Shown: one piece after another, positions 1 to 62,700 of the stretch
Layout: every line of letters begins with the position of its first letter
Position numbering within the stretch: the first letter of the stretch is position 1
Assembly (NCBI GenBank): GCA_903879915.1
Contig: CAIRNJ010000061.1
Span: 1-62,700 of the forward strand
Source of the DNA: an uncultured Elusimicrobia bacterium
Lineage (GTDB): Bacteria; Elusimicrobiota; Elusimicrobia; Elusimicrobiales; UBA9959
Direction: 5' to 3'
Length of the DNA stretch: 62,700 nt
The notes under the pieces: generated by a model
What the model saw: the letters and a program-made list of their open reading frames with translations, nothing else
Databases searched by the model: none
Told to the model about the DNA's origin: nothing
Position numbers and translations under genes: made by a program

Positions 1-175
1 ACCCGGTAGCGTAAACGCCTTGAACGGAGGGATGTCGTAACGGATTTTAGATAAAAATATGCCACAAAACTGTGGGCAGGGAACTTTTTTCTTAAAAAAT
101 GACCCTCTAATGAGCGACAGGCCTTTGTCGGGTTGGTCTGCTATACTTTAACAGGGAATTGCTATAATTTTTACA
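1..175. other. Upstream region of glnS, no gene seen
   Basis: No convincing coding frame is visible. A small hairpin (CCACA/TGTGG near 62-74) followed by a T-run near 85-92 may be the terminator of a gene that ends before the window. The right end carries the glnS promoter boxes described separately. Confidence 0.4.
139..168 (+). promoter_or_regulatory. Tandem extended -10 boxes before glnS
   Basis: Two extended -10 motifs are visible: TGCTATACT at 139-147 and TGCTATAAT at 160-168. The second ends 7 nt before the ATG at 176, so initiation there would give a leaderless or nearly leaderless mRNA. No good -35 box or Shine-Dalgarno sequence is present, which fits extended -10 promoters. Confidence 0.5.
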
Positions 176-1861
176 ATGGAAAACACCGAAACCAAGTCAA
201 ATTTCATCCGTGAGATCATCGACGCCGACATCGCCTCGGGCAAGTTCGGCGGCCGCGTCCATACGCGGTTCCCGCCGGAACCCAACGGGTACCTCCATAT
301 CGGGCACGCCACCTCCATCATCCTCAACTCCGGCCTGGCGCGCCATTACAACGGCAAATTCAACCTGCGCTTCGACGATACCAACCCCTCCAAGGAGGAG
401 CAGGAATACGTGGATTCCATAGTGGCGGACGTGAAGTGGCTGGGCGGGGATTTCGAAGACCGCCTGTTCTTCGCCTCCGATTATTTCCAGCAGATGTACG
501 ACTGGGCCATGCAGCTGGTAAAGAAGGGCAAGGCCTATGTCTGCGACCTCAGCGCCGATGAAATGCGCGCCTACCGCGGCTCGCCCATGGAACCGGGCCG
601 TGACAGCCCTTTCCGCAACCGCTCCATAGAGGAGAACGCCGATCTTTTCGAACGGATGAAGAACGGGGAGTTCCCGGACGGCTCGCGCACGCTGCGCGCC
701 AAGATAGACATGTCCCACCCCAACATCAACCTGCGCGACCCCGCCATGTACCGCATCCTGCACGCCGAGCACCACCGCCAGGGCAATAAGTGGTGCATCT
801 ACCCGATGTACGACTGGGCGCACGGCCTCGAGGACTCCATAGAAGGCATCACGCACTCCATCTGCACGCTGGAGTTCGCGGACCACAGGCCGCTCTACGA
901 CTGGTTCATCGACTCTCTCGGCATCTATCATCCGCAGCAGATAGAGTTCGCGCGCCGCACTATCAGCAACATGGTCACCAGCAAGCGCAAGCTGCTGGAG
1001 CTGGTGAAGGACCGCCACGTGGACGGCTGGGACGACCCGCGCATGCCCACGGTGTGCGGCCTGCGGCGCCGCGGCTATACCGCCAGTTCCCTGCGCGCCT
1101 TCTGCGACGACGCCGGCATTTCCAAAGTGCCCGGCATCTCCGATATCTGGGTGCTGGAGAACGCGCTGCGCAACGAGCTGAACGTGAGCTCGCCGCGCGT
1201 GATGGCCGTGCTGAAGCCGCTCAAGATAGTGCTGGATAACTACCCGGCCGACAAGACCGAAGAGATGGACGTGGTGAACAACCCCGGCGATCCGGCCGCG
1301 GGCACGCGCAAAGTGCCGTTCTCCCGCGAACTTTACATAGAGCAGGACGATTTTAAAGAAGTGCCGCCTCCTAAGTTCTTCCGCCTTACCCCCGGCAAGG
1401 AAGTGCGCCTGCGCGCCGCCTACATCATCAAGTGCGAAAGCGTGGTGAAGGACGCCGCCGGCAACGTTACCGAGGTGCACTGCACCTACGACCCCGCCAC
1501 ACGGGGCGGCGACGCTCCCGACGGCCGCAAGATAAAGGGCACCATCCACTGGGTTTCCGCACAGCACGCGCTTACGGCGCAGGTGCGGCTGTACGATGCG
1601 CTGTTCACCAAGCGTGACCCCGACGACCTGGAGGAAGGGCATGATTTCAAAGAGAACATGAACCCCAACTCGCTGGAAGTCCTGGAGAAGGCCCGCCTTG
1701 AGCCGTCGCTGGCCGGAGCGGAGGCCGGCTCCAGGTTCCAGTTCGAGCGGCTGGGCTATTTCTTCGTCGATCCCAAGGATTCCAAGCCGGGGGCGCCGGT
1801 GTTCAACCGCACCGTTACCCTGAAAGATACCTGGGGCAAGATAGAAAAAAAAGATAAATGA
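176..1861 (+). CDS. glnS: Glutaminyl-tRNA synthetase (GlnRS)
   Basis: Charges tRNA-Gln with glutamine in the cytoplasm. The 561-residue protein has the GlnRS-type class I signature [13 protein letters not shown] near residues 33-45 (HIGH motif) and a KMSKS-equivalent MVTSKRK near residue 265, followed by the anticodon-binding beta-barrels. Length matches the bacterial family (about 550). The PPEPNG form and the FDDTNP motif separate it from GluRS, which is encoded separately at 4415. Presence of GlnRS argues for direct glutamine charging of the tRNA-Gln at 37642 rather than the GatCAB route. The ATG at 176 lies just behind a TATAAT box. The stop overlaps the nadK start as ATGA, so the two are probably translationally coupled. 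Confidence 0.96.
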
Positions 1862-2700
1862 AAAAGATAAAAAGCGTTCTTCTTTTTTACAACTCCAGGA
1901 GCCGCAAGGCGCTGAAATACGCCGCGTCCATACAGCGCAGCCTGGCGGCGGGCGGCGCCAAGATACTTAAGCTCTGTGTCAACGATCCCTGCCGCGAGAT
2001 CGGCCGTGCCGACGCTGCCGTGGCCGTGGGCGGCGACGGTACCGTGCTGTACGCGGCCCGCCACGTTATAAAGCGCGGCATCCCGGTGCTGGGCATCAAC
2101 GCCGGCGGCCTGGGCTTCCTGAGCAGCATCGAGCAGAAGGAATTCATGAAGAATTCCGCCCTGTTCCTGAGCGGCGGCTTTACCAGGATAAAGCGCAGTC
2201 TGCTCAGCGTCAGCGTGATGCGCGGCGGCAAAACCGTTTCGGGCCCGTTCCCGGCCCTCAACGACTGCGTGATACGCAGCCCCGAGGCGCGAGCGTTCGT
2301 GCTGCAGGCGTCCTACGGCGGGCAGTTCCTGTCCGAGTATTTCGGCGACGGGCTTATCGTCTCCACGCCCAGCGGCTCCACGGCCTACAGCCTGGCCGCC
2401 TCGGGGCCCATAATAATGCCCGACCTCGAGGTGTTCCTGCTTTCGCCCATCTGCCCGCATACGCTTACCCACCGGCCCATAGTGCTGTCCGCGCTGGGCG
2501 AGCTGCGCGTGGCGGTGCAGGGCGGGCGCTCCGGGCCACAGCCGCTCACGCTGTCGCTGGACGGCCAGGAGAATTTCCGGCTCGAGCCCGGCGACGAAGT
2601 GGTGGTGCGCAGGTATCCGCGCAGTTTCCAGATGCTGGCGCCGCGCGGCTTCTCGTACTTCGACATGCTGCGCCGCAAGCTGAGCTGGGGGGAACGGTAA
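1858..2700 (+). CDS. nadK: NAD kinase
   Basis: Phosphorylates NAD to NADP in the cytoplasm. The 280-residue product has the diagnostic GGDGT motif near residue 58, the following glycine-rich turn ([11 protein letters not shown]) and the family LND motif before the beta-rich C-terminal domain, where a conserved DG of the [15 protein letters not shown] region is also seen. Length is typical (about 280-300). It starts in a 4-bp ATGA overlap with glnS and is followed after 42 bp by recN; a nadK-recN order is common across bacteria. No frameshift or missing motif was noticed. Confidence 0.95.
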
Positions 2701-2742
2701 AGGAGATCGATCCCTGTTCCCCGATTCTCGATCGGTGTTCTT

Positions 2743-4392
2743 ATGCTGAAAAAGCTGTCGATAAAGAATTTCGCGGTCATCGATACCCTGGTGCTGGAGC
2801 CGGCCCCGGGGCTTAATGTTTTTACCGGCGAGACCGGGGCGGGCAAATCCATAATCATTTCCGCGCTGGGCTTCCTGCTGGGCGAACGTTCGGGCTCGGA
2901 TATTTTGCGCCCCGGGGCTGCCGCCGCCGAGGTGGAAGGCGAATTCCTGGCCGAGAACCTGCCGCCAAGGCTGGCCGAGCGCTGGGGCGTTAAGAACGGC
3001 GTGCTGGCCGTGCGCCGGCAGGCCGATCCCAAGGGCCGCACCCGGGCCGCGGTCAACGGCGCGGCCGCAACGCTCGCGCAGCTTTCCGAGCTGGGCGGCT
3101 ACCTGGTGGATTTCCACGGCCAGAACGAGCACCAGAGCCTGCTGAAGCCCGAGGTGCAGCGCGAGCTGCTGGACCGCTACGGGAAGCTCGAGAAAGAGGC
3201 CAAAGCCGTGGAAGAGGCCTGGGGCGCCGCCCACGCGCTGGAGGACAGCCTCAACGCAGTTTCTATGTCCGAGGACGAGCGCGCCCGCCTGCTGGACCTG
3301 TACCGCTTTCAGCTGAACGAGATCGAATCCGCGAATTTAAAAGAGGGGGAGGAGGAGGAATTGGAAGCCCTCTGGCCCCGGCTGAAGAACTCCGAGAAAC
3401 TTTTTACGCTTTCCGGAGAAGCTCATTCCCTGGTTGACGACGCGGCCGGCGGCGCCGAGAAAGCGCTGGAGAGGCTTAAAGGGCTGTCGGCCATCGATCC
3501 TACCGCCGAACCGCTGACCGCCCGGCTGGCCTCGGCGGCCCTGGAACTGCGCGACCTGTCAGGGGAACTGCGCTCCTACGGCAAAGGGGTGCACTCCGAC
3601 CCCGGCGAGGTGGACCGCTGCCTGTCCAGGCTGGAAAAATTCAAGACTTTGAAGAAAAAATACGGCGCCGACATCCAGGCCGTGCTGGCGAAAGCCGGGG
3701 AGCTGCGCGTAAAGGTGAACGGCCTCGAGGACCTTACGCTGGACCGCTCCGAGCTGGAGAAAAAGCTGGCCGCGGCCCGCGCCAAACTGGAGAAGCTGGC
3801 CTTCGCCCTGCACGAAAAACGGCAGGCCGCCGCCGGAAAACTTTCTGCCGAGATACTTAAAGAGGCGGAAGGCCTGGGCTTCAAGGAAGTGCGCTTCTCC
3901 GTGGACGCCGCTTACGACGAAGCCGCCATAACCTCGGCCGGCGGGGATTCCGTGGAATATCTTTTTACCGCCAACCCCGGCTACCCGCTCAGGCCGCTGC
4001 GCTACACCGCCTCGGGCGGCGAAATGGCGCGTATCATGCTGGCGCTCAAAACGGTGCTGGCGCGCGCCGACCGCATAGGCGCGCAGGTGTTCGACGAAGT
4101 GGACGCCGGCGTGGGCGCCGTCACCGGCCGCTTGGTGGGGGCTAAGCTTGCGAAACTTGCCGCCCATAAACAGCTTTTCTGCATCACCCACCTGCCGCAG
4201 GTGGCCGCTTTCGGCGGCACGCATTTCTTCGTGGAAAAAGCCGTGTGCAACGGCGTGGCCGCGGCGGCCGTTACCCGGCTGGGCGCGCAGGCCCGCGAAC
4301 TGGAAATAGCACGGATGCTGGGCGGCAAAAAACAATCTTCGGAACTGGGCCTGAAGCACGCCCGCGAACTCATAGCCGAATCAGAAAACTAA
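2743..4392 (+). CDS. recN: DNA repair protein RecN
   Basis: SMC-like ATPase used in recombinational repair of double-strand breaks. The 549-residue protein has a Walker A motif GETGAGKS near residue 29, the RecN hallmark VDFHGQNEHQSLL near residue 125, a coiled-coil middle part (about 155-375) and a C-terminal ABC signature (SGGEMARIMLALK), Walker B (VFDEVDAGVG) and the ITHLPQVAAF segment. The length agrees with the family (about 550-570). It sits between nadK and gltX on the same strand; the 42-bp gap to nadK and 22-bp gap to gltX suggest one operon. Confidence 0.95.
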   Translation: MLKKLSIKNFAVIDTLVLEPAPGLNVFTGETGAGKSIIISALGFLLGERSGSDILRPGAAAAEVEGEFLAENLPPRLAERWGVKNGVLAVRRQADPKGRTRAAVNGAAATLAQLSELGGYLVDFHGQNEHQSLLKPEVQRELLDRYGKLEKEAKAVEEAWGAAHALEDSLNAVSMSEDERARLLDLYRFQLNEIESANLKEGEEEELEALWPRLKNSEKLFTLSGEAHSLVDDAAGGAEKALERLKGLSAIDPTAEPLTARLASAALELRDLSGELRSYGKGVHSDPGEVDRCLSRLEKFKTLKKKYGADIQAVLAKAGELRVKVNGLEDLTLDRSELEKKLAAARAKLEKLAFALHEKRQAAAGKLSAEILKEAEGLGFKEVRFSVDAAYDEAAITSAGGDSVEYLFTANPGYPLRPLRYTASGGEMARIMLALKTVLARADRIGAQVFDEVDAGVGAVTGRLVGAKLAKLAAHKQLFCITHLPQVAAFGGTHFFVEKAVCNGVAAAAVTRLGAQARELEIARMLGGKKQSSELGLKHARELIAESEN

Positions 4393-4414
4393 CATAAGTG
4401 AGGATTTCAACAAC

Positions 4415-5857
4415 ATGGAAGTAAGAACACGCTTCGCTCCCAGCCCTACCGGCTATATGCATATCGGCAACCTGCGCACCGCCCTGTACGCGTACCTGCA
4501 CGCCAGGAAGAACAAAGGCACGTTCATCCTGCGCATAGAGGACACCGACCAGGCCCGGCTGGTTGAGGACAGCGTTAAAGTTATTTACGACAGCCTCGCC
4601 ATCACCGGCCTGGAACACGACGAGGGCCCCGACATTGGCGGCCCCGTGGGGCCTTACGTGCAGAGCGCGCGGCTGCCCATCTACCGGCAGCACGCCGAGC
4701 AGCTGCTGTCCGCGGGCCACGCCTACCGCTGCTTCTGCGAGAAGCATGAGAAGAGCGAGGATCCGTCCGAAGAAGAACATGAGGGCGTTATCCTTGGCTA
4801 CGACGGGCGCTGCGGCAGGCTGTCCGAGGCCGAGGTGAAGGCCAATCTCGACAAGGGCATGCCTTACGTGATCAGGCAGAAAATAGACCATGACGGGCGG
4901 ACCGCGTTCAAGGATTTCGTGTACGGCGAAATAACCGTTGAGCACAAGCAGCTCGACGACCAGATCCTGCTCAAGCGGGACGGTTACCCGACGTACAATT
5001 TCGCCAACGTGGTGGACGACCACCTGATGGGCATCACGCACGTGATGCGCGGCTGCGAATATATCTCTTCCACGCCGAAGTATATCCTGCTCTACAAGGC
5101 TTTCGGCTGGGAGATCCCGGAGCACATCCACCTGCCGCACATAATGGGCCCCAACGGCAAGAAGCTTTCCAAGCGCGAGGGCAGCGCCGCGCTGTCCGAC
5201 CTGCTGGACAAGGGCTATCTGCCCGAGGCCGTGCTGAACTACATCGCGCTGCTGGGCTGGAACCCCGGCACCGAGCAGGAGTTCTTTACCAAGGCCGGCC
5301 TTATCGAGAAGTTCGATATCGCGCGCATCGGCCGTGCGCCGGCCATGTTCGACGAGGTGAAGTTTTCGTGGCTCAACGGCCAGCATATAAAGGCCCTGCA
5401 GCCCGCCGCTGCGCACGCGCTGTTCCTGAAGTTCTACCCGGAGAAGATACTGAAGGACTTCGACGCGGCGAAGCTCAGCGGCCTGATACAGGGCAAGATA
5501 GAGAAGCCCTCCGATATCCCGGCGATGGTAGCGTTCCTGACCGCGCTGGACGAGAACTATTCCACCGAGCTCTTTATCAATAAAAAGAACAAGACCACCC
5601 TTGAAGGCAGCCGCGCCGTCCTCACCGACCTGCAGGCCCTCCTTTCGGGCCTGTCCGCCTGGGACCACGCCGCCGTCTACGGCGCGGTGAATTCCTACGC
5701 CGAGTCCAAAGCCAGCAAAATAGGCCCCATAATGTGGCCGCTGCGCATAGCCCTCTCCGGCCTGGCCGTAACCCCCACCGGCGCCATAGAAATAGCCGAG
5801 CTCCTGGGCAAGGAAGAATCCCTGCGCCGGATCTCGGTGGCTATCGGGAGACTATAG
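4415..5857 (+). CDS. gltX: Glutamyl-tRNA synthetase (GluRS)
   Basis: Charges tRNA-Glu with glutamate. The 480-residue protein has the class I start TRFAPSPTGYMHIGN (HIGH equivalent HIGN near residue 17), RIEDTD near residue 42 and the KMSKS equivalent KLSKRE near residue 250. An Rossmann core, stem-contact fold and a helical anticodon-binding half follow in the usual order and length. Because glnS is present, this is likely a discriminating GluRS, but that is inference. The start ATG at 4415 is the first in frame with the conserved N-terminus. It appears to be the last gene of the glnS-nadK-recN-gltX run. Confidence 0.95.
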   Translation: MEVRTRFAPSPTGYMHIGNLRTALYAYLHARKNKGTFILRIEDTDQARLVEDSVKVIYDSLAITGLEHDEGPDIGGPVGPYVQSARLPIYRQHAEQLLSAGHAYRCFCEKHEKSEDPSEEEHEGVILGYDGRCGRLSEAEVKANLDKGMPYVIRQKIDHDGRTAFKDFVYGEITVEHKQLDDQILLKRDGYPTYNFANVVDDHLMGITHVMRGCEYISSTPKYILLYKAFGWEIPEHIHLPHIMGPNGKKLSKREGSAALSDLLDKGYLPEAVLNYIALLGWNPGTEQEFFTKAGLIEKFDIARIGRAPAMFDEVKFSWLNGQHIKALQPAAAHALFLKFYPEKILKDFDAAKLSGLIQGKIEKPSDIPAMVAFLTALDENYSTELFINKKNKTTLEGSRAVLTDLQALLSGLSAWDHAAVYGAVNSYAESKASKIGPIMWPLRIALSGLAVTPTGAIEIAELLGKEESLRRISVAIGRL

Positions 5858-5879
5858 ATTTCAAGGGTTCGGAGCCGTC

Positions 5880-6002
5880 AGCCGGGACAGGAACGCAAAC
5901 ACGGGGTCGGCCACACCGTGGCCGCCCCTCCCCACTCAGGCTCGGCGCTACGCAAGCCTCGCCTTCCGTGAGGGTTTGCTTATCCTGTCCCGACTGCCGG
6001 CT
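5880..6002. repeat. MITE-like palindromic element, copy A
   Basis: A 123-nt unit bounded by imperfect terminal inverted repeats (AGCCGGGACAGG at the left, CCTGTCCCGACTGCCGGCT at the right). It carries the core GTCGGCCACACCGTGGCCGC at 5906-5925. It matches the reverse complement of copy B at 6049-6170 over its whole length, with roughly three quarters or more of positions equal by hand alignment. No coding capacity is seen. Confidence 0.7.
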
Positions 6003-6048
6003 CCTCCAGCGCATTATATAACAGCAGTACAGTCTTGACGGAGGGGAC

Positions 6049-6170
6049 AGCCGGGGGCGGGGTTAGCAAAACCTTCGCGGAGGCTGCCGCTTGCGTAAGC
6101 GCGGCAGCCGAGTGATGAGGTGCGGCCACGGTGTGGCCGACACCGTGTTTTGATAACCCCGCCCCCGGCT
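6049..6170. repeat. MITE-like palindromic element, copy B
   Basis: A 122-nt unit in inverted orientation to copy A, 46 nt away. The shared 20-nt core is at 6122-6141 as its reverse complement. Terminal repeats read AGCCGGGGGCGGGGTTA at the left and TAACCCCGCCCCCGGCT at the right and are a perfect inverted pair, so this copy is more regular than copy A. The two copies together could fold into one long hairpin. Confidence 0.7.
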
Positions 6171-6297
6171 GGCACCGACTTAACATCTCGCGGTCTTCTC
6201 TTTTCTTCACTGCCGGTTCTGCCCGGAAATCCGCGTAACAATTTAGCCACAAGTTTGTCCCAAATCCTAAATACAGGGTTTGTACACTTTACCTGTA

Positions 6298-8652
6298 ATG
6301 AAATACTGGCTCTACTCTGAGGGCAACATCCTCGGCCCCTACGACCCCGCTGAAATGCTGGGCCTGACCGCTTTTACCGAAGAGAGCCTGGTCTGCGCCG
6401 AAACGGCCACCGGCGACAACGCCGACGACTGGAAGTCCGCCGCTCAGATGCCCGAGATCGCCTCCCTGCTCGGCTCCGGCCGCGCCATGACCGCCTCCGT
6501 AGCCGCCGGCGCTTACAGGCTAGAATCCGTAATGAGCACCTCCGCCACCAATTTCGACGAAAAAGAATACCAGACCGGCGCGTCCTACAGCGACCTCCTC
6601 GACACCATAGATAACATCCTCGGCACCAGCAAAGAAGAAGCGGACCCCACCCGCCCCCAGCCCGTGGATTACGAACTGGCCGAAAAGTTCGACATCCGGC
6701 TTTCCAGGATACAGGAAGAGCTGGAAGCCGCCCGCTGGGAGAAGAACCTCCTCCTGGAAAAAATGCGCATGAAGGAGATGGAGGAGAAAAAGAACCGCGC
6801 CCGCATTGACGAGCTGGAAGCGCGCCTGAAAGGCGAACTGCGCGGCGCGCAGCTGAACGCCAGGGAGCTCGAGCAGACGCGGCATCTGACCGACCTGACC
6901 GAACGGTCCGAGACCGCTAAAAAGATAGAAGAAATAAAAAGGGAAGAACTGTCGCTGGAAAAATACCTGGTCCCCGAGCGCGACAGCGAGCCCGGCGCGA
7001 AGCAGGAGCCCGAGAAAAGAACCCTTGAGCCCGGCGTAAAGACCCTGAAAAGCATCGCCCCCTCCGGGTCCATAAGCCTCAAGCGCCTGGACGGGACAGC
7101 CGCCGGCGAAGAAGCCGAAGATACCGGCATGTCCAGCCGCAAGCTCAAAAGCCTCGGCCAGACCCAGGAGCCCGCGTATGTTTACCCCGGCGCGAAAAAA
7201 GAAACTCCCGCAGCGTTCAACACCCAGGCCCCCGAGCCCGCGCCCGAGCCCGCTCCCAGGCAGGCGCCGTCGGAGCCTTACGGCTCCTACCGCGAAACCC
7301 CGCTGGCCAGCCCCGAGCCCGCGCCCCCCGGAGCTTACAAAGGCTTTGAAAATATGGAGCCCCTGCCGCAGCAGGAAGCCGGCCTGGTCTATGATTTCAC
7401 CGTGGTAACCGCCAAGCCCGAAGGCACCTCCCAGCAGTTTAAAATAGAGACCGGCCATCAGGAACTGCCACATTTCCAGGCGCAGAGCCAGCCCCAGCCC
7501 CAGGCTCAGGCCCAGGCGCCAGCGCACACCGCGTCGCCCATGGAATTCGTGCCCGTTTCCGCTCCTCACCCCTTCTACCAGCAGCCCCAGGTCTTTAATC
7601 CCTCGATGGGCCAGACCCAGCAGGCGCAGTCCTCTTCTTTTTCACCTTCTGCCGCCCCTTCAGCGGCGCCTGCCGCCGCGGAATATAAGCCGGGGGAACT
7701 GCATAAGGATATCGGCGCTTCCGAAGAGTCGCCCGATAAAACGCAGCGGCTTTCCGCCGAGATGGCCGCGAAGACGGCAGTAAAGACGGCAGTGCCGATG
7801 AAGGACTCCGGCAAAGCCGGGGCTGCGCAGCCCGGGCCGAAGAAAAAGGGCGGCAAGATGGCTTTTGTGGTGGTTATCCTGATATTCGGTTTCATAGCGG
7901 CCGGCGGCCTAGGCTATTTCTTCCTGGGCGAGGGCGTAAGTTTTTCCGAGTTCTCGATGCTGAATTTCGGCAGCAAGAAAACTGCCGTCGCCGCCGCCCA
8001 GCAGGAAGGCGCCGCCGCTCCGGCCGCGGCACCTGAGCAGACCCCGGCCCAGCCGGCCGCCGATGCCGGCGCGCAGCAGCAGCAGCCGGCTCCCGGGTCC
8101 CAGCCGGCCGGGCCCGAGCAGCAGGCCCCCCAGGCCGCCGTTGAAAAACCCTCTGAAAATATCCGCCGGGCGCTGGATATAGTAAAAACGTACAAGCTGG
8201 CCGGCGGCCGCGGCTCCATCGAATCCTGGTTCGCCAATTCCTTCCTTTCCGGCGGGGCGGGCGGGGCCAACGAAGAGTGGACCGCCACGCCGCTGCACGG
8301 CGACATCCTGGTGGTGCAGTACCGCCTGATCAGGCCCAAGCAGGACCCGATGATGTACCAGTTCGAAGTGGACTCCGCCAAGGGCAGTATAGTGCGCGGC
8401 ATCAACAACAACGCCATCGAGCTGCTGGACGCTTCCAGGGAAAAGACCGTCAGCGCCGCCCCGGTGAGAAAGGCCAAGCAGCCGCGCCTGAAAAAGCCGG
8501 CCAAGCCCCGCGAGGTCTCCATCCTTCCCCTGCCCGACGCGCCCGCGCCCGGCGCCGAAGCGCAGCAGGACCCCACCGGCTTCGAGCAGCCTGAGAACGA
8601 CGATAAAGTGAAATATCTCAAGGCGCAGGAATCCGACGAAGAGCTGTTCTGA
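6298..8652 (+). CDS. GYF-domain single-pass membrane protein next to pilus ATPases
   Basis: The protein is 784 residues from the ATG at 6298; an in-frame TTG at 6280 is less likely because the GYF fold begins MKYWLYSEGN. Seen in order: GYF_2/DUF4339-type domain (1-52, with GPYDPAEM), a charged coiled coil (about 110-215), a long Pro/Ala/Gln-rich stretch (230-515), a transmembrane helix (about 520-542, FVVVILIFGFIAAGGLGYFF), a second Ala/Gln/Pro linker and a compact C-terminal domain (about 620-725). GYF_2 domains usually bind Pro-rich peptides, so self or partner binding is possible. It directly precedes pilB, pilT and pilC in the same direction, which suggests a cytoplasm-to-periplasm connector in that pilus or secretion machine. 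That role is inference; I do not recognise a named orthologue. Confidence 0.75.
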   Translation: MKYWLYSEGNILGPYDPAEMLGLTAFTEESLVCAETATGDNADDWKSAAQMPEIASLLGSGRAMTASVAAGAYRLESVMSTSATNFDEKEYQTGASYSDLLDTIDNILGTSKEEADPTRPQPVDYELAEKFDIRLSRIQEELEAARWEKNLLLEKMRMKEMEEKKNRARIDELEARLKGELRGAQLNARELEQTRHLTDLTERSETAKKIEEIKREELSLEKYLVPERDSEPGAKQEPEKRTLEPGVKTLKSIAPSGSISLKRLDGTAAGEEAEDTGMSSRKLKSLGQTQEPAYVYPGAKKETPAAFNTQAPEPAPEPAPRQAPSEPYGSYRETPLASPEPAPPGAYKGFENMEPLPQQEAGLVYDFTVVTAKPEGTSQQFKIETGHQELPHFQAQSQPQPQAQAQAPAHTASPMEFVPVSAPHPFYQQPQVFNPSMGQTQQAQSSSFSPSAAPSAAPAAAEYKPGELHKDIGASEESPDKTQRLSAEMAAKTAVKTAVPMKDSGKAGAAQPGPKKKGGKMAFVVVILIFGFIAAGGLGYFFLGEGVSFSEFSMLNFGSKKTAVAAAQQEGAAAPAAAPEQTPAQPAADAGAQQQQPAPGSQPAGPEQQAPQAAVEKPSENIRRALDIVKTYKLAGGRGSIESWFANSFLSGGAGGANEEWTATPLHGDILVVQYRLIRPKQDPMMYQFEVDSAKGSIVRGINNNAIELLDASREKTVSAAPVRKAKQPRLKKPAKPREVSILPLPDAPAPGAEAQQDPTGFEQPENDDKVKYLKAQESDEELF

Positions 8653-8780
8653 GCCGTGGCCGCGGGAAAGAACGCGCGCCGGAGAATAACCCGGTTCCCT
8701 TCCTGAGCAGATATTGTAAAATAACGTGAGCGCCGGCTGCCGGTGACCGCTGATTTTTTGGCTGCCAGCTTTATATTTCT

Positions 8781-10550
8781 ATGGGTGAAAGAGGCTTATC
8801 CATCAATATTCCCAGACGCCTGGGCGAGATGCTGGTTTCTTCCGGCCTGATCACGACCGCGCAGCTCAATGAAGCCCTCGAATTGCAGCGCTCCAGCGGC
8901 GGCAAGCTGGGGCAGCTGCTGATCCATAAAAAATTCATAGAAGAGCGCCGGCTGCTGGAATTCCTCAGCAAGCAGTTCGGCATAGAGTTCATCGACCTGC
9001 GGGTGCAGAACATCCCGATAGAAACGCTCAACATCATCCCCGAAAATATAGCCCGGCGCTATAACCTTATCGCCGTGGAAAAGGTGGAGGGCAAGCTTAA
9101 GGTGGCCATGGAAGACCCCCTTAATATCGTCATCCTCGACGACCTGAAAATGATGACCGGCTACGACATCAAGCCCGTCTTCGGGACGGATTCCGATATC
9201 GTGGCGGCCATAGACAAGAATTACGGCTCCAAGTCCTCGAAGGACGCGCTGGACGAGATCCTGCGGCGCACCGACGGCGGCACCACGGAAGTGGCGGTGG
9301 TGCCGGAGGACGCTTCGAACGGCGGGGGGGAGGATTTCATCTCCCTGGAGGAGAAAGGCGAGGCCGCCCCCATAGTGCAGATGGTCAACCTGATAATCTC
9401 CTCGGCCATCAAGGCGCACGCTTCCGACATCCACATAGAGCCCACCTACAAGGATACCAAGGTGCGGTTCCGCATCGACGGCGTGCTGCACGCGCAGCCC
9501 TCGCCGCCAAAAAAATTCCACAACGCCATAGTTAGCCGCCTGAAAATAATGTCCACGCTGGACATCTCCGAGCGCCGCCTGCCGCAGGACGGCCGCACCA
9601 AGCTCAAGATAGACGACCGCGAGATAGACCTGCGCGTCTCCATCCTGCCCTGCGGGCCGGGCGAAAAGGTGGTCATGCGCATACTGGATTCCTCCGGCCT
9701 GAAGCTGCGGCTGGAGGACCTGGGCATGGAGCCCGAGAACCTGGCCATCTTCGCCAAGTGCCTCAAGGCCCCGCACGGCATAAACCTGATAACCGGCCCC
9801 ACCGGCTCGGGCAAGTCCACCACCCTCTATTCCGCGCTGGCCACGCTCAACGCGCCGGACGTGAACATCGTCACCATAGAGGATCCCATCGAGTATAACC
9901 TCGAGGGCATAAACCAGGTAATGGTCAATTCCGACGTGGGCCTGACCTTCGCCTCGGGCCTGCGCTCGTTCCTGCGGCAGGACCCCGACGTGATCATGGT
10001 GGGCGAGATCCGCGATTTCGAGACCATGTCCACCGCCATCAACGCGGCCATGACCGGCCACCTGGTGTTCTCCACGCTGCACACCAACGACGCCCCCGGC
10101 GCCATCACCCGCATAGGCATGATGGGCATAGAGCCGTTCCTCACCTCTTCCACGCTGCTGATGGTGGTGGCCCAGCGCCTGGTGCGCTCCATCTGCAGGA
10201 ACTGCAAGGAAACTTACGAGGTCAAACCCGAGCTTTTGGTCAGTCTGGGCGTTTCCAAGTCTATACTTGATAATCATATTAAAAATGGTAAAATAATTCT
10301 GTCGAGGGGCAGAGGCTGCGACCTCTGCGCCAAGACCGGTTATAAGGGCCGTACGGGCATCCATGAGATATTGGAGATAAACGATGCGATCCGGGGCCTT
10401 ATTATCGAAAAGGCGCATGTTTCCAGGGTGAAAGAGGCCGGCCGCAAGAACGGCATGATCACGCTGCGCGAATCCGCCCTGCGCAAACTTTTCACCGGCA
10501 TGACCACGGTGGAGGAAGTGATACGGGTGACCGGGTCGGACGTTGACTAG
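8781..10550 (+). CDS. pilB: Type IV pilus/type II secretion assembly ATPase PilB/GspE
   Basis: Hexameric cytoplasmic ATPase that powers pilin or pseudopilin polymerisation. The 589-residue protein has an N-terminal GspE/MshEN domain (LGEMLVSSGLITTAQLNEAL, about 5-80), the core ATPase with Walker A GPTGSGKSTT near residue 339, an Asp box and a Walker B/His box segment VGEIRDFETM ... HLVFSTLHTNDA. The tetracysteine zinc motif characteristic of PilB/GspE is present as CRNC and CDLC near residues 473-515. Length and order match PilB. pilT and pilC follow directly, which favours a pilus over a type II system, but pilins are not in the window. Confidence 0.93.
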   Translation: MGERGLSINIPRRLGEMLVSSGLITTAQLNEALELQRSSGGKLGQLLIHKKFIEERRLLEFLSKQFGIEFIDLRVQNIPIETLNIIPENIARRYNLIAVEKVEGKLKVAMEDPLNIVILDDLKMMTGYDIKPVFGTDSDIVAAIDKNYGSKSSKDALDEILRRTDGGTTEVAVVPEDASNGGGEDFISLEEKGEAAPIVQMVNLIISSAIKAHASDIHIEPTYKDTKVRFRIDGVLHAQPSPPKKFHNAIVSRLKIMSTLDISERRLPQDGRTKLKIDDREIDLRVSILPCGPGEKVVMRILDSSGLKLRLEDLGMEPENLAIFAKCLKAPHGINLITGPTGSGKSTTLYSALATLNAPDVNIVTIEDPIEYNLEGINQVMVNSDVGLTFASGLRSFLRQDPDVIMVGEIRDFETMSTAINAAMTGHLVFSTLHTNDAPGAITRIGMMGIEPFLTSSTLLMVVAQRLVRSICRNCKETYEVKPELLVSLGVSKSILDNHIKNGKIILSRGRGCDLCAKTGYKGRTGIHEILEINDAIRGLIIEKAHVSRVKEAGRKNGMITLRESALRKLFTGMTTVEEVIRVTGSDVD

Positions 10551-10588
10551 GAACCGGATTTTTTGAAAGTTTTAGAGGAGCTATTCCA

Positions 10589-11665
10589 ATGGTTACAATG
10601 AGCGAGTTGTTCATGATGATGCACGAGAAGAACTCGTCGGACCTCCACCTTACGGCCGGGGCCCCGCCGATGCTGCGCATAGACGGCGAGCTGCTGCCCA
10701 CCCCGTTCGAAAAGCTCACCCCGGAAGTGTGCCAGACCCTCATCTTCTCGCTGATGACCGACGCGCAGCGCCAGCGCTTCGAGGCCACCAACGAGCTCGA
10801 CTTCGCCTTCGGCATAAAAGGCATGGGCCGGCTGCGCATGAACGCCTACCGCCAGCGCGGCGTGGTAGGCGCGGCCATCCGCTCCATTCCCAGCAAGTAC
10901 AAGACCTTCGAGGAACTGAACCTCCCGCCCGTGGTCTACGAGATGATGAAGATGACCAAGGGCCTGCTGCTGATCACCGGCCCGACGGGTTCCGGCAAAT
11001 CCACCACGCTGGCCTCGATGATCGACTATCTCAACGAGCACAAGAATTACCACATCATAACCGTAGAGGACCCCATCGAATACGTGCACACGCACAAGAA
11101 GAGCATGGTGAACCAGCGCGAAGTGGGCGCCGACACCGAGACCTTCGGTGCGGCCCTGCGCCACGTGCTGCGGCAGGACCCCGACGTGATCCTGATCGGC
11201 GAGCTGCGCGACCTGGAGACCATCAGCGCCGCGCTCAATATCGCCGAAACGGGCCACCTGGTGCTGGCCACGCTGCATACTTCCGACGCGGCCCAGACCA
11301 TCAACCGCATCATCGACGTTTTTCCGCCGCACCAGCAGGAGCAGATCCGCGTGCAGCTGTCGTTCGTGCTGCAGGGCGTGTTCGCGCAGCAGCTGCTGCC
11401 CATGGCCAGCGGCACCGGCCGCACGCTGTGCTGCGAGGTGCTGATAGCCAGTTCCGCCGTGCGCAACCTGATCCGCGAACAGAAAGTGGAGCAGATCGCC
11501 ACCGTCATCCAGACCGGCGGCAAGTTCGGCATGGTAACCATGAACCAGTCGCTGGTGGACCTGTACAAGAAGCAGAAGATCTCGTACCAGGAAGCCGTAA
11601 ACCGGTCCACCGACCCGGAAGACCTGAAGAAGCTGCTGCAGAAGACCCTGTCGGCCACCGGCTGA
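10589..11665 (+). CDS. pilT: Pilus retraction ATPase PilT
   Basis: Retraction motor ATPase of type IV pili, cytoplasmic. The 358-residue protein has the PilT N-terminal PAS-like domain (SDLHLTAGAPPMLRIDGEL), Walker A GPTGSGKSTT near residue 131, and the PilT-specific segment IGELRDLETISAALNIAETG followed by the HLVLATLHTSDA His box. The C-terminal AIRNLIRE-like motif appears as AVRNLIREQK. A GAGGAG Shine-Dalgarno-like stretch near 10573 supports the ATG at 10589. It sits 38 bp after pilB and 46 bp before pilC. Its presence indicates that the pilus retracts, so twitching or uptake functions are plausible. Confidence 0.94.
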   Translation: MVTMSELFMMMHEKNSSDLHLTAGAPPMLRIDGELLPTPFEKLTPEVCQTLIFSLMTDAQRQRFEATNELDFAFGIKGMGRLRMNAYRQRGVVGAAIRSIPSKYKTFEELNLPPVVYEMMKMTKGLLLITGPTGSGKSTTLASMIDYLNEHKNYHIITVEDPIEYVHTHKKSMVNQREVGADTETFGAALRHVLRQDPDVILIGELRDLETISAALNIAETGHLVLATLHTSDAAQTINRIIDVFPPHQQEQIRVQLSFVLQGVFAQQLLPMASGTGRTLCCEVLIASSAVRNLIREQKVEQIATVIQTGGKFGMVTMNQSLVDLYKKQKISYQEAVNRSTDPEDLKKLLQKTLSATG

Positions 11666-11711
11666 GCCGGGCGCCGCGGCCTGACCCGGGGGGACACTAT
11701 TTTATTCGCCT

Positions 11712-12905
11712 ATGCTATTCGCCTACAAAGCCAAGGAAAGCAACGGAAAGGCCACTGAAGGCGTTGTAGAGGCGGCCGACCAGAAAGCCGCCATCGCGCG
11801 CCTGCGCGAAAAAAAGCTCAGCATCGTAGAGATAGTTCCCGCCAAGGTAAAGAAAAAATTCTTCAAGGACAAGGTACAGAACGCCGACGTGGTCATTTTC
11901 TCGCGCCAGCTGTCCACGCTGGTTTCCGCCGGCGTGCCTATCGTGCAGGGGCTCACCATACTGGAAGAGCAGGCCGAGAACCCGGCGTTCAGAACGGTGG
12001 TGGGCGCGCTGCGCACCGACATCGAGGCCGGGCTTTCCATAGCCGACGCCATGCGCAAGCACCCTACCGCCTTTACGGAACTTTACGTCTCCATGATAAA
12101 GGCCGGCGAGGTGGGCGGTATCCTCGACACCATACTCGAGCGGCTGTCCGCGTTCCTTGAATCCTCCGAGGCGCTGAAGGCCAAGGTCAAGAGCGCCATG
12201 ATGTACCCCGCGGTCGTGTTCAGCGTGGCCGGCCTCATCACTATTTTCCTGATAGCCTTCGTAATTCCCATCTTCAAGGACATCTTCGGCAGCTTCAACG
12301 CCAAACTGCCGTTCCTTACGCAGGCGCTGATAAACCTTTCGGATTTCATACGGCAGAAAATGGTCTTCACGATCCCGTTCTTTTACATCGGGTACCGGTT
12401 CTTAAAGAAATGGATGAAGACGGAAAAGGGGCAGGAAAAGGTGGACGATATCTCCCTTAAGCTGCCGGTGGTGGGCATCCTGCTGAAAAAAGTGGCCATA
12501 GCCAAGTTCACCCGGACGCTGGGCACCCTTATCAAGTCGGGCGTGCCCATACTGCAGGGCCTCGAGACGGTGGCCAAGACCTCCGGCAACAAGGTCATAG
12601 AAAGAGCCATCATGAGCAGCTATAACTCCATCAAGGAGGGCGGGCGCATCTCTGACCCGCTGAAGAAGGCCAACATCTTCCCGCCGATGGTCATACAGAT
12701 GATAAGCGTGGGCGAGGAGACCGGCGGCCTGGACAACATGCTGGGCAAGATCGCCGACTTCTACGATACCGAAGTGGATACGGCCGTGCACGGCCTTACC
12801 TCCATGATAGAGCCGCTGATCATGGTGGTGCTGGGCGTGGTGATCGGCACCATAGTCATAGCCCTGTTCATGCCGATGTTCAGCATGGGCGAAATGGTGG
12901 GTTAA
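11712..12905 (+). CDS. pilC: Inner-membrane platform protein PilC/GspF
   Basis: Polytopic inner-membrane protein on which PilB and PilT act. The 397-residue product has two T2SSF domains (about 65-190 and 268-390), each with the conserved ATLVSAGVPI-type start (STLVSAGVPIVQGL and GTLIKSGVPILQGL), and three hydrophobic segments, the last at the C-terminus (IMVVLGVVIGTIVIALFMP). Length is typical for PilC. It closes the GYF-pilB-pilT-pilC run and is followed by a clear intrinsic terminator. The start ATG is preceded by a TATTTT-like box about 8 bp away rather than a strong ribosome-binding site. Confidence 0.93.
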   Translation: MLFAYKAKESNGKATEGVVEAADQKAAIARLREKKLSIVEIVPAKVKKKFFKDKVQNADVVIFSRQLSTLVSAGVPIVQGLTILEEQAENPAFRTVVGALRTDIEAGLSIADAMRKHPTAFTELYVSMIKAGEVGGILDTILERLSAFLESSEALKAKVKSAMMYPAVVFSVAGLITIFLIAFVIPIFKDIFGSFNAKLPFLTQALINLSDFIRQKMVFTIPFFYIGYRFLKKWMKTEKGQEKVDDISLKLPVVGILLKKVAIAKFTRTLGTLIKSGVPILQGLETVAKTSGNKVIERAIMSSYNSIKEGGRISDPLKKANIFPPMVIQMISVGEETGGLDNMLGKIADFYDTEVDTAVHGLTSMIEPLIMVVLGVVIGTIVIALFMPMFSMGEMVG

Positions 12906-12923
12906 ACTGTACGGAGCGAAGAA

Positions 12924-12955
12924 GGCCCGGGCCGGCGTCCGGGTCTTTTTTTTAT
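12924..12955 (+). terminator. Intrinsic terminator after pilC
   Basis: Stem GGCCCGG (12924-12930) pairs with CCGGGTC (12939-12945), followed directly by eight T residues. It ends the pilus gene run before the convergent DUF362 gene. Confidence 0.8.
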
Positions 12956-14037
12956 TTAAGCTCTACCAGCTTGTATTTCCGGGTGCCGAGGCCTATCTTC
13001 CCGGCGTATTCCATGCAGGGGACGCCGGAGATGCCGCTCTCGTGCTTAAAGGCGTCGTCGAGGCCGGCCGCTTTGTTGACAAGATCGAAGCTGGCCTGGT
13101 CCAGCGCCACGGGGTCGGAGGAGGCCAGCATGCCGAGGTCGCCGATGAAAGGTTTGGGGGCGCTGGCGCTGCAGTCGCAGGCCGCCGAGATGTTCATCAG
13201 CAGGTTTATGTAGGTCAGCTTCCGGCCGGCCGTCACGCCCCTGGCGTATTCCGCCAGCTTTTCCTGGAACACCACGCCGCCGGTGGACTTCTGGTACGTC
13301 ACAATGGCCTTGTAAGGGCAGACCTCCACGCATTTGCCGCAGCCGATGCATTTGGCCTCGTCCACGGTGATGTCATCCCGTATGGCTCCTACCGGGCATT
13401 GAGCTTTGCACAGCCCGCACTTCACGCATTTTGAATTCCGTATTCTCGGGAACAGCCCCGCATGCTGCGCTTTCTTTCCGGCGGGGGAAGCGAAGCCCAT
13501 GGCCAGGTTCTTTATGGCGCCGCCGAAACCGGCGCCGCTGTGCCCTTTGAAGTGCGAGATCACCAGGAAAGAGCCGTAACTGCCCATGTTCTGCCCGACC
13601 AGCACCCTGCTGAAATATTTGCCGCTGTAGGGGACGGAGGTCTCGCCGCCGGCGTCGAGTATGTCGATGGGGGCGTAGGTCCAGCCGTGCTCTTTGGCCG
13701 TGGCGAGATGGCTTTTGGTGTCGCCGCGCGAGCCGCCGTAAAGGGTGTTGGTCTCCACGAAGGTCCCTTTCAATTCCGTTACCAGGCCTTTGAGCAGCGC
13801 CGGGGGGATATAGTTCTCGTTGCCTTTTTCGCCGAAATGCACCTTTACGCCCAGTTTCCCGGCGGGCTTGAACTCCAGCTTCTGGTAGAGGGCTTTCAGC
13901 CTGGTCGGCGAGATCTCTTTCGAGAAATACACCGTAGCCGTCCGGTCGGGCCCGGGAGCGGCGCCCGCGCCGGCGAAATAGGCGAAACCGCAATAGATCC
14001 CCGCGAACAGCGCCGCGAAAACAAATAATTTCTTCAT
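12952..14037 (-). CDS. DUF362 protein with two 4Fe-4S ferredoxin motifs
   Basis: The protein is 361 residues. It starts with a hydrophobic segment that looks like a signal peptide or anchor (MKKLFVFAALFAGIYCGFAY), continues with the DUF362 domain, and has two consecutive 4Fe-4S motifs, CVKCGLCKAQCP and CIGCGKCVEVCP, near residues 203-250. Family members are uncharacterised electron-transfer or metal-centre proteins. It lies 9 bp after the iron alcohol dehydrogenase on the same strand, with an AAGGAA ribosome-binding site, so the two are probably co-transcribed and may be linked in redox chemistry. The hydrophobic N-terminus is unusual for an iron-sulfur protein because no twin-arginine motif is present. 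Function unknown. Confidence 0.85.
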   Translation of the reverse strand: MKKLFVFAALFAGIYCGFAYFAGAGAAPGPDRTATVYFSKEISPTRLKALYQKLEFKPAGKLGVKVHFGEKGNENYIPPALLKGLVTELKGTFVETNTLYGGSRGDTKSHLATAKEHGWTYAPIDILDAGGETSVPYSGKYFSRVLVGQNMGSYGSFLVISHFKGHSGAGFGGAIKNLAMGFASPAGKKAQHAGLFPRIRNSKCVKCGLCKAQCPVGAIRDDITVDEAKCIGCGKCVEVCPYKAIVTYQKSTGGVVFQEKLAEYARGVTAGRKLTYINLLMNISAACDCSASAPKPFIGDLGMLASSDPVALDQASFDLVNKAAGLDDAFKHESGISGVPCMEYAGKIGLGTRKYKLVELK

Positions 14038-14046
14038 TAGTTTTCC

Positions 14047-15192
14047 TTAAACAGCGTCGGCAAGTATTTTCTCTACTTCCGGCTGCGTATACTTTATGCC
14101 CCAGGCCCGTATAAGCCCCATGGCGTTGCCGGCTATGGCGGGAATATCGGCGGCCGGGATGCCGGCCTCGGCGAGCCTGACGGGCGCGCCGGTCTTTTTG
14201 AAGAACGCCTCGAAAGCCGCGATGGTCTCTCCGGCGCTGCCGGCGCCGAACACGCACCGCCCGAATTTCTCCAGCCTGGCCGGGCCCGCCGTGCGCAGGT
14301 GGTGTTTGAACCAGGCCGGCATCACTATCGCGAGCCCCGCGCCGTGCGCTATGTCGTAGATGGCGCTGAGGGAATGCTCGATGGCGTGGTTGATGAAGCT
14401 GCCTCCGCCGTAGCCGCAGGAGGCCAGGCCGTTGAGCGCCAGCGTGGCCGACCACATCATGGCGGCGCGCGCGTTATAATCGGCGGGGTCCTTCATTATT
14501 CTTTCGGTGGAGGCTATCACCGAGCGCGCCAGGCCGTGCACCAGCTCGTCGGTCACGGCGTTGTCGGCGTCCGTGGTGGTGAAATAGCCCTCGATGATGT
14601 GCGCGATGGCGTCCACCGCGCCGTTGGCCACCTGCGCCGCCGGCAGGCTCATGGTCGTTTCGGGGTCCAGCACCGACGCCCGCGGGAACAGCGCCGCGCC
14701 GCCCGCAGAATATTTCTGCTTTGTATCCTCGTTGGTCACCACGCAGCCGGAGTTCATTTCCGAGCCGGTGGCCGGCAGCGTGAGCACGGTGAACAGGGGC
14801 AGGGCTTCCCGCACCTGCGCTTTGCCGCTGAAAAAATCCCAGACGTCCCCGGCGTACAGCGCGCCGGCGGCAATGGCCTTGCTTTCGTCTATCACCGAGC
14901 CGCCGCCCGCCGCCACTATAAATCCGCACTTTTCCGCTTTGGCTTTTTTTACGCCTTCCCTGACATGGCCCAACGCGGGGTTCGGCTTTACGCCCGCATG
15001 TTCCACTACGGCTATGCCGTTCTCCGTCAGGGTTTTTATTACGGCCTCGTATACGCCGTTCTTTTTTATGCTGCCGCCGCCGTAGACCAGCAGGGCTTTT
15101 TTGCCGGCTTTGGCCGCCTCGGGCCCGATCTTGCCGATGGTGCCTTTGCCGAAGATTATTTTAACCGGGTTCTGGAAATTAAAGTTCTGCAT
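14047..15192 (-). CDS. Iron-containing alcohol dehydrogenase (YqhD/butanol dehydrogenase type)
   Basis: Cytoplasmic group III NAD(P)-dependent dehydrogenase acting on alcohols and aldehydes; the substrate cannot be read from sequence. The 381-residue protein starts MQNFNFQNPVKIIFGKG, the typical BDH/YqhD beginning, has the GGGSVIDESKAIAAG nucleotide-binding loop, LPATGSEMN, and metal-ligand histidines in NHAIEHSLSA and the IAHGAGLAI segment. The start at 15192 is chosen because an AAGGAG ribosome-binding site stands before it and upstream in-frame sequence shows no homology. It is followed after 9 bp by the DUF362 iron-sulfur gene and preceded by the MGMT gene, all on the minus strand. Confidence 0.92.
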   Translation of the reverse strand: MQNFNFQNPVKIIFGKGTIGKIGPEAAKAGKKALLVYGGGSIKKNGVYEAVIKTLTENGIAVVEHAGVKPNPALGHVREGVKKAKAEKCGFIVAAGGGSVIDESKAIAAGALYAGDVWDFFSGKAQVREALPLFTVLTLPATGSEMNSGCVVTNEDTKQKYSAGGAALFPRASVLDPETTMSLPAAQVANGAVDAIAHIIEGYFTTTDADNAVTDELVHGLARSVIASTERIMKDPADYNARAAMMWSATLALNGLASCGYGGGSFINHAIEHSLSAIYDIAHGAGLAIVMPAWFKHHLRTAGPARLEKFGRCVFGAGSAGETIAAFEAFFKKTGAPVRLAEAGIPAADIPAIAGNAMGLIRAWGIKYTQPEVEKILADAV

Positions 15193-15236
15193 GGTGAGGC
15201 TCCTTAAGGTTGAAAAGACTTCAAGCTGAAAAACTG

Positions 15237-15539
15237 TCAGCGCGCCCGCCGGGCTTCCGCGCGCAGCATGCGCCGTTTCGCCGCCGTGCCGCCTGGCCCG
15301 GAGTAGCCGCCCAGACCGCCGTCCGAGCGCACCACGCGGTGGCAGGGCACGAAGGGCGCGAACGGGTTGCGCTTCAGGGCCAGCGCCACCGCCCGGGCCG
15401 CCCGCGGCCTGCCTATGCGCTGGGCCAGCCACTTATAAGGGCGGGTCTCGCCCGGCTTTATTTCAAGACAGGCCAGCCAGACCGCCCGGTAGAATTCCGG
15501 GTAGGGCGCCATTCTCCGCACCAGTTCCCTGCGCGTCAT
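15237..15539 (-). CDS. MGMT/Ogt-type methylated-DNA--cysteine methyltransferase, DNA-binding domain only
   Basis: The 100-residue protein corresponds to the C-terminal domain of O6-methylguanine-DNA methyltransferase. The active-site motif is intact as PCHRVV, so it is not a Cys-lacking alkyltransferase-like protein. The helix-turn-helix part (PYKWLAQRIGRPRAARAVALAL) and the GLGGYSGPGG loop are present. Normal Ogt proteins are about 160-180 residues with an N-terminal domain; that part is absent here, a form common in many MAGs. It probably repairs or senses alkylated guanine. It lies 44 bp upstream of the alcohol dehydrogenase on the same strand. Confidence 0.88.
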   Translation of the reverse strand: MTRRELVRRMAPYPEFYRAVWLACLEIKPGETRPYKWLAQRIGRPRAARAVALALKRNPFAPFVPCHRVVRSDGGLGGYSGPGGTAAKRRMLRAEARRAR

Positions 15540-15586
15540 ACTGTAATTCTATAATACATTTAGGCTTTATGTCCGACCCCGCAGAA

Positions 15587-15595
15587 TGCTAAAAT
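15587..15595 (+). promoter_or_regulatory. Extended -10 box before the hicA-like gene
   Basis: TGCTAAAAT fits an extended -10. It lies in the divergent region between the minus-strand MGMT gene and the plus-strand HicA-like gene; the latter has an AGAGGTG ribosome-binding site shortly before its ATG. Confidence 0.4.
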
Positions 15596-15638
15596 ATATT
15601 TACGGCCGCGCTTTTCCCGGCGGCCAAAGAGGTGCAAT

Positions 15639-15824
15639 ATGAAACGCAAGGACCTTGTTCGGCATCTTATAAGCAAAGGCTGTGAACTGTCCCGTGAAGG
15701 CGGCAAGTATTCCGTCTTCATGAATCCGGCCACCGGCAAAGAGATCCCGGTCACCAGGCATACCGAGATAGCTGATTTTACCGTCAGGAAAATATGCCGG
15801 GACCTTGGCATAGACCAGCCCTGA
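15639..15824 (+). CDS. HicA-like (YcfA family) small protein
   Basis: A 61-residue protein with the double-stranded-RNA-binding-like HicA fold: KRKDLVRHLISKGCEL, then the beta-hairpin REGGKYSVFMNPATGKEIPVTRH and the C-terminal KICRDLGI. HicA toxins cleave mRNA using a histidine that normally sits in a GKHxxF/GSHH context; here that position reads GGKYSVF, so the catalytic His appears to be Tyr. No HicB antitoxin gene is adjacent. The product may therefore be a non-toxic RNA-binding relative. It overlaps the next gene by 31 bp and heads a five-gene run ending in queC-queE. Confidence 0.8.
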   Translation: MKRKDLVRHLISKGCELSREGGKYSVFMNPATGKEIPVTRHTEIADFTVRKICRDLGIDQP

Positions 15825-16207
15825 GAACGCTGGCCCGGACGGCGCCTTTTCTTCTGGCGCTGTGCGCCTGCGCTCCGTCCCGCCTGGACACCATCCAGGT
15901 AGGCCCGTGGTTCCCCGCGCGTCCCGCGCGCGAAGTGCAGGTCTTCTCCTCCCGCGAGCAGACGCGCAGGCAATGGGGCGCGATAGGGATCATCCACGGC
16001 CCCCGCGTACCGGCCGGTTCCAAAGAAATAGAGAAGCATAAGCGCGAAGCCCTAAAAGCCGCCGCCAAAATGGGCGCCGACGGGCTGATACTCGTGGTAG
16101 AGACCGGCGTGCAGGACGACCGCCTGGACGTCCGCCAGGACCCCGAAGATTTCGTGACCGGGCTCGCCATAAAATATGCCGCCAACACCTCTACCTCCGC
16201 CCGCTGA
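15794..16207 (+). CDS. Small putative lipoprotein
   Basis: A 137-residue protein of unknown function. The N-terminus has arginines followed by a hydrophobic stretch and Cys (APFLLALCACAPS), which looks like a lipoprotein signal with modified Cys near residue 24-26. The mature part contains KHKREALKAAAKMGADGLILVVE, resembling small periplasmic domains (YbjQ/DUF4156-like) in which an alternating helix ends in GADG. The start overlaps the HicA-like gene by 31 bp and the end overlaps the ComB-like gene by 32 bp; unusual but consistent with the dense packing here. Real coding is supported by the signal and the third-position GC pattern, though the exact start is uncertain. Confidence 0.65.
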   Translation: MPGPWHRPALRTLARTAPFLLALCACAPSRLDTIQVGPWFPARPAREVQVFSSREQTRRQWGAIGIIHGPRVPAGSKEIEKHKREALKAAAKMGADGLILVVETGVQDDRLDVRQDPEDFVTGLAIKYAANTSTSAR

Positions 16208-16889
16208 CGCCGCCGTACGCGTGGCCTACGAGCCCGCCGAGGCCCGCGCCTGGACCGGGCGCGCGCTGGTCATAGACCTGTTCCGTTTTTCCAATACCAT
16301 CTGCGCGCTGCTTGAAAGCGGCCGCGGCGACATCCGCGTTTACGCCAGCCCCCCGCGCGCCGTGGCGGTGAGGAAGATAGAAAAGGACTCCGACCTTTTT
16401 TCCGAGATAAACCTCGGGCCCGGCGTGGAGCAGTACGATAATTCGCCCTATACGGCGCTGCACGGCTCCGACCCCGCCCGGACGGCGCTGTCCGTGACCA
16501 ACTCGGGTTCGCCCGCGGTCACGGCGCTGACGATGGCGAAAGAAATACTCATAGCCTGCTTCGCTAACTTCCCCGCGCTGGTCAAATACTGCCGGAGCAG
16601 GCCCATGCCCACGCTTATCGTGCCGGCCTGCCTGTTCTACGACCGCAGGCACGTGGAGGATTTCATCTGCGCCCGCGCGCTGGAACGGGAGCTGGCTGGA
16701 GAGGATACGTATGCCGCCGCGCTGCAGGAGATACACGCCAGCGGCCGCGTGCTGGATTTTATGACCACCCGCCCGGACACCGGGCGGCGCGACATGGAAA
16801 TAGCCCTTAAGAAGGGCATTTTCGGCGCTGTCCCGCGCGTGAAGCTGGTCAACGGGGTAGGCACGGTGGACAACGCGGCTATATTATGA
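16176..16889 (+). CDS. ComB-like 2-phosphosulfolactate phosphatase family protein
   Basis: The 237-residue product resembles ComB: VIDLFRFSNTICALLESG near residue 30 (family DVLRATTTI-type start), an acidic middle with VEQYDNSPYTAL, and LSVTNSGSPAVTAL where ComB has a TTTNGT loop. Classical ComB hydrolyses 2-phosphosulfolactate in coenzyme M synthesis, a Mg-dependent reaction; many bacterial members lack that pathway, so the true substrate is open. It starts inside the lipoprotein gene and overlaps queC by ATGA at 16886-16889, suggesting translational coupling with 7-deazaguanine synthesis genes. The T to S replacement in the TTTNG loop (VTNSGS) may alter catalysis. Confidence 0.72.
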   Translation: MPPTPLPPPADAAVRVAYEPAEARAWTGRALVIDLFRFSNTICALLESGRGDIRVYASPPRAVAVRKIEKDSDLFSEINLGPGVEQYDNSPYTALHGSDPARTALSVTNSGSPAVTALTMAKEILIACFANFPALVKYCRSRPMPTLIVPACLFYDRRHVEDFICARALERELAGEDTYAAALQEIHASGRVLDFMTTRPDTGRRDMEIALKKGIFGAVPRVKLVNGVGTVDNAAIL

Positions 16890-17569
16890 AAAAGAAAGCT
16901 GTAGTGCTTTTTTCCGGCGGGCTGGATTCCACCACGGCGCTGTGCTGGGCGCTGGCCAAAGGCTACGACTGCCAGGCCATCTCGTTCGATTACGGCCAGC
17001 GCCACTCCCGCGAGAACGGGTCGGCCCGCGCCATAGCCCGGCTGCTGAAGGTCAAGCTTTACGAAGTAAAACTGGCTTTCCCCTGGCTGGCGGTAAGTTC
17101 CCTGGTGAACCAGAAACAAGAACTTCCCGATATCGAGTCTTCTGAAATAGGCTCCGGCGCCATCCCCAGCACTTACGTGCCCGGCCGCAACCTGGTGTTC
17201 TCGTCCATAGGCGTGTCGCTGGCCGATTCCATCGGCGCCGGCGCTATCGTGCTGGGGCCGAACATCGTGGACTATTCGGGCTACCCCGACTGCCGGCCGG
17301 CTTTTTACCGGGAAGTGGAAAAGGCCGCCAACGCCGGCACGCGCATCGGCGCCACCGGCGGCAGGATAAAATTCCTCACGCCGCTTATCCGCCTCAGCAA
17401 GACCGGCATCATCCGCCTGGCGCTCAAGCTGAAGGCCCCGCTGGGCCTTACCTGGTCCTGCTATAGCGGCGGCGCCAGGCCCTGCGGGCATTGCGATTCC
17501 TGCAAGCTGCGCGCCAAAGGCTTCGCCGCGGCCGGCCTGGCCGACCCCGCGCTGAAGGCTGTAAAATGA
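16886..17569 (+). CDS. queC: 7-cyano-7-deazaguanine synthase QueC
   Basis: Converts 7-carboxy-7-deazaguanine to preQ0 with ATP and ammonia, part of queuosine biosynthesis. The 227-residue protein shows the PP-loop FSGGLDSTTALCWAL near residue 10, the FDYGQRHSREN motif and the zinc-binding C-terminal cysteines CYSGG...PCGHCDSC near residues 192-207. Length is typical. It overlaps the ComB-like gene and queE by ATGA at each end, so expression is probably coupled. QueD and QueF were not found in the window. Confidence 0.95.
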   Translation: MKKKAVVLFSGGLDSTTALCWALAKGYDCQAISFDYGQRHSRENGSARAIARLLKVKLYEVKLAFPWLAVSSLVNQKQELPDIESSEIGSGAIPSTYVPGRNLVFSSIGVSLADSIGAGAIVLGPNIVDYSGYPDCRPAFYREVEKAANAGTRIGATGGRIKFLTPLIRLSKTGIIRLALKLKAPLGLTWSCYSGGARPCGHCDSCKLRAKGFAAAGLADPALKAVK

Positions 17570-18270
17570 AACCGTTGACCGCGCCTATAGCCGAAATTTT
17601 CACCTCCATACAGGGCGAGGGTCTTTATTGCGGCCAGAAGCAGGTCTTTCTGCGCTTCGCGGGCTGCAACCTGGCCTGCGGCTATTGCGACGAGCCGGCC
17701 GCCGCCAAAGGCGCCTCCGCCGCGGAAATGTCCGTGAAGGAAGCCTCCGCCGAAGTTCTCAGACAGGTTCGTGAAAGCCGGGCCCGGGCAGTTTCGCTGA
17801 CCGGCGGCGAGCCCCTGCTGCACTGGAAATTCATAAAGGCCCTGGCGCCGCTTTTTAAAAAAGCCGGCCTGGCGGTGCACCTTGAGACCAACGGCACGCT
17901 TTACCGGGAGCTGGAAAAGCTCAAAGGGCTGGTAACGGTAATTGCCGCGGACATAAAACTGCCGTCCTCCACCCGCGGGAAAGCTTTCTGGGCGGAGCAC
18001 GCGCGGTTCCTGGCGGCGGCGCCTGAAAAAACTTTCGTTAAAGTGGTGCTGACCTCCCGGAGCAGCCTGGCCGACGTTAAAAAGGCCGTTGCCCTGGCCG
18101 CCGGCGCCCGGCCTGACATCCCTTTTTTTCTGCAGCCCGCCACGGCGCGGCGCGGGGGCGTAAAGCCTCCGCGCGGGGAGTTCATGGAAAAAGCCTGCTG
18201 CTGGGCGGCCGCAAGGCTCAGCCGGGTAAAAGTGCTGCCGCAGCAGCACCCGGTGTGGGGGATTAAATAA
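17566..18270 (+). CDS. queE: 7-carboxy-7-deazaguanine synthase QueE
   Basis: Radical SAM enzyme that makes 7-carboxy-7-deazaguanine for queuosine. The 234-residue protein begins MKPLTAPIAEIFTSIQGEG; the QueE-type IQGEG and CxxxCxxC cluster motif CNLACGYCD follow near residues 33-41, then the SAM-binding LTGGEPLL and LETNGT motifs. A longer in-frame reading from 17491 lies inside queC and lacks homology, so the ATGA start at 17566 is preferred. It is the downstream partner of queC. Confidence 0.93.
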   Translation: MKPLTAPIAEIFTSIQGEGLYCGQKQVFLRFAGCNLACGYCDEPAAAKGASAAEMSVKEASAEVLRQVRESRARAVSLTGGEPLLHWKFIKALAPLFKKAGLAVHLETNGTLYRELEKLKGLVTVIAADIKLPSSTRGKAFWAEHARFLAAAPEKTFVKVVLTSRSSLADVKKAVALAAGARPDIPFFLQPATARRGGVKPPRGEFMEKACCWAAARLSRVKVLPQQHPVWGIK

Positions 18271-18296
18271 CCTGGGATCGGGGAAGGGGAGGAAAA

Positions 18297-18602
18297 ATGT
18301 CGGAAGGAACTTTTATAGTGGATTGTCCCTGCTGCAAAGCGCAGATAGAGGTGGACAGGAAGAACGGCAAGGTGCTGCGCCACTGGGCGAAGGCGCAGGT
18401 GAAAGAAGGCACTGACCCCATGCAGGAAGCTCTGAAGAAGATGAAAGAGGATAAAAGCCGCCTGGACGCCTATTTCTCCAACGCCGGCAAGTCCATGGAG
18501 GACAAAAAGAAGGAGCTGGAGGAGAAATTCGAAAGCGAAAAGAAGCGCATAAAAGATTCAGGCGACACCTCCCGGCCCATCAACCCGATGGACCTGGATT
18601 GA
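18297..18602 (+). CDS. Small zinc-ribbon coiled-coil protein
   Basis: A 101-residue protein of unknown function. Residues 10-13 read CPCC, a zinc-knuckle-like pair followed by an IEVDRKNGKVL strand typical of a small ribbon; the rest is a highly charged helix (about 45-85). An almost identical plan is seen in small proteins from Acidobacteriota and similar phyla as I recall, but I cannot name a family. It is 27 bp after queE with a GGGGAGG ribosome-binding site and ends before a strong terminator, so it may be the last gene of the que run. Confidence 0.75.
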   Translation: MSEGTFIVDCPCCKAQIEVDRKNGKVLRHWAKAQVKEGTDPMQEALKKMKEDKSRLDAYFSNAGKSMEDKKKELEEKFESEKKRIKDSGDTSRPINPMDLD

Positions 18603-18627
18603 CGAGCGCCCGCCCGCAGGCCGGAAA

Positions 18628-18660
18628 AGGCCGGGACAAGGGGCCCCGGCCTCTTCTTTT
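18628..18660 (+). terminator. Intrinsic terminator before hpt
   Basis: Stem AGGCCGGG (18628-18635) pairs with CCCGGCCT (18645-18652) and is followed by a T-rich run. It separates the que run from hpt-ftsH. Confidence 0.75.
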
Positions 18661-18691
18661 TCCTCTCCAAAAAACCTAGAATGTATATTCT

Positions 18692-19231
18692 ATGCATAAG
18701 GATATAGACGAGATCCTGATCCCCCGCGCCGAGCTGGAAGCGCGCGTAAAAGCGCTGGGCGAACAGATCTCCGCTGATTACGCCGGGAGGACCGTCACGC
18801 TGGTAGGCGTGCTGAAGGGCTGCGTGCTGTTCATGTCCGACCTGGCCAAGTGCATTACCGTGGACACCCGCATGGATTTCATGATGCTGTCCTCGTATTC
18901 CGGCGCGCACTCCACCGGGGTGGTGCGCATCCTGCTCGACCTCAAGGAGAGCATAGAGGACTGCGACGTGCTGATAGTGGAGGACATAGTGGACTCCGGC
19001 CTGACGATGGAGTACATGCTGCAGAACCTGAAGACCCGCCGGCCCAGGTCCGTGGAGATCTGCTCGCTGCTGGAAAAGCCCAGCCGCCGCAAGACGACCG
19101 TTCCGGTGAAATACTCCGGCTTCACCATCCCGGACAAGTTCGTGGTGGGCTACGGGCTGGACTATAACGGTATCTACCGCAACCTGCCCTACATCGGCGT
19201 GATGAAAGAGTCCGCCATAGAAAGGAAATAA
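18692..19231 (+). CDS. hpt: Hypoxanthine phosphoribosyltransferase
   Basis: Purine salvage enzyme forming IMP or GMP from the base and PRPP, cytoplasmic. The 179-residue protein has the VLKGCVLFMSDL segment and the PRPP-binding loop VLIVEDIVDSGLTMEYM near residues 90-106, typical of bacterial Hpt. It precedes ftsH by 3 bp; tilS-hpt-ftsH is a widely conserved order, here without tilS. A TAGAAT box at 18677-18682 lies 9 nt before the ATG, giving a very short leader if used. Confidence 0.94.
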   Translation: MHKDIDEILIPRAELEARVKALGEQISADYAGRTVTLVGVLKGCVLFMSDLAKCITVDTRMDFMMLSSYSGAHSTGVVRILLDLKESIEDCDVLIVEDIVDSGLTMEYMLQNLKTRRPRSVEICSLLEKPSRRKTTVPVKYSGFTIPDKFVVGYGLDYNGIYRNLPYIGVMKESAIERK

Positions 19232-19234
19232 GAC

Positions 19235-21043
19235 ATGCCGCTTAAAAAGAATTTACGACAATTGCTTTTCTGGTTCCTGTCGTTGTTGCTGTTCGTGGCC
19301 GTTTACCAGAGCATGAAAGGGGCCGAGCGGGAACGCCAGCTGCCCTATTCCGAATTCAAGCAGGACCTGCGCGACAAGAAGATCACTAAGGTCACCGTGC
19401 GCCCCGACCTGATCCGGGGCGAGCTTAAGGACGGCGAGAAAAAGGTGATCTTCAAGACCATCCCGATGACGGACCCCAAGCTGATAGAGGACATGGAAGC
19501 CGCGGGCGTGGGCGATTTCTCCGCGGAAGCCGACCGCGGCTGGATAGCCGGCCTGGTGCTGAACATCGGCTGGATCCTGCTTTTCGTGCTGCTCTGGTGG
19601 TTCCTGTTCGTGAAGCAGGCGCAGATGGGCGGCAAGCAGGCCATGTCCTTCGGCAAATCCAAGGCCCGCCTGCAGGACCTGAAAAAAAGCAAGACCACTT
19701 TCGCGGACGTGGCCGGCTGCGACGAGACCAAGGAAGAACTGAAGGATATCGTCGACTATCTGAAGAACCCCAAGAAATACCAGCTGCTGGGCGGCGAGCT
19801 GCCCAAGGGCGTGCTGCTGTACGGCCCTCCGGGCACCGGCAAGACGCTGCTGGCGCGCGCGGTGGCGGGCGAGGCGGGCGTGCCGTTCTTCACCTCCTCC
19901 GGTTCCGAGTTCGTGGAGATGTTCGTGGGCGTCGGCGCCAGCCGCGTGCGCGACCTCTTCGAGCGCGCGAAGAAATCCGCGCCGGCCATAGTTTTCGTGG
20001 ACGAGCTGGACGCCGTTGGGCGCTCGCGCTTCGCCGGCATAGGCGGCGGCCACGACGAGCGCGAACAGACGCTCAACCAGATCCTGGTGGAGCTGGACGG
20101 CTTCGAGGCCAAGGAAGGCATAATCCTTATCGGCGCCACCAACCGGCCCGACGTGCTGGATACCGCGCTGCTGCGGCCCGGCCGCTTCGACCGGCGCATA
20201 AACGTGCCGGTGCCCGACATTAAAGGCAGGATAGACATCCTGACCGTGCACACTAAAAAGATAACGTTGGACCCCGCCGCCGACCTGTCCGTCATCGCCC
20301 GCCATACCCCCGGGTTCGTGGGCGCCGACCTGGCCAATATCGTCAACGAGGCCGCCATCCTGGCCGCCAAGCGGGAGAAGAAGGCGGTGGACATGAAAGA
20401 CCTCGAGGAAGCTATCGAGAAAATGATGGCCGGGCCGCAGCGCCGTTCCCGCATAATTTCCGAGTATGAGAAGAAGGTGGTGGCCTACCACGAGGCCGGG
20501 CATACCATGGTGGCGAAAATACTGCCGGGCTGCGACCCCGTGCACAAGGTTTCCATAATCCCGCGCGGGCCCGCGCTGGGCTATACCCTGCAGCTGCCGG
20601 TGGAGGATAAATACCTCACTTCCAAGAGCGAGATCCTCAACCGCCTGTGCGTGCTGCTGGGCGGCCGCGCCGCCGAGGAGATGGTCTTCAACGAAATAAC
20701 CACCGGCGCCCACGACGACCTTTCGAAGGTCTCCAGCTACGCGCAGAAGATGGTGCTGGAATTCGGCATGAGCGAAAAAGTGGGGCCGATGTGCCTTAAA
20801 AAGGACGATTCGGAAGTGTTCCTGGGCCGCGAGCTGACGCGGCCGGCCGGCTATTCCAACGAAACGTCCAGGATAGTGGACGAAGAGATCAAACGCATAG
20901 TCAACGAGTGCTATGTGAAGGCCAAGGCCGCGCTGAGCGAGAACCGCAAAGCGCTGGACGCCATAGCGGCGCGCCTTATCGAGAACGAAGTTATAGACGC
21001 GGTGGAGATAAGCGATATTATCGCGGCTGCGAAAGCGGTCTGA
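19235..21043 (+). CDS. ftsH: ATP-dependent zinc metalloprotease FtsH
   Basis: Membrane-anchored AAA+ protease that degrades membrane and regulatory proteins. The 602-residue protein has TM1 (about 8-28), a periplasmic domain with the family LPYSEFKQ start, TM2 (about 107-127), AAA+ Walker A GPPGTGKT near residue 197, Walker [12 protein letters not shown], the second region of homology ([16 protein letters not shown]) and the zinc-protease motif HEAGH near residue 419. C-terminal tail is short. It follows hpt and is followed 13 bp later by dacA, suggesting co-transcription. Confidence 0.97.
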
Positions 21044-21056
21044 GCGGCGGAGCTAA

Positions 21057-21872
21057 ATGTATTTGCGCTACTACCTGACCAACCTGGCGGACATCCTGGC
21101 GGTGTATTACATCGTCTACCGCCTTATTTTGCTGCTGAAAGGCACGCGCGCCATGCAGGTTATCTGGGGCGTGTTCGTGCTGGCGGTGGTGACGTCGCTG
21201 GCGAAATACTTCAACCTGGCCGCCACGGTGTGGCTGATGCAGCAGTTCTGGCTGGCCGGTATTTTCATGCTGATAGTGGTGTTCCAGCCCGAGATACGCT
21301 TCGCGCTGGCCAATATCGGCTCCAACCCGCTGGGCCGCATCATGGTCTCGCAGGAGTACGTGTTCATAGCCGAAATGATAGAGGCCATCCGCGCGGCCGC
21401 CGCCGAGAAAATGGGCATGCTGATAGTGCTCGAGCAGGACATGGGGCTGCGCGAGATAGTGGAGACCGGCGTGCGCGTCAACGGCGAGGTGTCCAAGGAG
21501 CTGCTGCTCACCGTTTTCCACAACAAGACGCTGCTGCACGACGGGGCGGCCGTCATAGCCAACAACCGCCTGGTGGCCGCCGGCTGCATACTGCCGCTCA
21601 CCGAGCAGCAGGAGCTTTCGAAGATCCTCGGCATGCGCCACCGCGCGGCCCTGGGCCTGAGCGAGATCTCCGACGCCATAATCGTGACGGTGTCGGAAGA
21701 GACCGGGCTGATCTCGGTCACGCGCAACGGCAAGCTGCAGCAGGCCGTGGACCCGAAGGACCTCGAAGCCATGCTCTACCAGCTGTACCGCGCGAAAGCG
21801 GAAAAGAGCCTGCTCAGGAAAGCGATGCGCCCGGAAGCCGCGTCAGCGCCGCAGCAGCCGCCGCAGGTTTGA
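21057..21872 (+). CDS. dacA: Diadenylate cyclase DacA/CdaA (c-di-AMP synthase)
   Basis: Makes cyclic di-AMP, a regulator of osmotic balance and cell-wall state. The 271-residue protein has three N-terminal transmembrane segments (within about 1-85), then the DAC domain with the catalytic LLHDGAAVIANN motif near residue 158 and the GMRHRAALGLSE motif near residue 192, as in membrane CdaA. It is next to ftsH and is followed by a miniature CdaR-like reading frame. In Firmicutes cdaA-cdaR-glmM form one operon; here glmM lies 4 kb downstream. Confidence 0.95.
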   Translation: MYLRYYLTNLADILAVYYIVYRLILLLKGTRAMQVIWGVFVLAVVTSLAKYFNLAATVWLMQQFWLAGIFMLIVVFQPEIRFALANIGSNPLGRIMVSQEYVFIAEMIEAIRAAAAEKMGMLIVLEQDMGLREIVETGVRVNGEVSKELLLTVFHNKTLLHDGAAVIANNRLVAAGCILPLTEQQELSKILGMRHRAALGLSEISDAIIVTVSEETGLISVTRNGKLQQAVDPKDLEAMLYQLYRAKAEKSLLRKAMRPEAASAPQQPPQV

Positions 21873-21889
21873 GAGCCCAGCCTACGACC

Positions 21890-21988
21890 ATGAATATCCC
21901 CGAACTTTTTTCCCGCAACTGGCAGATGAAGGTGCTGTCCCTGGTGATAGCCCTGCTGATCTGGTACTTCATCACCAGCGGCGCCTGA
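21890..21988 (+). CDS. 32-residue membrane peptide resembling the N-terminus of CdaR (YbbR)
   Basis: Starting 17 nt after dacA, the frame encodes 32 residues, MNIPELFSRNWQMKVLSLVI followed by ALLIWYFITSGA, then TGA. YbbR/CdaR proteins begin with the same kind of short N-terminal segment, a Trp/Lys preceding one TM helix that ends in an aromatic residue (LKILSLLIALLLWFYV), but then carry three or four YbbR domains that are absent here. The frame is either a truncated cdaR (pseudogene remnant) or a real miniature anchor that binds the DacA membrane part. No clear ribosome-binding site is seen; the gap of only 17 nt permits coupling. Confidence 0.55.
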   Translation: MNIPELFSRNWQMKVLSLVIALLIWYFITSGA

Positions 21989-22127
21989 CGTTAACCCCAC
22001 CGGACCTTTCCCGCGCGTTGCCCCTTCGGCCCTATTCCTGCTGGGCCCTATAACGTTTTTTTTGTTACCTTTAGCCTCTATATCCTCCGTGCGGTTGTAG
22101 GGCATAATATAACCACAGGAGAGAATC

Positions 22128-23246
22128 ATGAACAAAAAAACATTCGCGCTGGCCTCCATAGTTTCCCTTATCCCCTTTCTTCCGCTTTCCGCCCAACTGA
22201 AACTGCCGATGGCCCCCGCGGCCGTCGAGGTGGCCGCCGCTAACCCGGCGGCCGACGATACGGAGGCCCTCAAGGCCGAGTACGGCGAATTCTATTCGGC
22301 CCTGAAAGTTTTTTCCAACGTGGCCTATGTGTCGCCGGTGGGCAGCCCGGAATACGTGGAAGCCGCGGCCTCCGGCCAGTACCTGCGCGCCAGGATAGAG
22401 GGCATGGCTTCCCGCATACGGCGGGCCACCGGAGCGGAATACACGCTTCCCGCAGCGGGCAAATGGGACAGGGGCACGGTTTCGTTCAGGGTCCGTTCCG
22501 AGCTGAACGACGTTTTCGGCTTTTACAGCGTCCCGGCCGGGAGGGAGAACGACTCCCGCGGCGTACCCATAAAAGCCGGCTACTGCCAGATCAACTTCGT
22601 AAAGAACAACGTCCCGTTCCTGGTGCAGTACGACGGCTTCCTTAATAAAGGCGAGGTCATACTGACCTTCGACGACGGCCCCGGGGCGCTGACCGAGGAA
22701 GTGTCAGCCGCGATGAAAGAAGGCAAAGCGCCTTCGATCTTCTTCGTGCTGGGCCGCAGCCTGGGCGACGCCGGCAAGGCGCGCATCAAGGCCGAGGCCG
22801 CCGACGGCCATTCCGTGGCGGTGCACGGCTACGGCCACGCCACCGAGAGCGACAAGCCGTTCACCAATTATTCCACCGAGAAAACGGTTTCGCAGCTCAG
22901 CGGCGTCGCAAAGACCATCGCGGAAGCCACCGGGGCGAAGCCCGGCTTCTTCCGGCCGCCCTACGGCATAATCTCCGTGGACGCGATCAACGCGGTCTAT
23001 TCCGAACTGAACCTGGTGCCGGTGGGCTGGACCATAGACACGCTGGACTGGTCCACGAAGGACCCGGATACGCTTTTCGCCAACACCGTCTCGATGATAC
23101 AGAAACGCGGCAAAGGCATAGTGCTGATGCACGACATCCACGCCCAGAGCCGCACCGCCGCCAAGCGGCTGGTAGGTTGGCTGGCCGCCAACGGCTACAA
23201 AGTGGTTTCCCCGGAAAGGCTTACCAAGGCGTATAAAGGGGAATAA
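22128..23246 (+). CDS. Secreted polysaccharide deacetylase
   Basis: NodB-type hydrolase that removes acetyl groups from envelope glycans such as peptidoglycan. The 372-residue protein starts with a signal peptide (MNKKTFALASIVSLIPFLPL SAQ) and an Ala/Pro-rich linker, then a small helical region, and the catalytic domain with TFDDGPG near residue 180, HGYGHAT (the two metal His), RPPYG and DIHAQS. All catalytic motifs appear intact. It has an AGGAGA ribosome-binding site, is flanked by its own terminator, and stands alone. Exact substrate is unknown. Confidence 0.9.
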   Translation: MNKKTFALASIVSLIPFLPLSAQLKLPMAPAAVEVAAANPAADDTEALKAEYGEFYSALKVFSNVAYVSPVGSPEYVEAAASGQYLRARIEGMASRIRRATGAEYTLPAAGKWDRGTVSFRVRSELNDVFGFYSVPAGRENDSRGVPIKAGYCQINFVKNNVPFLVQYDGFLNKGEVILTFDDGPGALTEEVSAAMKEGKAPSIFFVLGRSLGDAGKARIKAEAADGHSVAVHGYGHATESDKPFTNYSTEKTVSQLSGVAKTIAEATGAKPGFFRPPYGIISVDAINAVYSELNLVPVGWTIDTLDWSTKDPDTLFANTVSMIQKRGKGIVLMHDIHAQSRTAAKRLVGWLAANGYKVVSPERLTKAYKGE

Positions 23247-23264
23247 GGCTTAACGCAAAACTAA

Positions 23265-23297
23265 AAAGCGGCGCCCGGGCGGGCGCCGCTTTTTTGT
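23265..23297 (+). terminator. Intrinsic terminator after the deacetylase
   Basis: Near-perfect stem AAGCGGCGCCCG with CGGGCGCCGCTT followed by T residues. It ends the deacetylase transcript. Confidence 0.85.
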
Positions 23298-23313
23298 CCG
23301 GAGCCGGAAAAGA

Positions 23314-23330
23314 TATACTAGAATCAGGCT
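23314..23330 (+). promoter_or_regulatory. TATACT box immediately before the GDPD start
   Basis: TATACT at 23314-23319 lies 11 nt before the ATG at 23331. A transcript from it would have a leader of about 5 nt. No Shine-Dalgarno or good -35 box is seen. Confidence 0.4.
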
Positions 23331-24074
23331 ATGGGGAATATTTCAATATACGCTCACCGGGGCGGGCTGCTCAACGGCCCCGAGAACACGGTGGCCGCTT
23401 TTAAAGCGGCGTTCGCGGCCGGCGCGGCGGCCATCGAGTGCGACATCCGGCGCACGGCCGACGGGCAGTTCGTGGCCTGCCATGACCGCACGGTAAAACG
23501 CGTAACGGGCCATGCCTGGCCCGTGGCCAAAACTACCTGGGGACATCTTAAGCCGCTGCGCGTTTTCGGCGCGGAGCCCATCGCCCACCTGGACGATATC
23601 CTTAACCTGATGATACTGCGGCCGGGCAAGGAGTTCTATTTCGAACTGGCGCTGAGAACGGAGGCGGACGCGGCCGACCTGGCCCTGCAGATAAAGCGGG
23701 CCGGGGTGCAGCGCCGGGCTTTTTTGCTGGCGTTCTCAACGGACCGCGCTTTATTGAAGGCCGCCCGGCAGGCGGTGCCGGATATAGGCCTGGCCGTAAT
23801 GCCGCTTTTCCCTTCCGATATCCTCACCACCGCCCGCCGCGCCGGCGTTGAGAAGGTCTGTACCGGCTGGATGGACTGGCCTTTGACCCGCGAACTGTTC
23901 TATGCCGGGGCTAAAGCTTTCGACCTTAAGTGGCAGCTGCAGGCCGCCGCCGCGGTAGGCATAAAAGTGTCGTCCGGGGTAGCCAACCACCCGCGCGACA
24001 TCCGCCTGCTCTCAGCGCTGGGCGTGGCCGCCATCTGGACCGACGACGTCCGCATGGCGGTCAAATACGTGTGA
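23331..24074 (+). CDS. Glycerophosphodiester phosphodiesterase family protein
   Basis: Hydrolyses glycerophosphodiesters to glycerol-3-phosphate and an alcohol; phospholipid turnover. The 247-residue protein begins with the catalytic YAHRGG motif near residue 8, then PENTVAAFKAAFAAGAAAIECDI and the second His in VACHDRTVKR. The TIM-barrel length is normal and no signal peptide is present, so it is cytoplasmic. It lies 20 bp before the ferritin-like gene on the same strand. Substrate specificity is not readable. Confidence 0.9.
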   Translation: MGNISIYAHRGGLLNGPENTVAAFKAAFAAGAAAIECDIRRTADGQFVACHDRTVKRVTGHAWPVAKTTWGHLKPLRVFGAEPIAHLDDILNLMILRPGKEFYFELALRTEADAADLALQIKRAGVQRRAFLLAFSTDRALLKAARQAVPDIGLAVMPLFPSDILTTARRAGVEKVCTGWMDWPLTRELFYAGAKAFDLKWQLQAAAAVGIKVSSGVANHPRDIRLLSALGVAAIWTDDVRMAVKYV

Positions 24075-24094
24075 CTTTCCCGGGAGGGATGAGC

Positions 24095-24574
24095 ATGGAC
24101 AAAGATAAGCTTCCAAAGGTGCTCGAGTTCTTTACGCTGCTCTCCGGGGCGGAAAGCGCCGTGGCCGACCTGTACACCGCCTGCCAGGAGGTCTGGCCCG
24201 GCGAAGAACTGTGGAAAACGCTGACGGAGCAGGAACTGGGGCATGCCGCCGCCGCTTTACGGATGAAAGAACTGGTAGCCGCCGCGCCGGCGGATTTTTT
24301 GCTGCCTAAGCCGCTCAATATCACGGGGGTGGACCTGTTCATCTCGGGGTTGAAAAATTACGCCGCCAAGGTGCGCTGTATGGACTACACCCTTAAACAG
24401 GCGCTGGCCGTGGCCCGCGACGTGGAACAGTCCATACTCGAGGGCCGCTACGACCAGTTCCTTTCTACAAAGGACCAGAATTACAACACGATAATTGCCG
24501 GCATAATTGCGGAAACCCGCGGCCACCGGGAAAAAATAAACGACCGGCTGGCAACGATAGGAATAGTCAAGTAG
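24095..24574 (+). CDS. Rubrerythrin/ferritin-like helical protein
   Basis: The protein is 159 residues from the ATG at 24095; a GGGAGG ribosome-binding site sits 7 nt before it, so the overlapping ATG at 24089 and the long upstream frame are less likely. It has four amphipathic helices with metal-ligand-like residues E (SAESAVADLY) and an ExxH pair in TEQELGHAAAAL, matching the ferritin-like diiron fold. No rubredoxin domain. It could bind iron or act on reactive oxygen or organic substrates. It sits upstream of the ArsP-type permease with a 26-bp gap. Confidence 0.7.
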   Translation: MDKDKLPKVLEFFTLLSGAESAVADLYTACQEVWPGEELWKTLTEQELGHAAAALRMKELVAAAPADFLLPKPLNITGVDLFISGLKNYAAKVRCMDYTLKQALAVARDVEQSILEGRYDQFLSTKDQNYNTIIAGIIAETRGHREKINDRLATIGIVK

Positions 24575-24600
24575 GGCCGGAGCGCGCAGGTTAAGGGTCA

Positions 24601-25503
24601 ATGAACTATCTCTATTCCTTTGCAAAAGAATTCCTGGCGCTTACCTGGCTGGTCCTTCCCTACTTCCTGGGCGGGGCGGCTATCGGAGCGGCGCTGGACG
24701 TTTTTTTAAAGCCGGAGTTCGCCCTTAAACATTTGCGCGGCGGCTGGCTGTCCATGGCCAAGGCTTCGGTGCTGGGCATGGTGCTGCCGGGCTGCTCCTG
24801 CGCCACCATGCCTATGGCCGACGGCCTGCGCCGCAAGGGCGCGGACCTGGGCACGGTTACCAGCTTCCTGCTGGCCTCGCCGCTGGTAAGCCCGCAAACG
24901 CTGGTGCTGACCTTCGCCGTACTGGGCTGGAAGTTCGCAGCCGCCCGCGCGCTGGCCGCTTTCTGCGGGGCTATGCTGATAGGCGGAATTTTCCTCTGGC
25001 TGGAACGCAGCCGCCCCGGCTTCCTCGATATCCCGGCGCAGGAGCCGGTCAATAAGTGCTGTTCGGACTGCGGCTGCTCCGGCGGCGAAGAAGAGGAAGG
25101 CCCTGAAAAATTCTGGCCGGTGTTCCTGGATATAATAAAAGACCTCGGCAAATATTTCGTGATCGGCATGGCCATAGCGAGCCTGCTCGCCGTGCTGCTG
25201 CCGCCTGGTTTTATTATGCGCCATATCGGCGCTTCCGGGCCGCTGGCCTATGTCGCCGCCGTGCTGCTGGGCGTGCCGCTGTACGTCTGCGAGGGGGAGG
25301 AGATACCGCTTACGCTTTCGCTTTTGAAACTGGGCCTCGGCCCCGGCCCGGCGTTCGCTTTCCTGCTGGGCTCGGTGGGCACCTGCATTCCCACCCTGGT
25401 AATGTCCCGGAAGCTGATAGGCCGCCGCGGCCTGCTGGTTTACGCCGCCTGGTGGCTGCTGTTCGCGTTCGCGGCCGGCCTGCTGTTCAGCCTGGCGTTT
25501 TAA
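24601..25503 (+). CDS. ArsP/DUF318-type permease
   Basis: An 8-to-10-pass membrane permease of 300 residues from the pfam03773 family, related to ArsP organoarsenical exporters and SO_0444-like metal efflux proteins. The diagnostic motif appears as VLPGCSCATMPMADGLRRKG near residue 60, followed by TSFLLASPLVSP, and the second half has GVPLYVCEGEEIPLT. A cytoplasmic or periplasmic loop carries KCCSDCGCSGG, a Cys-rich putative metal-binding segment (about 150-160). It is likely to export a metal or metalloid compound. It follows the ferritin-like gene and precedes DUF1232. Confidence 0.87.
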   Translation: MNYLYSFAKEFLALTWLVLPYFLGGAAIGAALDVFLKPEFALKHLRGGWLSMAKASVLGMVLPGCSCATMPMADGLRRKGADLGTVTSFLLASPLVSPQTLVLTFAVLGWKFAAARALAAFCGAMLIGGIFLWLERSRPGFLDIPAQEPVNKCCSDCGCSGGEEEEGPEKFWPVFLDIIKDLGKYFVIGMAIASLLAVLLPPGFIMRHIGASGPLAYVAAVLLGVPLYVCEGEEIPLTLSLLKLGLGPGPAFAFLLGSVGTCIPTLVMSRKLIGRRGLLVYAAWWLLFAFAAGLLFSLAF

Positions 25504-25509
25504 GGCTCT

Positions 25510-25773
25510 ATGTTAAAAAAAGCTCTTGCCCGGGTAAGGACCGAGGTCCTGTACTACAAGGCGCTGGCCGCCCACCAGCGCACGCCCCGCGTTTCAAAAT
25601 GGCTGATAGGGCTGGCGGTAATATACCTGGCCAGCCCGATAGACATAATCCCCGACTTTATCCCCGTATTAGGCCAGCTGGACGACCTGGTGATAGTGCC
25701 GTTCCTGATCTGGCTGGCCCTGAAATTCATCCCCGAAGATGTCCGGCGCGAATGCCGTGGCGGGGGACGCTGA
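25510..25773 (+). CDS. DUF1232 (YkvA-like) small membrane protein
   Basis: An 87-residue protein with the DUF1232 signature VIYLASPIDIIPDFIPVLG QLDDLV, a two-helix membrane hairpin. Function unknown; family members are small inner-membrane proteins. It begins 7 bp after the permease stop, so the two are probably co-expressed. The gene's last codons and stop overlap the left arm of a 24-bp inverted repeat at 25763-25845; the reading frame thus ends inside the repeat, which may have been a later insertion altering the C-terminus (RRECRGGGR). Confidence 0.85.
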   Translation: MLKKALARVRTEVLYYKALAAHQRTPRVSKWLIGLAVIYLASPIDIIPDFIPVLGQLDDLVIVPFLIWLALKFIPEDVRRECRGGGR

Positions 25774-25845
25774 TGACTTTATGACTATTTATCCACAATA
25801 CAGCATAGGTTGTCAGTAATAAGTCATAAAGTCATCAGCGTCCCC
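25763..25845. repeat. Perfect 24-bp inverted repeat, possibly a small mobile palindrome
   Basis: Left arm GGGGACGCTGATGACTTTAT plus GACT (25763-25786) and its exact reverse complement at 25822-25845, separated by 35 nt. The left arm covers the DUF1232 stop codon at 25771-25773. The form recalls REP-like or RAYT-linked palindromes; no such transposase is in the window. Confidence 0.75.
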
Positions 25846-25850
25846 TAACA

Positions 25851-25875
25851 AAAAACCCGCAAGTGCGGGTTTTTG
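25851..25875. terminator. Bidirectional terminator between DUF1232 and the tRNA-Ser genes
   Basis: Stem ACCCGC (25855-25860), loop AAGT, stem GCGGGT, with A-run upstream and T-run downstream on the plus strand. It can serve both the plus-strand DUF1232 transcript and the minus-strand tRNA transcripts. Confidence 0.75.
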
Positions 25876-25887
25876 GTTTTAAATCTA

Positions 25888-25972
25888 CGGAGAGGGAGGG
25901 ATTCGAACCCTCGAAGGTTTGACCCTTACAGGTTTTCGAGACCTGCTGTTTCAACCGCTCACACACCTCTCC
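25888..25972 (-). tRNA. tRNA-Ser (CGA)
   Basis: Cloverleaf on the minus strand with acceptor stem GGAGAGG/CCTCTCC, a long variable arm typical of class II serine tRNA and a TTCGAATC T-loop. The anticodon CGA is at 25936-25938 in loop CTCGAAA. Discriminator G; no CCA is encoded. Confidence 0.93.
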
Positions 25973-26012
25973 AGCTAAAACTGCCTTGCCTGGTATATTA
26001 TCGCAAATTTGG

Positions 26013-26100
26013 CGGAAGGGGAGGGATTCGAACCCACGGTACGGATTAACCGTACACCGGTTTTCAAGACCGGCGCCTTAAACCACTCGGCCACCCTTCC
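26013..26100 (-). tRNA. tRNA-Ser (TGA)
   Basis: Cloverleaf on the minus strand with acceptor GGAAGGG/CCCTTCC, long variable arm, GGTTCGAATCC T-arm. The anticodon TGA is at 26064-26066 in loop CTTGAAA. Discriminator G; no encoded CCA. It is 40 bp upstream of the CGA tRNA in transcription order, so the two may share a transcript. Confidence 0.93.
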
Positions 26101-26141
26101 CTTTATCGTGCGCCGGACGCCTGCTGTGTCCGGTCCAGTAA

Positions 26142-26150
26142 TGATATAAT
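26142..26150 (+). promoter_or_regulatory. Extended -10 box for glmM
   Basis: TGATATAAT matches the extended -10 consensus TGnTATAAT and lies 39 nt before the glmM ATG at 26190. The -35 region is weak. Confidence 0.5.
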
Positions 26151-26189
26151 ATAAAATTATAAGAGCATCTTTGAAGAGCGGGGATAAAA

Positions 26190-27557
26190 ATGGGCAAACT
26201 TTTCGGCACTGACGGTATCCGCGGCGTACCCTGGGAATATCCTTTCACCCCTGATTTTATCCGCAGCATAGGCTACGCGGCCTCTCTGGTCCTGCCTAAG
26301 TGCAAGACCGGCGTGCACGACCAGACCGTGGTGCTGCTGGGCATGGATTCCCGCGCTTCCGGCAAGCTGATAAAGAAATACCTGGTGGAAGGCCTTTGCG
26401 CCAGCAAGCTGAAGGTGGTAAACCTGGGCATAGTGCCCACCCCTGCCGTAGCCTACCTGGTGAAGCGCGAACAGGCCGATTTCGGCATAGTGATCTCCGC
26501 CAGCCATAACCCGCCCGAGTTCAACGGCATAAAGTTCTTTTCCAGCGACGGCCTGAAGCTCAGCGAGGCCATCGAGGGTAAGATAGAGAAGCTGCTGCTG
26601 GGCAAGAAGCCGCCGGCTTTCCGCCCGGCTTTCCCGCACCTGGTAAAGAAAGATTTTTCCGTCGATTACGAAAGGTTCCTCAAGAGCACCCTGCCGCACG
26701 GCTTCACGCTTAAAGGCGTGAAGCTGCTGCTGGACTGCGCCAACGGCGCCGCTTACAAGATAGCCCCGCGCATCTTCCGCGACCTGGGCGCCACCGTCAA
26801 GGTGATAGGCGACAAACCCGACGGCAAGAACATCAACGTGGAATGCGGCGCGCTGCACACCTCTAAAATGGCGGCCGAGGCCAGGGCCTGGGGCGCTTTC
26901 TGCGGCATCAGCCTGGACGGCGACGCCGACCGCTGCATGTTCGCCGACGAGAAAGGCGAGGCGCTGGACGGGGACGACATAATTTCCATTACCGCGCCTT
27001 ACCTTAAGAAACACGGCCGGCTTACGAATAACGGCGTCTCCCTCACTTTCATGTCCAACTACGGGCTGCTCAGGTACCTGGAAGGCCAGGGGATCAGCGT
27101 AACGCAGGTGCCGGTGGGCGACAAGAACGTCACCGAGGCCATGCAGAAAGAGGACCTGAAGCTGGGCGGCGAGTCCAGCGGGCATATTATTTTCAGCGAG
27201 TTCGCGCCCACCGGCGACGGCATCCTTACCGCGCTGCAGACGCTGGCGGCCGTAATGGCCATGAAACAGCCTTTCAGCTGGTTCCGCAAGCACTGGAACC
27301 GTTATCCCCAGGTGCTGGGTTCGCTGAAAGTGGCGCACAAGCCGCCGCTGGCCGAAGTGCCCGGCTTCTCGGAAAAAGTTTCGCGGTTCGAAAAAACGCT
27401 GGAGGGCAACGGGCGCATCTTCGTGCGCTATTCGGGTACGGAGCCCCTGCTGCGCCTGCTGGTGGAGGGCGAGTCGGCCCCCGAAATAAAGGCCATAGCC
27501 GACGACCTGCTGGAGCATTATAAGAAGCATTCAGGGGCGTTGGTAACGGGCAAATAG
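26190..27557 (+). CDS. glmM: Phosphoglucosamine mutase
   Basis: Converts glucosamine-6-phosphate to glucosamine-1-phosphate for peptidoglycan and LPS precursors. The 455-residue protein starts GKLFGTDGIRG, has the phosphoserine loop ISASHNPPEFNG near residue 102, the Mg loop LDGDADR near residue 244, the sugar loop GGESSGHI and the phosphate-binding RYSGTEPLLR at the end. GlmS, the enzyme before it in the pathway, is encoded at 28417, so two steps of UDP-GlcNAc synthesis are clustered with pdxJ between them. Confidence 0.96.
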   Translation: MGKLFGTDGIRGVPWEYPFTPDFIRSIGYAASLVLPKCKTGVHDQTVVLLGMDSRASGKLIKKYLVEGLCASKLKVVNLGIVPTPAVAYLVKREQADFGIVISASHNPPEFNGIKFFSSDGLKLSEAIEGKIEKLLLGKKPPAFRPAFPHLVKKDFSVDYERFLKSTLPHGFTLKGVKLLLDCANGAAYKIAPRIFRDLGATVKVIGDKPDGKNINVECGALHTSKMAAEARAWGAFCGISLDGDADRCMFADEKGEALDGDDIISITAPYLKKHGRLTNNGVSLTFMSNYGLLRYLEGQGISVTQVPVGDKNVTEAMQKEDLKLGGESSGHIIFSEFAPTGDGILTALQTLAAVMAMKQPFSWFRKHWNRYPQVLGSLKVAHKPPLAEVPGFSEKVSRFEKTLEGNGRIFVRYSGTEPLLRLLVEGESAPEIKAIADDLLEHYKKHSGALVTGK

Positions 27558-27593
27558 TTCTCACGCTTTAATATCGCGGTACGGAGGTTTTCA

Positions 27594-28313
27594 ATGAGGC
27601 ACGTTAAACTCGGTGTAAACATAGATCACATCGCCACGCTGCGCCAGGCGCGCATGGAAAAGAACCCCGACACGGTGGAAGCCGCGCGCGTGGTTTACAG
27701 CTCGGGCGGCGACATGGTGGTGATGCACCTGCGCCAGGACCGCCGGCACGTGCAGGACGCCGACCTCGAACGGGTGCGCCAGGACGTTAAAGGCAACCTG
27801 CACCTCGAGATAGCCGCCATCCCCGAGATGGAGAAGATAGCGCTGCGCATCCGCCCCGATTCCGTCTGCCTGGTGCCGGAAAGCCCGAAGGAAGTCACCA
27901 CGCAGGGCGGCCTGAAGCTGGACGGCCGCAGCAAGGAGCTGGAGAAGACCATTAAGAACCTTTCCGCCGCCGGCATAGAAGTGGATATTTTCTGCGACCC
28001 CGAGCCGCAGGCCATCCGGGCCGCGCACAACATGGGCGCGGACGGCATAGAGCTGTGCACAAGCAAATATTCCGAAGCCTGGGGCAATAAACTGCAGGCC
28101 AAGGAACTGGAGAAGCTGCAGCTGGCCAGCTTCCTGGTGAAAGAGCTGAAGATGCAGCTCCATTCCGGGCACGGCCTGGATTACTACAACGTGGCGCCCG
28201 TGGCGCGCATAGAGGGCATGGACTGCCTGAACATCGGCTTCTCGATAATCTCGCGGGCCATGTTCGTGGGCCTGAAGAACGCCGTGTCGGAAATGAAGAG
28301 GCTTATACAGTAA
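27594..28313 (+). CDS. pdxJ: Pyridoxine 5'-phosphate synthase
   Basis: Condenses 1-deoxyxylulose-5-phosphate and amino-acetone phosphate to pyridoxine 5'-phosphate in vitamin B6 synthesis. The 239-residue protein begins with the PdxJ hallmark LGVNIDHIATLRQAR and shows RPDSVCLVPE, FCDPEPQAI and SGHGLDYYNV. TIM-barrel length is normal. It is 36 bp after glmM and has an ACGGAGG ribosome-binding site. GlmS, which follows, and PdxJ both need sugar phosphates, but no direct link is known. Confidence 0.95.
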   Translation: MRHVKLGVNIDHIATLRQARMEKNPDTVEAARVVYSSGGDMVVMHLRQDRRHVQDADLERVRQDVKGNLHLEIAAIPEMEKIALRIRPDSVCLVPESPKEVTTQGGLKLDGRSKELEKTIKNLSAAGIEVDIFCDPEPQAIRAAHNMGADGIELCTSKYSEAWGNKLQAKELEKLQLASFLVKELKMQLHSGHGLDYYNVAPVARIEGMDCLNIGFSIISRAMFVGLKNAVSEMKRLIQ

Positions 28314-28328
28314 CAGCGCCGTTGTGCC

Positions 28329-28379
28329 GGCAGGCTGGCGGGCTTTTTGCGTTCTTACGCACTGGCTTCCCAGCCTGCC
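28329..28379. repeat. Nested inverted repeat between pdxJ and glmS
   Basis: GGCAGGCTGG (28329-28338) pairs with CCAGCCTGCC (28370-28379); inside it a second hairpin GCGT-TCTT-ACGC (28349-28360) forms. A short T-run (28344-28348) follows the left arm, so it may act as a weak terminator or attenuator after pdxJ. Confidence 0.5.
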
Positions 28380-28416
28380 CGCATATTAGCCAGTCAGGGG
28401 TCACAAGGAATTTTCT

Positions 28417-30290
<1,874 letters not shown>

Positions 30291-30291
<1 letters not shown>

Positions 30292-30671
30292 TGCCCGCTA
30301 AGAATAAAAATATCATGCCCGGCCTGTTCGGGCTCGGCGTGGACCTTATAGAGGTCTCCAGGCTGCGCCGCCTGGCCGAACGCAACCCTTCTTTTTTGAA
30401 GAGGTTCTTCACGCCCGGCGAACTGGCCTATTCGCTGAAAAGCAAAAATAAATACGAGCGGCTGGCCGCGCGCTTCGCGGTGAAGGAAGCGGTGATAAAA
30501 GCGCTGGACGCCAGGGACCTGGCGCTGAAAGATATAGAGGTGGAGAATACCCTGAGCGGCCGGCCGGTGGTGACGGTGAAAAAATTCCCCGCCGTTTCGC
30601 TGCTGGTGTCCATCTCGCACACCGCCCGGCACGCTGTGGCCGCCGTGGTGGCGTTCAAGAACAGCCGATGA
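30291..30671 (+). CDS. acpS: Holo-[acyl-carrier-protein] synthase
   Basis: Transfers 4'-phosphopantetheine to ACP. The 126-residue protein (start ATG at 30291 in a TGATG overlap with glmS) has the AcpS signatures GVDLIEVSRLRRL and RFAVKEAVIKAL. A start at 30315 is also possible. The reading to the left lies in glmS and lacks homology. Its stop overlaps the nnrD ATG by 4 bp, so acpS-nnrD-thiL-tsaE-tsaB form a tightly packed set with probable translational coupling. Confidence 0.92.
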
Positions 30672-31561
30672 AAACCCGTAAAATATCCGCGGCCGGTCTG
30701 AGGCCCCTGCTGAAGGCCCGCTCCCGCGATTCTCATAAAGGCGATTACGGCCACGTGCTGGTGGTGGCCGGTTCGCGCGGCATGACGGGCGCGGCGGTGC
30801 TGGCCGCCCGGGCCGCGCTGAAGGCCGGGGCCGGGCTGGTTACGGTGGCCTGCCCGGATACGGAAAGGCGCCTGGTGGCGCTGGCGCTGCCGGAGGCCAT
30901 GACCTTCGGGGCCGCTTCGAAGAACGGCGGTTTCGCGCTGAAAGCCGCGGGCCAGGTAGCGGCTTTGGCTAAAGCCAAAAAAGCCGACCTCGTGCTGATA
31001 GGGCCCGGGCTGTCCATGGCCGGCCAGGTTCCCGCTTTTGTCGTTAAATTCCTTAAGGCGCTGCGGCTGCCGGCCGTGATAGACGCCGACGCTTTGAACG
31101 CCGTGGCCGCCGCCGGCCGTTTTCCCGAGGCCGCCGCGCCGCGGATCATAACCCCGCACCCGGGCGAGGCGCGCCGGCTGCTGGGAGCCGCGGTATCGGA
31201 CCGGCCCGCAGCCGCGGCGGCGCTGGCCGCTCTGTGCGGCGGCGTGGCCGTGCTCAAAGGGGTCGGCACTCTTATTTCGGACGGGGCCTCGGCCCTGCGG
31301 AACACCACCGGCGGGCCCGCGCTGGCCAAGGGCGGCTCCGGGGACGTGCTGGCCGGGCTGTGCGCCGGCCTGTACGTTCAGGCGGGGCTCGCCCGCGGCT
31401 TCACGCTTAAGACCGCTTTCGAAACCGCCGCGCTGGCGGTCTACCTGCACGGCCTGGCCGGCGACCTGGCCGCGAAAAAATTCACCGAGCGGGGCGTGCT
31501 GGCCTCGGAGCTTATAGACGCGCTGCCCGCCGCCCTGCGGCGGCTGGGGAGCGGGCGATGA
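30668..31561 (+). CDS. nnrD: ADP-dependent NAD(P)H-hydrate dehydratase
   Basis: Repairs hydrated NAD(P)H, using ADP. The 297-residue protein corresponds to the C-terminal (YjeF_C) ribokinase-like domain only: GHVLVVAGSRGMTGAAVLAA, LIGPGLSM, VIDADALNAV, ITPHPGEARRLLG and the GGPALAKGGSGDVLAG phosphate loop. The N-terminal epimerase (YjeF_N/NnrE) domain common in fused versions is absent and may lie elsewhere. It overlaps acpS and thiL by 4 bp each. The acpS-nnrD order is common in bacteria. Confidence 0.93.
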   Translation: MKTRKISAAGLRPLLKARSRDSHKGDYGHVLVVAGSRGMTGAAVLAARAALKAGAGLVTVACPDTERRLVALALPEAMTFGAASKNGGFALKAAGQVAALAKAKKADLVLIGPGLSMAGQVPAFVVKFLKALRLPAVIDADALNAVAAAGRFPEAAAPRIITPHPGEARRLLGAAVSDRPAAAAALAALCGGVAVLKGVGTLISDGASALRNTTGGPALAKGGSGDVLAGLCAGLYVQAGLARGFTLKTAFETAALAVYLHGLAGDLAAKKFTERGVLASELIDALPAALRRLGSGR

Positions 31562-32532
31562 AAAAAAGAATGTCCGGCGAAGCCGGCGTGCTGGAGCATA
31601 TAGAGAAAACTTTCCGCTTCCCGGCCGACCGCCGGCTGCTGCTGGGGCCGGGCGACGACTGCGCCGTGCTCAGCCACGTGCCCGGCCATGACCTGGTGAT
31701 AACCACCGACGAAATAGTAGAGGGCACCCATTACCTGGCGCGTTTCGCCGGGCCGGAGAAGCTGGCGCGCAAGCTGATGCGCATTAATCTGAGCGACCTG
31801 GCCGCCATGGGCGCGGTGCGGCCTGTTTCCTGCGTGGTAGGCGCGGGGCTGCGCAGGACCACCACGGCGGATTTCCTGCGGCGGTTCATCAGCGAGCTTA
31901 AAGCCGAGGCGCTGCGCTTCGGCATTTCCGTGGCGGGGGGCAACCTGGCCGGAGCGCGCGAAGACCATTTTTATATGACCGTATGGGGCGAAGCCCGGCG
32001 CGGCGCGCTGGTGACCCGCTATGGGGCGCGGCCCGGCGACCTGCTGCTCAATATCGGCCCGCTGGGGGAGGCCGCGGCCGGCCTGGAAATACTTAAAAGG
32101 AACAGCGCCGCCGAACTTAAGAAATTCTCCGGGCTGGTGAGTTCTTTCTGGCAGCCCCGGCCCATGCTCGCCGAAGGCCGGCTGATAGGCGAAAAAAAAC
32201 TGGCCACCGCCATGCTGGACAACTCTGACGGCCTGCTGCGCAGCGCCGTGATAATTTCAAAGCTTTCGCGCTGCCGCGTTATCATCAGCCCCGGCGAGGC
32301 GGCCTGCTCGCCGGCGCTGCGCGCCTGGTGCGCCAAGGAACGAACGGACTGGCGCTCGTACGCCATCAGTGGCGGCGAGGATTTCGGCCTGGTGTTCACG
32401 GCGAACCCGGCGCTGCTCGCCAAGATCAAAAGGCTGCTGCCCGGCGCGCTGGTGGTAGGCCGGCTGGAAAAAGGCGCCGGCACGGAGATAGAGAACTTCA
32501 ATGGCAAAGTCGGAAGCTTCGAGCATTTTTAA
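31558..32532 (+). CDS. thiL: Thiamine-monophosphate kinase
   Basis: Phosphorylates thiamine monophosphate to the diphosphate cofactor. The 324-residue protein has GPGDDCAVL near residue 32, the TTDEIVEGTHYL motif and INLSDLAAMGA near residue 73, all ThiL/PurM-family metal-ATP motifs. It overlaps nnrD at the start (ATGA) and tsaE at the end by 32 bp. The long overlap with tsaE is confirmed by clean motifs in both frames. Confidence 0.93.
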   Translation: MKKRMSGEAGVLEHIEKTFRFPADRRLLLGPGDDCAVLSHVPGHDLVITTDEIVEGTHYLARFAGPEKLARKLMRINLSDLAAMGAVRPVSCVVGAGLRRTTTADFLRRFISELKAEALRFGISVAGGNLAGAREDHFYMTVWGEARRGALVTRYGARPGDLLLNIGPLGEAAAGLEILKRNSAAELKKFSGLVSSFWQPRPMLAEGRLIGEKKLATAMLDNSDGLLRSAVIISKLSRCRVIISPGEAACSPALRAWCAKERTDWRSYAISGGEDFGLVFTANPALLAKIKRLLPGALVVGRLEKGAGTEIENFNGKVGSFEHF

Positions 32533-32992
32533 AAGTTCCGGGCCCGGTGACACCGCCCGCCTGGCCGGGCTGTTCGCCCGCGCGCTGACCGGCGGCGAGA
32601 CGCTGCTGCTGGAGGGGCCCATCGGCTCGGGAAAAACGTTCTTTACCAGGGAGCTTGCGCGGGCTTTGGGCGCGCGCAGCCTGCCCGTGAGCGCCAGTTT
32701 CAACCTGATGCGCTCCTACGGCGGCCGCCTGAAGCTGTACCATTTCGACCTTTTCCGGGCCGCCGAGGCCGACCTGGAGAACATCGGGCTGGAGGATTAC
32801 CTGGGCCGCGCCGACGGAGTGACCGTGGTGGAATGGGCGGGCGCGGCGGCCGGGCTCACGGCCGGCTTTCCGCGGCTGCTGCTGGAATTCAGCCTGGCCG
32901 GCGGGGACCGGCGGGTGATAAAGGGCCGCTGCCCGGACAAGAGCGCGCTGGCGGCCTTTTTAAAGGTAAAAGAGGAATGGGAAAAAAACTGA
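32501..32992 (+). CDS. tsaE: tRNA t6A threonylcarbamoyladenosine ATPase TsaE
   Basis: ATPase of the t6A37 tRNA-modification complex with TsaB and TsaD. The 163-residue protein has the P-loop LEGPIGSGKTFFTRELARALG near residue 38, ASFNLMRSY and YHFDLFRAAEADL (the YHxDLYR motif). TsaB follows with a 16-bp overlap, supporting co-translation. TsaD is not in the window. The 32-bp overlap with thiL is genuine by motif position, because the P-loop lies well past it. Confidence 0.93.
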   Translation: MAKSEASSIFKSSGPGDTARLAGLFARALTGGETLLLEGPIGSGKTFFTRELARALGARSLPVSASFNLMRSYGGRLKLYHFDLFRAAEADLENIGLEDYLGRADGVTVVEWAGAAAGLTAGFPRLLLEFSLAGGDRRVIKGRCPDKSALAAFLKVKEEWEKN

Positions 32993-33681
32993 CGCTGGGG
33001 CTTTGCACTTCCGGCTCGCGGCTGAAAATAGCCGTGGCGGCCGGCGGCCGTATCAGCGCCATGCAAAGGAAGATCTTCAACCAGGAGCGCGTGATGTTCG
33101 CCCTGGTGCGCCGGGAACTGGCCAGGGCCGGCGGGGATTTCCGCGCCCTGGACGCGGTCTGCGCGGCCAGGGGGCCCGGGCGGTTCACCGGCATACGCAT
33201 AGCGCTTACGCTGGCCGGCACGCTGCAGGCGTTGGCCGGGATCAAAGTTCATACCGCCACCATGTTCGAAATACTAGCGCTGCAGGCCTTTGAAGACAAG
33301 GATTTCCTGACCGGCTGCGCCGGCCGGCGGCCCCTGCGCCTGGCGGTGCTGCTGCACGCTTTCAGGGAAGAATATTTCTGCCAGTTCTTCAGATGCGGCC
33401 CCGGCCTGAAGCTGCCGCGCCCGGAGTCGGCCCCGGTCTGGCTGGCCGCGCCGGAGATGCGCGAACTCCGGGCCGGGCAGCCCGGGCCGTTCTATGCCGT
33501 GGCCGACGAAGAGGAAGGCCCCGGCATCTATGCCCTGCTGCCGCCGCAGGCCGCCCGCGCGCGGGCCGGTATCTCCAGGGTGCTGCCTCCCTATATAATA
33601 AAAGCCGCCATGGCGTACGGCAGCCGGTCGCTCAAGCCGCTTTATCTCAAGCCGGCGAAATATGAACTGCTGAACCTCTGA
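32977..33681 (+). CDS. tsaB: t6A complex scaffold protein TsaB
   Basis: Partner of TsaD and TsaE in t6A synthesis. The 234-residue protein starts at the ATG at 32977 (MGKKLTLGLCTSGS), where TsaB normally has a DTS/ATS-type start; it continues with ALVRRELARAG and the conserved CAARGPGRFTGIRIALTLAG motif near residues 65-85. A longer upstream reading lies inside tsaE and is not homologous. C-terminal half is less conserved. The LCTSG start replaces the usual Asp with Cys, as tolerated in TsaB since it is not catalytic. Confidence 0.88.
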   Translation: MGKKLTLGLCTSGSRLKIAVAAGGRISAMQRKIFNQERVMFALVRRELARAGGDFRALDAVCAARGPGRFTGIRIALTLAGTLQALAGIKVHTATMFEILALQAFEDKDFLTGCAGRRPLRLAVLLHAFREEYFCQFFRCGPGLKLPRPESAPVWLAAPEMRELRAGQPGPFYAVADEEEGPGIYALLPPQAARARAGISRVLPPYIIKAAMAYGSRSLKPLYLKPAKYELLNL

Positions 33682-33690
33682 CCCTTAGCT

Positions 33691-34125
33691 ATGCTGATAC
33701 GCCGCGCCAGGAAAGAAGATTACGCCGCCTTCGCCGCCATAGAGGCGGAGCACGCCGGCTTCCCGGCCTGGGGAGCGGCCGGTTTCCTGGCGGAGGAGAA
33801 TAACCGCAATTCCGTTACGCTGGCCGCAGAAGCCGGCGGCGCGGTGGCCGGGTTCATTAATTTCTGGATACTCAGGCCGCAGGTGCAGCTTAATTCCCTG
33901 GCGGTCAGCGGCGCCATGCTGCGGCGCGGGATAGCGGCGGGGCTGTTCGCCAAACTGCTGGAGTATGCCCGCAAGAGCGCCTGCGCCGAGATAGACCTGG
34001 AGGTCAGCGAGCTTAACGCTCCGGCCATAGCTTTCTACCGCGCGCACGGTTTCGAAGTGGTGGGCAAAAGGCCAAAGTTCTATAATAACACTGAGGCCGC
34101 CCTGCTGATGCGCAAGACCCTGTAG
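33691..34125 (+). CDS. rimI: Ribosomal-protein-alanine N-acetyltransferase RimI-like
   Basis: GNAT-family acetyltransferase, 144 residues. The acetyl-CoA binding region LNSLAVSGAMLRRGIAAGLFAKLLEYAR corresponds to the RRxGxG/A motif A, and LEVSELNAPAIAFYRAHGFEVVGKR is the diagnostic RimI C-terminal segment. tsaE-tsaB-rimI is a widespread gene order, and RimI acetylates ribosomal protein S18 in the best-studied case; substrate here is inferred. It is 9 bp after tsaB. Confidence 0.88.
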   Translation: MLIRRARKEDYAAFAAIEAEHAGFPAWGAAGFLAEENNRNSVTLAAEAGGAVAGFINFWILRPQVQLNSLAVSGAMLRRGIAAGLFAKLLEYARKSACAEIDLEVSELNAPAIAFYRAHGFEVVGKRPKFYNNTEAALLMRKTL

Positions 34126-34155
34126 GCGCTTTTCCGCGCGGATATAAGGTAATTT

Positions 34156-36303
34156 ATGCTAAAAAAAATATTCCTGCTGCTGCTGTTGTCAGGCCCTGTA
34201 CTGTGTTCGGCCGGCATGGACGACAGGGCGGCCTATCTTCATTTTATGAACGGCATGGTGCAGGAGCGCCGCGGCAACTACGACCTGGCCATGCAGGAGT
34301 ACCGGCGGACGCTGGCGCTGGCGCCGGGCGAAGTGACGGTGCACAAGCAGGCGCTGAACCTGGCCCTGCACGTGGGCAAGCTCGAAGACGCCGCGCGCTG
34401 GGCGGAGTTCATCGTTAAGACCGACTCCTCTTCGGCCGAGAACTGGGTGCTTTACGGGAACGTTAAATGGGCCGGCGGCGCCATAGAGGCGGCCCGCGGC
34501 GCCTATGAGAAAGCGGCCGGGCTCGACCCCTCCAACCACGAAGCGCTTTACCAGCTGGCCAGCATTTCCAGCTCCAAAGAGCCGGACAAGGCCATAGCCT
34601 ACCTGCAGAAATACCTGGCGCTCCGCCCCGAGGATTCGCCCGACGTCTATTACCAGATAGCGGTGCTTTATAACGCCAAGGGCGCGGCCGCCGAAACGGA
34701 AAAGAACCTTATCCTGTCCAAGGAGGCGGATTCTTTTTACCTGCAGCCCCGCTATCTGCTGGCTAATTTATACGAGCAGAAGAACGCTACCGCGGCGGCC
34801 CTGGGGGAATACCGGGAGCTGCTGGAGCTGGAAGGCCGCAACATTGAGCTGCTGGACCACGTGGGGGAGCTCTGCGCCTCTCCGGCGGTGTCCAACCTGG
34901 CGGAGGCCGAGAAATATTTCCTGGCGGCCTGGAACCTGGACAAGACCGACCCCGTGGCCTGCTTCTGGCTTTCGGTGATCAGCGAGGAGCGCGGCGACTT
35001 CGCCGGCGCGGCCGCTTACATGGAAGGTTCCCGCGCGCTCAAGGAGGACGCCGGCGCGGTGCTGCGGCTGGGCTATTATTACACGCAGAGCGGGCGCTAC
35101 CTGAAGGCCGTGGAGATGCTGGGCGCGGCTTCTAAAAAATGGCCCGACAACAACGAGATCTCCTATTTCATGGCGCTGGGCTACGACGATACGGGCAAGA
35201 CGGCCAAGGCGCTGGAACTGCTTAAGAACGTGATCAAAAAAGCGCCCGGCTATCACGAGGCCAGGATGCAGTACGCCGTGCTCTGCGAGCGGGAGGGGAA
35301 TATCGCCGAGGCGGAGGAGCATTTCAGGTACCTGCTGGGAGTAAATCCCAATAACGCGAACGTGCTCAACTACCTGGGCTATTCGCTGGCCGACCGCGGC
35401 CTTAAGCTCGAGGAAGCGCAGGTCTTGATTTCCTCGGCGGTGGCGCTGGACCCCGGCAACGGGGCTTACCGGGATTCGCTCGCCTGGGTGTACCATAAGC
35501 GCGGGCTGGCGGCGCAGGCGCGCTCCGAGATAGCCAGGGCGCTGAAGGCCGTAAGGGACGACGCCGTGGTCTGGGAGCATGCCGGGGATATTTACGAGGC
35601 CGCGGGCGAGAACAAGAACGCCTGGACGGCCTTTAAAACCTCCTGGCTGCTGCAAAAACCGGCCCTGCGCGCCGGGCCGGCCGCGAAGCTGAAGGCGGTC
35701 CTTAAAAAAATACCCGCGCCCGAGGCCGCGGAACTGCAAAAAGCCTACCTCAGAAGCTTCAGCCCGGCGGGGCTTGAGTTCTCCTCGTTCGCCAAAGTGC
35801 AGGCGAAGCTCCGCGGCAAGACGGTCAAGTTCGACGCCATGCTGCATTTCTCCCCGCCCGATAATTTCAGCCTGGCCGTGATGGGCCCGCTGATGACCCC
35901 GCTGTGGAACGCCAGGCTGAGCGGCGACAGGGTGGCCGTGGACCCGATGTCGCTGACGGGCGTGGACCCGCAGGCTTTCGACTACTGGGCGGGGCTGGTG
36001 GCGGAGGAATTAAGGGCTTGGTTCGCCGGGGAATACCTGGGGGAATACTCGGGCGCGGAAAAAGAATGCGCAACGGGGCCGCTGCGCGAGGTCTGCCTGG
36101 ACGACGACAGGGCCTGGCCGGTAAAGATAACCCCGCTTAAAGAAAAGAAACTGGATTTCCTGCCGGGGGATTATTTCCTTAAAAATCTTTACCTGTTCCC
36201 GCAGACGCTGGAATTCAAGATGCCTTTCGTTTCGCTGAAGGTAACGCTGGACAGCGAGCAGATGAATTTCGGCGCGGTCAACGAGCTTAAGATCCCCGAT
36301 TGA
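34156..36303 (+). CDS. Exported TPR-repeat protein with LolA/LolB-like C-terminal domain
   Basis: A 715-residue protein with a signal peptide (MLKKIFLLLLLSGPVLCSAG) and about a dozen TPR repeats covering residues 25-500 (for example NYDLAMQEYRRTLALAPGE and AKALELLKNVIKKAPGYHEA). The C-terminal 190 residues (about 525-715) form a beta-rich domain with LRGKTVKFDAMLHFSPPDNF, resembling LolA/LolB/DUF4292 lipid- or lipoprotein-carrier folds. Such TPR plus LolB-like architecture suggests an outer-membrane assembly or lipoprotein-handling role, but no name is recognised. It lies between rimI and ispE on the same strand; the ispE start is 21 bp after its stop. Confidence 0.75.
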   Translation: MLKKIFLLLLLSGPVLCSAGMDDRAAYLHFMNGMVQERRGNYDLAMQEYRRTLALAPGEVTVHKQALNLALHVGKLEDAARWAEFIVKTDSSSAENWVLYGNVKWAGGAIEAARGAYEKAAGLDPSNHEALYQLASISSSKEPDKAIAYLQKYLALRPEDSPDVYYQIAVLYNAKGAAAETEKNLILSKEADSFYLQPRYLLANLYEQKNATAAALGEYRELLELEGRNIELLDHVGELCASPAVSNLAEAEKYFLAAWNLDKTDPVACFWLSVISEERGDFAGAAAYMEGSRALKEDAGAVLRLGYYYTQSGRYLKAVEMLGAASKKWPDNNEISYFMALGYDDTGKTAKALELLKNVIKKAPGYHEARMQYAVLCEREGNIAEAEEHFRYLLGVNPNNANVLNYLGYSLADRGLKLEEAQVLISSAVALDPGNGAYRDSLAWVYHKRGLAAQARSEIARALKAVRDDAVVWEHAGDIYEAAGENKNAWTAFKTSWLLQKPALRAGPAAKLKAVLKKIPAPEAAELQKAYLRSFSPAGLEFSSFAKVQAKLRGKTVKFDAMLHFSPPDNFSLAVMGPLMTPLWNARLSGDRVAVDPMSLTGVDPQAFDYWAGLVAEELRAWFAGEYLGEYSGAEKECATGPLREVCLDDDRAWPVKITPLKEKKLDFLPGDYFLKNLYLFPQTLEFKMPFVSLKVTLDSEQMNFGAVNELKIPD

Positions 36304-36324
36304 CGGGCGCTGCGCCGTGCAAAT

Positions 36325-37206
36325 ATGATCAAGATAAAAGCGCACGCGAAAGTGAACCTGTTCCTGGAAGTCACCGGTAAACGGGCGGACGGGTATCATG
36401 AGCTGGCTACCGTGTTCGCGCGGGTGGCGGCGGGGGACGAACTTTTATTGCGCCGCAGCAGGACCCCGGGGATAGGGCTGAAGGTGGAAGGCGGCCCGGG
36501 GCTGGGAAAGATCTCCGACAACCTGGTCTATAAGGCGGCCGAAAGTTTTTTCAAGGCTTTCCGGCTGCCGCCTGCCGTAGAGATCACGCTGCGCAAGGTC
36601 CTGCCGGTAGGGGCCGGGCTGGGCGGCGGGTCCTCGGACGCGGCCTCGACCCTGCTGGGGCTTTGCCGCCTGTACCGGGTCCCCGTCAAAGCCAACGCGG
36701 CTAAACTGCACCGGCTGGCCGCGGGGCTGGGCTCGGACGTGCCTTTTTTTATGCTCGAAAGCCGGGCCGCCGCGGCTACCGGGCGCGGCGAAAAGCTTAA
36801 GGCGCTGGCCGTGCGCGGCAAAATGCCGGCGGTGGTGATAGTTTATCCGGGCCGGCCCGTGTTCACCAGGGAAGCGTTCGGCCGCCTGAGGCTGGCCCCG
36901 CGGCCGGCTATAAAGCGCCGCCTGGCGGCTTTCCGCGAAATGATCAGCGCCCTGGAGCTCGGACGCTTCACGGCGGCCGGCTCGGCCGGGCTTTTTAACC
37001 GCCTCGAGGAAACCGTTCTGCCTTTGCACAAAGAAGTGCGGCTGGCGAAAGCCCGCCTTGAAAAGGCCGGGGCCGACGCGGTACTGATGTCGGGGTCGGG
37101 CGCCGCCGTTTTCGCCCTGGCCTGGAAGCCGGGACGGGCCCGCCGGATAGCGGAGGCTCTTGAAAATAACCGAAATTACACGGTTTTTTTTACTAAATTT
37201 TGCTAA
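36325..37206 (+). CDS. ispE: 4-diphosphocytidyl-2-C-methyl-D-erythritol kinase
   Basis: GHMP kinase of the MEP isoprenoid pathway. The 293-residue protein begins with the family IKIKAHAKVNLFLEVTGKRADGYHEL and shows the phosphate loop LPVGAGLGGGSSDAASTLLG near residue 92, then SDVPFFM and the C-terminal MSGSGAAVFAL. Length is normal. It is followed by spoVG, as in many Gram-positive genomes where ispE-purR-yabJ-spoVG are neighbours, and by tRNA-Gln. Confidence 0.94.
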   Translation: MIKIKAHAKVNLFLEVTGKRADGYHELATVFARVAAGDELLLRRSRTPGIGLKVEGGPGLGKISDNLVYKAAESFFKAFRLPPAVEITLRKVLPVGAGLGGGSSDAASTLLGLCRLYRVPVKANAAKLHRLAAGLGSDVPFFMLESRAAAATGRGEKLKALAVRGKMPAVVIVYPGRPVFTREAFGRLRLAPRPAIKRRLAAFREMISALELGRFTAAGSAGLFNRLEETVLPLHKEVRLAKARLEKAGADAVLMSGSGAAVFALAWKPGRARRIAEALENNRNYTVFFTKFC

Positions 37207-37271
37207 AATAAAACGGAAGCACCGCAGAAAGCTCCCCGGGGGGGAGCCTAATCATCGGAGTGGGGGACAAC

Positions 37272-37568
37272 ATGGAAATCACCGAAGTAAGGATACATCT
37301 GCGCAATGAAGCCAGGCTTAAAGCGTTCGCGACGGTAACGTTCGATAACGCTTTCGTAGTGCACAACATGAAGGTCGTGGACGGCAATACCGGCCTTATC
37401 GTCTGCATGCCGTCGCGCAAGATAAAGGACGGCACTTACAAGGATATCGCTCATCCTATCCACAATGAGTTCAGGAGCAAGCTGGAGCAGCTTATCCTCA
37501 AGGAATACGAGGTGGCGGTAGCCAAGGCCGGCACTGCGGCCGTTCCTACGCAAACCGAAGGTTTTTAG
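37272..37568 (+). CDS. spoVG: SpoVG family RNA/DNA-binding regulator
   Basis: Small nucleic-acid-binding regulator, 98 residues, with the complete SpoVG signature MEITEVRIHLRNE, AFATVTFDNAFVVHNMKVVDG and GLIVCMPSRKIKDGTYKDIAHPI. The start at ATG 37272 is preferred over the in-frame GTG at 37260 because MEITEVRI is the canonical beginning. SpoVG homologues control division and envelope genes in several phyla, acting through RNA binding; targets here are unknown. It follows ispE and precedes tRNA-Gln. Confidence 0.93.
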   Translation: MEITEVRIHLRNEARLKAFATVTFDNAFVVHNMKVVDGNTGLIVCMPSRKIKDGTYKDIAHPIHNEFRSKLEQLILKEYEVAVAKAGTAAVPTQTEGF

Positions 37569-37641
37569 GCCGCAGTATACGGGGGGCTGCAGCAGCGTGA
37601 CCGGGGCCGGGGGGGCGCCGCGGTCCGGCAGTTCTTTTTGT

Positions 37642-37712
37642 TTCCGGGTGGTGTAATGGTAACACAACTGCCTTTGACGCAGTTATTCATGGTTCGAATC
37701 CATGCCCGGAAG
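37642..37712 (+). tRNA. tRNA-Gln (TTG)
   Basis: Cloverleaf with acceptor TTCCGGG/CCCGGAA, D-arm GTGT/ACAC, anticodon stem ACTGC/GCAGT and anticodon TTG at 37674-37676, T-arm CATGG-TTCGAAT-CCATG, discriminator G. Acceptor pair U1-A72 and G73 match tRNA-Gln identity, consistent with the GlnRS encoded at 176. No encoded CCA. Confidence 0.93.
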
Positions 37713-37742
37713 TTTCAAACCCCGCCTTGACCGCAAGATCTA

Positions 37743-39506
37743 TTATTTCCAGCCCTGCGCGTCCATGAACTGGCGGGTCATCGTATCCCCCGGGTTCAAT
37801 TCCATTACCTTTTCATAAGCCTTGCGGGCCTTGGCTTTGTCGCCCATCATGTAATAGGCGGAGCCAAGCCGCGTCCAGCCCATCAGGTTGGTCTCGTCTA
37901 TCAGCACCACTTCCTCGCATTCCGCGGCCGCCAGGTCGAACTGCTGTATGTAGAAACTCTTGGCGGCTTTCTTCAGCTTTTCCTTGACCAGCGCTACCTT
38001 GGGGATTATTTCGTCGCGGCGCACGCTGTCATGGGTGAGGTCGGCCAGGTTATAGAGCAGCTCCTCGAACAGCGCGTCTCCTCGCGGGTTGGCGCCCAGC
38101 GCGGCGTGCGCCAGCAGGAAGGCCTTCAGCTCATGGCCTTCCACGTAGGCCGCCACGGCTTCGTGGGCGGTGGTGGACTGCTCATCGGTCTTCTGCAGGG
38201 TCTTTTCCCGTACTGGGGTATCTTTCAGCTTCAGCCTGACGGCAAGAGTATTAAGCCTTTCCGCCTTCTCTCCCCAGAGGCCTTTTTTAAGGCCGGGCTC
38301 CAGGTTGAAGGCCTTGCCGAAGTTGTCCACCGCGATGGTGTATTCCCTGGCGTCCATGTTCTTGCGGGCCAGCTCTATATAGTCGTTGGCGTAAACTTTC
38401 AGGGCTTCTATCTTCGCCTTGGGGGCCATAAGCTTGGCCTTGGCCACGCGGGCGGTAGCGCCGGTCAGCGGCTGCCTGGCGGCGGGGGCGCCGAAGCGGA
38501 CGGTAGCGCCGAGTTTCTGCATCCGGCCCAGCTCGCCGAAGGGGGACGCGGAATAATCCAGGTCGACGAAAGAAAGATGGAAGCCTACGCCCATGCGCAG
38601 GCCCGAGCCCGAGGTCTGGCCGGAAACGAAACCGCCGCGGGGGCAGAACAGCTGGAACATGCAGTATTCAGCGCCGGCATTGAAGGTGAGATCGGCGTAA
38701 TTGGAGCTGGTCATATCCGCGGTCAGCGTCAGGGTATGCGCCCCGGAGGGATGGGTGATCCAGGCGAGGCCCAGCGTGGTCGACTGCGGCAGGGCGAAAG
38801 CCAATTTGTCGAACTTTATGGCGGAGCCCAGGTTCCTGACCGCCAGGGCGACGCGCACTTCCTGCGCCGGGACGTTGCGCATCCAGTACTTGGAGGGGCG
38901 GATGAAATATATGGCGCCCAGGTCTACGGCCAAAGCGTTGGTGGAGGCTTTGTCCAGCGTTTCGGAAATGCTTTTTACGGTCAGGCCCGCGTTGAAGAAA
39001 GGGCGCTCTATCTCGTCCTTGAGCAGCGTCCGCGCGTAAGAAGCGGCGATGGCGGAGTCGGAGGCCTGCAGCTCGCGGGTCACGTCCCCGCTGGCGTCGT
39101 ATCCCTGGAAAGTTTCCATGCTCTGGCGGACCACGCTCAGGCCCAGCGTCGAGCCGTAGTTCAGGGGGTAGGCGACCGCGGCGAACTGGTTGGTAACGCC
39201 GGCGAAGGAGGTGTTCTGCGTGGCCGAGAGCTGCGGAACCTCCAGGCCGGCCAGGCCCGCGGGGTTCCACCAGGTCGAATAGGCGTCCTGGGTAGCGGCG
39301 GTGCAGGCCTCTCCCATGCCGGTGGCGCGTGGATCGGGATCGAACTTAAGGAAGGCGGCCGCCGTCAGCCCGGCCTTGCCCGCGGAAGCCGGAACGGAGA
39401 AAAGAACGCAGGCGCCGAGCAGCAGCGCCGGGACGGCCAGGAGATATTTTGTTAGCTTACCGGGTTTCACGATAATTTTGCGTCCGATCCGCGAAGAAAG
39501 CGGCAA
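37743..39506 (-). CDS. PorV/PorQ-family outer-membrane barrel fused to TPR
   Basis: A 587-residue protein read from TTG at 39506; an in-frame GTG at 39470 is an alternative start closer to the hydrophobic signal (YLLAVPALLLGACVLFSVPASA). After the signal comes the PorV/UPF0164 barrel (about 45-345), recognisable by LKFDPDPRATGMGEACTAAT and YSTWWNPAGLAGL, then a C-terminal helical part with TPR repeats (about 370-587). PorV is an outer-membrane beta-barrel that helps type IX secretion move cargo; the TPR addition is unusual in that family. It is convergent with spoVG/tRNA-Gln. A promoter-like TTGCAT-18-TATAAT (39561-39532, minus) supports it. A second such protein is at 50110. Confidence 0.8.
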   Translation of the reverse strand: MPLSSRIGRKIIVKPGKLTKYLLAVPALLLGACVLFSVPASAGKAGLTAAAFLKFDPDPRATGMGEACTAATQDAYSTWWNPAGLAGLEVPQLSATQNTSFAGVTNQFAAVAYPLNYGSTLGLSVVRQSMETFQGYDASGDVTRELQASDSAIAASYARTLLKDEIERPFFNAGLTVKSISETLDKASTNALAVDLGAIYFIRPSKYWMRNVPAQEVRVALAVRNLGSAIKFDKLAFALPQSTTLGLAWITHPSGAHTLTLTADMTSSNYADLTFNAGAEYCMFQLFCPRGGFVSGQTSGSGLRMGVGFHLSFVDLDYSASPFGELGRMQKLGATVRFGAPAARQPLTGATARVAKAKLMAPKAKIEALKVYANDYIELARKNMDAREYTIAVDNFGKAFNLEPGLKKGLWGEKAERLNTLAVRLKLKDTPVREKTLQKTDEQSTTAHEAVAAYVEGHELKAFLLAHAALGANPRGDALFEELLYNLADLTHDSVRRDEIIPKVALVKEKLKKAAKSFYIQQFDLAAAECEEVVLIDETNLMGWTRLGSAYYMMGDKAKARKAYEKVMELNPGDTMTRQFMDAQGWK

Positions 39507-39531
39507 TTAAAAACAAGCCACAGACTTGTGT

Positions 39532-39561
39532 ATTATAGCGGTAGTTGCTCGCCTGATGCAA
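39532..39561 (-). promoter_or_regulatory. Promoter for the PorV-TPR gene
   Basis: On the minus strand TTGCAT (39561-39556) and TATAAT (39537-39532) are separated by 18 nt. Initiation would be near 39525, giving a leader of about 19 nt to the TTG at 39506. Confidence 0.6.
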
Positions 39562-39614
39562 TTCTTCAGGAGAGGCGGGCGCTGCGGCCCTGCCGGGGCT
39601 GCGCTGCCCGGGGC

Positions 39615-39650
39615 AAAAAAAAGGCGGGACTTTAGAAGTCCCGCCCTTTA
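39615..39650. terminator. Hairpin with A/T flanks
   Basis: Stem GGCGGGACTT (39623-39632) pairs with AAGTCCCGCC (39636-39645); A-run on the left, T-run at right on the plus strand. It lies between two minus-strand genes, so the A-run becomes the U-tract ending the 39684-40346 gene. Confidence 0.75.
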
Positions 39651-39683
39651 AGCCGTAAAAAATAATTTACGGCGTTATCCGCT

Positions 39684-40346
39684 TCAAGGCTGCGTTTTTG
39701 AGACCAGGTTCTGCGTATCGTAGGAGATATCGCGCACCTTCCAGGTGAAATCCCTGCCGTAGCGGGAGATGTCCATGGCCTGCCACTGGGCGTTATAGCC
39801 TACCAGTTCGGGCTTGGCGGAGCGTACCGCCCACTCCAGCCGCTGCGCGGAATTCTCTATATCGAACTGGGCCCGGTTCAGCAGCGTGCGGGCGTCCATG
39901 TCCATGTCGCGGGCGGTCGCGTTGAGCCCGGCGTCCTTCAGCGCCAGGTTCAGCAGTTCTTTAACCGCGTAGCCGATGCGCTGGGCGTCGCCGGCGTAGC
40001 GGTTCATGTCGAACGCCATGCGCTGCAGGTCGTTCTGGAAGAAGGGGTCGGCGCTGTTGGTCTGCGCAATGCGGCGGGCGGTGTTCTCGAGACGGTCCAT
40101 GTCGGAGCGCAGCCAGGTGGTATCGCTCTCCAGCCTCCACAGATCGTTCTTGGCCTGGTTGAATTTGTTAACCAGGTCAGCCGGGACCTGCGTTTCTTCT
40201 TTGGCCGGAGCGGCCGGCACGGGCGCCGGTACGGCGGCGGCGTTCAAGCCGATATCTTTGGAACTGAGCTTTTCAAGCGAGAAACCCGAGGAGTGGGCGG
40301 AGGAAGCAAGGGAGATAAGAACTAACGCCAGTAAAGTTTTCTTCAT
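39684..40346 (-). CDS. Secreted helical protein of unknown function
   Basis: A 220-residue exported protein. Signal peptide MKKTLLALVLISLASSAHS, then an Ala/Pro-rich linker (about 35-55) and an almost fully helical domain with regular Arg/Asp/Met spacing (WLRSDMDRLENTARRI, FDMNRYAGDAQRIG). No recognisable family. The AGGAGA ribosome-binding site and the signal support it. It is divergent from the trypsin-like gene at 40544 and probably has its own promoter in the 40347-40543 gap. Confidence 0.75.
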   Translation of the reverse strand: MKKTLLALVLISLASSAHSSGFSLEKLSSKDIGLNAAAVPAPVPAAPAKEETQVPADLVNKFNQAKNDLWRLESDTTWLRSDMDRLENTARRIAQTNSADPFFQNDLQRMAFDMNRYAGDAQRIGYAVKELLNLALKDAGLNATARDMDMDARTLLNRAQFDIENSAQRLEWAVRSAKPELVGYNAQWQAMDISRYGRDFTWKVRDISYDTQNLVSKTQP

Positions 40347-40460
40347 TAATGGTCTCCTGAATTAGTGACGGAACAGTTTGTTGCTGCAGGGATAGTCTAA
40401 CTTAAACCGAGGGGGCTTATAAGCGTCTTAAGGCCTATGCGGGTCTGGGCCTAACGGGTA

Positions 40461-40489
40461 TTGACAAATGTCAACCCGGGCTGTATAAC
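40461..40489 (+). promoter_or_regulatory. Consensus promoter with overlapping palindrome before trypsin-like gene
   Basis: TTGACA (40461-40466) and TATAAC (40484-40489) with exactly 17 nt between, near-consensus. The -35 box is part of a palindrome, TTGACAAATGTCAA (40461-40474), which could be an operator for a repressor. A related palindrome is at the start site of the 54934 gene. Confidence 0.8.
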
Positions 40490-40543
40490 ATTGCGGCAAG
40501 GATAGTTCAGTCAAACGATGTAAGGCGGAAAAACGGAGGAGTT

Positions 40544-41539
40544 ATGAAAACTATCACTAAAATTATTTTGAGCGCTGCGGCAGTTCTCGTGCTGCCCGTT
40601 CTTTCTTTAGCCCAGGGCAGGAGCATCTACGGGGCCGACAACCGCTTGGACTTTTACGAGGCTTCGGCGGATATGAAGGTCCTTTCTCTTTCCGTGGTCT
40701 CGTTCTGGAAGTCGGCCAAGGTTGTTGAGTACGATGGCGGCTACAGCCTGACCACCAAGCCCTTCGGGGACGCTCTGGGGCTTTGTCCCGGCGAGAAGTT
40801 CCGCGATCAGTTCGTCGGCGCGTTCTGCTCCGGTTCGCTTGTGGGCGAGGACTTGGTAATTACCGCCGGGCATTGTGTGAAGGATGAAACCGGCTGCGCC
40901 GACACCAGGCTGGTTTTCGGCTTCCTGGTCAATAGCGCCGGCGGAACAGGGCCTTCTACTGTGGCCAAATCGGAAGTATACAAATGCGCCAAGATAGTAA
41001 AGCGCTTCCTGGGCGGCGAGCCCGGCTCGGCTAATCCCGCCGGCCAGGCCCTCGGCCCCGATTACGCGCTGATACAGCTTGACCGCAAGGTGAAGGGTCA
41101 CAAACCGCTGCCCATAAACAGGGGCGCCCTAGCTAAAGGCGCCAAGGTGTTCGTGATCGGGCATCCCGTGGGCCTGCCGCTGAAGGTGGCCGGTGACGCT
41201 TCGGTGCGCGACGCCTCTAAAAAGGGCTACTTCGTGGCCGACCTGGACACCTTCGGCGGGAACTCCGGTTCGCCGGTGTTCAACGCGTCCACCAAAAAGA
41301 TAGAGGGCATACTGGTGCGCGGCGACACCGACTTCGTAAAGAGCCCCGCGGGCTGCACCACCATGGCCACCTACGAGCAGACCGGAGGGCGCGGCGAGGA
41401 CGTGACCAAGATCTCTGAACTGGCGGCCTTCATCCCCAAAGTAGCGGGAGAGAAGTCCACGACCGAGTACCAGAACGTGAATACCAAGAACCTCGCTCCT
41501 GCGGCGACCCCGCCCGCGGCGAACGTCAGGTTCCAGTAA
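40544..41539 (+). CDS. Secreted trypsin-like serine protease (paralogue 1)
   Basis: A 331-residue exported S1-family protease. Signal peptide MKTITKIILSAAAVLVLPVLSLA, then IYGADNR, and a catalytic triad with His in ITAGHCV near residue 109, Asp in GPDYALIQL near residue 173, and Ser in GGNSGSPVF near residue 241. Cys residues around the His (CSGSLVGEDLVITAGHC) suggest a disulfide. C-terminal Pro/Ala tail. A paralogue on the opposite strand at 53707 has the same IYGEDNR start. Preceded by a near-consensus promoter and followed by a terminator, so it is probably monocistronic. Target is unknown. Confidence 0.9.
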   Translation: MKTITKIILSAAAVLVLPVLSLAQGRSIYGADNRLDFYEASADMKVLSLSVVSFWKSAKVVEYDGGYSLTTKPFGDALGLCPGEKFRDQFVGAFCSGSLVGEDLVITAGHCVKDETGCADTRLVFGFLVNSAGGTGPSTVAKSEVYKCAKIVKRFLGGEPGSANPAGQALGPDYALIQLDRKVKGHKPLPINRGALAKGAKVFVIGHPVGLPLKVAGDASVRDASKKGYFVADLDTFGGNSGSPVFNASTKKIEGILVRGDTDFVKSPAGCTTMATYEQTGGRGEDVTKISELAAFIPKVAGEKSTTEYQNVNTKNLAPAATPPAANVRFQ

Positions 41540-41566
41540 GCGCTGAAGATCGGGCTAAGATGAACT

Positions 41567-41597
41567 CCGCCCCCCTTGACCGGGGGGCGGTTTTTTT
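41567..41597 (+). terminator. Intrinsic terminator after trypsin-like gene
   Basis: Stem CCGCCCCCC pairs with GGGGGGCGG, loop TTGACC region, followed by seven T residues. Confidence 0.85.
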
Positions 41598-41622
41598 ATG
41601 GGCGGCTGTATCCCGCTTCCCC

Positions 41623-41651
41623 TTGACGGAAGGCCGGGATTGGTCTATACT
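41623..41651 (+). promoter_or_regulatory. Near-consensus promoter for the giant surface gene
   Basis: TTGACG (41623-41628) and TATACT (41646-41651) with 17-nt spacing. The expected start site near 41658 gives a leader of about 59 nt to the ATG at 41717. Confidence 0.75.
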
Positions 41652-41716
41652 TTGATTGGGGCGGAAGCCTGCCGCCCCGCGGCTTTTTGCCGTATAAATC
41701 CGGGTGCGGTTCAGAA

Positions 41717-44700
41717 ATGATAAGCGCGAACGCTAAGATATTTATTATGAGCAGAAGCCTGGCGCGGGCCGGGCGTTCGTTCTTTGCCGTTGTTTCGCTT
41801 ATGCTGTTCGCGTCCGCCGGCTTCACGCCGGAGGCCCGGGCGGAGGCTCCAACTAATGTCAGAATTGTTGTTTCCAGTACGGTCCTGACATTTTCCTGGG
41901 ACCTGTCCGGTTCCGGAGATGCCCCTTTGATGGTCATTTCCACAGCAGCAGATTTCAGCGTAACCGTTTCCTCCTACACGGGGTACAATGGGCAGCTGTT
42001 TATCCCGTACGAAAACCTCACCCCCAATCTAACCTACTACTTTAAAATAAAAGTCGCCACAGAGCCCGACAACACCTACACCGCGGCGTTCTCCACCGTC
42101 ACCTACATAGAAGACCCCACCGGCATTTATTTCGACGAAGTTAGCACGCGCTCCATAGTGGCCTCGGCCTACGGGCCGGTGTTCACCGGGCTTTATACCG
42201 GTCTTTCCGGGACGGCCATCGACAGGGACAGCGCGGGCTATTCGGCCTGGCGCAAGGCCGATACCTGGGCGGCGAGAACGGACATGCCAACGGCCCGGAA
42301 CAGTTTTGCGGCTGTCGCGCTGGGCGGCAAGATCTACGCTGTCGGCGGCCAGGACGGGGGCGGCTTTCTGGATAAGAACGAGGAATACGATCCCGCGTCC
42401 GACTCCTGGATCACTAAAACTACCATGCCGACAGCGCGATCGGAACTCGCAGCGGCAGCAGCCGCAGGAAAACTGTACGCCTTGGGCGGCAGCGGCAGCG
42501 GGCTGCTGGCGGTGAACGAGGAATACGACCCCGAGGCCAACGCCTGGACCACCAAAGCTCCTATGCTCACCAGCCGCAGTTCACTGGCGGCGGCCGGGGT
42601 GAACGGGAAAATTTACGCCATCGGCGGGAACCCTAATTACAACAGCAACGAAGAGTACAACCCGGCGACCAATGTCTGGGCGACCAGGGCCCCGATGCCT
42701 ACGGCACGGTACGACCTGGCGGCCGCGGCGGTCGAAGGAAAGATCTACGTCATAGGCGGAACTCCCGACGGGACAGCGCTTTTAGGCAAGAACGAGGCCT
42801 TCAACCCCGCCAGTAATTCCTGGATTACAAAGGCGGCCATGCCTACGGGCAGAAAACAGTTCGCCGCCGCGGTATTGGGCGGGAAAGTCTACGTTCTGGG
42901 CGGGAACCCGGACGCGCTGCTGGCGCTGAACGAAGAATATACTCCGGCGGCGGATACCTGGACAGTGCGGGCGGCCATGCTTCAGGCCCGGTATGCGCCG
43001 GCCGCCGCCGAGGCGCGGGGCCGGATCTACGCTATCGGCGGTTATAATTCCGGCTACCTTGCCCGCAACGACGTCTATGACCCGGGCCTGGCCGTTCCTT
43101 ACACCGGGCTCAGCCCCAACACGCAGTACACTTTCACGGCCAAGTCCCGCAATTCCATGGGCACTGAGGCCCCGACGTCAGGGCTGGTCCCTGTTTCCAC
43201 CTATACCCTGGCAGCGCTGCCGGGCGCGCCCGGGATCGTTGCCCGCAGCGCCCTTACGCAGGAGGTCTCCTGGGACCCCAGCGGGAATCCTTTCCCGTCG
43301 GGGACTAACTACCGCCTGAAATATTCAACTTCGCCGGCCTTCACGGCGGCGGTCACCACGGGCGCGGTGATAGGCTCCACTTTTACCACGGTGGCCGGCC
43401 TGGTGCCCAACACCTCCTATTACTACGACGTCGCGGCTGTCAATAACCTCGGCGTGCAGACGGCTTTTACCGGGCGCCCCGCCAGCGCCGGCACGCTGGC
43501 CGCGCTGCCGGGCGCGCCGGCCATCACCGGCCGCAGCGCGACTGCGCAGACCATCTCCTGGGCTTCCGGCGGGAACCCGCTGCCCGGCACGGATTACCTG
43601 CTGAAATATTCCACTTCGGGGAACTTCACCCCTTCGGTCACCACCGCGGCGGTAGTGGCCTCCACATTCACCACGGTAGCGGGGCTGGAGGCCGGCACTT
43701 CCTACTATTACGACGTGGCGGCCGTGGCCGGGGACGGAGCGCAGACCGCTTTTACCGGAACGCCGGCCGCCGGCTATACCCTGCCGGCCGCGCCCGGTAC
43801 CCCTGTGCCCGCCGTGCTGGGCGTTTCTTCGGTTTCCTGGTCCTGGGCCGCGGCCGGCAGCGCCGTGAATTATAAACTTTACGTGGCCAGCGCGCCGGCC
43901 ACCTTAATGGCCACGGTAGCGGCCCCGGCGTATATAAGGACCGGCATCTCCACGAATACTTATACCGGCATCCTGGTGTCGGCGGTGAACCTGGCCGGGG
44001 AAAGCGCGAAGTCGGACTCGGTGAGCACCTATACTTACGCCGCCGTGCCGGTAAATCTGTCCACGGCCGCGGCGCCCGCCACCAGCACCATTACGGTGCA
44101 ATGGGGAGCGAACGGCAATCCCGGAGGGACGCAATACCGGGTGGATTACTGGCTGCAGGGCGGCGCCACTACCACGTTCCTCACGGTGCAGGCCAGCACC
44201 GCCGTCGGCGGCCTTACGGAATCTACTTCCTACTATTTCACGGTCAGCGGCCTGAACGGCGCCGGGTTCTATTCCGCCCCCGCGGCTCCGCTGCTGATGC
44301 CCACCCGGGCTGGAGCGCCTGCGGGCTTGGCCGATCAGGCCATGGACGCCAGCTCGGTGCGCTGGACCTGGACCGCCGTGTCTACCGCCAGGAACTATAA
44401 GGTTTACCTGGCCAGCGAGCCGGCCACGGTCATAGGGACGGTGACGGCGCCCCTGTTCCTTCAGACCGGGCTTTCCACCAATACCCTGACCGGGGTGATG
44501 GTGGCCGCCGTGAACCTGGCCGGCGACGGCGTGAAGTCGGCCGCGGTGAACTCCTATCCCCTGGCGGCCATCCCGGGCGTTCCGGATATTACGAGTTCGA
44601 GTGACACTTCCCAAACCCTGCTCTGGGCCAGCCGCGGCAACCCCGTTCCGGGCACCAACTACAGGCTGAAATATTCCACCTCCGAGTTTTTTTCTGCCGA

Positions 44701-47700
44701 GATCACCACTATCGCCGTGGTGTCTTCCACTTATACCCGGGTAGCAAGCCTTGTTCCCAACACCTCCTATTATTACGACGTGGCCGCGGTCAACAACAAA
44801 AGCATAGTTACCCCCTATACCGGTGTGCCTGTCAGCTCTTATACGATGGCCGCCATACCGGGGCCGCCTGCTATCACTAAAGCGACATATAATACGCAGT
44901 CAGTTTCCTGGGCGCCCAGCGGCAATCCCGTGCCCGGCACGAATTACCGCCTGAAATATTCTACTACCCCCGGTTTCGAGGCCGGCGTCACTACAATGGT
45001 GGTGGTGGCCTCCACGTTCACCACTTTTCCGTCATTGGTGCCGAACACCTCGTATTATTACGACGCGGCCGCCGTCAGCAATATCGGTATCCAGACCGGT
45101 TTTTCCGGCGTGCCGGCCGTCGGCTATACTCTGGCCGCCGTGCCGGGAAATCCTTCTTTTACCGGCTGGACCGACACTACGCAGAGCCTGGAATGGGCGT
45201 CCGGCGGCAATCCCAATCCCGGGACGCGTTACTATATCGAATATTCCACTTCGGCGGAGTTTACGCCCTCGGTCAGCACCGCGGTGGTGGCGGCTTCCAC
45301 GTTCACTACCGTAACCGGGCTTACGCCGGGCACTTCTTATTACCACAGGGTGGCCGCGCTCAATAACGCCGGGCTGCGCAGCGCTTTCGCGGGGGCCGTC
45401 ATAGACGGCTACACTTTGCCGCCGCCGCCGGGCAAACCGGCGGTAACCGACCTGGGAGTTTCCTCCATCACCTGGACCTGGGCCGCGTCCACCAGCGCGG
45501 TAACCTACAACATCCATCTTATATCCGACCCCGGCGTCACGGTGGCCGTGCAGGACGGGCCGCCATACGTGCAGCTCGGCCTTTCCACCAACACGTTCCA
45601 AGGCATAGTCGTCACGGCGGTGAACCCGGGCGGCGAAGGAGCGGAGTCGCCCTACCCGCTGGTCTGCACGCGGGCGGCCCTGCCGGGCGCGCCGGCGATA
45701 ACGGCGCAAAGCTCCGTAACCCAGAGCATAGCCTGGGACGCGGGCGGCAACCCCGGGCCCGGCACGGATTACCGTCTGAAGTATTCCACCTCTGCTAATT
45801 TCACGGTTTCGGTCACTACCGCGATACTGGTGCAGTCCTCCTCCGCTTATATAACCGGGCTGTCCCTGGGCACTTCCTACTACTACGATGTCGCCGCCGT
45901 AAATCTTGACGGCGTGCTGACCGCTTTCACCGGCGCGCCGGCCGCGGGCTTCACCCTGCCCGGGGCGCCCGGTGACCCTTCGGCGGAGAGCGCGGGGCCC
46001 ACGTATATCGTCTGGACCTGGACGGCCATCAAGAGCGCGATACGCTACAATATCTACGCCGCCAGCGCGCCGGCCTCGGTTATCGCGTCCGTCGCGGCGC
46101 CGCCTTTCACCGAGCCCGGCCTTTCCAGCAATACGCTCAACGGCATCCTGGTCTCGGCCGTGAACCCGGCGGGCGAGGGGCTGAGATCGCCCGCCGTAAG
46201 CACCTATACTTTGGCCGCCGTGCCCGGCGCGCCGTCCATCCTCGGCCGCAGCGCCGTCGGGCAGACCCTGGGCTGGAACGGGAACGGGAACCCGAACCCG
46301 GGAACCAGTTACCTTGTCAGGTATTCCACGTCCCCGGCCTTTACCCCTTCGGCGACCGTTACCGAAATAACCTCCTCCACTACCGCGGCCGTGGGGGGAC
46401 TGGCCCCTAATACCTCCTATTACTTCGACGTGGCGGCTATCAACGTTTCAGGCTTCCAGACGGCTTTTACCGGCGCGCCGGCCGCGGGCTATACTCTGGC
46501 CGCCATCCCTGACCCGCCTTTTATCGTCGGCCGCAGCTCCTGGACGCAGGACGTAGCCTGGAACAACGGCGGGAACCCCGCCCCGGGGACCCGTTACCGG
46601 CTGCAGTATTCCACCTCTCCTGATTTCGACGCCCAGGTCACTACCTCGGTGGTGGTAGCCTCGACTTTTACCAGGATAACCGGGCTGGCCGCCAATACGT
46701 CCTATTATTACGACGTGGCCGGCATCAACGACCCCGGCCTGCAGACACCCTTTAGCGGCAGCCCCGGCGCCGGCTACACCCTTGCGGCTTCTCCGGGCGC
46801 GCCGTTCATAACCGGGCGGACCTCCACCGCGCAGAGCGTGGCCTGGAACAACGGGGGGAACCCCGACCCGGGCACCAGCTATCTGCTGGAGTATTCCACC
46901 TCCGCGTCTTTTACTCCGGCGGTAACTACCATGACCGTGTCGGCCTCCACGGTGGCCGCTGTCGCCGGGCTCGTCCCCGGCACCTCCTATTATTACGACG
47001 TCGCGGCGTTCAACTCGGTGGGCATGCTGACCGCTTTTACCGGCGTGCCGGCGGCCGGGTATACCCTGTCGTCCGCGCCCGTCCCCGTGCCTGCCGTGCT
47101 GGGGGTTTCCTCCATTTCCTGGACCTGGGCGGAGGTGGCCGGCGCGCTGAACTATGAAGTTTATGCCGCCAGCGAGCCGGCCACGGTCATAGCCTCGCTG
47201 TCCGCGCCGGTCTTTATCGAGACCGGCCTTTCCACCAATACTTCCTACGGCATCCTGGTCTCGGCGGTGAATCCGGCGGGAGAAGGGGCGCAGTCGGCCG
47301 CGGTCAGCACCTACACTTTCGCGGCCGGGCCGCTGGTTCTGTCCACCGGGCCCGCGGCGGCGGATACCAGTTCGATAGAAGTGCAGTGGAGCACAAACAC
47401 TAATCCTCCCGGGACGCAGTACCGGGTGGATTACTGGCCGCAGGGCGGTTCTGTTTCCACGCTCGTCACGGTGCAGGCCAGCACGGCCGTAACAGGGCTG
47501 ACCGAGGCCACCTCCTATTATTTCACCGTGCGCGCCGTGAACGGCGCCGGGCTTTATTCCGCCGCGGCCGGGCCGCTGTTCACGACCACGCTGCCCGGCG
47601 CTCCCGCCGGGCTGGCCGGCGCGGCTCTCGATGCAGGCTCCATCCGCTGGACCTGGAACGCCGTGCCTACCGCCGCGGGCTACAAGGTTTACCTGGCCAG

Positions 47701-50113
47701 CGAGCCGGCCACCGTGATAGCTTCGCCGGCGGCGCCCTCTTTCACCGAGGCCGGCCTTTCCACCAACACCCTCAACGGGGTATTGGTCTCGGCGGTCAAC
47801 TCCGCCGGGGAAGGCGGCAAGTCGGGCGCGGTAAGCACCTACACGCTGGCGGCCGTGCCGCTCAATCTTTCCACCGGTCCCGCCGCCGCCGCCAGCGATT
47901 CCATCACCGTGCAGTGGGACGCTAACACCAACCCTGCCGGCATCCGGTATCGGATAGATTACGGCACCTCCGTAGTCGCCACCTCTTCTTATACTACGGT
48001 AGCCACCAGCGTCACGTTTTCCGGCCTGGCAGAGTCCACTTCGTACTACTTCCAGGTGCGCGCGGCCAACGACGCGGGCATGCTTACAGTCCCGGCCTTA
48101 CTTGTGTCCCCCACCCTGCCCGGCGCGCCGGCGCGCCCCGTGGGCGCCGTGCTGGGGGCAAGCTCCATCACCTGGAACTGGGCTTATGTGCCCACCGCGG
48201 TCAGCTATTCCATCTATCCCACCAGCGCCCCCGCTACCGTGATAGCAGAGGTGGCCGCGCCTCCGTTCGTGCAGACCGGCCTGACGCCTAATTCCATCTA
48301 CAGCATAAGGACCACTGTCTTTAATACGTCGGGAGCGGGCCCGCAGTCGGACCCCGCCACCGAGGTCTGGACTTTCGCTAACCCGCCCGCGGGGCTGGCC
48401 GCGGCCGCCGTCTATGTTACCAGCGCCGCCATAACCTGGGACCTCAACGGCAACCCGCCTGATACGGAATTCGAAGTGATACGTTCCACCAATGACCTGA
48501 ACTTCACCGCCGACCTGGTGGGGGCGCCCAACACCGATTTCTCCGGCATGGTCTTTACCGACGAAAACCTTTTGGCCTGCACCAGCTATTACTTCAAGGT
48601 GCGCAATACCAACCACGACAACGTGGCTACGGTCTATTCCTCCGCGAGCTTCCTTACCAAAGGGTATGAGCCCCTGCCGCCCGGCAGTCTGTCAGCAGTG
48701 TCGCTGGCCGGCAACAGGATACTCCTTTCGTGGGAGCCGTCCATGTCGGGCCGGGTTACGCAGTACGCGCTGTATTTCGACAGCGGGACGGGGACGATAG
48801 ATTACCTTGACCCGGCGCGGCTGGTGGCCGTGGTAAGTTCCACCGTCACCAGCTACACCACAGACGTGATGGATTCCAGCGCCGCGTACAAGTTCGGGTT
48901 GCGGGCCGGTCTCTGCGGCACCGAGGAAGGCAATACCAGCGTCACGGCCTCCGCCGCTTCTACGGCTACGCTTACGGGGCTGCGGGCGGCCGTAAAAGTT
49001 CCGCAGGCCGGCAGGAAGATCTCGGGGGACCGCATTACGGTGATGGCCGAGCTGGTGCAGGGTTCGGCGGGGCAGGTCAAACAGCTGAACTTCCAGTACA
49101 AAGCTTCCACTTCTTCCGAATGGCTGGACATCCCGGCCGCAGAGGCCAACCATCCGAACCCGGATACGGAGGCGCCGTACCTGGTCCACTGGGACGTTAC
49201 CGGGCTTACGCAGGAGGCTTACGACCTGCGGGCGGTGACCCTGGACCTGCAGGACAACCCCGACCAGGACCCGCCGGCCATAGGCGTGGCGGTGGACCCC
49301 TCCGACCCCGACATCAGCGAGAACGACCAGGGCGGCGGCGGGATAAAGAAGGAGCAGAAGCTCAATAATTCCGTGGCCAACACCGTGCAGACCGGCGACG
49401 CCTCCTCGGACCGGGTGGCCGGCCTGAGCATCCCCGCCGGCGCCCTCAGCGCCTCCACGGTCACCGTTGCCCTGACCAACAATCCGGCGCTGGCGCCGGC
49501 GGCCCCCGCCGACGCGCAGCCCTGCGGTACGGCAACGCAGGTAACCCTGTCCAACGGCCAGACGCTGCTTTCCGGGGGGCATACGGCCGCTGTGACCCTT
49601 TCTTTCTCCGATGCGGACAATGACGGCTTCGCTGACGGGTGCGGCGTGCGGACGGAGACCCTGCAGATCTACTCCGCGGCGTCGCTGGCCGGGCCCTGGC
49701 GCAGGGATTTCGCCTCGGTCGTGGACCTTTCCTCCGGGACCGTCACGGGCAACACGCCGCATTTCAGCTTCTTCGCCCTGTTCGCGCCGCTGGGCACCAC
49801 CATGGACGCCATCGAGGTGTTCCCGGTCCCGTTCATTCCCAACGACTCCGACCCCGACAACGGGGCGGCTTACAGCGCCGGCAAACCCAATTCCGGGATA
49901 ATTTTCAACAAGCTGCCCGCCTCGGTAAAGATCAGGATCTACACCCTGACCGGCCAGCTGGCCGCCAGTTTCGGGTCGGCCAGCACTTCCGGCAAACTGC
50001 AGTGGGACGTGAAGAACGACAGCGGGCGGGACGTGGCTTCCGGAGGTTATATAGCCGTGATCTCGAGCCCGGGACGTAAAGACGCCGTCAGGAAAATACT
50101 GGTGGTAAGATGA
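41717..50113 (+). CDS. Giant kelch/FN3 surface protein with T9SS/FlgD-like C-terminal tail
   Basis: About 2,798 residues from the ATG at 41717; the in-frame TTG at 41687 is less likely, ATG 41747 is possible. Order seen: signal peptide (FFAVVSLMLFASAGFTPEARA), an FN3-like domain (to about 120), a half FN3, six kelch blades (about 180-455, each ending GKIYAIGG-like), the other half FN3, then 21 FN3-like modules of 85-95 residues in three subtypes (A, B, C) in the order AABCBAAABABAAABCBCB plus two. After these comes a Ser/Gly linker, a beta domain and a final about 100-residue tail (VFPVPFIPN, LPASVKIRIYTLTGQL, GGYIAVI, KILVVR) matching FlgD-like/T9SS type A sorting domains. Overlaps by 4 bp the PorV-like gene. 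Likely a secreted adhesin or filament; the ligand is unknown. Confidence 0.85.
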   Translation: MISANAKIFIMSRSLARAGRSFFAVVSLMLFASAGFTPEARAEAPTNVRIVVSSTVLTFSWDLSGSGDAPLMVISTAADFSVTVSSYTGYNGQLFIPYENLTPNLTYYFKIKVATEPDNTYTAAFSTVTYIEDPTGIYFDEVSTRSIVASAYGPVFTGLYTGLSGTAIDRDSAGYSAWRKADTWAARTDMPTARNSFAAVALGGKIYAVGGQDGGGFLDKNEEYDPASDSWITKTTMPTARSELAAAAAAGKLYALGGSGSGLLAVNEEYDPEANAWTTKAPMLTSRSSLAAAGVNGKIYAIGGNPNYNSNEEYNPATNVWATRAPMPTARYDLAAAAVEGKIYVIGGTPDGTALLGKNEAFNPASNSWITKAAMPTGRKQFAAAVLGGKVYVLGGNPDALLALNEEYTPAADTWTVRAAMLQARYAPAAAEARGRIYAIGGYNSGYLARNDVYDPGLAVPYTGLSPNTQYTFTAKSRNSMGTEAPTSGLVPVSTYTLAALPGAPGIVARSALTQEVSWDPSGNPFPSGTNYRLKYSTSPAFTAAVTTGAVIGSTFTTVAGLVPNTSYYYDVAAVNNLGVQTAFTGRPASAGTLAALPGAPAITGRSATAQTISWASGGNPLPGTDYLLKYSTSGNFTPSVTTAAVVASTFTTVAGLEAGTSYYYDVAAVAGDGAQTAFTGTPAAGYTLPAAPGTPVPAVLGVSSVSWSWAAAGSAVNYKLYVASAPATLMATVAAPAYIRTGISTNTYTGILVSAVNLAGESAKSDSVSTYTYAAVPVNLSTAAAPATSTITVQWGANGNPGGTQYRVDYWLQGGATTTFLTVQASTAVGGLTESTSYYFTVSGLNGAGFYSAPAAPLLMPTRAGAPAGLADQAMDASSVRWTWTAVSTARNYKVYLASEPATVIGTVTAPLFLQTGLSTNTLTGVMVAAVNLAGDGVKSAAVNSYPLAAIPGVPDITSSSDTSQTLLWASRGNPVPGTNYRLKYSTSEFFSAEITTIAVVSSTYTRVASLVPNTSYYYDVAAVNNKSIVTPYTGVPVSSYTMAAIPGPPAITKATYNTQSVSWAPSGNPVPGTNYRLKYSTTPGFEAGVTTMVVVASTFTTFPSLVPNTSYYYDAAAVSNIGIQTGFSGVPAVGYTLAAVPGNPSFTGWTDTTQSLEWASGGNPNPGTRYYIEYSTSAEFTPSVSTAVVAASTFTTVTGLTPGTSYYHRVAALNNAGLRSAFAGAVIDGYTLPPPPGKPAVTDLGVSSITWTWAASTSAVTYNIHLISDPGVTVAVQDGPPYVQLGLSTNTFQGIVVTAVNPGGEGAESPYPLVCTRAALPGAPAITAQSSVTQSIAWDAGGNPGPGTDYRLKYSTSANFTVSVTTAILVQSSSAYITGLSLGTSYYYDVAAVNLDGVLTAFTGAPAAGFTLPGAPGDPSAESAGPTYIVWTWTAIKSAIRYNIYAASAPASVIASVAAPPFTEPGLSSNTLNGILVSAVNPAGEGLRSPAVSTYTLAAVPGAPSILGRSAVGQTLGWNGNGNPNPGTSYLVRYSTSPAFTPSATVTEITSSTTAAVGGLAPNTSYYFDVAAINVSGFQTAFTGAPAAGYTLAAIPDPPFIVGRSSWTQDVAWNNGGNPAPGTRYRLQYSTSPDFDAQVTTSVVVASTFTRITGLAANTSYYYDVAGINDPGLQTPFSGSPGAGYTLAASPGAPFITGRTSTAQSVAWNNGGNPDPGTSYLLEYSTSASFTPAVTTMTVSASTVAAVAGLVPGTSYYYDVAAFNSVGMLTAFTGVPAAGYTLSSAPVPVPAVLGVSSISWTWAEVAGALNYEVYAASEPATVIASLSAPVFIETGLSTNTSYGILVSAVNPAGEGAQSAAVSTYTFAAGPLVLSTGPAAADTSSIEVQWSTNTNPPGTQYRVDYWPQGGSVSTLVTVQASTAVTGLTEATSYYFTVRAVNGAGLYSAAAGPLFTTTLPGAPAGLAGAALDAGSIRWTWNAVPTAAGYKVYLASEPATVIASPAAPSFTEAGLSTNTLNGVLVSAVNSAGEGGKSGAVSTYTLAAVPLNLSTGPAAAASDSITVQWDANTNPAGIRYRIDYGTSVVATSSYTTVATSVTFSGLAESTSYYFQVRAANDAGMLTVPALLVSPTLPGAPARPVGAVLGASSITWNWAYVPTAVSYSIYPTSAPATVIAEVAAPPFVQTGLTPNSIYSIRTTVFNTSGAGPQSDPATEVWTFANPPAGLAAAAVYVTSAAITWDLNGNPPDTEFEVIRSTNDLNFTADLVGAPNTDFSGMVFTDENLLACTSYYFKVRNTNHDNVATVYSSASFLTKGYEPLPPGSLSAVSLAGNRILLSWEPSMSGRVTQYALYFDSGTGTIDYLDPARLVAVVSSTVTSYTTDVMDSSAAYKFGLRAGLCGTEEGNTSVTASAASTATLTGLRAAVKVPQAGRKISGDRITVMAELVQGSAGQVKQLNFQYKASTSSEWLDIPAAEANHPNPDTEAPYLVHWDVTGLTQEAYDLRAVTLDLQDNPDQDPPAIGVAVDPSDPDISENDQGGGGIKKEQKLNNSVANTVQTGDASSDRVAGLSIPAGALSASTVTVALTNNPALAPAAPADAQPCGTATQVTLSNGQTLLSGGHTAAVTLSFSDADNDGFADGCGVRTETLQIYSAASLAGPWRRDFASVVDLSSGTVTGNTPHFSFFALFAPLGTTMDAIEVFPVPFIPNDSDPDNGAAYSAGKPNSGIIFNKLPASVKIRIYTLTGQLAASFGSASTSGKLQWDVKNDSGRDVASGGYIAVISSPGRKDAVRKILVVR

Positions 50114-51582
50114 TGAAGAAACTCATCCTCCCGCTTTTACTGCTGGCCTGCTCGCGGGCCGCCGCGGCCGGCTCCGCCGGCGCGGACCCGTTCAATTTCC
50201 TGTTCCTGGACGCGGGCGCGCGGCCGGTGGCCCTGGGCGGGGCGTATACGGCGCTGGCCAGGGACGCCAACGCGCTGCTCTATAACCCGGCCGGTCTGGG
50301 AGAGATAAAGGAGCCCCAGGCCGTTTTCATGCATAACCTGTATTTCCAGGAGATAACGCAGGATTACCTGGCCTACGCTTCCCCGCAGGGCTGGGGCCTG
50401 TCGTTAAATTACCTGAATTTCGGCACTGTCCGGCGGACTACGGTAGCCAATCCTACCGGCGCGGGGTTCGGCAGCGTGGGACTGACCGACCTGGCGCTGA
50501 GCGCCGGCTACGGCGCGGCCATCGGCACGGATCTCGTGGCCGGCGCCGGGCTTAAGTATATAAAGGAGTCGGTGGCCGGAGCGGACGGCCAGGGCTTCGG
50601 TCTCGATCTGGGGCTCCTGTATTTTCCGCCCGGCCTTGAGAAGGCCGTGCTGGGCGCTGCGGTGCAGAACATCGGCCCCGACGTTAAATTCCAGGGCGAC
50701 AACGAGAAGATGCCGCTTAATCTGCGCCTGGGCGCGGCCTACCGCTTCGAGCTGAAAGGACAGGCTAGCACGGTTTCCGCGGACGTTACCCGGGCCCGCG
50801 GCGAAGACACGCTGGCCGGTTTCGGCCTGGAAACCCTGATAGCGAAGGCCTATCCGCTGCGCCTCGGCTACGCCACCCGCAACGCCGCCGGGCCGGGCAT
50901 TACCGCCGGCCTGGGGTATATCCGCGGCGACCTTACCGTGGATTACGCTTTCGTGCCTTTCGGCGACCTGGGCGCGGCGCACCGGCTCAGCATAGGCTAT
51001 AAATGGGGCGGCAGCGCGCGCAAACCCGCGAAGAAAGCGGCCGCGGCCTCTAAAAAAACCACCGCCGCCGACAGGCAGGCCTGGTACGAGAAGCGCGTAG
51101 CCAGCGCCAAAGATTTCGCAGCGAGACAGAATTACACCGCCGCGGTGACGGAATATAAGAAAGCGCTGGCGCTGAACGCGGACGATCCGCAGACGTATAT
51201 GGCTTTGGCCGACGCGCTGATGCGGACAGGCGGGTTCAAGGAGGCCGACAATGCCCTGGCCCGGGCTTTCAAACTGCTGTCGGCCAGCGACAACAACAGG
51301 GCCTATGTGCTGGAGCGGCGCGGCGCGGCGATGCTCAAGCTGGCTAAGCCCGGCGCGGCTAAAAAATATTACGCGCAGGCCATAAAGATAGCCGAAGAGG
51401 AAGAGACCACCGGCCCGGCGCTCGAGAACTCCTATTACGGTCTCGCCTACTGCCTGGAAAAAGAGGACAGGCTGGAAGAGGCGATGCGCAGTTACAAGAT
51501 GGCGCTGCAGGTGGCCGGCAGCGAAGCCCTGAAAAAGCAGATCGAGAAAAAACTGGAAGCGCTGGAGCCCGGGCGCAGGTAA
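50110..51582 (+). CDS. PorV/PorQ-family barrel with C-terminal TPR, partner of giant cargo
   Basis: A 490-residue outer-membrane protein beginning in an ATGA overlap with the giant gene. Signal peptide MMKKLILPLLLLACSRAAAA; barrel about 25-300 with FLFLDAGARPVALGGAYTALARD and ALLYNPAGLGE, the PorV/UPF0164 hallmark; then a basic Ala/Lys linker and TPR-like helices (about 330-490, YTAAVTEYKKALALNADDP). PorV carries T9SS cargo from PorU toward the surface. Coupling to a cargo gene with a sorting-like tail suggests dedicated export or anchoring. The homologous PorV-TPR at 37743 is on the other strand. Followed by a bidirectional terminator. Confidence 0.82.
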   Translation: MMKKLILPLLLLACSRAAAAGSAGADPFNFLFLDAGARPVALGGAYTALARDANALLYNPAGLGEIKEPQAVFMHNLYFQEITQDYLAYASPQGWGLSLNYLNFGTVRRTTVANPTGAGFGSVGLTDLALSAGYGAAIGTDLVAGAGLKYIKESVAGADGQGFGLDLGLLYFPPGLEKAVLGAAVQNIGPDVKFQGDNEKMPLNLRLGAAYRFELKGQASTVSADVTRARGEDTLAGFGLETLIAKAYPLRLGYATRNAAGPGITAGLGYIRGDLTVDYAFVPFGDLGAAHRLSIGYKWGGSARKPAKKAAAASKKTTAADRQAWYEKRVASAKDFAARQNYTAAVTEYKKALALNADDPQTYMALADALMRTGGFKEADNALARAFKLLSASDNNRAYVLERRGAAMLKLAKPGAAKKYYAQAIKIAEEEETTGPALENSYYGLAYCLEKEDRLEEAMRSYKMALQVAGSEALKKQIEKKLEALEPGRR

Positions 51583-51602
51583 CGGCGGGCGCGCTCCCGG
51601 AT

Positions 51603-51634
51603 AAAAAGCCCCCGCGGACGGGGGCTTCTTGTTT
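51603..51634. terminator. Bidirectional terminator between convergent genes
   Basis: Stem AAGCCCCC with GGGGGCTT around loop GCGGAC, A-run to the left and T-run to the right. It separates the PorV-like plus gene and the minus gene ending at 51655. Confidence 0.8.
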
Positions 51635-51654
51635 TTATCCGGGGAGAAGTTCCT

Positions 51655-52887
51655 TTAATCCACTATTATCCCCTGCATCCTGACCGTCTCCGTGACATTA
51701 TGCTGCGACGGGCCGTTGTGTCCGCCCGGGTTGGTTTGCACCATGCGGGTATCGCTCATCGTCTGCACCGGGCCTGGCAGAACGCGCCCGTTCCTGGTGG
51801 CGAGCCAGGAGGAAGCTTCTGGTGAGCAGCTGCCGGCGTCGCCGGTCAGGCAGGCGTTGACCCCGCCTATGAACGTCCAGATGCGGTACGGATCGTAATT
51901 CCTGAATTCCCGGTTCCTGTAGCCGGGGTAGGTCCAGCTCTCGCCGAGGCTGCCGGTAAGCTCGTCGATCGTAACCTCGCGGATGCGGCCGCTCTCGTCG
52001 GGGATGCCGCCGATGAGCCGCTCCGAAACGGCCAGCCTGAGCGTGAAGACGCTATCCAAGGTGTAATCGTACTTCCACGCGGCCTTGAGCAGGCCGAGCC
52101 CGTAAGGCGCGCAGCCGCCGCCTACCTTGGCCGTCCTGTCCAGCTTCCTGGCCATATAAGTGATGTAGGGGTCCAGGTTGCTGGTGAAATAAAGCGTCCG
52201 CTCCGCCGGCCGCGCCGCGAGGTCCTGCAGCGTGGAATTCTTGGGGAAGTGGAAGCTTTTGAAGAACTCCACCATGTCGCGCACCCTGCCGCAGGACTGG
52301 CCGTCGATGCTCTGCTGCCAGTAGCGGGGGGCGTTGCCGTGCCTGCCTTTGTAGTAGATCAGGCGCATCTGGTTCTCTACGCCGCTGATGATATGCCCGT
52401 CGATATAGTCCTGGTAGAGCGCGCCCAGCCCTATCTTCCTGGTCAGGATAAGTTCTTTGTCCACTTCCATGAAATCCTGGCCGGAAAAACTGGACCAGGA
52501 TTCATAAGGGGTGCCGTCGGGCAGCGCGCACTGCACGTGCGCTATGGTATGGCCCATGGTGGATTTGTACGTGCGGGGGATGCTGCCCGCTTCGCCGAAA
52601 TCGGAGACGAAGTCTATTTTGGGGCCCGAGGCCAGGCCCTGGCCCGCGGCGATGCCCGCGAAATCCGCCAGCACTTCCTTGGGCGTGGACCAGTCAAGTA
52701 TTTTGCGGGGCGGGTAAGCGTATATGGTCAGCGTGCCTCCTGCGGCGGCGCTGGCCGGCGCGGCGGCCGGGGCGGCCGCCGGGAGCTGCCTGCCCGCGCC
52801 GAGCTGCCGGATGGCGTTTTCACGCGCGGAAAGCGAGGAAGCTGAAAAAACCGCGAGCGCCGTGAGGAAAAGCGGTGTTTTGTTCAT
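51655..52887 (-). CDS. Large secreted protein of unknown function
   Basis: A 410-residue exported protein. Signal peptide MNKTPLFLTALAVFSASSLSA, an Ala/Pro-rich linker (about 35-50), then a globular domain with STMGHTIAHVQCALPDGTP and ESWSSFSGQ motifs, conserved His/Cys/Asp-like residues that could be catalytic, and Cys in CAPYGLG, CLTG and CSPE. No family is recognised. The signal and high-GC codon use support a real gene. It ends convergently with the PorV-like gene and is followed upstream by the OmpA-like gene. Confidence 0.75.
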   Translation of the reverse strand: MNKTPLFLTALAVFSASSLSARENAIRQLGAGRQLPAAAPAAAPASAAAGGTLTIYAYPPRKILDWSTPKEVLADFAGIAAGQGLASGPKIDFVSDFGEAGSIPRTYKSTMGHTIAHVQCALPDGTPYESWSSFSGQDFMEVDKELILTRKIGLGALYQDYIDGHIISGVENQMRLIYYKGRHGNAPRYWQQSIDGQSCGRVRDMVEFFKSFHFPKNSTLQDLAARPAERTLYFTSNLDPYITYMARKLDRTAKVGGGCAPYGLGLLKAAWKYDYTLDSVFTLRLAVSERLIGGIPDESGRIREVTIDELTGSLGESWTYPGYRNREFRNYDPYRIWTFIGGVNACLTGDAGSCSPEASSWLATRNGRVLPGPVQTMSDTRMVQTNPGGHNGPSQHNVTETVRMQGIIVD

Positions 52888-52989
52888 GTAGTTATTTTAA
52901 CGGAAATCCCTGCGCAGCGTAACGGGCCCGGGACCCATGTCCCGGCCGTCTTTCGGCCCGCGCGATATAGGCCCTTGGCGCCCGAAGCA

Positions 52990-53025
52990 AAAAAAAGAGC
53001 CGGGGGTCGCCCCCCGGCCCTTTAG
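52990..53025 (-). terminator. Terminator after OmpA-like gene
   Basis: Stem GCCGGGGG/CCCCCCGGC with an A-run to its left on the plus strand, i.e. a T-run after the stem on the minus strand. It fits the end of the 53041-53589 gene. Confidence 0.8.
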
Positions 53026-53040
53026 CCGCCGGCGGCGGCG

Positions 53041-53589
53041 CTAGTCCATTTTTATCGAAACGCGGCAGTTCTTATCGGCAGCCGGGTCGGTGTCAGGCAG
53101 CGGCGCGGAGGAGCCCGCGGCTACCACTTTAAGCCTCTCTTCTTTCAGGCTGGAATTAGCCACCAGGTATTTAACCACGGCTTCGGCCCTGGCTTTTGAA
53201 AGCGCTATGTTCCCCTGGAAGGAGCCGGAAGCTTCTTCCGTGCCTTTCTTCGAAGCATGGCCGGTGATGGTCACCTGTTTGTCGGCCGGCGCCAGCTCCA
53301 GCGCTTTTACCAGGGCCGGGATGACGGTTTTTTTCATTAAGTCGTCCAGGTTAACGCCTTCAACGGAGAACTTCGGATCGCTCAGGCTCAGCTCGGACGA
53401 ATTATTGGCGAACGGGATATCTTTGACCGCTTTATTGAACGCCGCGGCCGCCGCCGTATACGCGAGGCCGCCGCTTTCCGCTACCGCCGCGGCAGCTTTT
53501 TTCTTCAGCTTGTCCATCCCCGGCAGCCCCTGTGCCCCGGCGGAAACCGCCATAAATATGCCGATAGCCGCAAGATACGCTGCTTTCAT
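53041..53589 (-). CDS. OmpA-like peptidoglycan-binding protein
   Basis: A 182-residue exported protein. Signal peptide MKAAYLAAIGIFMAVSAGAQ, helical region, and an OmpA C-terminal domain (about 85-182) with ITGHASKKGTEEASG, NIALSKARAEAVVKYLV and a final RVSI strand. The peptidoglycan-binding NxxLSxxRA motif is present as NIALSKARA. No beta-barrel precedes it, so it may be a free periplasmic anchor. It has a GGAGG ribosome-binding site and a promoter at 53672-53643. In T9SS-carrying bacteria an OmpA-like protein (PorE) anchors the machine; that parallel is only suggestive. Confidence 0.85.
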   Translation of the reverse strand: MKAAYLAAIGIFMAVSAGAQGLPGMDKLKKKAAAAVAESGGLAYTAAAAAFNKAVKDIPFANNSSELSLSDPKFSVEGVNLDDLMKKTVIPALVKALELAPADKQVTITGHASKKGTEEASGSFQGNIALSKARAEAVVKYLVANSSLKEERLKVVAAGSSAPLPDTDPAADKNCRVSIKMD

Positions 53590-53642
53590 ATTACGTTACC
53601 TCCGGTATGATTTTGACCCTACCCCTCCTGGCCATTGTCGTT

Positions 53643-53672
53643 ATTATACCGGAAAGAAAAGATTCGTTTCAA
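53643..53672 (-). promoter_or_regulatory. Promoter for OmpA-like gene
   Basis: On the minus strand TTGAAA (53672-53667) and TATAAT (53648-53643), 18 nt apart. A GGAGG ribosome-binding site follows before the start at 53589. Confidence 0.75.
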
Positions 53673-53706
53673 TAATTATGCCGGGAGTATTGAGGGGGGG
53701 CGGCCG

Positions 53707-54747
53707 TCAATGGCCGGTCAGCTTTTCCCAGGTCACGCCTTTGGGGTACTCCGGCTTCAGGCCGCTGCTGTCAATGTTTACCGGGGTCTGAGGCGCGGCG
53801 CTGTTCCCGTCCGTTTGCGGGATGAAGCCCGCCACTATGGATATTTTTGTGACGACCTCTCCTCCGTCCTCGGGCTTCCCGCTGACGATCTCGGAGGAAT
53901 AGCATCCTTCCGGTGTCCTTATGAAATCGTTCCGCCCGCGGGAAAGTATCCCTTCCAGCAGCCCGGTTTTCGCGTTGAACACTCCGCTGCCCGAATTGCC
54001 GCCGTAGGTGTCGAGATCGGCCTCGAAGAACGGGTCCCCTTCGCGTATGTTCAGCACGGAAGCCCCGTCGGCTATCTTCGCCGGAAGCCCGACCGGGTGC
54101 CCGATGGTATAGAGCGGCGAGCCGGTGTCCAGCCCGGACTTGCGGGCGATGGGCAGCGGCGCGCGGCCGGTCACTTTCCTGTCCAGCCGTATTATCGAAT
54201 AATCCAATGTCTTCGCTGTCCCGTTCTTTGCCGCCGCGGTCTGCGGCGCGGGCCCGTTCATGCTGGCTACGATGGCCTTGCAGAGGTATACCGAGGAGGC
54301 CGGAACTATCGACTGGGCCTTCCCGCCGCGGCTCTTAATGTTGAAATCGAAAACTACTACCATCTCGTCGCAGTCGTGCTGGTCGTTTATGCAGTGCCCG
54401 GCGGTCATTACGAGGTCTTCGCCCACAAGGGTGCCGGAGCATTCCGCTCCTATAGGCTGATCGCGGAACGGCTCTGAGGCGCAGAGCTTCTCGCCTTCCC
54501 GGGAGAAGACCTTCTCGCTGAAAGGCCTGCCGGAAAGCTGGAAGTCCCCGGACTCGTAGCGGGATACTTTGGACCGGTCCCAGAGGGAGACCACCGCGTC
54601 GGCCTGGACCTGTCTTTCTTTCGGTACTTCAAAATATTCTTTCCGGTTGTCTTCCCCGTAGATGACCTTATTCGCCGCGCCTGCGGAGAACGGAGCCGCC
54701 GACAGGAGCAGGGCGGCCAGCAATATTTTATCGCAGGTCAGTTCCAT
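53707..54747 (-). CDS. Secreted trypsin-like serine protease (paralogue 2)
   Basis: A 346-residue paralogue of the 40544 protein. Start at ATG 54747 (MELTCDKILLAALLLSAAP, signal ending SAGAA); the longer reading to 54879 crosses the promoter and is rejected. Mature protein begins KVIYGEDNR, with His in MTAGHCI, Asp in TLDYSIIRLD and Ser in GGNSGSGVFNA, so the triad is intact. The FRDQPIGAECSG segment matches FRDQFVGAFCSG in the paralogue. Divergent from the 54934 gene; its promoter is TTGACT-17-TACAAC. Confidence 0.88.
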   Translation of the reverse strand: MELTCDKILLAALLLSAAPFSAGAANKVIYGEDNRKEYFEVPKERQVQADAVVSLWDRSKVSRYESGDFQLSGRPFSEKVFSREGEKLCASEPFRDQPIGAECSGTLVGEDLVMTAGHCINDQHDCDEMVVVFDFNIKSRGGKAQSIVPASSVYLCKAIVASMNGPAPQTAAAKNGTAKTLDYSIIRLDRKVTGRAPLPIARKSGLDTGSPLYTIGHPVGLPAKIADGASVLNIREGDPFFEADLDTYGGNSGSGVFNAKTGLLEGILSRGRNDFIRTPEGCYSSEIVSGKPEDGGEVVTKISIVAGFIPQTDGNSAAPQTPVNIDSSGLKPEYPKGVTWEKLTGH

Positions 54748-54774
54748 AGGGTGCGCCTCTAAACCCCGAACTAT

Positions 54775-54803
54775 GTTGTAGCTCCTGGTTCGGCGAAAGT
54801 CAA
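54775..54803 (-). promoter_or_regulatory. Promoter of trypsin paralogue 2
   Basis: On the minus strand TTGACT (54803-54798) and TACAAC (54780-54775) are separated by 17 nt. The CDS start at 54747 lies about 20 nt beyond the expected initiation site. Confidence 0.65.
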
Positions 54804-54856
54804 TGCATAAATTAGGGCGGGTCTTTGTGCCTATACAATAGCAGGCCCGTGAGGCC

Positions 54857-54898
54857 TTGCCAGACAAGGCTCCGTGCATTATACTATTGACATGTCAA
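54857..54898 (+). promoter_or_regulatory. Promoter with palindromic operator at the start site
   Basis: TTGCCA (54857-54862) and TATACT (54880-54885), 17 nt apart. The perfect palindrome TTGACATGTCAA (54887-54898) covers the predicted initiation site near 54892, the classic position of a repressor operator. A related palindrome overlaps the -35 box at 40461. Confidence 0.7.
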
Positions 54899-54933
54899 AC
54901 CCCAGAATTAAAGCTGCCCCGGAGGGGACTATT

Positions 54934-55824
54934 ATGGCTAATTTATTTTATGCCGCGCTCTTTATGAGCCTGTCGTTCTTCTGCGCCGGCGCCAGCGCCG
55001 GGCAAAGCGCGCTGTCTGCGCTGGGCCAGTCAGGCGTGAACGCCGCGGCCCCGGTGCCGCCGGCCCAGGCGGCCGCGCCGGCGGCGGGAAAGCAGCCCGA
55101 CCTTAAGCTCTGGAACGAATACTTGGACAAGAATTTCGGCGGCAGCCGCACCAGGCTGGATCGCCCGTACAGTAAAGCCGCCGGCGAAACGGTGCAGACC
55201 GTCGACCTTGCCCCCATACTTAACGCCAGTTTCAGGTCGGGGCTGACCTTCAGAAGTTCGGCCAACACCATCCACGTGAGCGGCGCGGAAGCGCTGAACT
55301 GCCCCGACGGGGGGACAAACTGCTCCGCGAACGACAAATATTTCCTGGTGTTCACCACCGAGAAGGACCAGATGGTGCTGGTGCGGGCCAAGGACGTGGC
55401 CAACGCGCTGTTCATGAGCGGCAGCAAGGACATCACTTTCCCGGGGGACACGGAAAAGTACACGGTGAAGCTTAATGTGAAACTGACCAGCCCCGGGCAG
55501 AGCAGGCTGCAGATCAAAGGCCCCGGCAGAGAGGCGCTTAATATCACGCTCGACGACCTGACCGGGGCCCTGGCCAAGAAAGGCTTCGGGCTGACCGTGG
55601 GCGCCCGCCATAACCTGTACTATAATACTGGCATAGGCCAGGACGCGAAAGGCAACGGCCGCTTCGTCGGCGAAAAAGTGCTGATCTTCTCGCCCCGGAG
55701 CAGCGATCCCAACCAGACCGTAAAGGCCTCGCAGATAGGCGCGGCCGGGGTGCTGCTGCCGAAGGTGGAAAAGGATTTCGGCTTCAGGCTGATAGGCGAG
55801 AAGCTGGAGATCTACAAGATATAA
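54934..55824 (+). CDS. Secreted protein of unknown function
   Basis: A 296-residue exported protein. The start ATG 54934 is supported by a GGAGGGG ribosome-binding site 6 nt upstream; the frame from 54874 runs through the promoter. Signal peptide MANLFYAALFMSLSFFCAGA SA, then an Ala/Pro-rich linker and a beta-rich domain with CPDGGTNCSAND (one probable disulfide). No family is recognised. Promoter with a palindromic operator suggests tight regulation. Divergent from trypsin paralogue 2. Confidence 0.75.
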   Translation: MANLFYAALFMSLSFFCAGASAGQSALSALGQSGVNAAAPVPPAQAAAPAAGKQPDLKLWNEYLDKNFGGSRTRLDRPYSKAAGETVQTVDLAPILNASFRSGLTFRSSANTIHVSGAEALNCPDGGTNCSANDKYFLVFTTEKDQMVLVRAKDVANALFMSGSKDITFPGDTEKYTVKLNVKLTSPGQSRLQIKGPGREALNITLDDLTGALAKKGFGLTVGARHNLYYNTGIGQDAKGNGRFVGEKVLIFSPRSSDPNQTVKASQIGAAGVLLPKVEKDFGFRLIGEKLEIYKI

Positions 55825-55850
55825 AGTGAAGGCCCCTTAAGCGGGCCGGA

Positions 55851-55896
55851 CCGCGGCGCTGAGCTCTCCCGGGCCCGGAGCCGCGGTTTATTTTTT
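55851..55896 (+). terminator. Intrinsic terminator
   Basis: Stem CCGCGGC (55851-55857) with GCCGCGG (55880-55886), a 22-nt loop containing an internal CCCGGGCCCGG hairpin, then a T-rich tail. Confidence 0.7.
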
Positions 55897-55910
55897 GTAT
55901 CCTGTTACCG

Positions 55911-56819
55911 ATGCTTTTTAGAACGCTGCTTTCAATGCTGCTCGTTCCCGCGGCCTGCCAGGCCCAGGAAATGCTGGCTTTGCCCTCCGGGGGGCCGCCT
56001 TCCGCAGAAGCGGGGTTTAACTATGGGGGAGCGGCAGGCGCCTTTTACCGCGAATCGCGCGTGGCGGCCGCCGTACCGCTGGGCAGGTTCGGACCCTGGG
56101 CGCTGCGGGCCTCTTTGAACGCCGCGCACCTCAGCTCTTCCGAGGACGGCTATTTCCCCGGCGAGCTTTACCGCGTGGGCGCGAACGTCTCGGCCAGGAA
56201 CGGCCGGCTCGGCTGGGCCCTGGGCGCCCGCTCCAATTCCGACAGGCCTTTCGGCGCGCCCGATACCGAGGACCTGTCAGCCGATCTTACCTATGTGCTG
56301 AGCACCGGCACGCACCGGCTTCTGGCCGGCCTGAACTACTCCTCTCAGCGCAGCTTCTGGCGCGGCGTCCCGTTCCCCTATATTTTATATTCCTATATGT
56401 CGGACGATACGCAGTTCGCCCTGCCGTTCTTTTTAAGGACCCGGCTGGCCCGCAACTGGTGGCTGACGCTGGCCTACATACCGGTAAAGAACGGCCGCGC
56501 GGCCTTAAGGTATGAGACAGCACCCGGCAATTTCACCGAGTTAGAACTTTACTCCAGGCTCGAGCAGTACCTGCCGTACGGCCGGCCCGACAAAGATCAG
56601 CGCCTTTACCGCTACTCCTGCGCGGCGGCGCTTAAGCGCGGTCTCCCGCTGGGCCGCGGTTTCACTGTTGAAGCGCAGGCAGGCTACGCGTTCTTTAATT
56701 ATTATTTTACAGGCGAGAAGTTCGATGATGTCAACGCCAGAACGAAGCTCGGGCCCTGGCCTTTTGCCGGCCTCGCGGTGAAATTCGTCCCCGCCGGGAA
56801 ACCCGCCGCCCGGCGTTGA
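55911..56819 (+). CDS. Outer-membrane beta-barrel-like protein (DUF6268-like)
   Basis: A 302-residue exported protein. Short signal peptide MLFRTLLSMLLVPAACQAQ, then alternating aromatic/charged beta-strands (YRVGANVSAR, RLGWALGARSNS, HRLLAGLNYS) and a final FAGLAVKFVP strand. The amphipathic pattern fits an outer-membrane barrel similar to DUF6268 proteins. Function unknown. It lies between terminator-bounded secreted protein genes. Confidence 0.7.
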   Translation: MLFRTLLSMLLVPAACQAQEMLALPSGGPPSAEAGFNYGGAAGAFYRESRVAAAVPLGRFGPWALRASLNAAHLSSSEDGYFPGELYRVGANVSARNGRLGWALGARSNSDRPFGAPDTEDLSADLTYVLSTGTHRLLAGLNYSSQRSFWRGVPFPYILYSYMSDDTQFALPFFLRTRLARNWWLTLAYIPVKNGRAALRYETAPGNFTELELYSRLEQYLPYGRPDKDQRLYRYSCAAALKRGLPLGRGFTVEAQAGYAFFNYYFTGEKFDDVNARTKLGPWPFAGLAVKFVPAGKPAARR

Positions 56820-56965
56820 CAGTCATGAGTAAAAAATAAAGAGCGGGAATTTCTTCCAGCCCTTTATACTGCTTTCCCGAAATAGGACTTCCGGCCTATA
56901 TGCGGATAGGCCCAATTCCCCTTTGAAAGCCGCGGCTATCCGTTAAGATATAGACCGGAGCCCAT

Positions 56966-57985
56966 ATGAAAAAAATATTAATTTTCTCGTTGTCGCTTAT
57001 CCTTTCTTCCGGCGCGCTGATGGCGAAGAACATGGAAGAGATGCGCAAGTCTTCCGAAGATATCAGCATCCACACCGGCAGCCTTACAAAGAGCGCCGCC
57101 ACCACGCAGTACCAGGTCTCTCCTCCTGTCCCGGTCCTGATCAAAGCGATAGTTAATTTCTTTAAGTTGCTGTTCGGCGCCAACGGCGATATAGAGATCG
57201 CCAATCCCTGCAGGGAAGTGCCGCAGGTGGACGGGACCCTGGAGGACGACAAGGTAGAGGAACAATATACCGAGGGCAGCACCTATACCCCCTTGGACCC
57301 CGCCGAACTGCAGGAACCCGCCGCCGGTCAGCAGCCTCAACAGTATCAACAGCCTCATCAGTATCAGCAGCAGCAGCCGCCGCAGCAGCAGCAATTCCCC
57401 CAGGCCCAGCAGCCTCAGCAGCCCCGGCAGGACCAGCCAGGGCAGACAGCGGCCGATGGCGCTGACCGCGGCGGCACGGTCCCGGAGGACCTCAAAGCGA
57501 AAGCCCTGGTCTACTTCAACGCCCATTCGGACCAGATCAAGAACAAAAGATATATCGGCATAGTGGATTTCTCCGCTCATTCGAGCAAAGAGCGGTTCTT
57601 CATACTGGATATGCAGAGCGGCGGGGTGCACGCCCTGCACGTGGCCCACGGCAGCGGCTCCGACCCCGACGCCGACGGCTATGCCACCAGGTTCAGCAAT
57701 GTGCCCAACTCCAAGGCGTCCTCCCTGGGCTTTTATCTTACCGGGGCGCTGTACGCCGGCAGCCACGGCAAGTCCATGCGCCTGCACGGCCTGTCGTCCA
57801 CCAATTCCAACGCGCTTTCACGGGCCGTAGTCGTTCACGAGTCCGCGTACGTGAAGGAAGCCAGGATGCGGCAGGGCCGCTCTTTCGGCTGCCTGGCCGT
57901 TTCCGCCACCGAGATACGCAAAGTGCTGAACTCGCTGAGCGGCGGCGCGCTGATCTACGCGGGGCTCAGCAACAGCGAGTTCTGA
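56966..57985 (+). CDS. Secreted murein L,D-transpeptidase-like protein
   Basis: A 339-residue exported protein. Signal peptide MKKILIFSLSLILSSGALMA, then a helical region, a Gln/Pro-rich spacer (about 110-165, many CAG/CAA repeats) and a C-terminal YkuD_2-like catalytic domain with MRLHGLSSTN and GRSFGCLAVSATE; the HxG and SxGC motifs give the catalytic His and Cys near residue 309. It may cross-link or trim peptidoglycan 3-3 bridges. The Gln-rich spacer may be a tether. Confidence 0.8.
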   Translation: MKKILIFSLSLILSSGALMAKNMEEMRKSSEDISIHTGSLTKSAATTQYQVSPPVPVLIKAIVNFFKLLFGANGDIEIANPCREVPQVDGTLEDDKVEEQYTEGSTYTPLDPAELQEPAAGQQPQQYQQPHQYQQQQPPQQQQFPQAQQPQQPRQDQPGQTAADGADRGGTVPEDLKAKALVYFNAHSDQIKNKRYIGIVDFSAHSSKERFFILDMQSGGVHALHVAHGSGSDPDADGYATRFSNVPNSKASSLGFYLTGALYAGSHGKSMRLHGLSSTNSNALSRAVVVHESAYVKEARMRQGRSFGCLAVSATEIRKVLNSLSGGALIYAGLSNSEF

Positions 57986-58051
57986 ACATTCCTCTATAAG
58001 GTTTAGGAAATGCGGCGCTGGTTTCCGGGAGCGGCGTTGCTGTTTATATTT

Positions 58052-58067
58052 TATAATTACCTTATAC
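58052..58067 (+). promoter_or_regulatory. TATAAT box just before the AddA-like gene
   Basis: TATAAT at 58052-58057 is 10 nt before the ATG at 58068, predicting a leader of about 4 nt. No ribosome-binding site is seen. Confidence 0.4.
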
Positions 58068-61000
58068 ATGGGCAAAGCCGCGAAAACCGCCGCGCCGGTG
58101 CTGGAGGGGGATAAAACCCTGCGGTTCCCGCACGCCCTGCTGATCAGCGCTTCGGCGGGCTCCGGCAAAACCTATACGCTCACGCAGCGCTATGTGCAGT
58201 TCCTGCTTTCGGATAAAGTGCCGGGCAACGATCTCTCCGGCATCCTGGCCGTAACTTTCACCAATAACGCCGCCAAGGAAATGAAGGCCCGCATCCTGGC
58301 CTGGCTGAAAGAACTGGCGCTGGATAAGAATTGCGTGAAAATGGACGAGACGCTGGCGCTGGTGGCGCTGTCCCGGGACGCGGCGCAGGCGCGCGCCCGT
58401 GAGCTGGTGGAGCGGATCATCGCCAACTATTCCGATTTCCACGTGCAGACCATAGACAGCTTCCTGGCCCGGGTGATGAGCGCCTCGGTGGACGAGCTTA
58501 AGTTGCCGCTCAGGGCCGAGATCACCATGGCCTACGACGTGCTCATAGACCTGGCGCTGTACGCCCTGTTCTCGAAGATAGGCAAGGAGGAGCTGCCCGC
58601 CGAAGAGGTGGACAAGTTCCTGGCCGTGCTGCCCAAGACCGGCTCCTACCCGTGGAACCCGGCCCGGCGCGTGAAGGAGAACTTCAACAGCTTCCTGACG
58701 CAGGAGGGGAAGACGGCCGGCCTGATAAAAGCGTCCGGCGGGGATTACGAGGCCGGAGTTAAGGCCAAATTCGGCGAAACGCTGAAGTTCTGCGCCAGCC
58801 TGGTAAAACATTACGGCCGCCCGGAGCTGTTCAAGGAAAAAGCCCTGGCCGCGCTGGAGGCAAAGAACCTCACGGATTTCCTGGCGGCCTATAAGTTCGA
58901 TTACGGCATCTTCCACGGCACCAAAAAGAAAAGCCTGCTGCCCGGCTGGGAGAAGGACCTTGCGGCCTTGAACGAAATGGTCATAGAGCTCACCGAGCTC
59001 AACGCCGCGGCCTACTATCATCCCTACGTGGGGATCTACGAGCGGTTCAAAACCGAGCTGGAGCGCGCCAAGCGCGGCAAGACCGACGTTATCCATATCA
59101 GCGATATAGCCAAGAAGCTTTCGGCCTATATCAACGCGGACAACGTGCCGGAGGTCTACCTGAAGCTGGGCGAGCGCATCAGCCATTTCCTTATCGACGA
59201 GTTCCAGGACACCAACCGGCTGCAATGGGACGTGATCCGGCCGCTGGTGGAGGAAAGCCTCGCCAAGACCGGCTCGCTGTTCGTGGTGGGTGACATCAAG
59301 CAGGCCATCTACATGTTCCGCAACGCGGATTACAGGATAATGCGCAGCTTTCTCGACATAGCCGAGGGCCGCAAGCCGGCCGCCGAGTACCTTTCGCTGG
59401 AGCCGCTGGGCGGCGAACTGAAATATGTGAACCTGCCGGTTAATTACCGCTCGGATGGCGTGGTGCTGAAATATGTCGACTCCGTTTTCAAGGAAAAGCT
59501 GAAGGGCGTGCCGGAGCTCGCGGGCGAGGATATCACCGAGCTCACCACTTATTCCCAGAGCGTGCGGCCGGAACGCCTGGCGCACGGGTACGTTAAGACC
59601 GAGGTGCTGGAAGTGGAAGACCTCTCCGGGCCCGGCCCGCAGAAGGACTGGCTGCTGGACGCCGTGCGCAGCGCGCGCGGGCGCTACCCGCTGGGCGAGA
59701 TAGCCATCCTGGTGGCCAAGAACAAGCGCATAGAGCCGGTGGTGGAATGGCTGACCGAGGCGGGCATTCCGGCGGCTTCGCTGAGCTCGCTGGACATCCG
59801 CAAGCGCAAGGTGGTGGCCGAGCTTCTAGCGTACCTCAAATTCCTGGAAACGCCGTCGGACGACCTTGCTTTCGCAGATCTTATCACCGGGGATATTTTT
59901 ACCCGGCTGACCGGCCTGACGCGCGAAGAAATGACCGGTTTTATCTTCTCTGCGCGGCACTCGACCCCCGGCCCCAGACCTCCGACCATGATCCTGTACG
60001 CCGAATTCCGCAATCACGCGAAATACGGGAAATACTGGGACGACTATCTAGACGAGCCTTTCCGCAAGGCGGGCTACCTGCCGCTGTACGAACTGGTCTC
60101 GCTGGTCTACGGTAATTTCCGGCTGTTCGAAAATTTCCCGGAGGAGGCCGCTTTCCTGGCCCGCTTCATGGACGCCGTCACCACGCTGGAGGCCGAGGGG
60201 GTTACCAGCCCGCGGGCCTTCATCGAATACGCCTCCGGCGCGGACGAGGACAAGGCGAAAGTTTTCTCCATAGCGCTGCCCGACTACGTGGACGCCGTGC
60301 GCATCATGACCTTCCATAAGTCCAAGGGCCTGGGTTTCTCGGTAGTGATAAACCTGCTGTACGACGAGCGCGACCCGAGCGATCCCATGTATTTCGAGGA
60401 GCGCGGCGGCGAGATACACGTCTACCACATAACCAAGGCCGCGGCCGAGGTTTCGGTAAAGCTCGGGCCCGTTTACGAGGGCAGGAAGGCTGACGGGAAC
60501 GTGCAGGACCTGAACGTCCTTTACGTTATTTCCACCCGCGCCCGGCACGAGCTTTATAACCTGATCATCAAAAAAGCCCGCAAGACCGCGGCGAAAGAAG
60601 CGAGGCTGCCGGACCTCTTCGAAACTTTCGAGGAGGGCAGGCCGGACGCGCGCGAGCCGGAGCTCCGCAAGGCTTCTAAGCCTGTGGAAATAGCCGCTGC
60701 CGCCGGGCGGCCGGAACAGCGCTTCGACGCCTCCAAGCCGACCTATGTCAGTTTCTTCGAGACCGCCGAAGGCGAGCTGGTGCACGCTATGCTGGCCCGC
60801 TTCATCGAGCTGCCCCCGGACCCGGAGGCGCGGCTTTCCGCCTGCTTCGACGAGCTGAGTCCCGGGTATCCCTTTAAGTTCGACAAAAGTAAAGTCGTTA
60901 AAAGCCTGCTGACTTTCCTGGCCTGCCCGGCGGCCGCCGCCCTGTTCGCCGCCCGGCCGGGGCGCGCCGTCCTTACCGAGGCCGAATTTATCGACAGGAC

Positions 61001-61199
61001 AGGCTGCCTGTTCCGCATGGACCGCGTGATCGTGGACGCCGACGCCGTAACGGTGGCGGATTTCAAGACCGGCCGCGAGAATACCGAGAAATATTCCGCC
61101 CAGATGAAAAATTACCTGGCCATTATCGCCGAAGTGTACGGCAAAAGGACCGCCGGGGTGCTGGCCTACGTAGACCTGCAGAAGGTGGTGGAAGTTTAA
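58068..61199 (+). CDS. AddA/RecB-like helicase-nuclease
   Basis: A 1043-residue UvrD-family enzyme with a C-terminal RecB-type nuclease, used for DNA-end processing in double-strand-break repair. Walker A is SASAGSGKTYTL near residue 31; then TFTNNAAKEMK, VQTIDSFL, LIDEFQDTN, FVVGDIKQAIYMFR, NYRSD, TFHKSKGLGF and YVISTRARHELY. The nuclease shows GCLFRMDRVIV, VADFKTG and YSAQMKNYL, with all PDDEXK residues. No AddB or RecC/RecD gene is adjacent, unlike the usual operons. Start is preceded by a TATAAT box. Confidence 0.88.
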   Translation: MGKAAKTAAPVLEGDKTLRFPHALLISASAGSGKTYTLTQRYVQFLLSDKVPGNDLSGILAVTFTNNAAKEMKARILAWLKELALDKNCVKMDETLALVALSRDAAQARARELVERIIANYSDFHVQTIDSFLARVMSASVDELKLPLRAEITMAYDVLIDLALYALFSKIGKEELPAEEVDKFLAVLPKTGSYPWNPARRVKENFNSFLTQEGKTAGLIKASGGDYEAGVKAKFGETLKFCASLVKHYGRPELFKEKALAALEAKNLTDFLAAYKFDYGIFHGTKKKSLLPGWEKDLAALNEMVIELTELNAAAYYHPYVGIYERFKTELERAKRGKTDVIHISDIAKKLSAYINADNVPEVYLKLGERISHFLIDEFQDTNRLQWDVIRPLVEESLAKTGSLFVVGDIKQAIYMFRNADYRIMRSFLDIAEGRKPAAEYLSLEPLGGELKYVNLPVNYRSDGVVLKYVDSVFKEKLKGVPELAGEDITELTTYSQSVRPERLAHGYVKTEVLEVEDLSGPGPQKDWLLDAVRSARGRYPLGEIAILVAKNKRIEPVVEWLTEAGIPAASLSSLDIRKRKVVAELLAYLKFLETPSDDLAFADLITGDIFTRLTGLTREEMTGFIFSARHSTPGPRPPTMILYAEFRNHAKYGKYWDDYLDEPFRKAGYLPLYELVSLVYGNFRLFENFPEEAAFLARFMDAVTTLEAEGVTSPRAFIEYASGADEDKAKVFSIALPDYVDAVRIMTFHKSKGLGFSVVINLLYDERDPSDPMYFEERGGEIHVYHITKAAAEVSVKLGPVYEGRKADGNVQDLNVLYVISTRARHELYNLIIKKARKTAAKEARLPDLFETFEEGRPDAREPELRKASKPVEIAAAAGRPEQRFDASKPTYVSFFETAEGELVHAMLARFIELPPDPEARLSACFDELSPGYPFKFDKSKVVKSLLTFLACPAAAALFAARPGRAVLTEAEFIDRTGCLFRMDRVIVDADAVTVADFKTGRENTEKYSAQMKNYLAIIAEVYGKRTAGVLAYVDLQKVVEV

Positions 61200-61221
61200 G
61201 TTCCGTCAGAAAACGCCGCTT

Positions 61222-61230
61222 TGTTATAAT
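61222..61230 (+). promoter_or_regulatory. Extended -10 box for clostripain-like gene
   Basis: TGTTATAAT matches TGnTATAAT. Initiation would be near 61237, 6 nt before the ATG at 61243. Confidence 0.5.
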
Positions 61231-61242
61231 ATACCTGATCGG

Positions 61243-62505
61243 ATGCCAATGAGGAATTCTAATATCGCCTTGTCCGCAGCGCTGCTCTTCGCCGCCCCGT
61301 GCGGCGTTCGCGCCGCCGTGCCGGATTTTGACGGAGGACCTGCCGCCGGGCTTGCTGTTCCGGCGGCCCCCGCTCCCGTCCCGGCGCCGTCGGCTCCGGC
61401 GCGCGCCGAGGCCGAGTGGACCGTGCTGGCTTTCCTGAACGCCAAGAACAACCTGGAGGCCAACGGCCTGGCCGACCTCAACGAGATGGAACTTGCCGGC
61501 TCTTCCGACAGGGTAAATATCGTGGCGGAGCTGGGCCGGATAAAAGGCAACGACGCCGCGGACGGCGACTGGACAGGCTCCCGGCGTTATTTCGTGACGA
61601 AGGACGCCGACGCGGCGAAAATAAATTCCCGGCTGCTGGCCGAGATCCCCGTTTCCGACATGGGCGACTGGCGGCACCTGGCAGAGTTCATAGCCTGGGG
61701 CAAGCAGAACTATCCCGCGAAGCATTATCTGGTGATAGTGTGGAACCACGGCAACGGCTGGAAGGACCGCGCGCCCGCGCAGCGCGGGCTTTCCAACGAC
61801 GACGAGACCGGCAACCATATCACCACGGCGCAGCTGGGGGCTGCGCTGGCGCAGGCCGGCAAAATAGATATCTTCGCCATGGACGCCTGCATCATGCAGA
61901 TGGCCGAAGTGGCCTGGGAGGCGCGCAATACGGCCGATTTTATACTGGCCTCGGAGGAAGTGGTGCCCAACGAAGGCCAGCGCTACGATATTTTTCTTTC
62001 CGCGCTGCTGGCCGCGCCCGCCATTACGCCGGAAGAGCTGGGTAAGACGGCCGTTAAGGTTTACGCCGACCATTACGAGAGCATAAAGCGCTACGGCACC
62101 ATGTCGCTCGTGCGCGCTCCGGCCATGCCGGGGTTCGCCGCGCTGCTGGACGGCTGGACCGACGCCGTGCGGGCCAAATCGGAAAAACTGGCCGTGGCGG
62201 ATTCGCGCAAGCAGGCCCAGCAGTTCTGGTACGACGACAATATAGACATCTACCACCTGGTGCAGCTCACCAATTCCTACCCTTACCTTAACAAGCTGGT
62301 GGCGGAGAAAGGCAAAGCCCTGCTGGAGTTCATGGACCGCGAGCTCATCGTTTCCAGCCGCGCCATCAGCAGCCAGTACAAGAACGCCCACGGCCTGGCC
62401 ATCTACGCTCCCAAGGCCTGGCTGGACCCGGCTTACAAGGACCTTCCCTGGTCCGCCGCCACCAAGTGGGACGAATTCTGCGCCTGGCTGCTGTCCGGCC
62501 ACTAA
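61243..62505 (+). CDS. Secreted clostripain-like cysteine peptidase (C11)
   Basis: A 420-residue exported protease. After a signal peptide (ALSAALLFAAPCGVRAA) and an Ala/Pro-rich linker (about 35-60), the catalytic domain shows His in VWNHGNGWKD near residue 167 and Cys in AMDACIMQMAEV near residue 215. C11 peptidases cut after Arg/Lys and often self-activate. Start at 61243 or ATG 61249. The gene precedes the inserted IS110 element, which begins before it could have affected the coding end. Confidence 0.87.
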   Translation: MPMRNSNIALSAALLFAAPCGVRAAVPDFDGGPAAGLAVPAAPAPVPAPSAPARAEAEWTVLAFLNAKNNLEANGLADLNEMELAGSSDRVNIVAELGRIKGNDAADGDWTGSRRYFVTKDADAAKINSRLLAEIPVSDMGDWRHLAEFIAWGKQNYPAKHYLVIVWNHGNGWKDRAPAQRGLSNDDETGNHITTAQLGAALAQAGKIDIFAMDACIMQMAEVAWEARNTADFILASEEVVPNEGQRYDIFLSALLAAPAITPEELGKTAVKVYADHYESIKRYGTMSLVRAPAMPGFAALLDGWTDAVRAKSEKLAVADSRKQAQQFWYDDNIDIYHLVQLTNSYPYLNKLVAEKGKALLEFMDRELIVSSRAISSQYKNAHGLAIYAPKAWLDPAYKDLPWSAATKWDEFCAWLLSGH

Positions 62506-62540
62506 CGGTAAAATTATGAGCGGAAAACGCCCCGATAATC

Positions 62541-62622
62541 ATATAGAGGGTCCCCTCCCGTAGTTTGTAACATTGCTTTGTCTAAGAAGCAGTTGCAAAC
62601 AGCTAAGGAGGGGACTTATATG
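62541..62622 (+). ncRNA. Structured RNA leader of the IS110 element; hairpin hides the transposase RBS
   Basis: Nested stems: GTCCCCTCC (62550-62558) with GGAGGGGAC (62607-62615), GTTTGTAAC (62563-62571) with GTTGCAAAC (62592-62600), and TGCTT (62574-62578) with AAGCA (62587-62591). The GGAGG ribosome-binding site of the transposase lies inside the outer stem. The position, left of an IS110 transposase, matches where IS110 elements encode bridge RNA, but the guide loops cannot be assigned. Confidence 0.55.
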
Positions 62623-62700
62623 AAATTATACGCGGCAATTGACCTGCATGCAAACAATAGCGTGCTGGTAGTACTCAATGAGAAGGACCGGGTAGTGCTG
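62620..62700 (+). CDS. IS110-family transposase, 5' part only
   Basis: The first 27 residues, MKLYAAIDLHANNSVLVVLN onward, match the start of IS110 DEDD transposases; the Asp of AIDLH is the first acidic catalytic residue. The gene runs off the window end. It begins 115 nt after the clostripain stop with an AAGGAGGGG ribosome-binding site. No terminal inverted repeats or target duplication are seen, as expected for IS110. Confidence 0.85.
   Translation, partial: MKLYAAIDLHANNSVLVVLNEKDRVVL

Follow-up and report, generated by a model that had tools for sequence, protein, structure and literature searches.

Among the closest described systems is ISPpu9, an element assigned to IS110/IS492, for which PMC8450116 describes, as experimentally known, a fold in the leader of the transposase gene (tnp) that buries the ribosome-binding site (RBS); when leader mutations weakened this fold, the signal of a translational fusion rose 26-fold, and the fold seems to be opened by an antisense RNA. 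The same paper names IS10, IS50, IS30 and IS200 as elements with antisense control of the transposase. ISPpu9 is the sole report of RBS burial within the IS110 superfamily that we recognised in the literature searched, and for IS1111 elements this literature, which omits most subscription journals, held no earlier report. Elements of the IS1111 group are described, in the sections of PMC11187229 and PMC11208160 available to us, as having a right end that encodes a seekRNA or bridge RNA, and the length of their subterminal inverted repeats is given there as usually 11–13 bp (PMC11187229) or 7–17 bp (PMC11208160). The recombinases of IS110 and IS1111 elements have drawn interest as tools for RNA-guided DNA insertion, and their natural expression control is little studied in those parts of the literature that were examined.

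We analysed a stretch of 62,700 nucleotides from an uncultured Elusimicrobia bacterium (contig CAIRNJ010000061.1, in the following the window), close to the right end of which a hairpin covers the SD of a transposase gene (Table 1). Our reading, to which we assign a probability of about 70%, is that this hairpin is the leader of an IS1111-type transposase mRNA and forms a lid that hides the SD and limits transposase output.

Table 1: Features of the hairpin locus and of the element carrying it (positions in the window).
Feature	Position	Strand	Basis
Right-end piece from a different copy of this element	1–114	+	repeat GACCCTCTA at 101–109
Left end of IS1111-type element to start codon, 86 nt	62534–62619	+	common to six own-genome left ends with differing outer flanks
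GATAAT, predicted -10 box of joined-ends (circle) promoter	62534–62539	+	right ends of relatives, by motif and spacing only
Left subterminal inverted repeat TAGAGGGTC	62544–62552	+	reverse complement GACCCTCTA at window 101–109 and in relatives
5' arm of hairpin (anti-SD)	62548–62558	+	fold; covariation in relatives
3' arm of hairpin with SD (GGAGG, 62607–62611)	62607–62617	+	fold; covariation in relatives
DEDD transposase, first 27 codons	62620–62700	+	relatives with 339 aa; Pfam matches for one relative
Predicted antisense promoter in first codons, TTTGCA-18-TATAAT, pointing into hairpin	62625–62654	-	consensus match 10/12

Judged from its complete relatives, which have an IS1111-type layout, the element in the window is a multicopy insertion sequence of the IS1111 type. 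As position 62700 is the end of contig C61, most of the transposase gene lies outside the window, and a Pfam search with the 27 codons inside it matched no family, so that membership in the IS110 superfamily rests on complete relatives, one of which, a close one, has a 339-aa DEDD transposase matching PF01548 and PF02371 above the cut-offs. Close relatives have a left end of ~86 nt and, as is typical of the IS1111 group, a longer non-coding region downstream of tnp of ~415 nt (541 nt in L079), and the right region of the window's own element is only partly assembled. With ~86 nt, the left end is not the long non-coding, guide-bearing one of the IS110 group. The subterminal inverted repeats known from IS1111 elements are present and measure 9 bp in the window element, which is below the usual 11–13 bp, and 9–12 bp in most close relatives. 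A repeat of CG or CGA in the target leaves the outer boundary of the left end uncertain by 2–3 nt.

Six left ends of this element, the window's included, are found in the own genome, all of them cut by contig ends, along with five right ends, all at contig tips; the element body is missing from the assembly, as are the guides of the window's own copy. The contig itself is bounded by two copies of one IS, with the right-end piece at 1–114 and the left end at 62534. The -35 box of this right-end piece reads TTAAAA, and that of the other four own right ends TTGAAA. The own copies are inserted into palindromes CCCGACA-N6-TGTCGGG or near variants, and the uninterrupted exact palindrome occurs at 13 places in the own genome (e.g. 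C101:116555 and C26:28226) versus none for the reversed pattern. A palindrome of this form lies at window 115–134, and such palindromes are often followed by a TATGCTAT-like string. The IS apparently targets this repeated palindrome. GCCTTT adjoins the own right ends, and the right-hand guide of the window's own copy would be expected to include the complementary AAAGGC. The one IS110-family gene that Pfam searches identified in the own genome is that of a 369-aa transposase (L009, C52:31500-36500), which is clearly distinct from the window's element and belongs to another one. A ~400-nt match, 64% identical, to the middle of a relative's element (L070, C94:1-700) is perhaps, by its sequence, a decayed copy.

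The 82 nt from 62541 to 62622 fold into a nested hairpin with an MFE of -38.2 kcal/mol, compared to a mean of -18.2 kcal/mol after shuffling (z -7.1, with 0 of 200 shuffles equally stable), and refolding with flanking sequence gave a z of -5.9. Its main stem pairs 62548–62558 with 62607–62617 through 11 pairs, two of them G-U, and covers GGAGGGG at 62607–62613, burying the SD at 62607–62611, and an outer extension of 4 pairs (62542–62545 with 62619–62622) extends the stem to the AUG. This fold confirms, in its place, a nested hairpin over GGAGGGG that a first-pass annotation of the window had noted. An Rfam search of the window returned three tRNAs and no match at the hairpin locus, and the loci of four relatives gave no Rfam match at E 0.1.

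Relatives were collected by two routes. A left-end search of 150 genomes matched 15, the own and 14 others, and nine complete copies with a 339-aa transposase were recovered from the matching genomes; a scan of species genomes yielded 133 relatives. The best 80 of these 133 were retained and come from Elusimicrobia, Proteobacteria, Nitrospirae, Acidobacteria, Verrucomicrobia and others, and the closest named relatives among them are Elusimicrobia MAGs. The leader analyses used 73 of the 80, leaving out L087, L105, L106, L108, L119, L123 and L128, in which the match does not start near residue 1; by the rule applied 70 of the 73 leaders have an SD and three have none. As representatives we took 46 of the 73, with less than 75% identity across the first 150 residues, and 27 of these 46 have an exact GGAGG. 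Both ends were readable by pattern in 33 elements for the junction, 32 for the guide-flank and 34 for the repeat-arm comparison. The transposase frame stops early in some relatives' copies (L038 at 123, L041 at 173, L044 at 193, L046 at 185 and L049 at 61 aa), so that decayed copies are common. A plasmid search with the 27-residue window peptide gave no match, and the same search with a relative's transposase gave 787 records, all below 60% identity.

Pairing of the SD exceeds 0.8 in 53 of the 70 relatives' leaders (median 0.998, median energy z -3.7) and is 0.8 or lower in the remaining 17, which counts against a lid there. With the upstream part shuffled the median SD pairing was still 0.74, so shuffled leaders also often pair the SD, as would be expected if a GC-rich leader simply folded fortuitously. 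Such a chance origin is nevertheless extremely improbable in view of the z of -7.1 for the window hairpin and of an arm-swap test in the 46 diverged representatives, in which own arms paired with a score of 23.1 and swapped arms with 16.0 (0 of 20,000 permutations). Each score was taken from the strongest helix that the 5' part can form with the final 24 nt; in some representatives, e.g. L089 and L115, this helix lies off the SD. The own arm beat every swap in 10 of the 46, and in six (L090, L124, L144, L145, L146, L148) at least 21 of the 45 swaps were equally good. At the three positions immediately beyond the SD, the 27 representatives with exact GGAGG have Watson-Crick pairs of three or four kinds.

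All 24 distinct left ends of close relatives that were aligned (24 of 25, L113 being excluded as too distant) have an SD pairing of at least 0.80. RNAalifold found no compensatory pairs on the MAFFT alignment of these left ends, in which one arm slides; counted without this alignment, one compensated position (L075) stands against 10 C-A mismatches. Covariation in homologous copies, proposed earlier as a check on the hairpin, is therefore evident in the distant relatives (0 of 20,000), the close copies varying little and being hardly informative. The fold, its occurrence in most relatives examined and the covariation of its arms are all seen in silico. Of the earlier proposal that the hairpin represses translation by sequestering the RBS, the sequestration is borne out by the structure and by the covariation among relatives, and we infer from it that the hairpin lowers transposase translation.

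In 22 of 34 elements, as scored by an exact-match rule that admits short repeats too, the anti-SD arm and the left subterminal repeat overlap, and this would fit an inverted repeat that acts as DNA, either as transposase binding site or as left-end cruciform, with the RNA pairing as a side effect. In the other 12 of the 34, however, the two do not overlap, and an SD helix of 8–10 bp is kept in the non-overlap lineages L091, L093-L095, L107, L111 and L120, which are among those with the arm downstream of the repeat; moreover, the partner arm sits at the SD. As the helix persists without the overlap, the lid is more than a by-product of the repeat, and we consider an explanation by DNA function unlikely.

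The first-pass annotation had also taken the hairpin for a candidate bridge RNA, and its location in the left end would indeed suit the bridge RNA of an IS110-group element as presented in the available part of PMC11208160. The comparison of guides with flanks that it had suggested was run for 32 elements and found matches to both flanks, but downstream of tnp: the right region, over its first 110 nt, matches the right flank in reverse complement (own 6.75, others' 5.23) as well as the left flank in the same sense (own 5.97, others' 4.88), with 0 of 5000 permutations in each case, although the right-flank score is merely 5 in six elements (L079, L092, L093, L094, L110, L138). Comparing the left end with the flanks in four ways gave 3453, 134, 2268 and 4896 of 5000 permutations as good, the 134 for the left flank in the same sense being a weak positive. 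Ten aligned right ends, picked from the close group to the exclusion of L079, L081 and other close copies, share a consensus of 96 pairs, 23 of them with compensatory change, and two variable stretches lie in the large loop of the stem-loop that comes first after the stop codon.

As far as sequence comparison goes, the guide-bearing RNA is a separate feature encoded downstream of the transposase and not the left hairpin, which is the layout described for IS1111 elements in the consulted sections of PMC11187229 and PMC11208160. A bridge RNA in the left end was rejected on the grounds of the layout with its short left end, the flank comparisons and the right-end fold, and that the hairpin forms even part of one is hardly credible, its location and the one weak positive notwithstanding. 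An element of the IS1111 type with its RNA on the other side is what the first-pass annotation had named as refuting its proposal, and for the bridge-RNA half this is what was observed; the link drawn earlier between RBS hiding and bridge RNA falls away in that form. A structured left end, then, need not be a guide RNA.

Joining of the ends in the circle would bring TTGA[CA] of the right end and the GATAAT-like box of the left end to a distance of 15–18 nt in the 33 elements that were selected for TTGA[CA], with an exact GATAAT in 19 of them, and the predicted +1 of this putative junction promoter is 62546. In all 34 elements compared, the predicted +1 lies at the anti-SD arm or ahead of it, so that the entire lid would be part of the mRNA made from the circle itself. 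TATAGA had been considered as the -10 of the circle, with a start inside the 5' arm that would free the SD; this was dropped because, with the GATAAT-like box at 15–18 nt from TTGA[CA], transcription would begin at the arm or ahead of it.

It could also be that the hairpin shields only against outside transcription and that the circle's promoter makes an open mRNA. IS10 and IS50, whose transposases are protected against read-in transcription, offer a precedent for this, and the SD is slightly freer in RNA crossing the joined ends (median unpaired probability 0.13). Yet it is equally buried in read-in RNA and in junction-promoter RNA (median 0.002 for both), the latter because of the start at or before the arm, and a pure shield therefore appears quite improbable. 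Freeing of the SD in RNA crossing the joined ends found no general support either, since the unpaired probability exceeds 0.5 in 3 of 33 elements, of which just L075 is not already open in another context. We take the hairpin to restrain transposase translation in general, beyond shielding it from outside RNA. By hiding the SD and touching the start codon, the lid would make ribosome starts rare and keep transposase scarce; it would act on both outside read-through RNA and RNA from the joined-ends promoter and may thereby cap transposition.

A scan of 301 bases for antisense promoters found one promoter-like site, with 0.2 (sd 0.5) expected. Its predicted TATAAT depends on TTA as the codon of Leu3, which 18 of 19 close relatives use there, against 32 TTA among the 541 other Leu codons of these genes; the bias could equally well come from early codons tending in general to be AT-rich. 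Our leading guess is that the lid would be opened by a leader antisense RNA as in ISPpu9, possibly arising from this promoter inside the first codons, and in some lineages the partner might be a round-circle RNA in which the right-end repeat takes up the anti-SD arm. That IS1111 elements possess a family-wide riboregulated leader, with the left-end repeat often doubling as anti-SD and a partner RNA opening the lid, is a tentative and rather doubtful idea. If it is true, the sequence that marks the DNA end would also set transposase output, and if round-circle RNA opens the lid, translation would be tied to the circular state.

With a conserved lid over the transposase start, the low natural levels of these recombinases would have an explanation and their expression a simple handle. 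What is new is the RBS-burying transposase leader in IS1111-type elements, often overlapping the subterminal repeat; known before is that of ISPpu9. With the IS1111 group the window element, judged together with its relatives, has in common the DEDD transposase family, the subterminal inverted repeats, a long stretch of non-coding sequence after tnp, guides for the two flanks and a promoter motif across the joined ends. It differs in the RBS burial in the left end, which is absent from the text examined of PMC11187229, where ribosome occurs once, for a cargo gene, and of PMC11208160, where rbs and ribosom occur just in unrelated passages. IS10, IS50, IS30 and IS200 likewise keep transposase translation low by RNA structure or antisense RNA, with other transposases, ends and mechanisms. 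The tnp leader of ISPpu9 with Asr9 and Ssr9, as far as described in the available text of PMC8450116, shares with the window element the RBS-burying fold, seen here in silico for the window hairpin and its relatives, and an antisense promoter in the first codons, which for the window element is predicted only. In contrast, ISPpu9 is assigned to IS110/IS492 and has a leader of 244 nt, whereas the predicted leader of the window element is ~74 nt long and its arm overlaps the left subterminal repeat.
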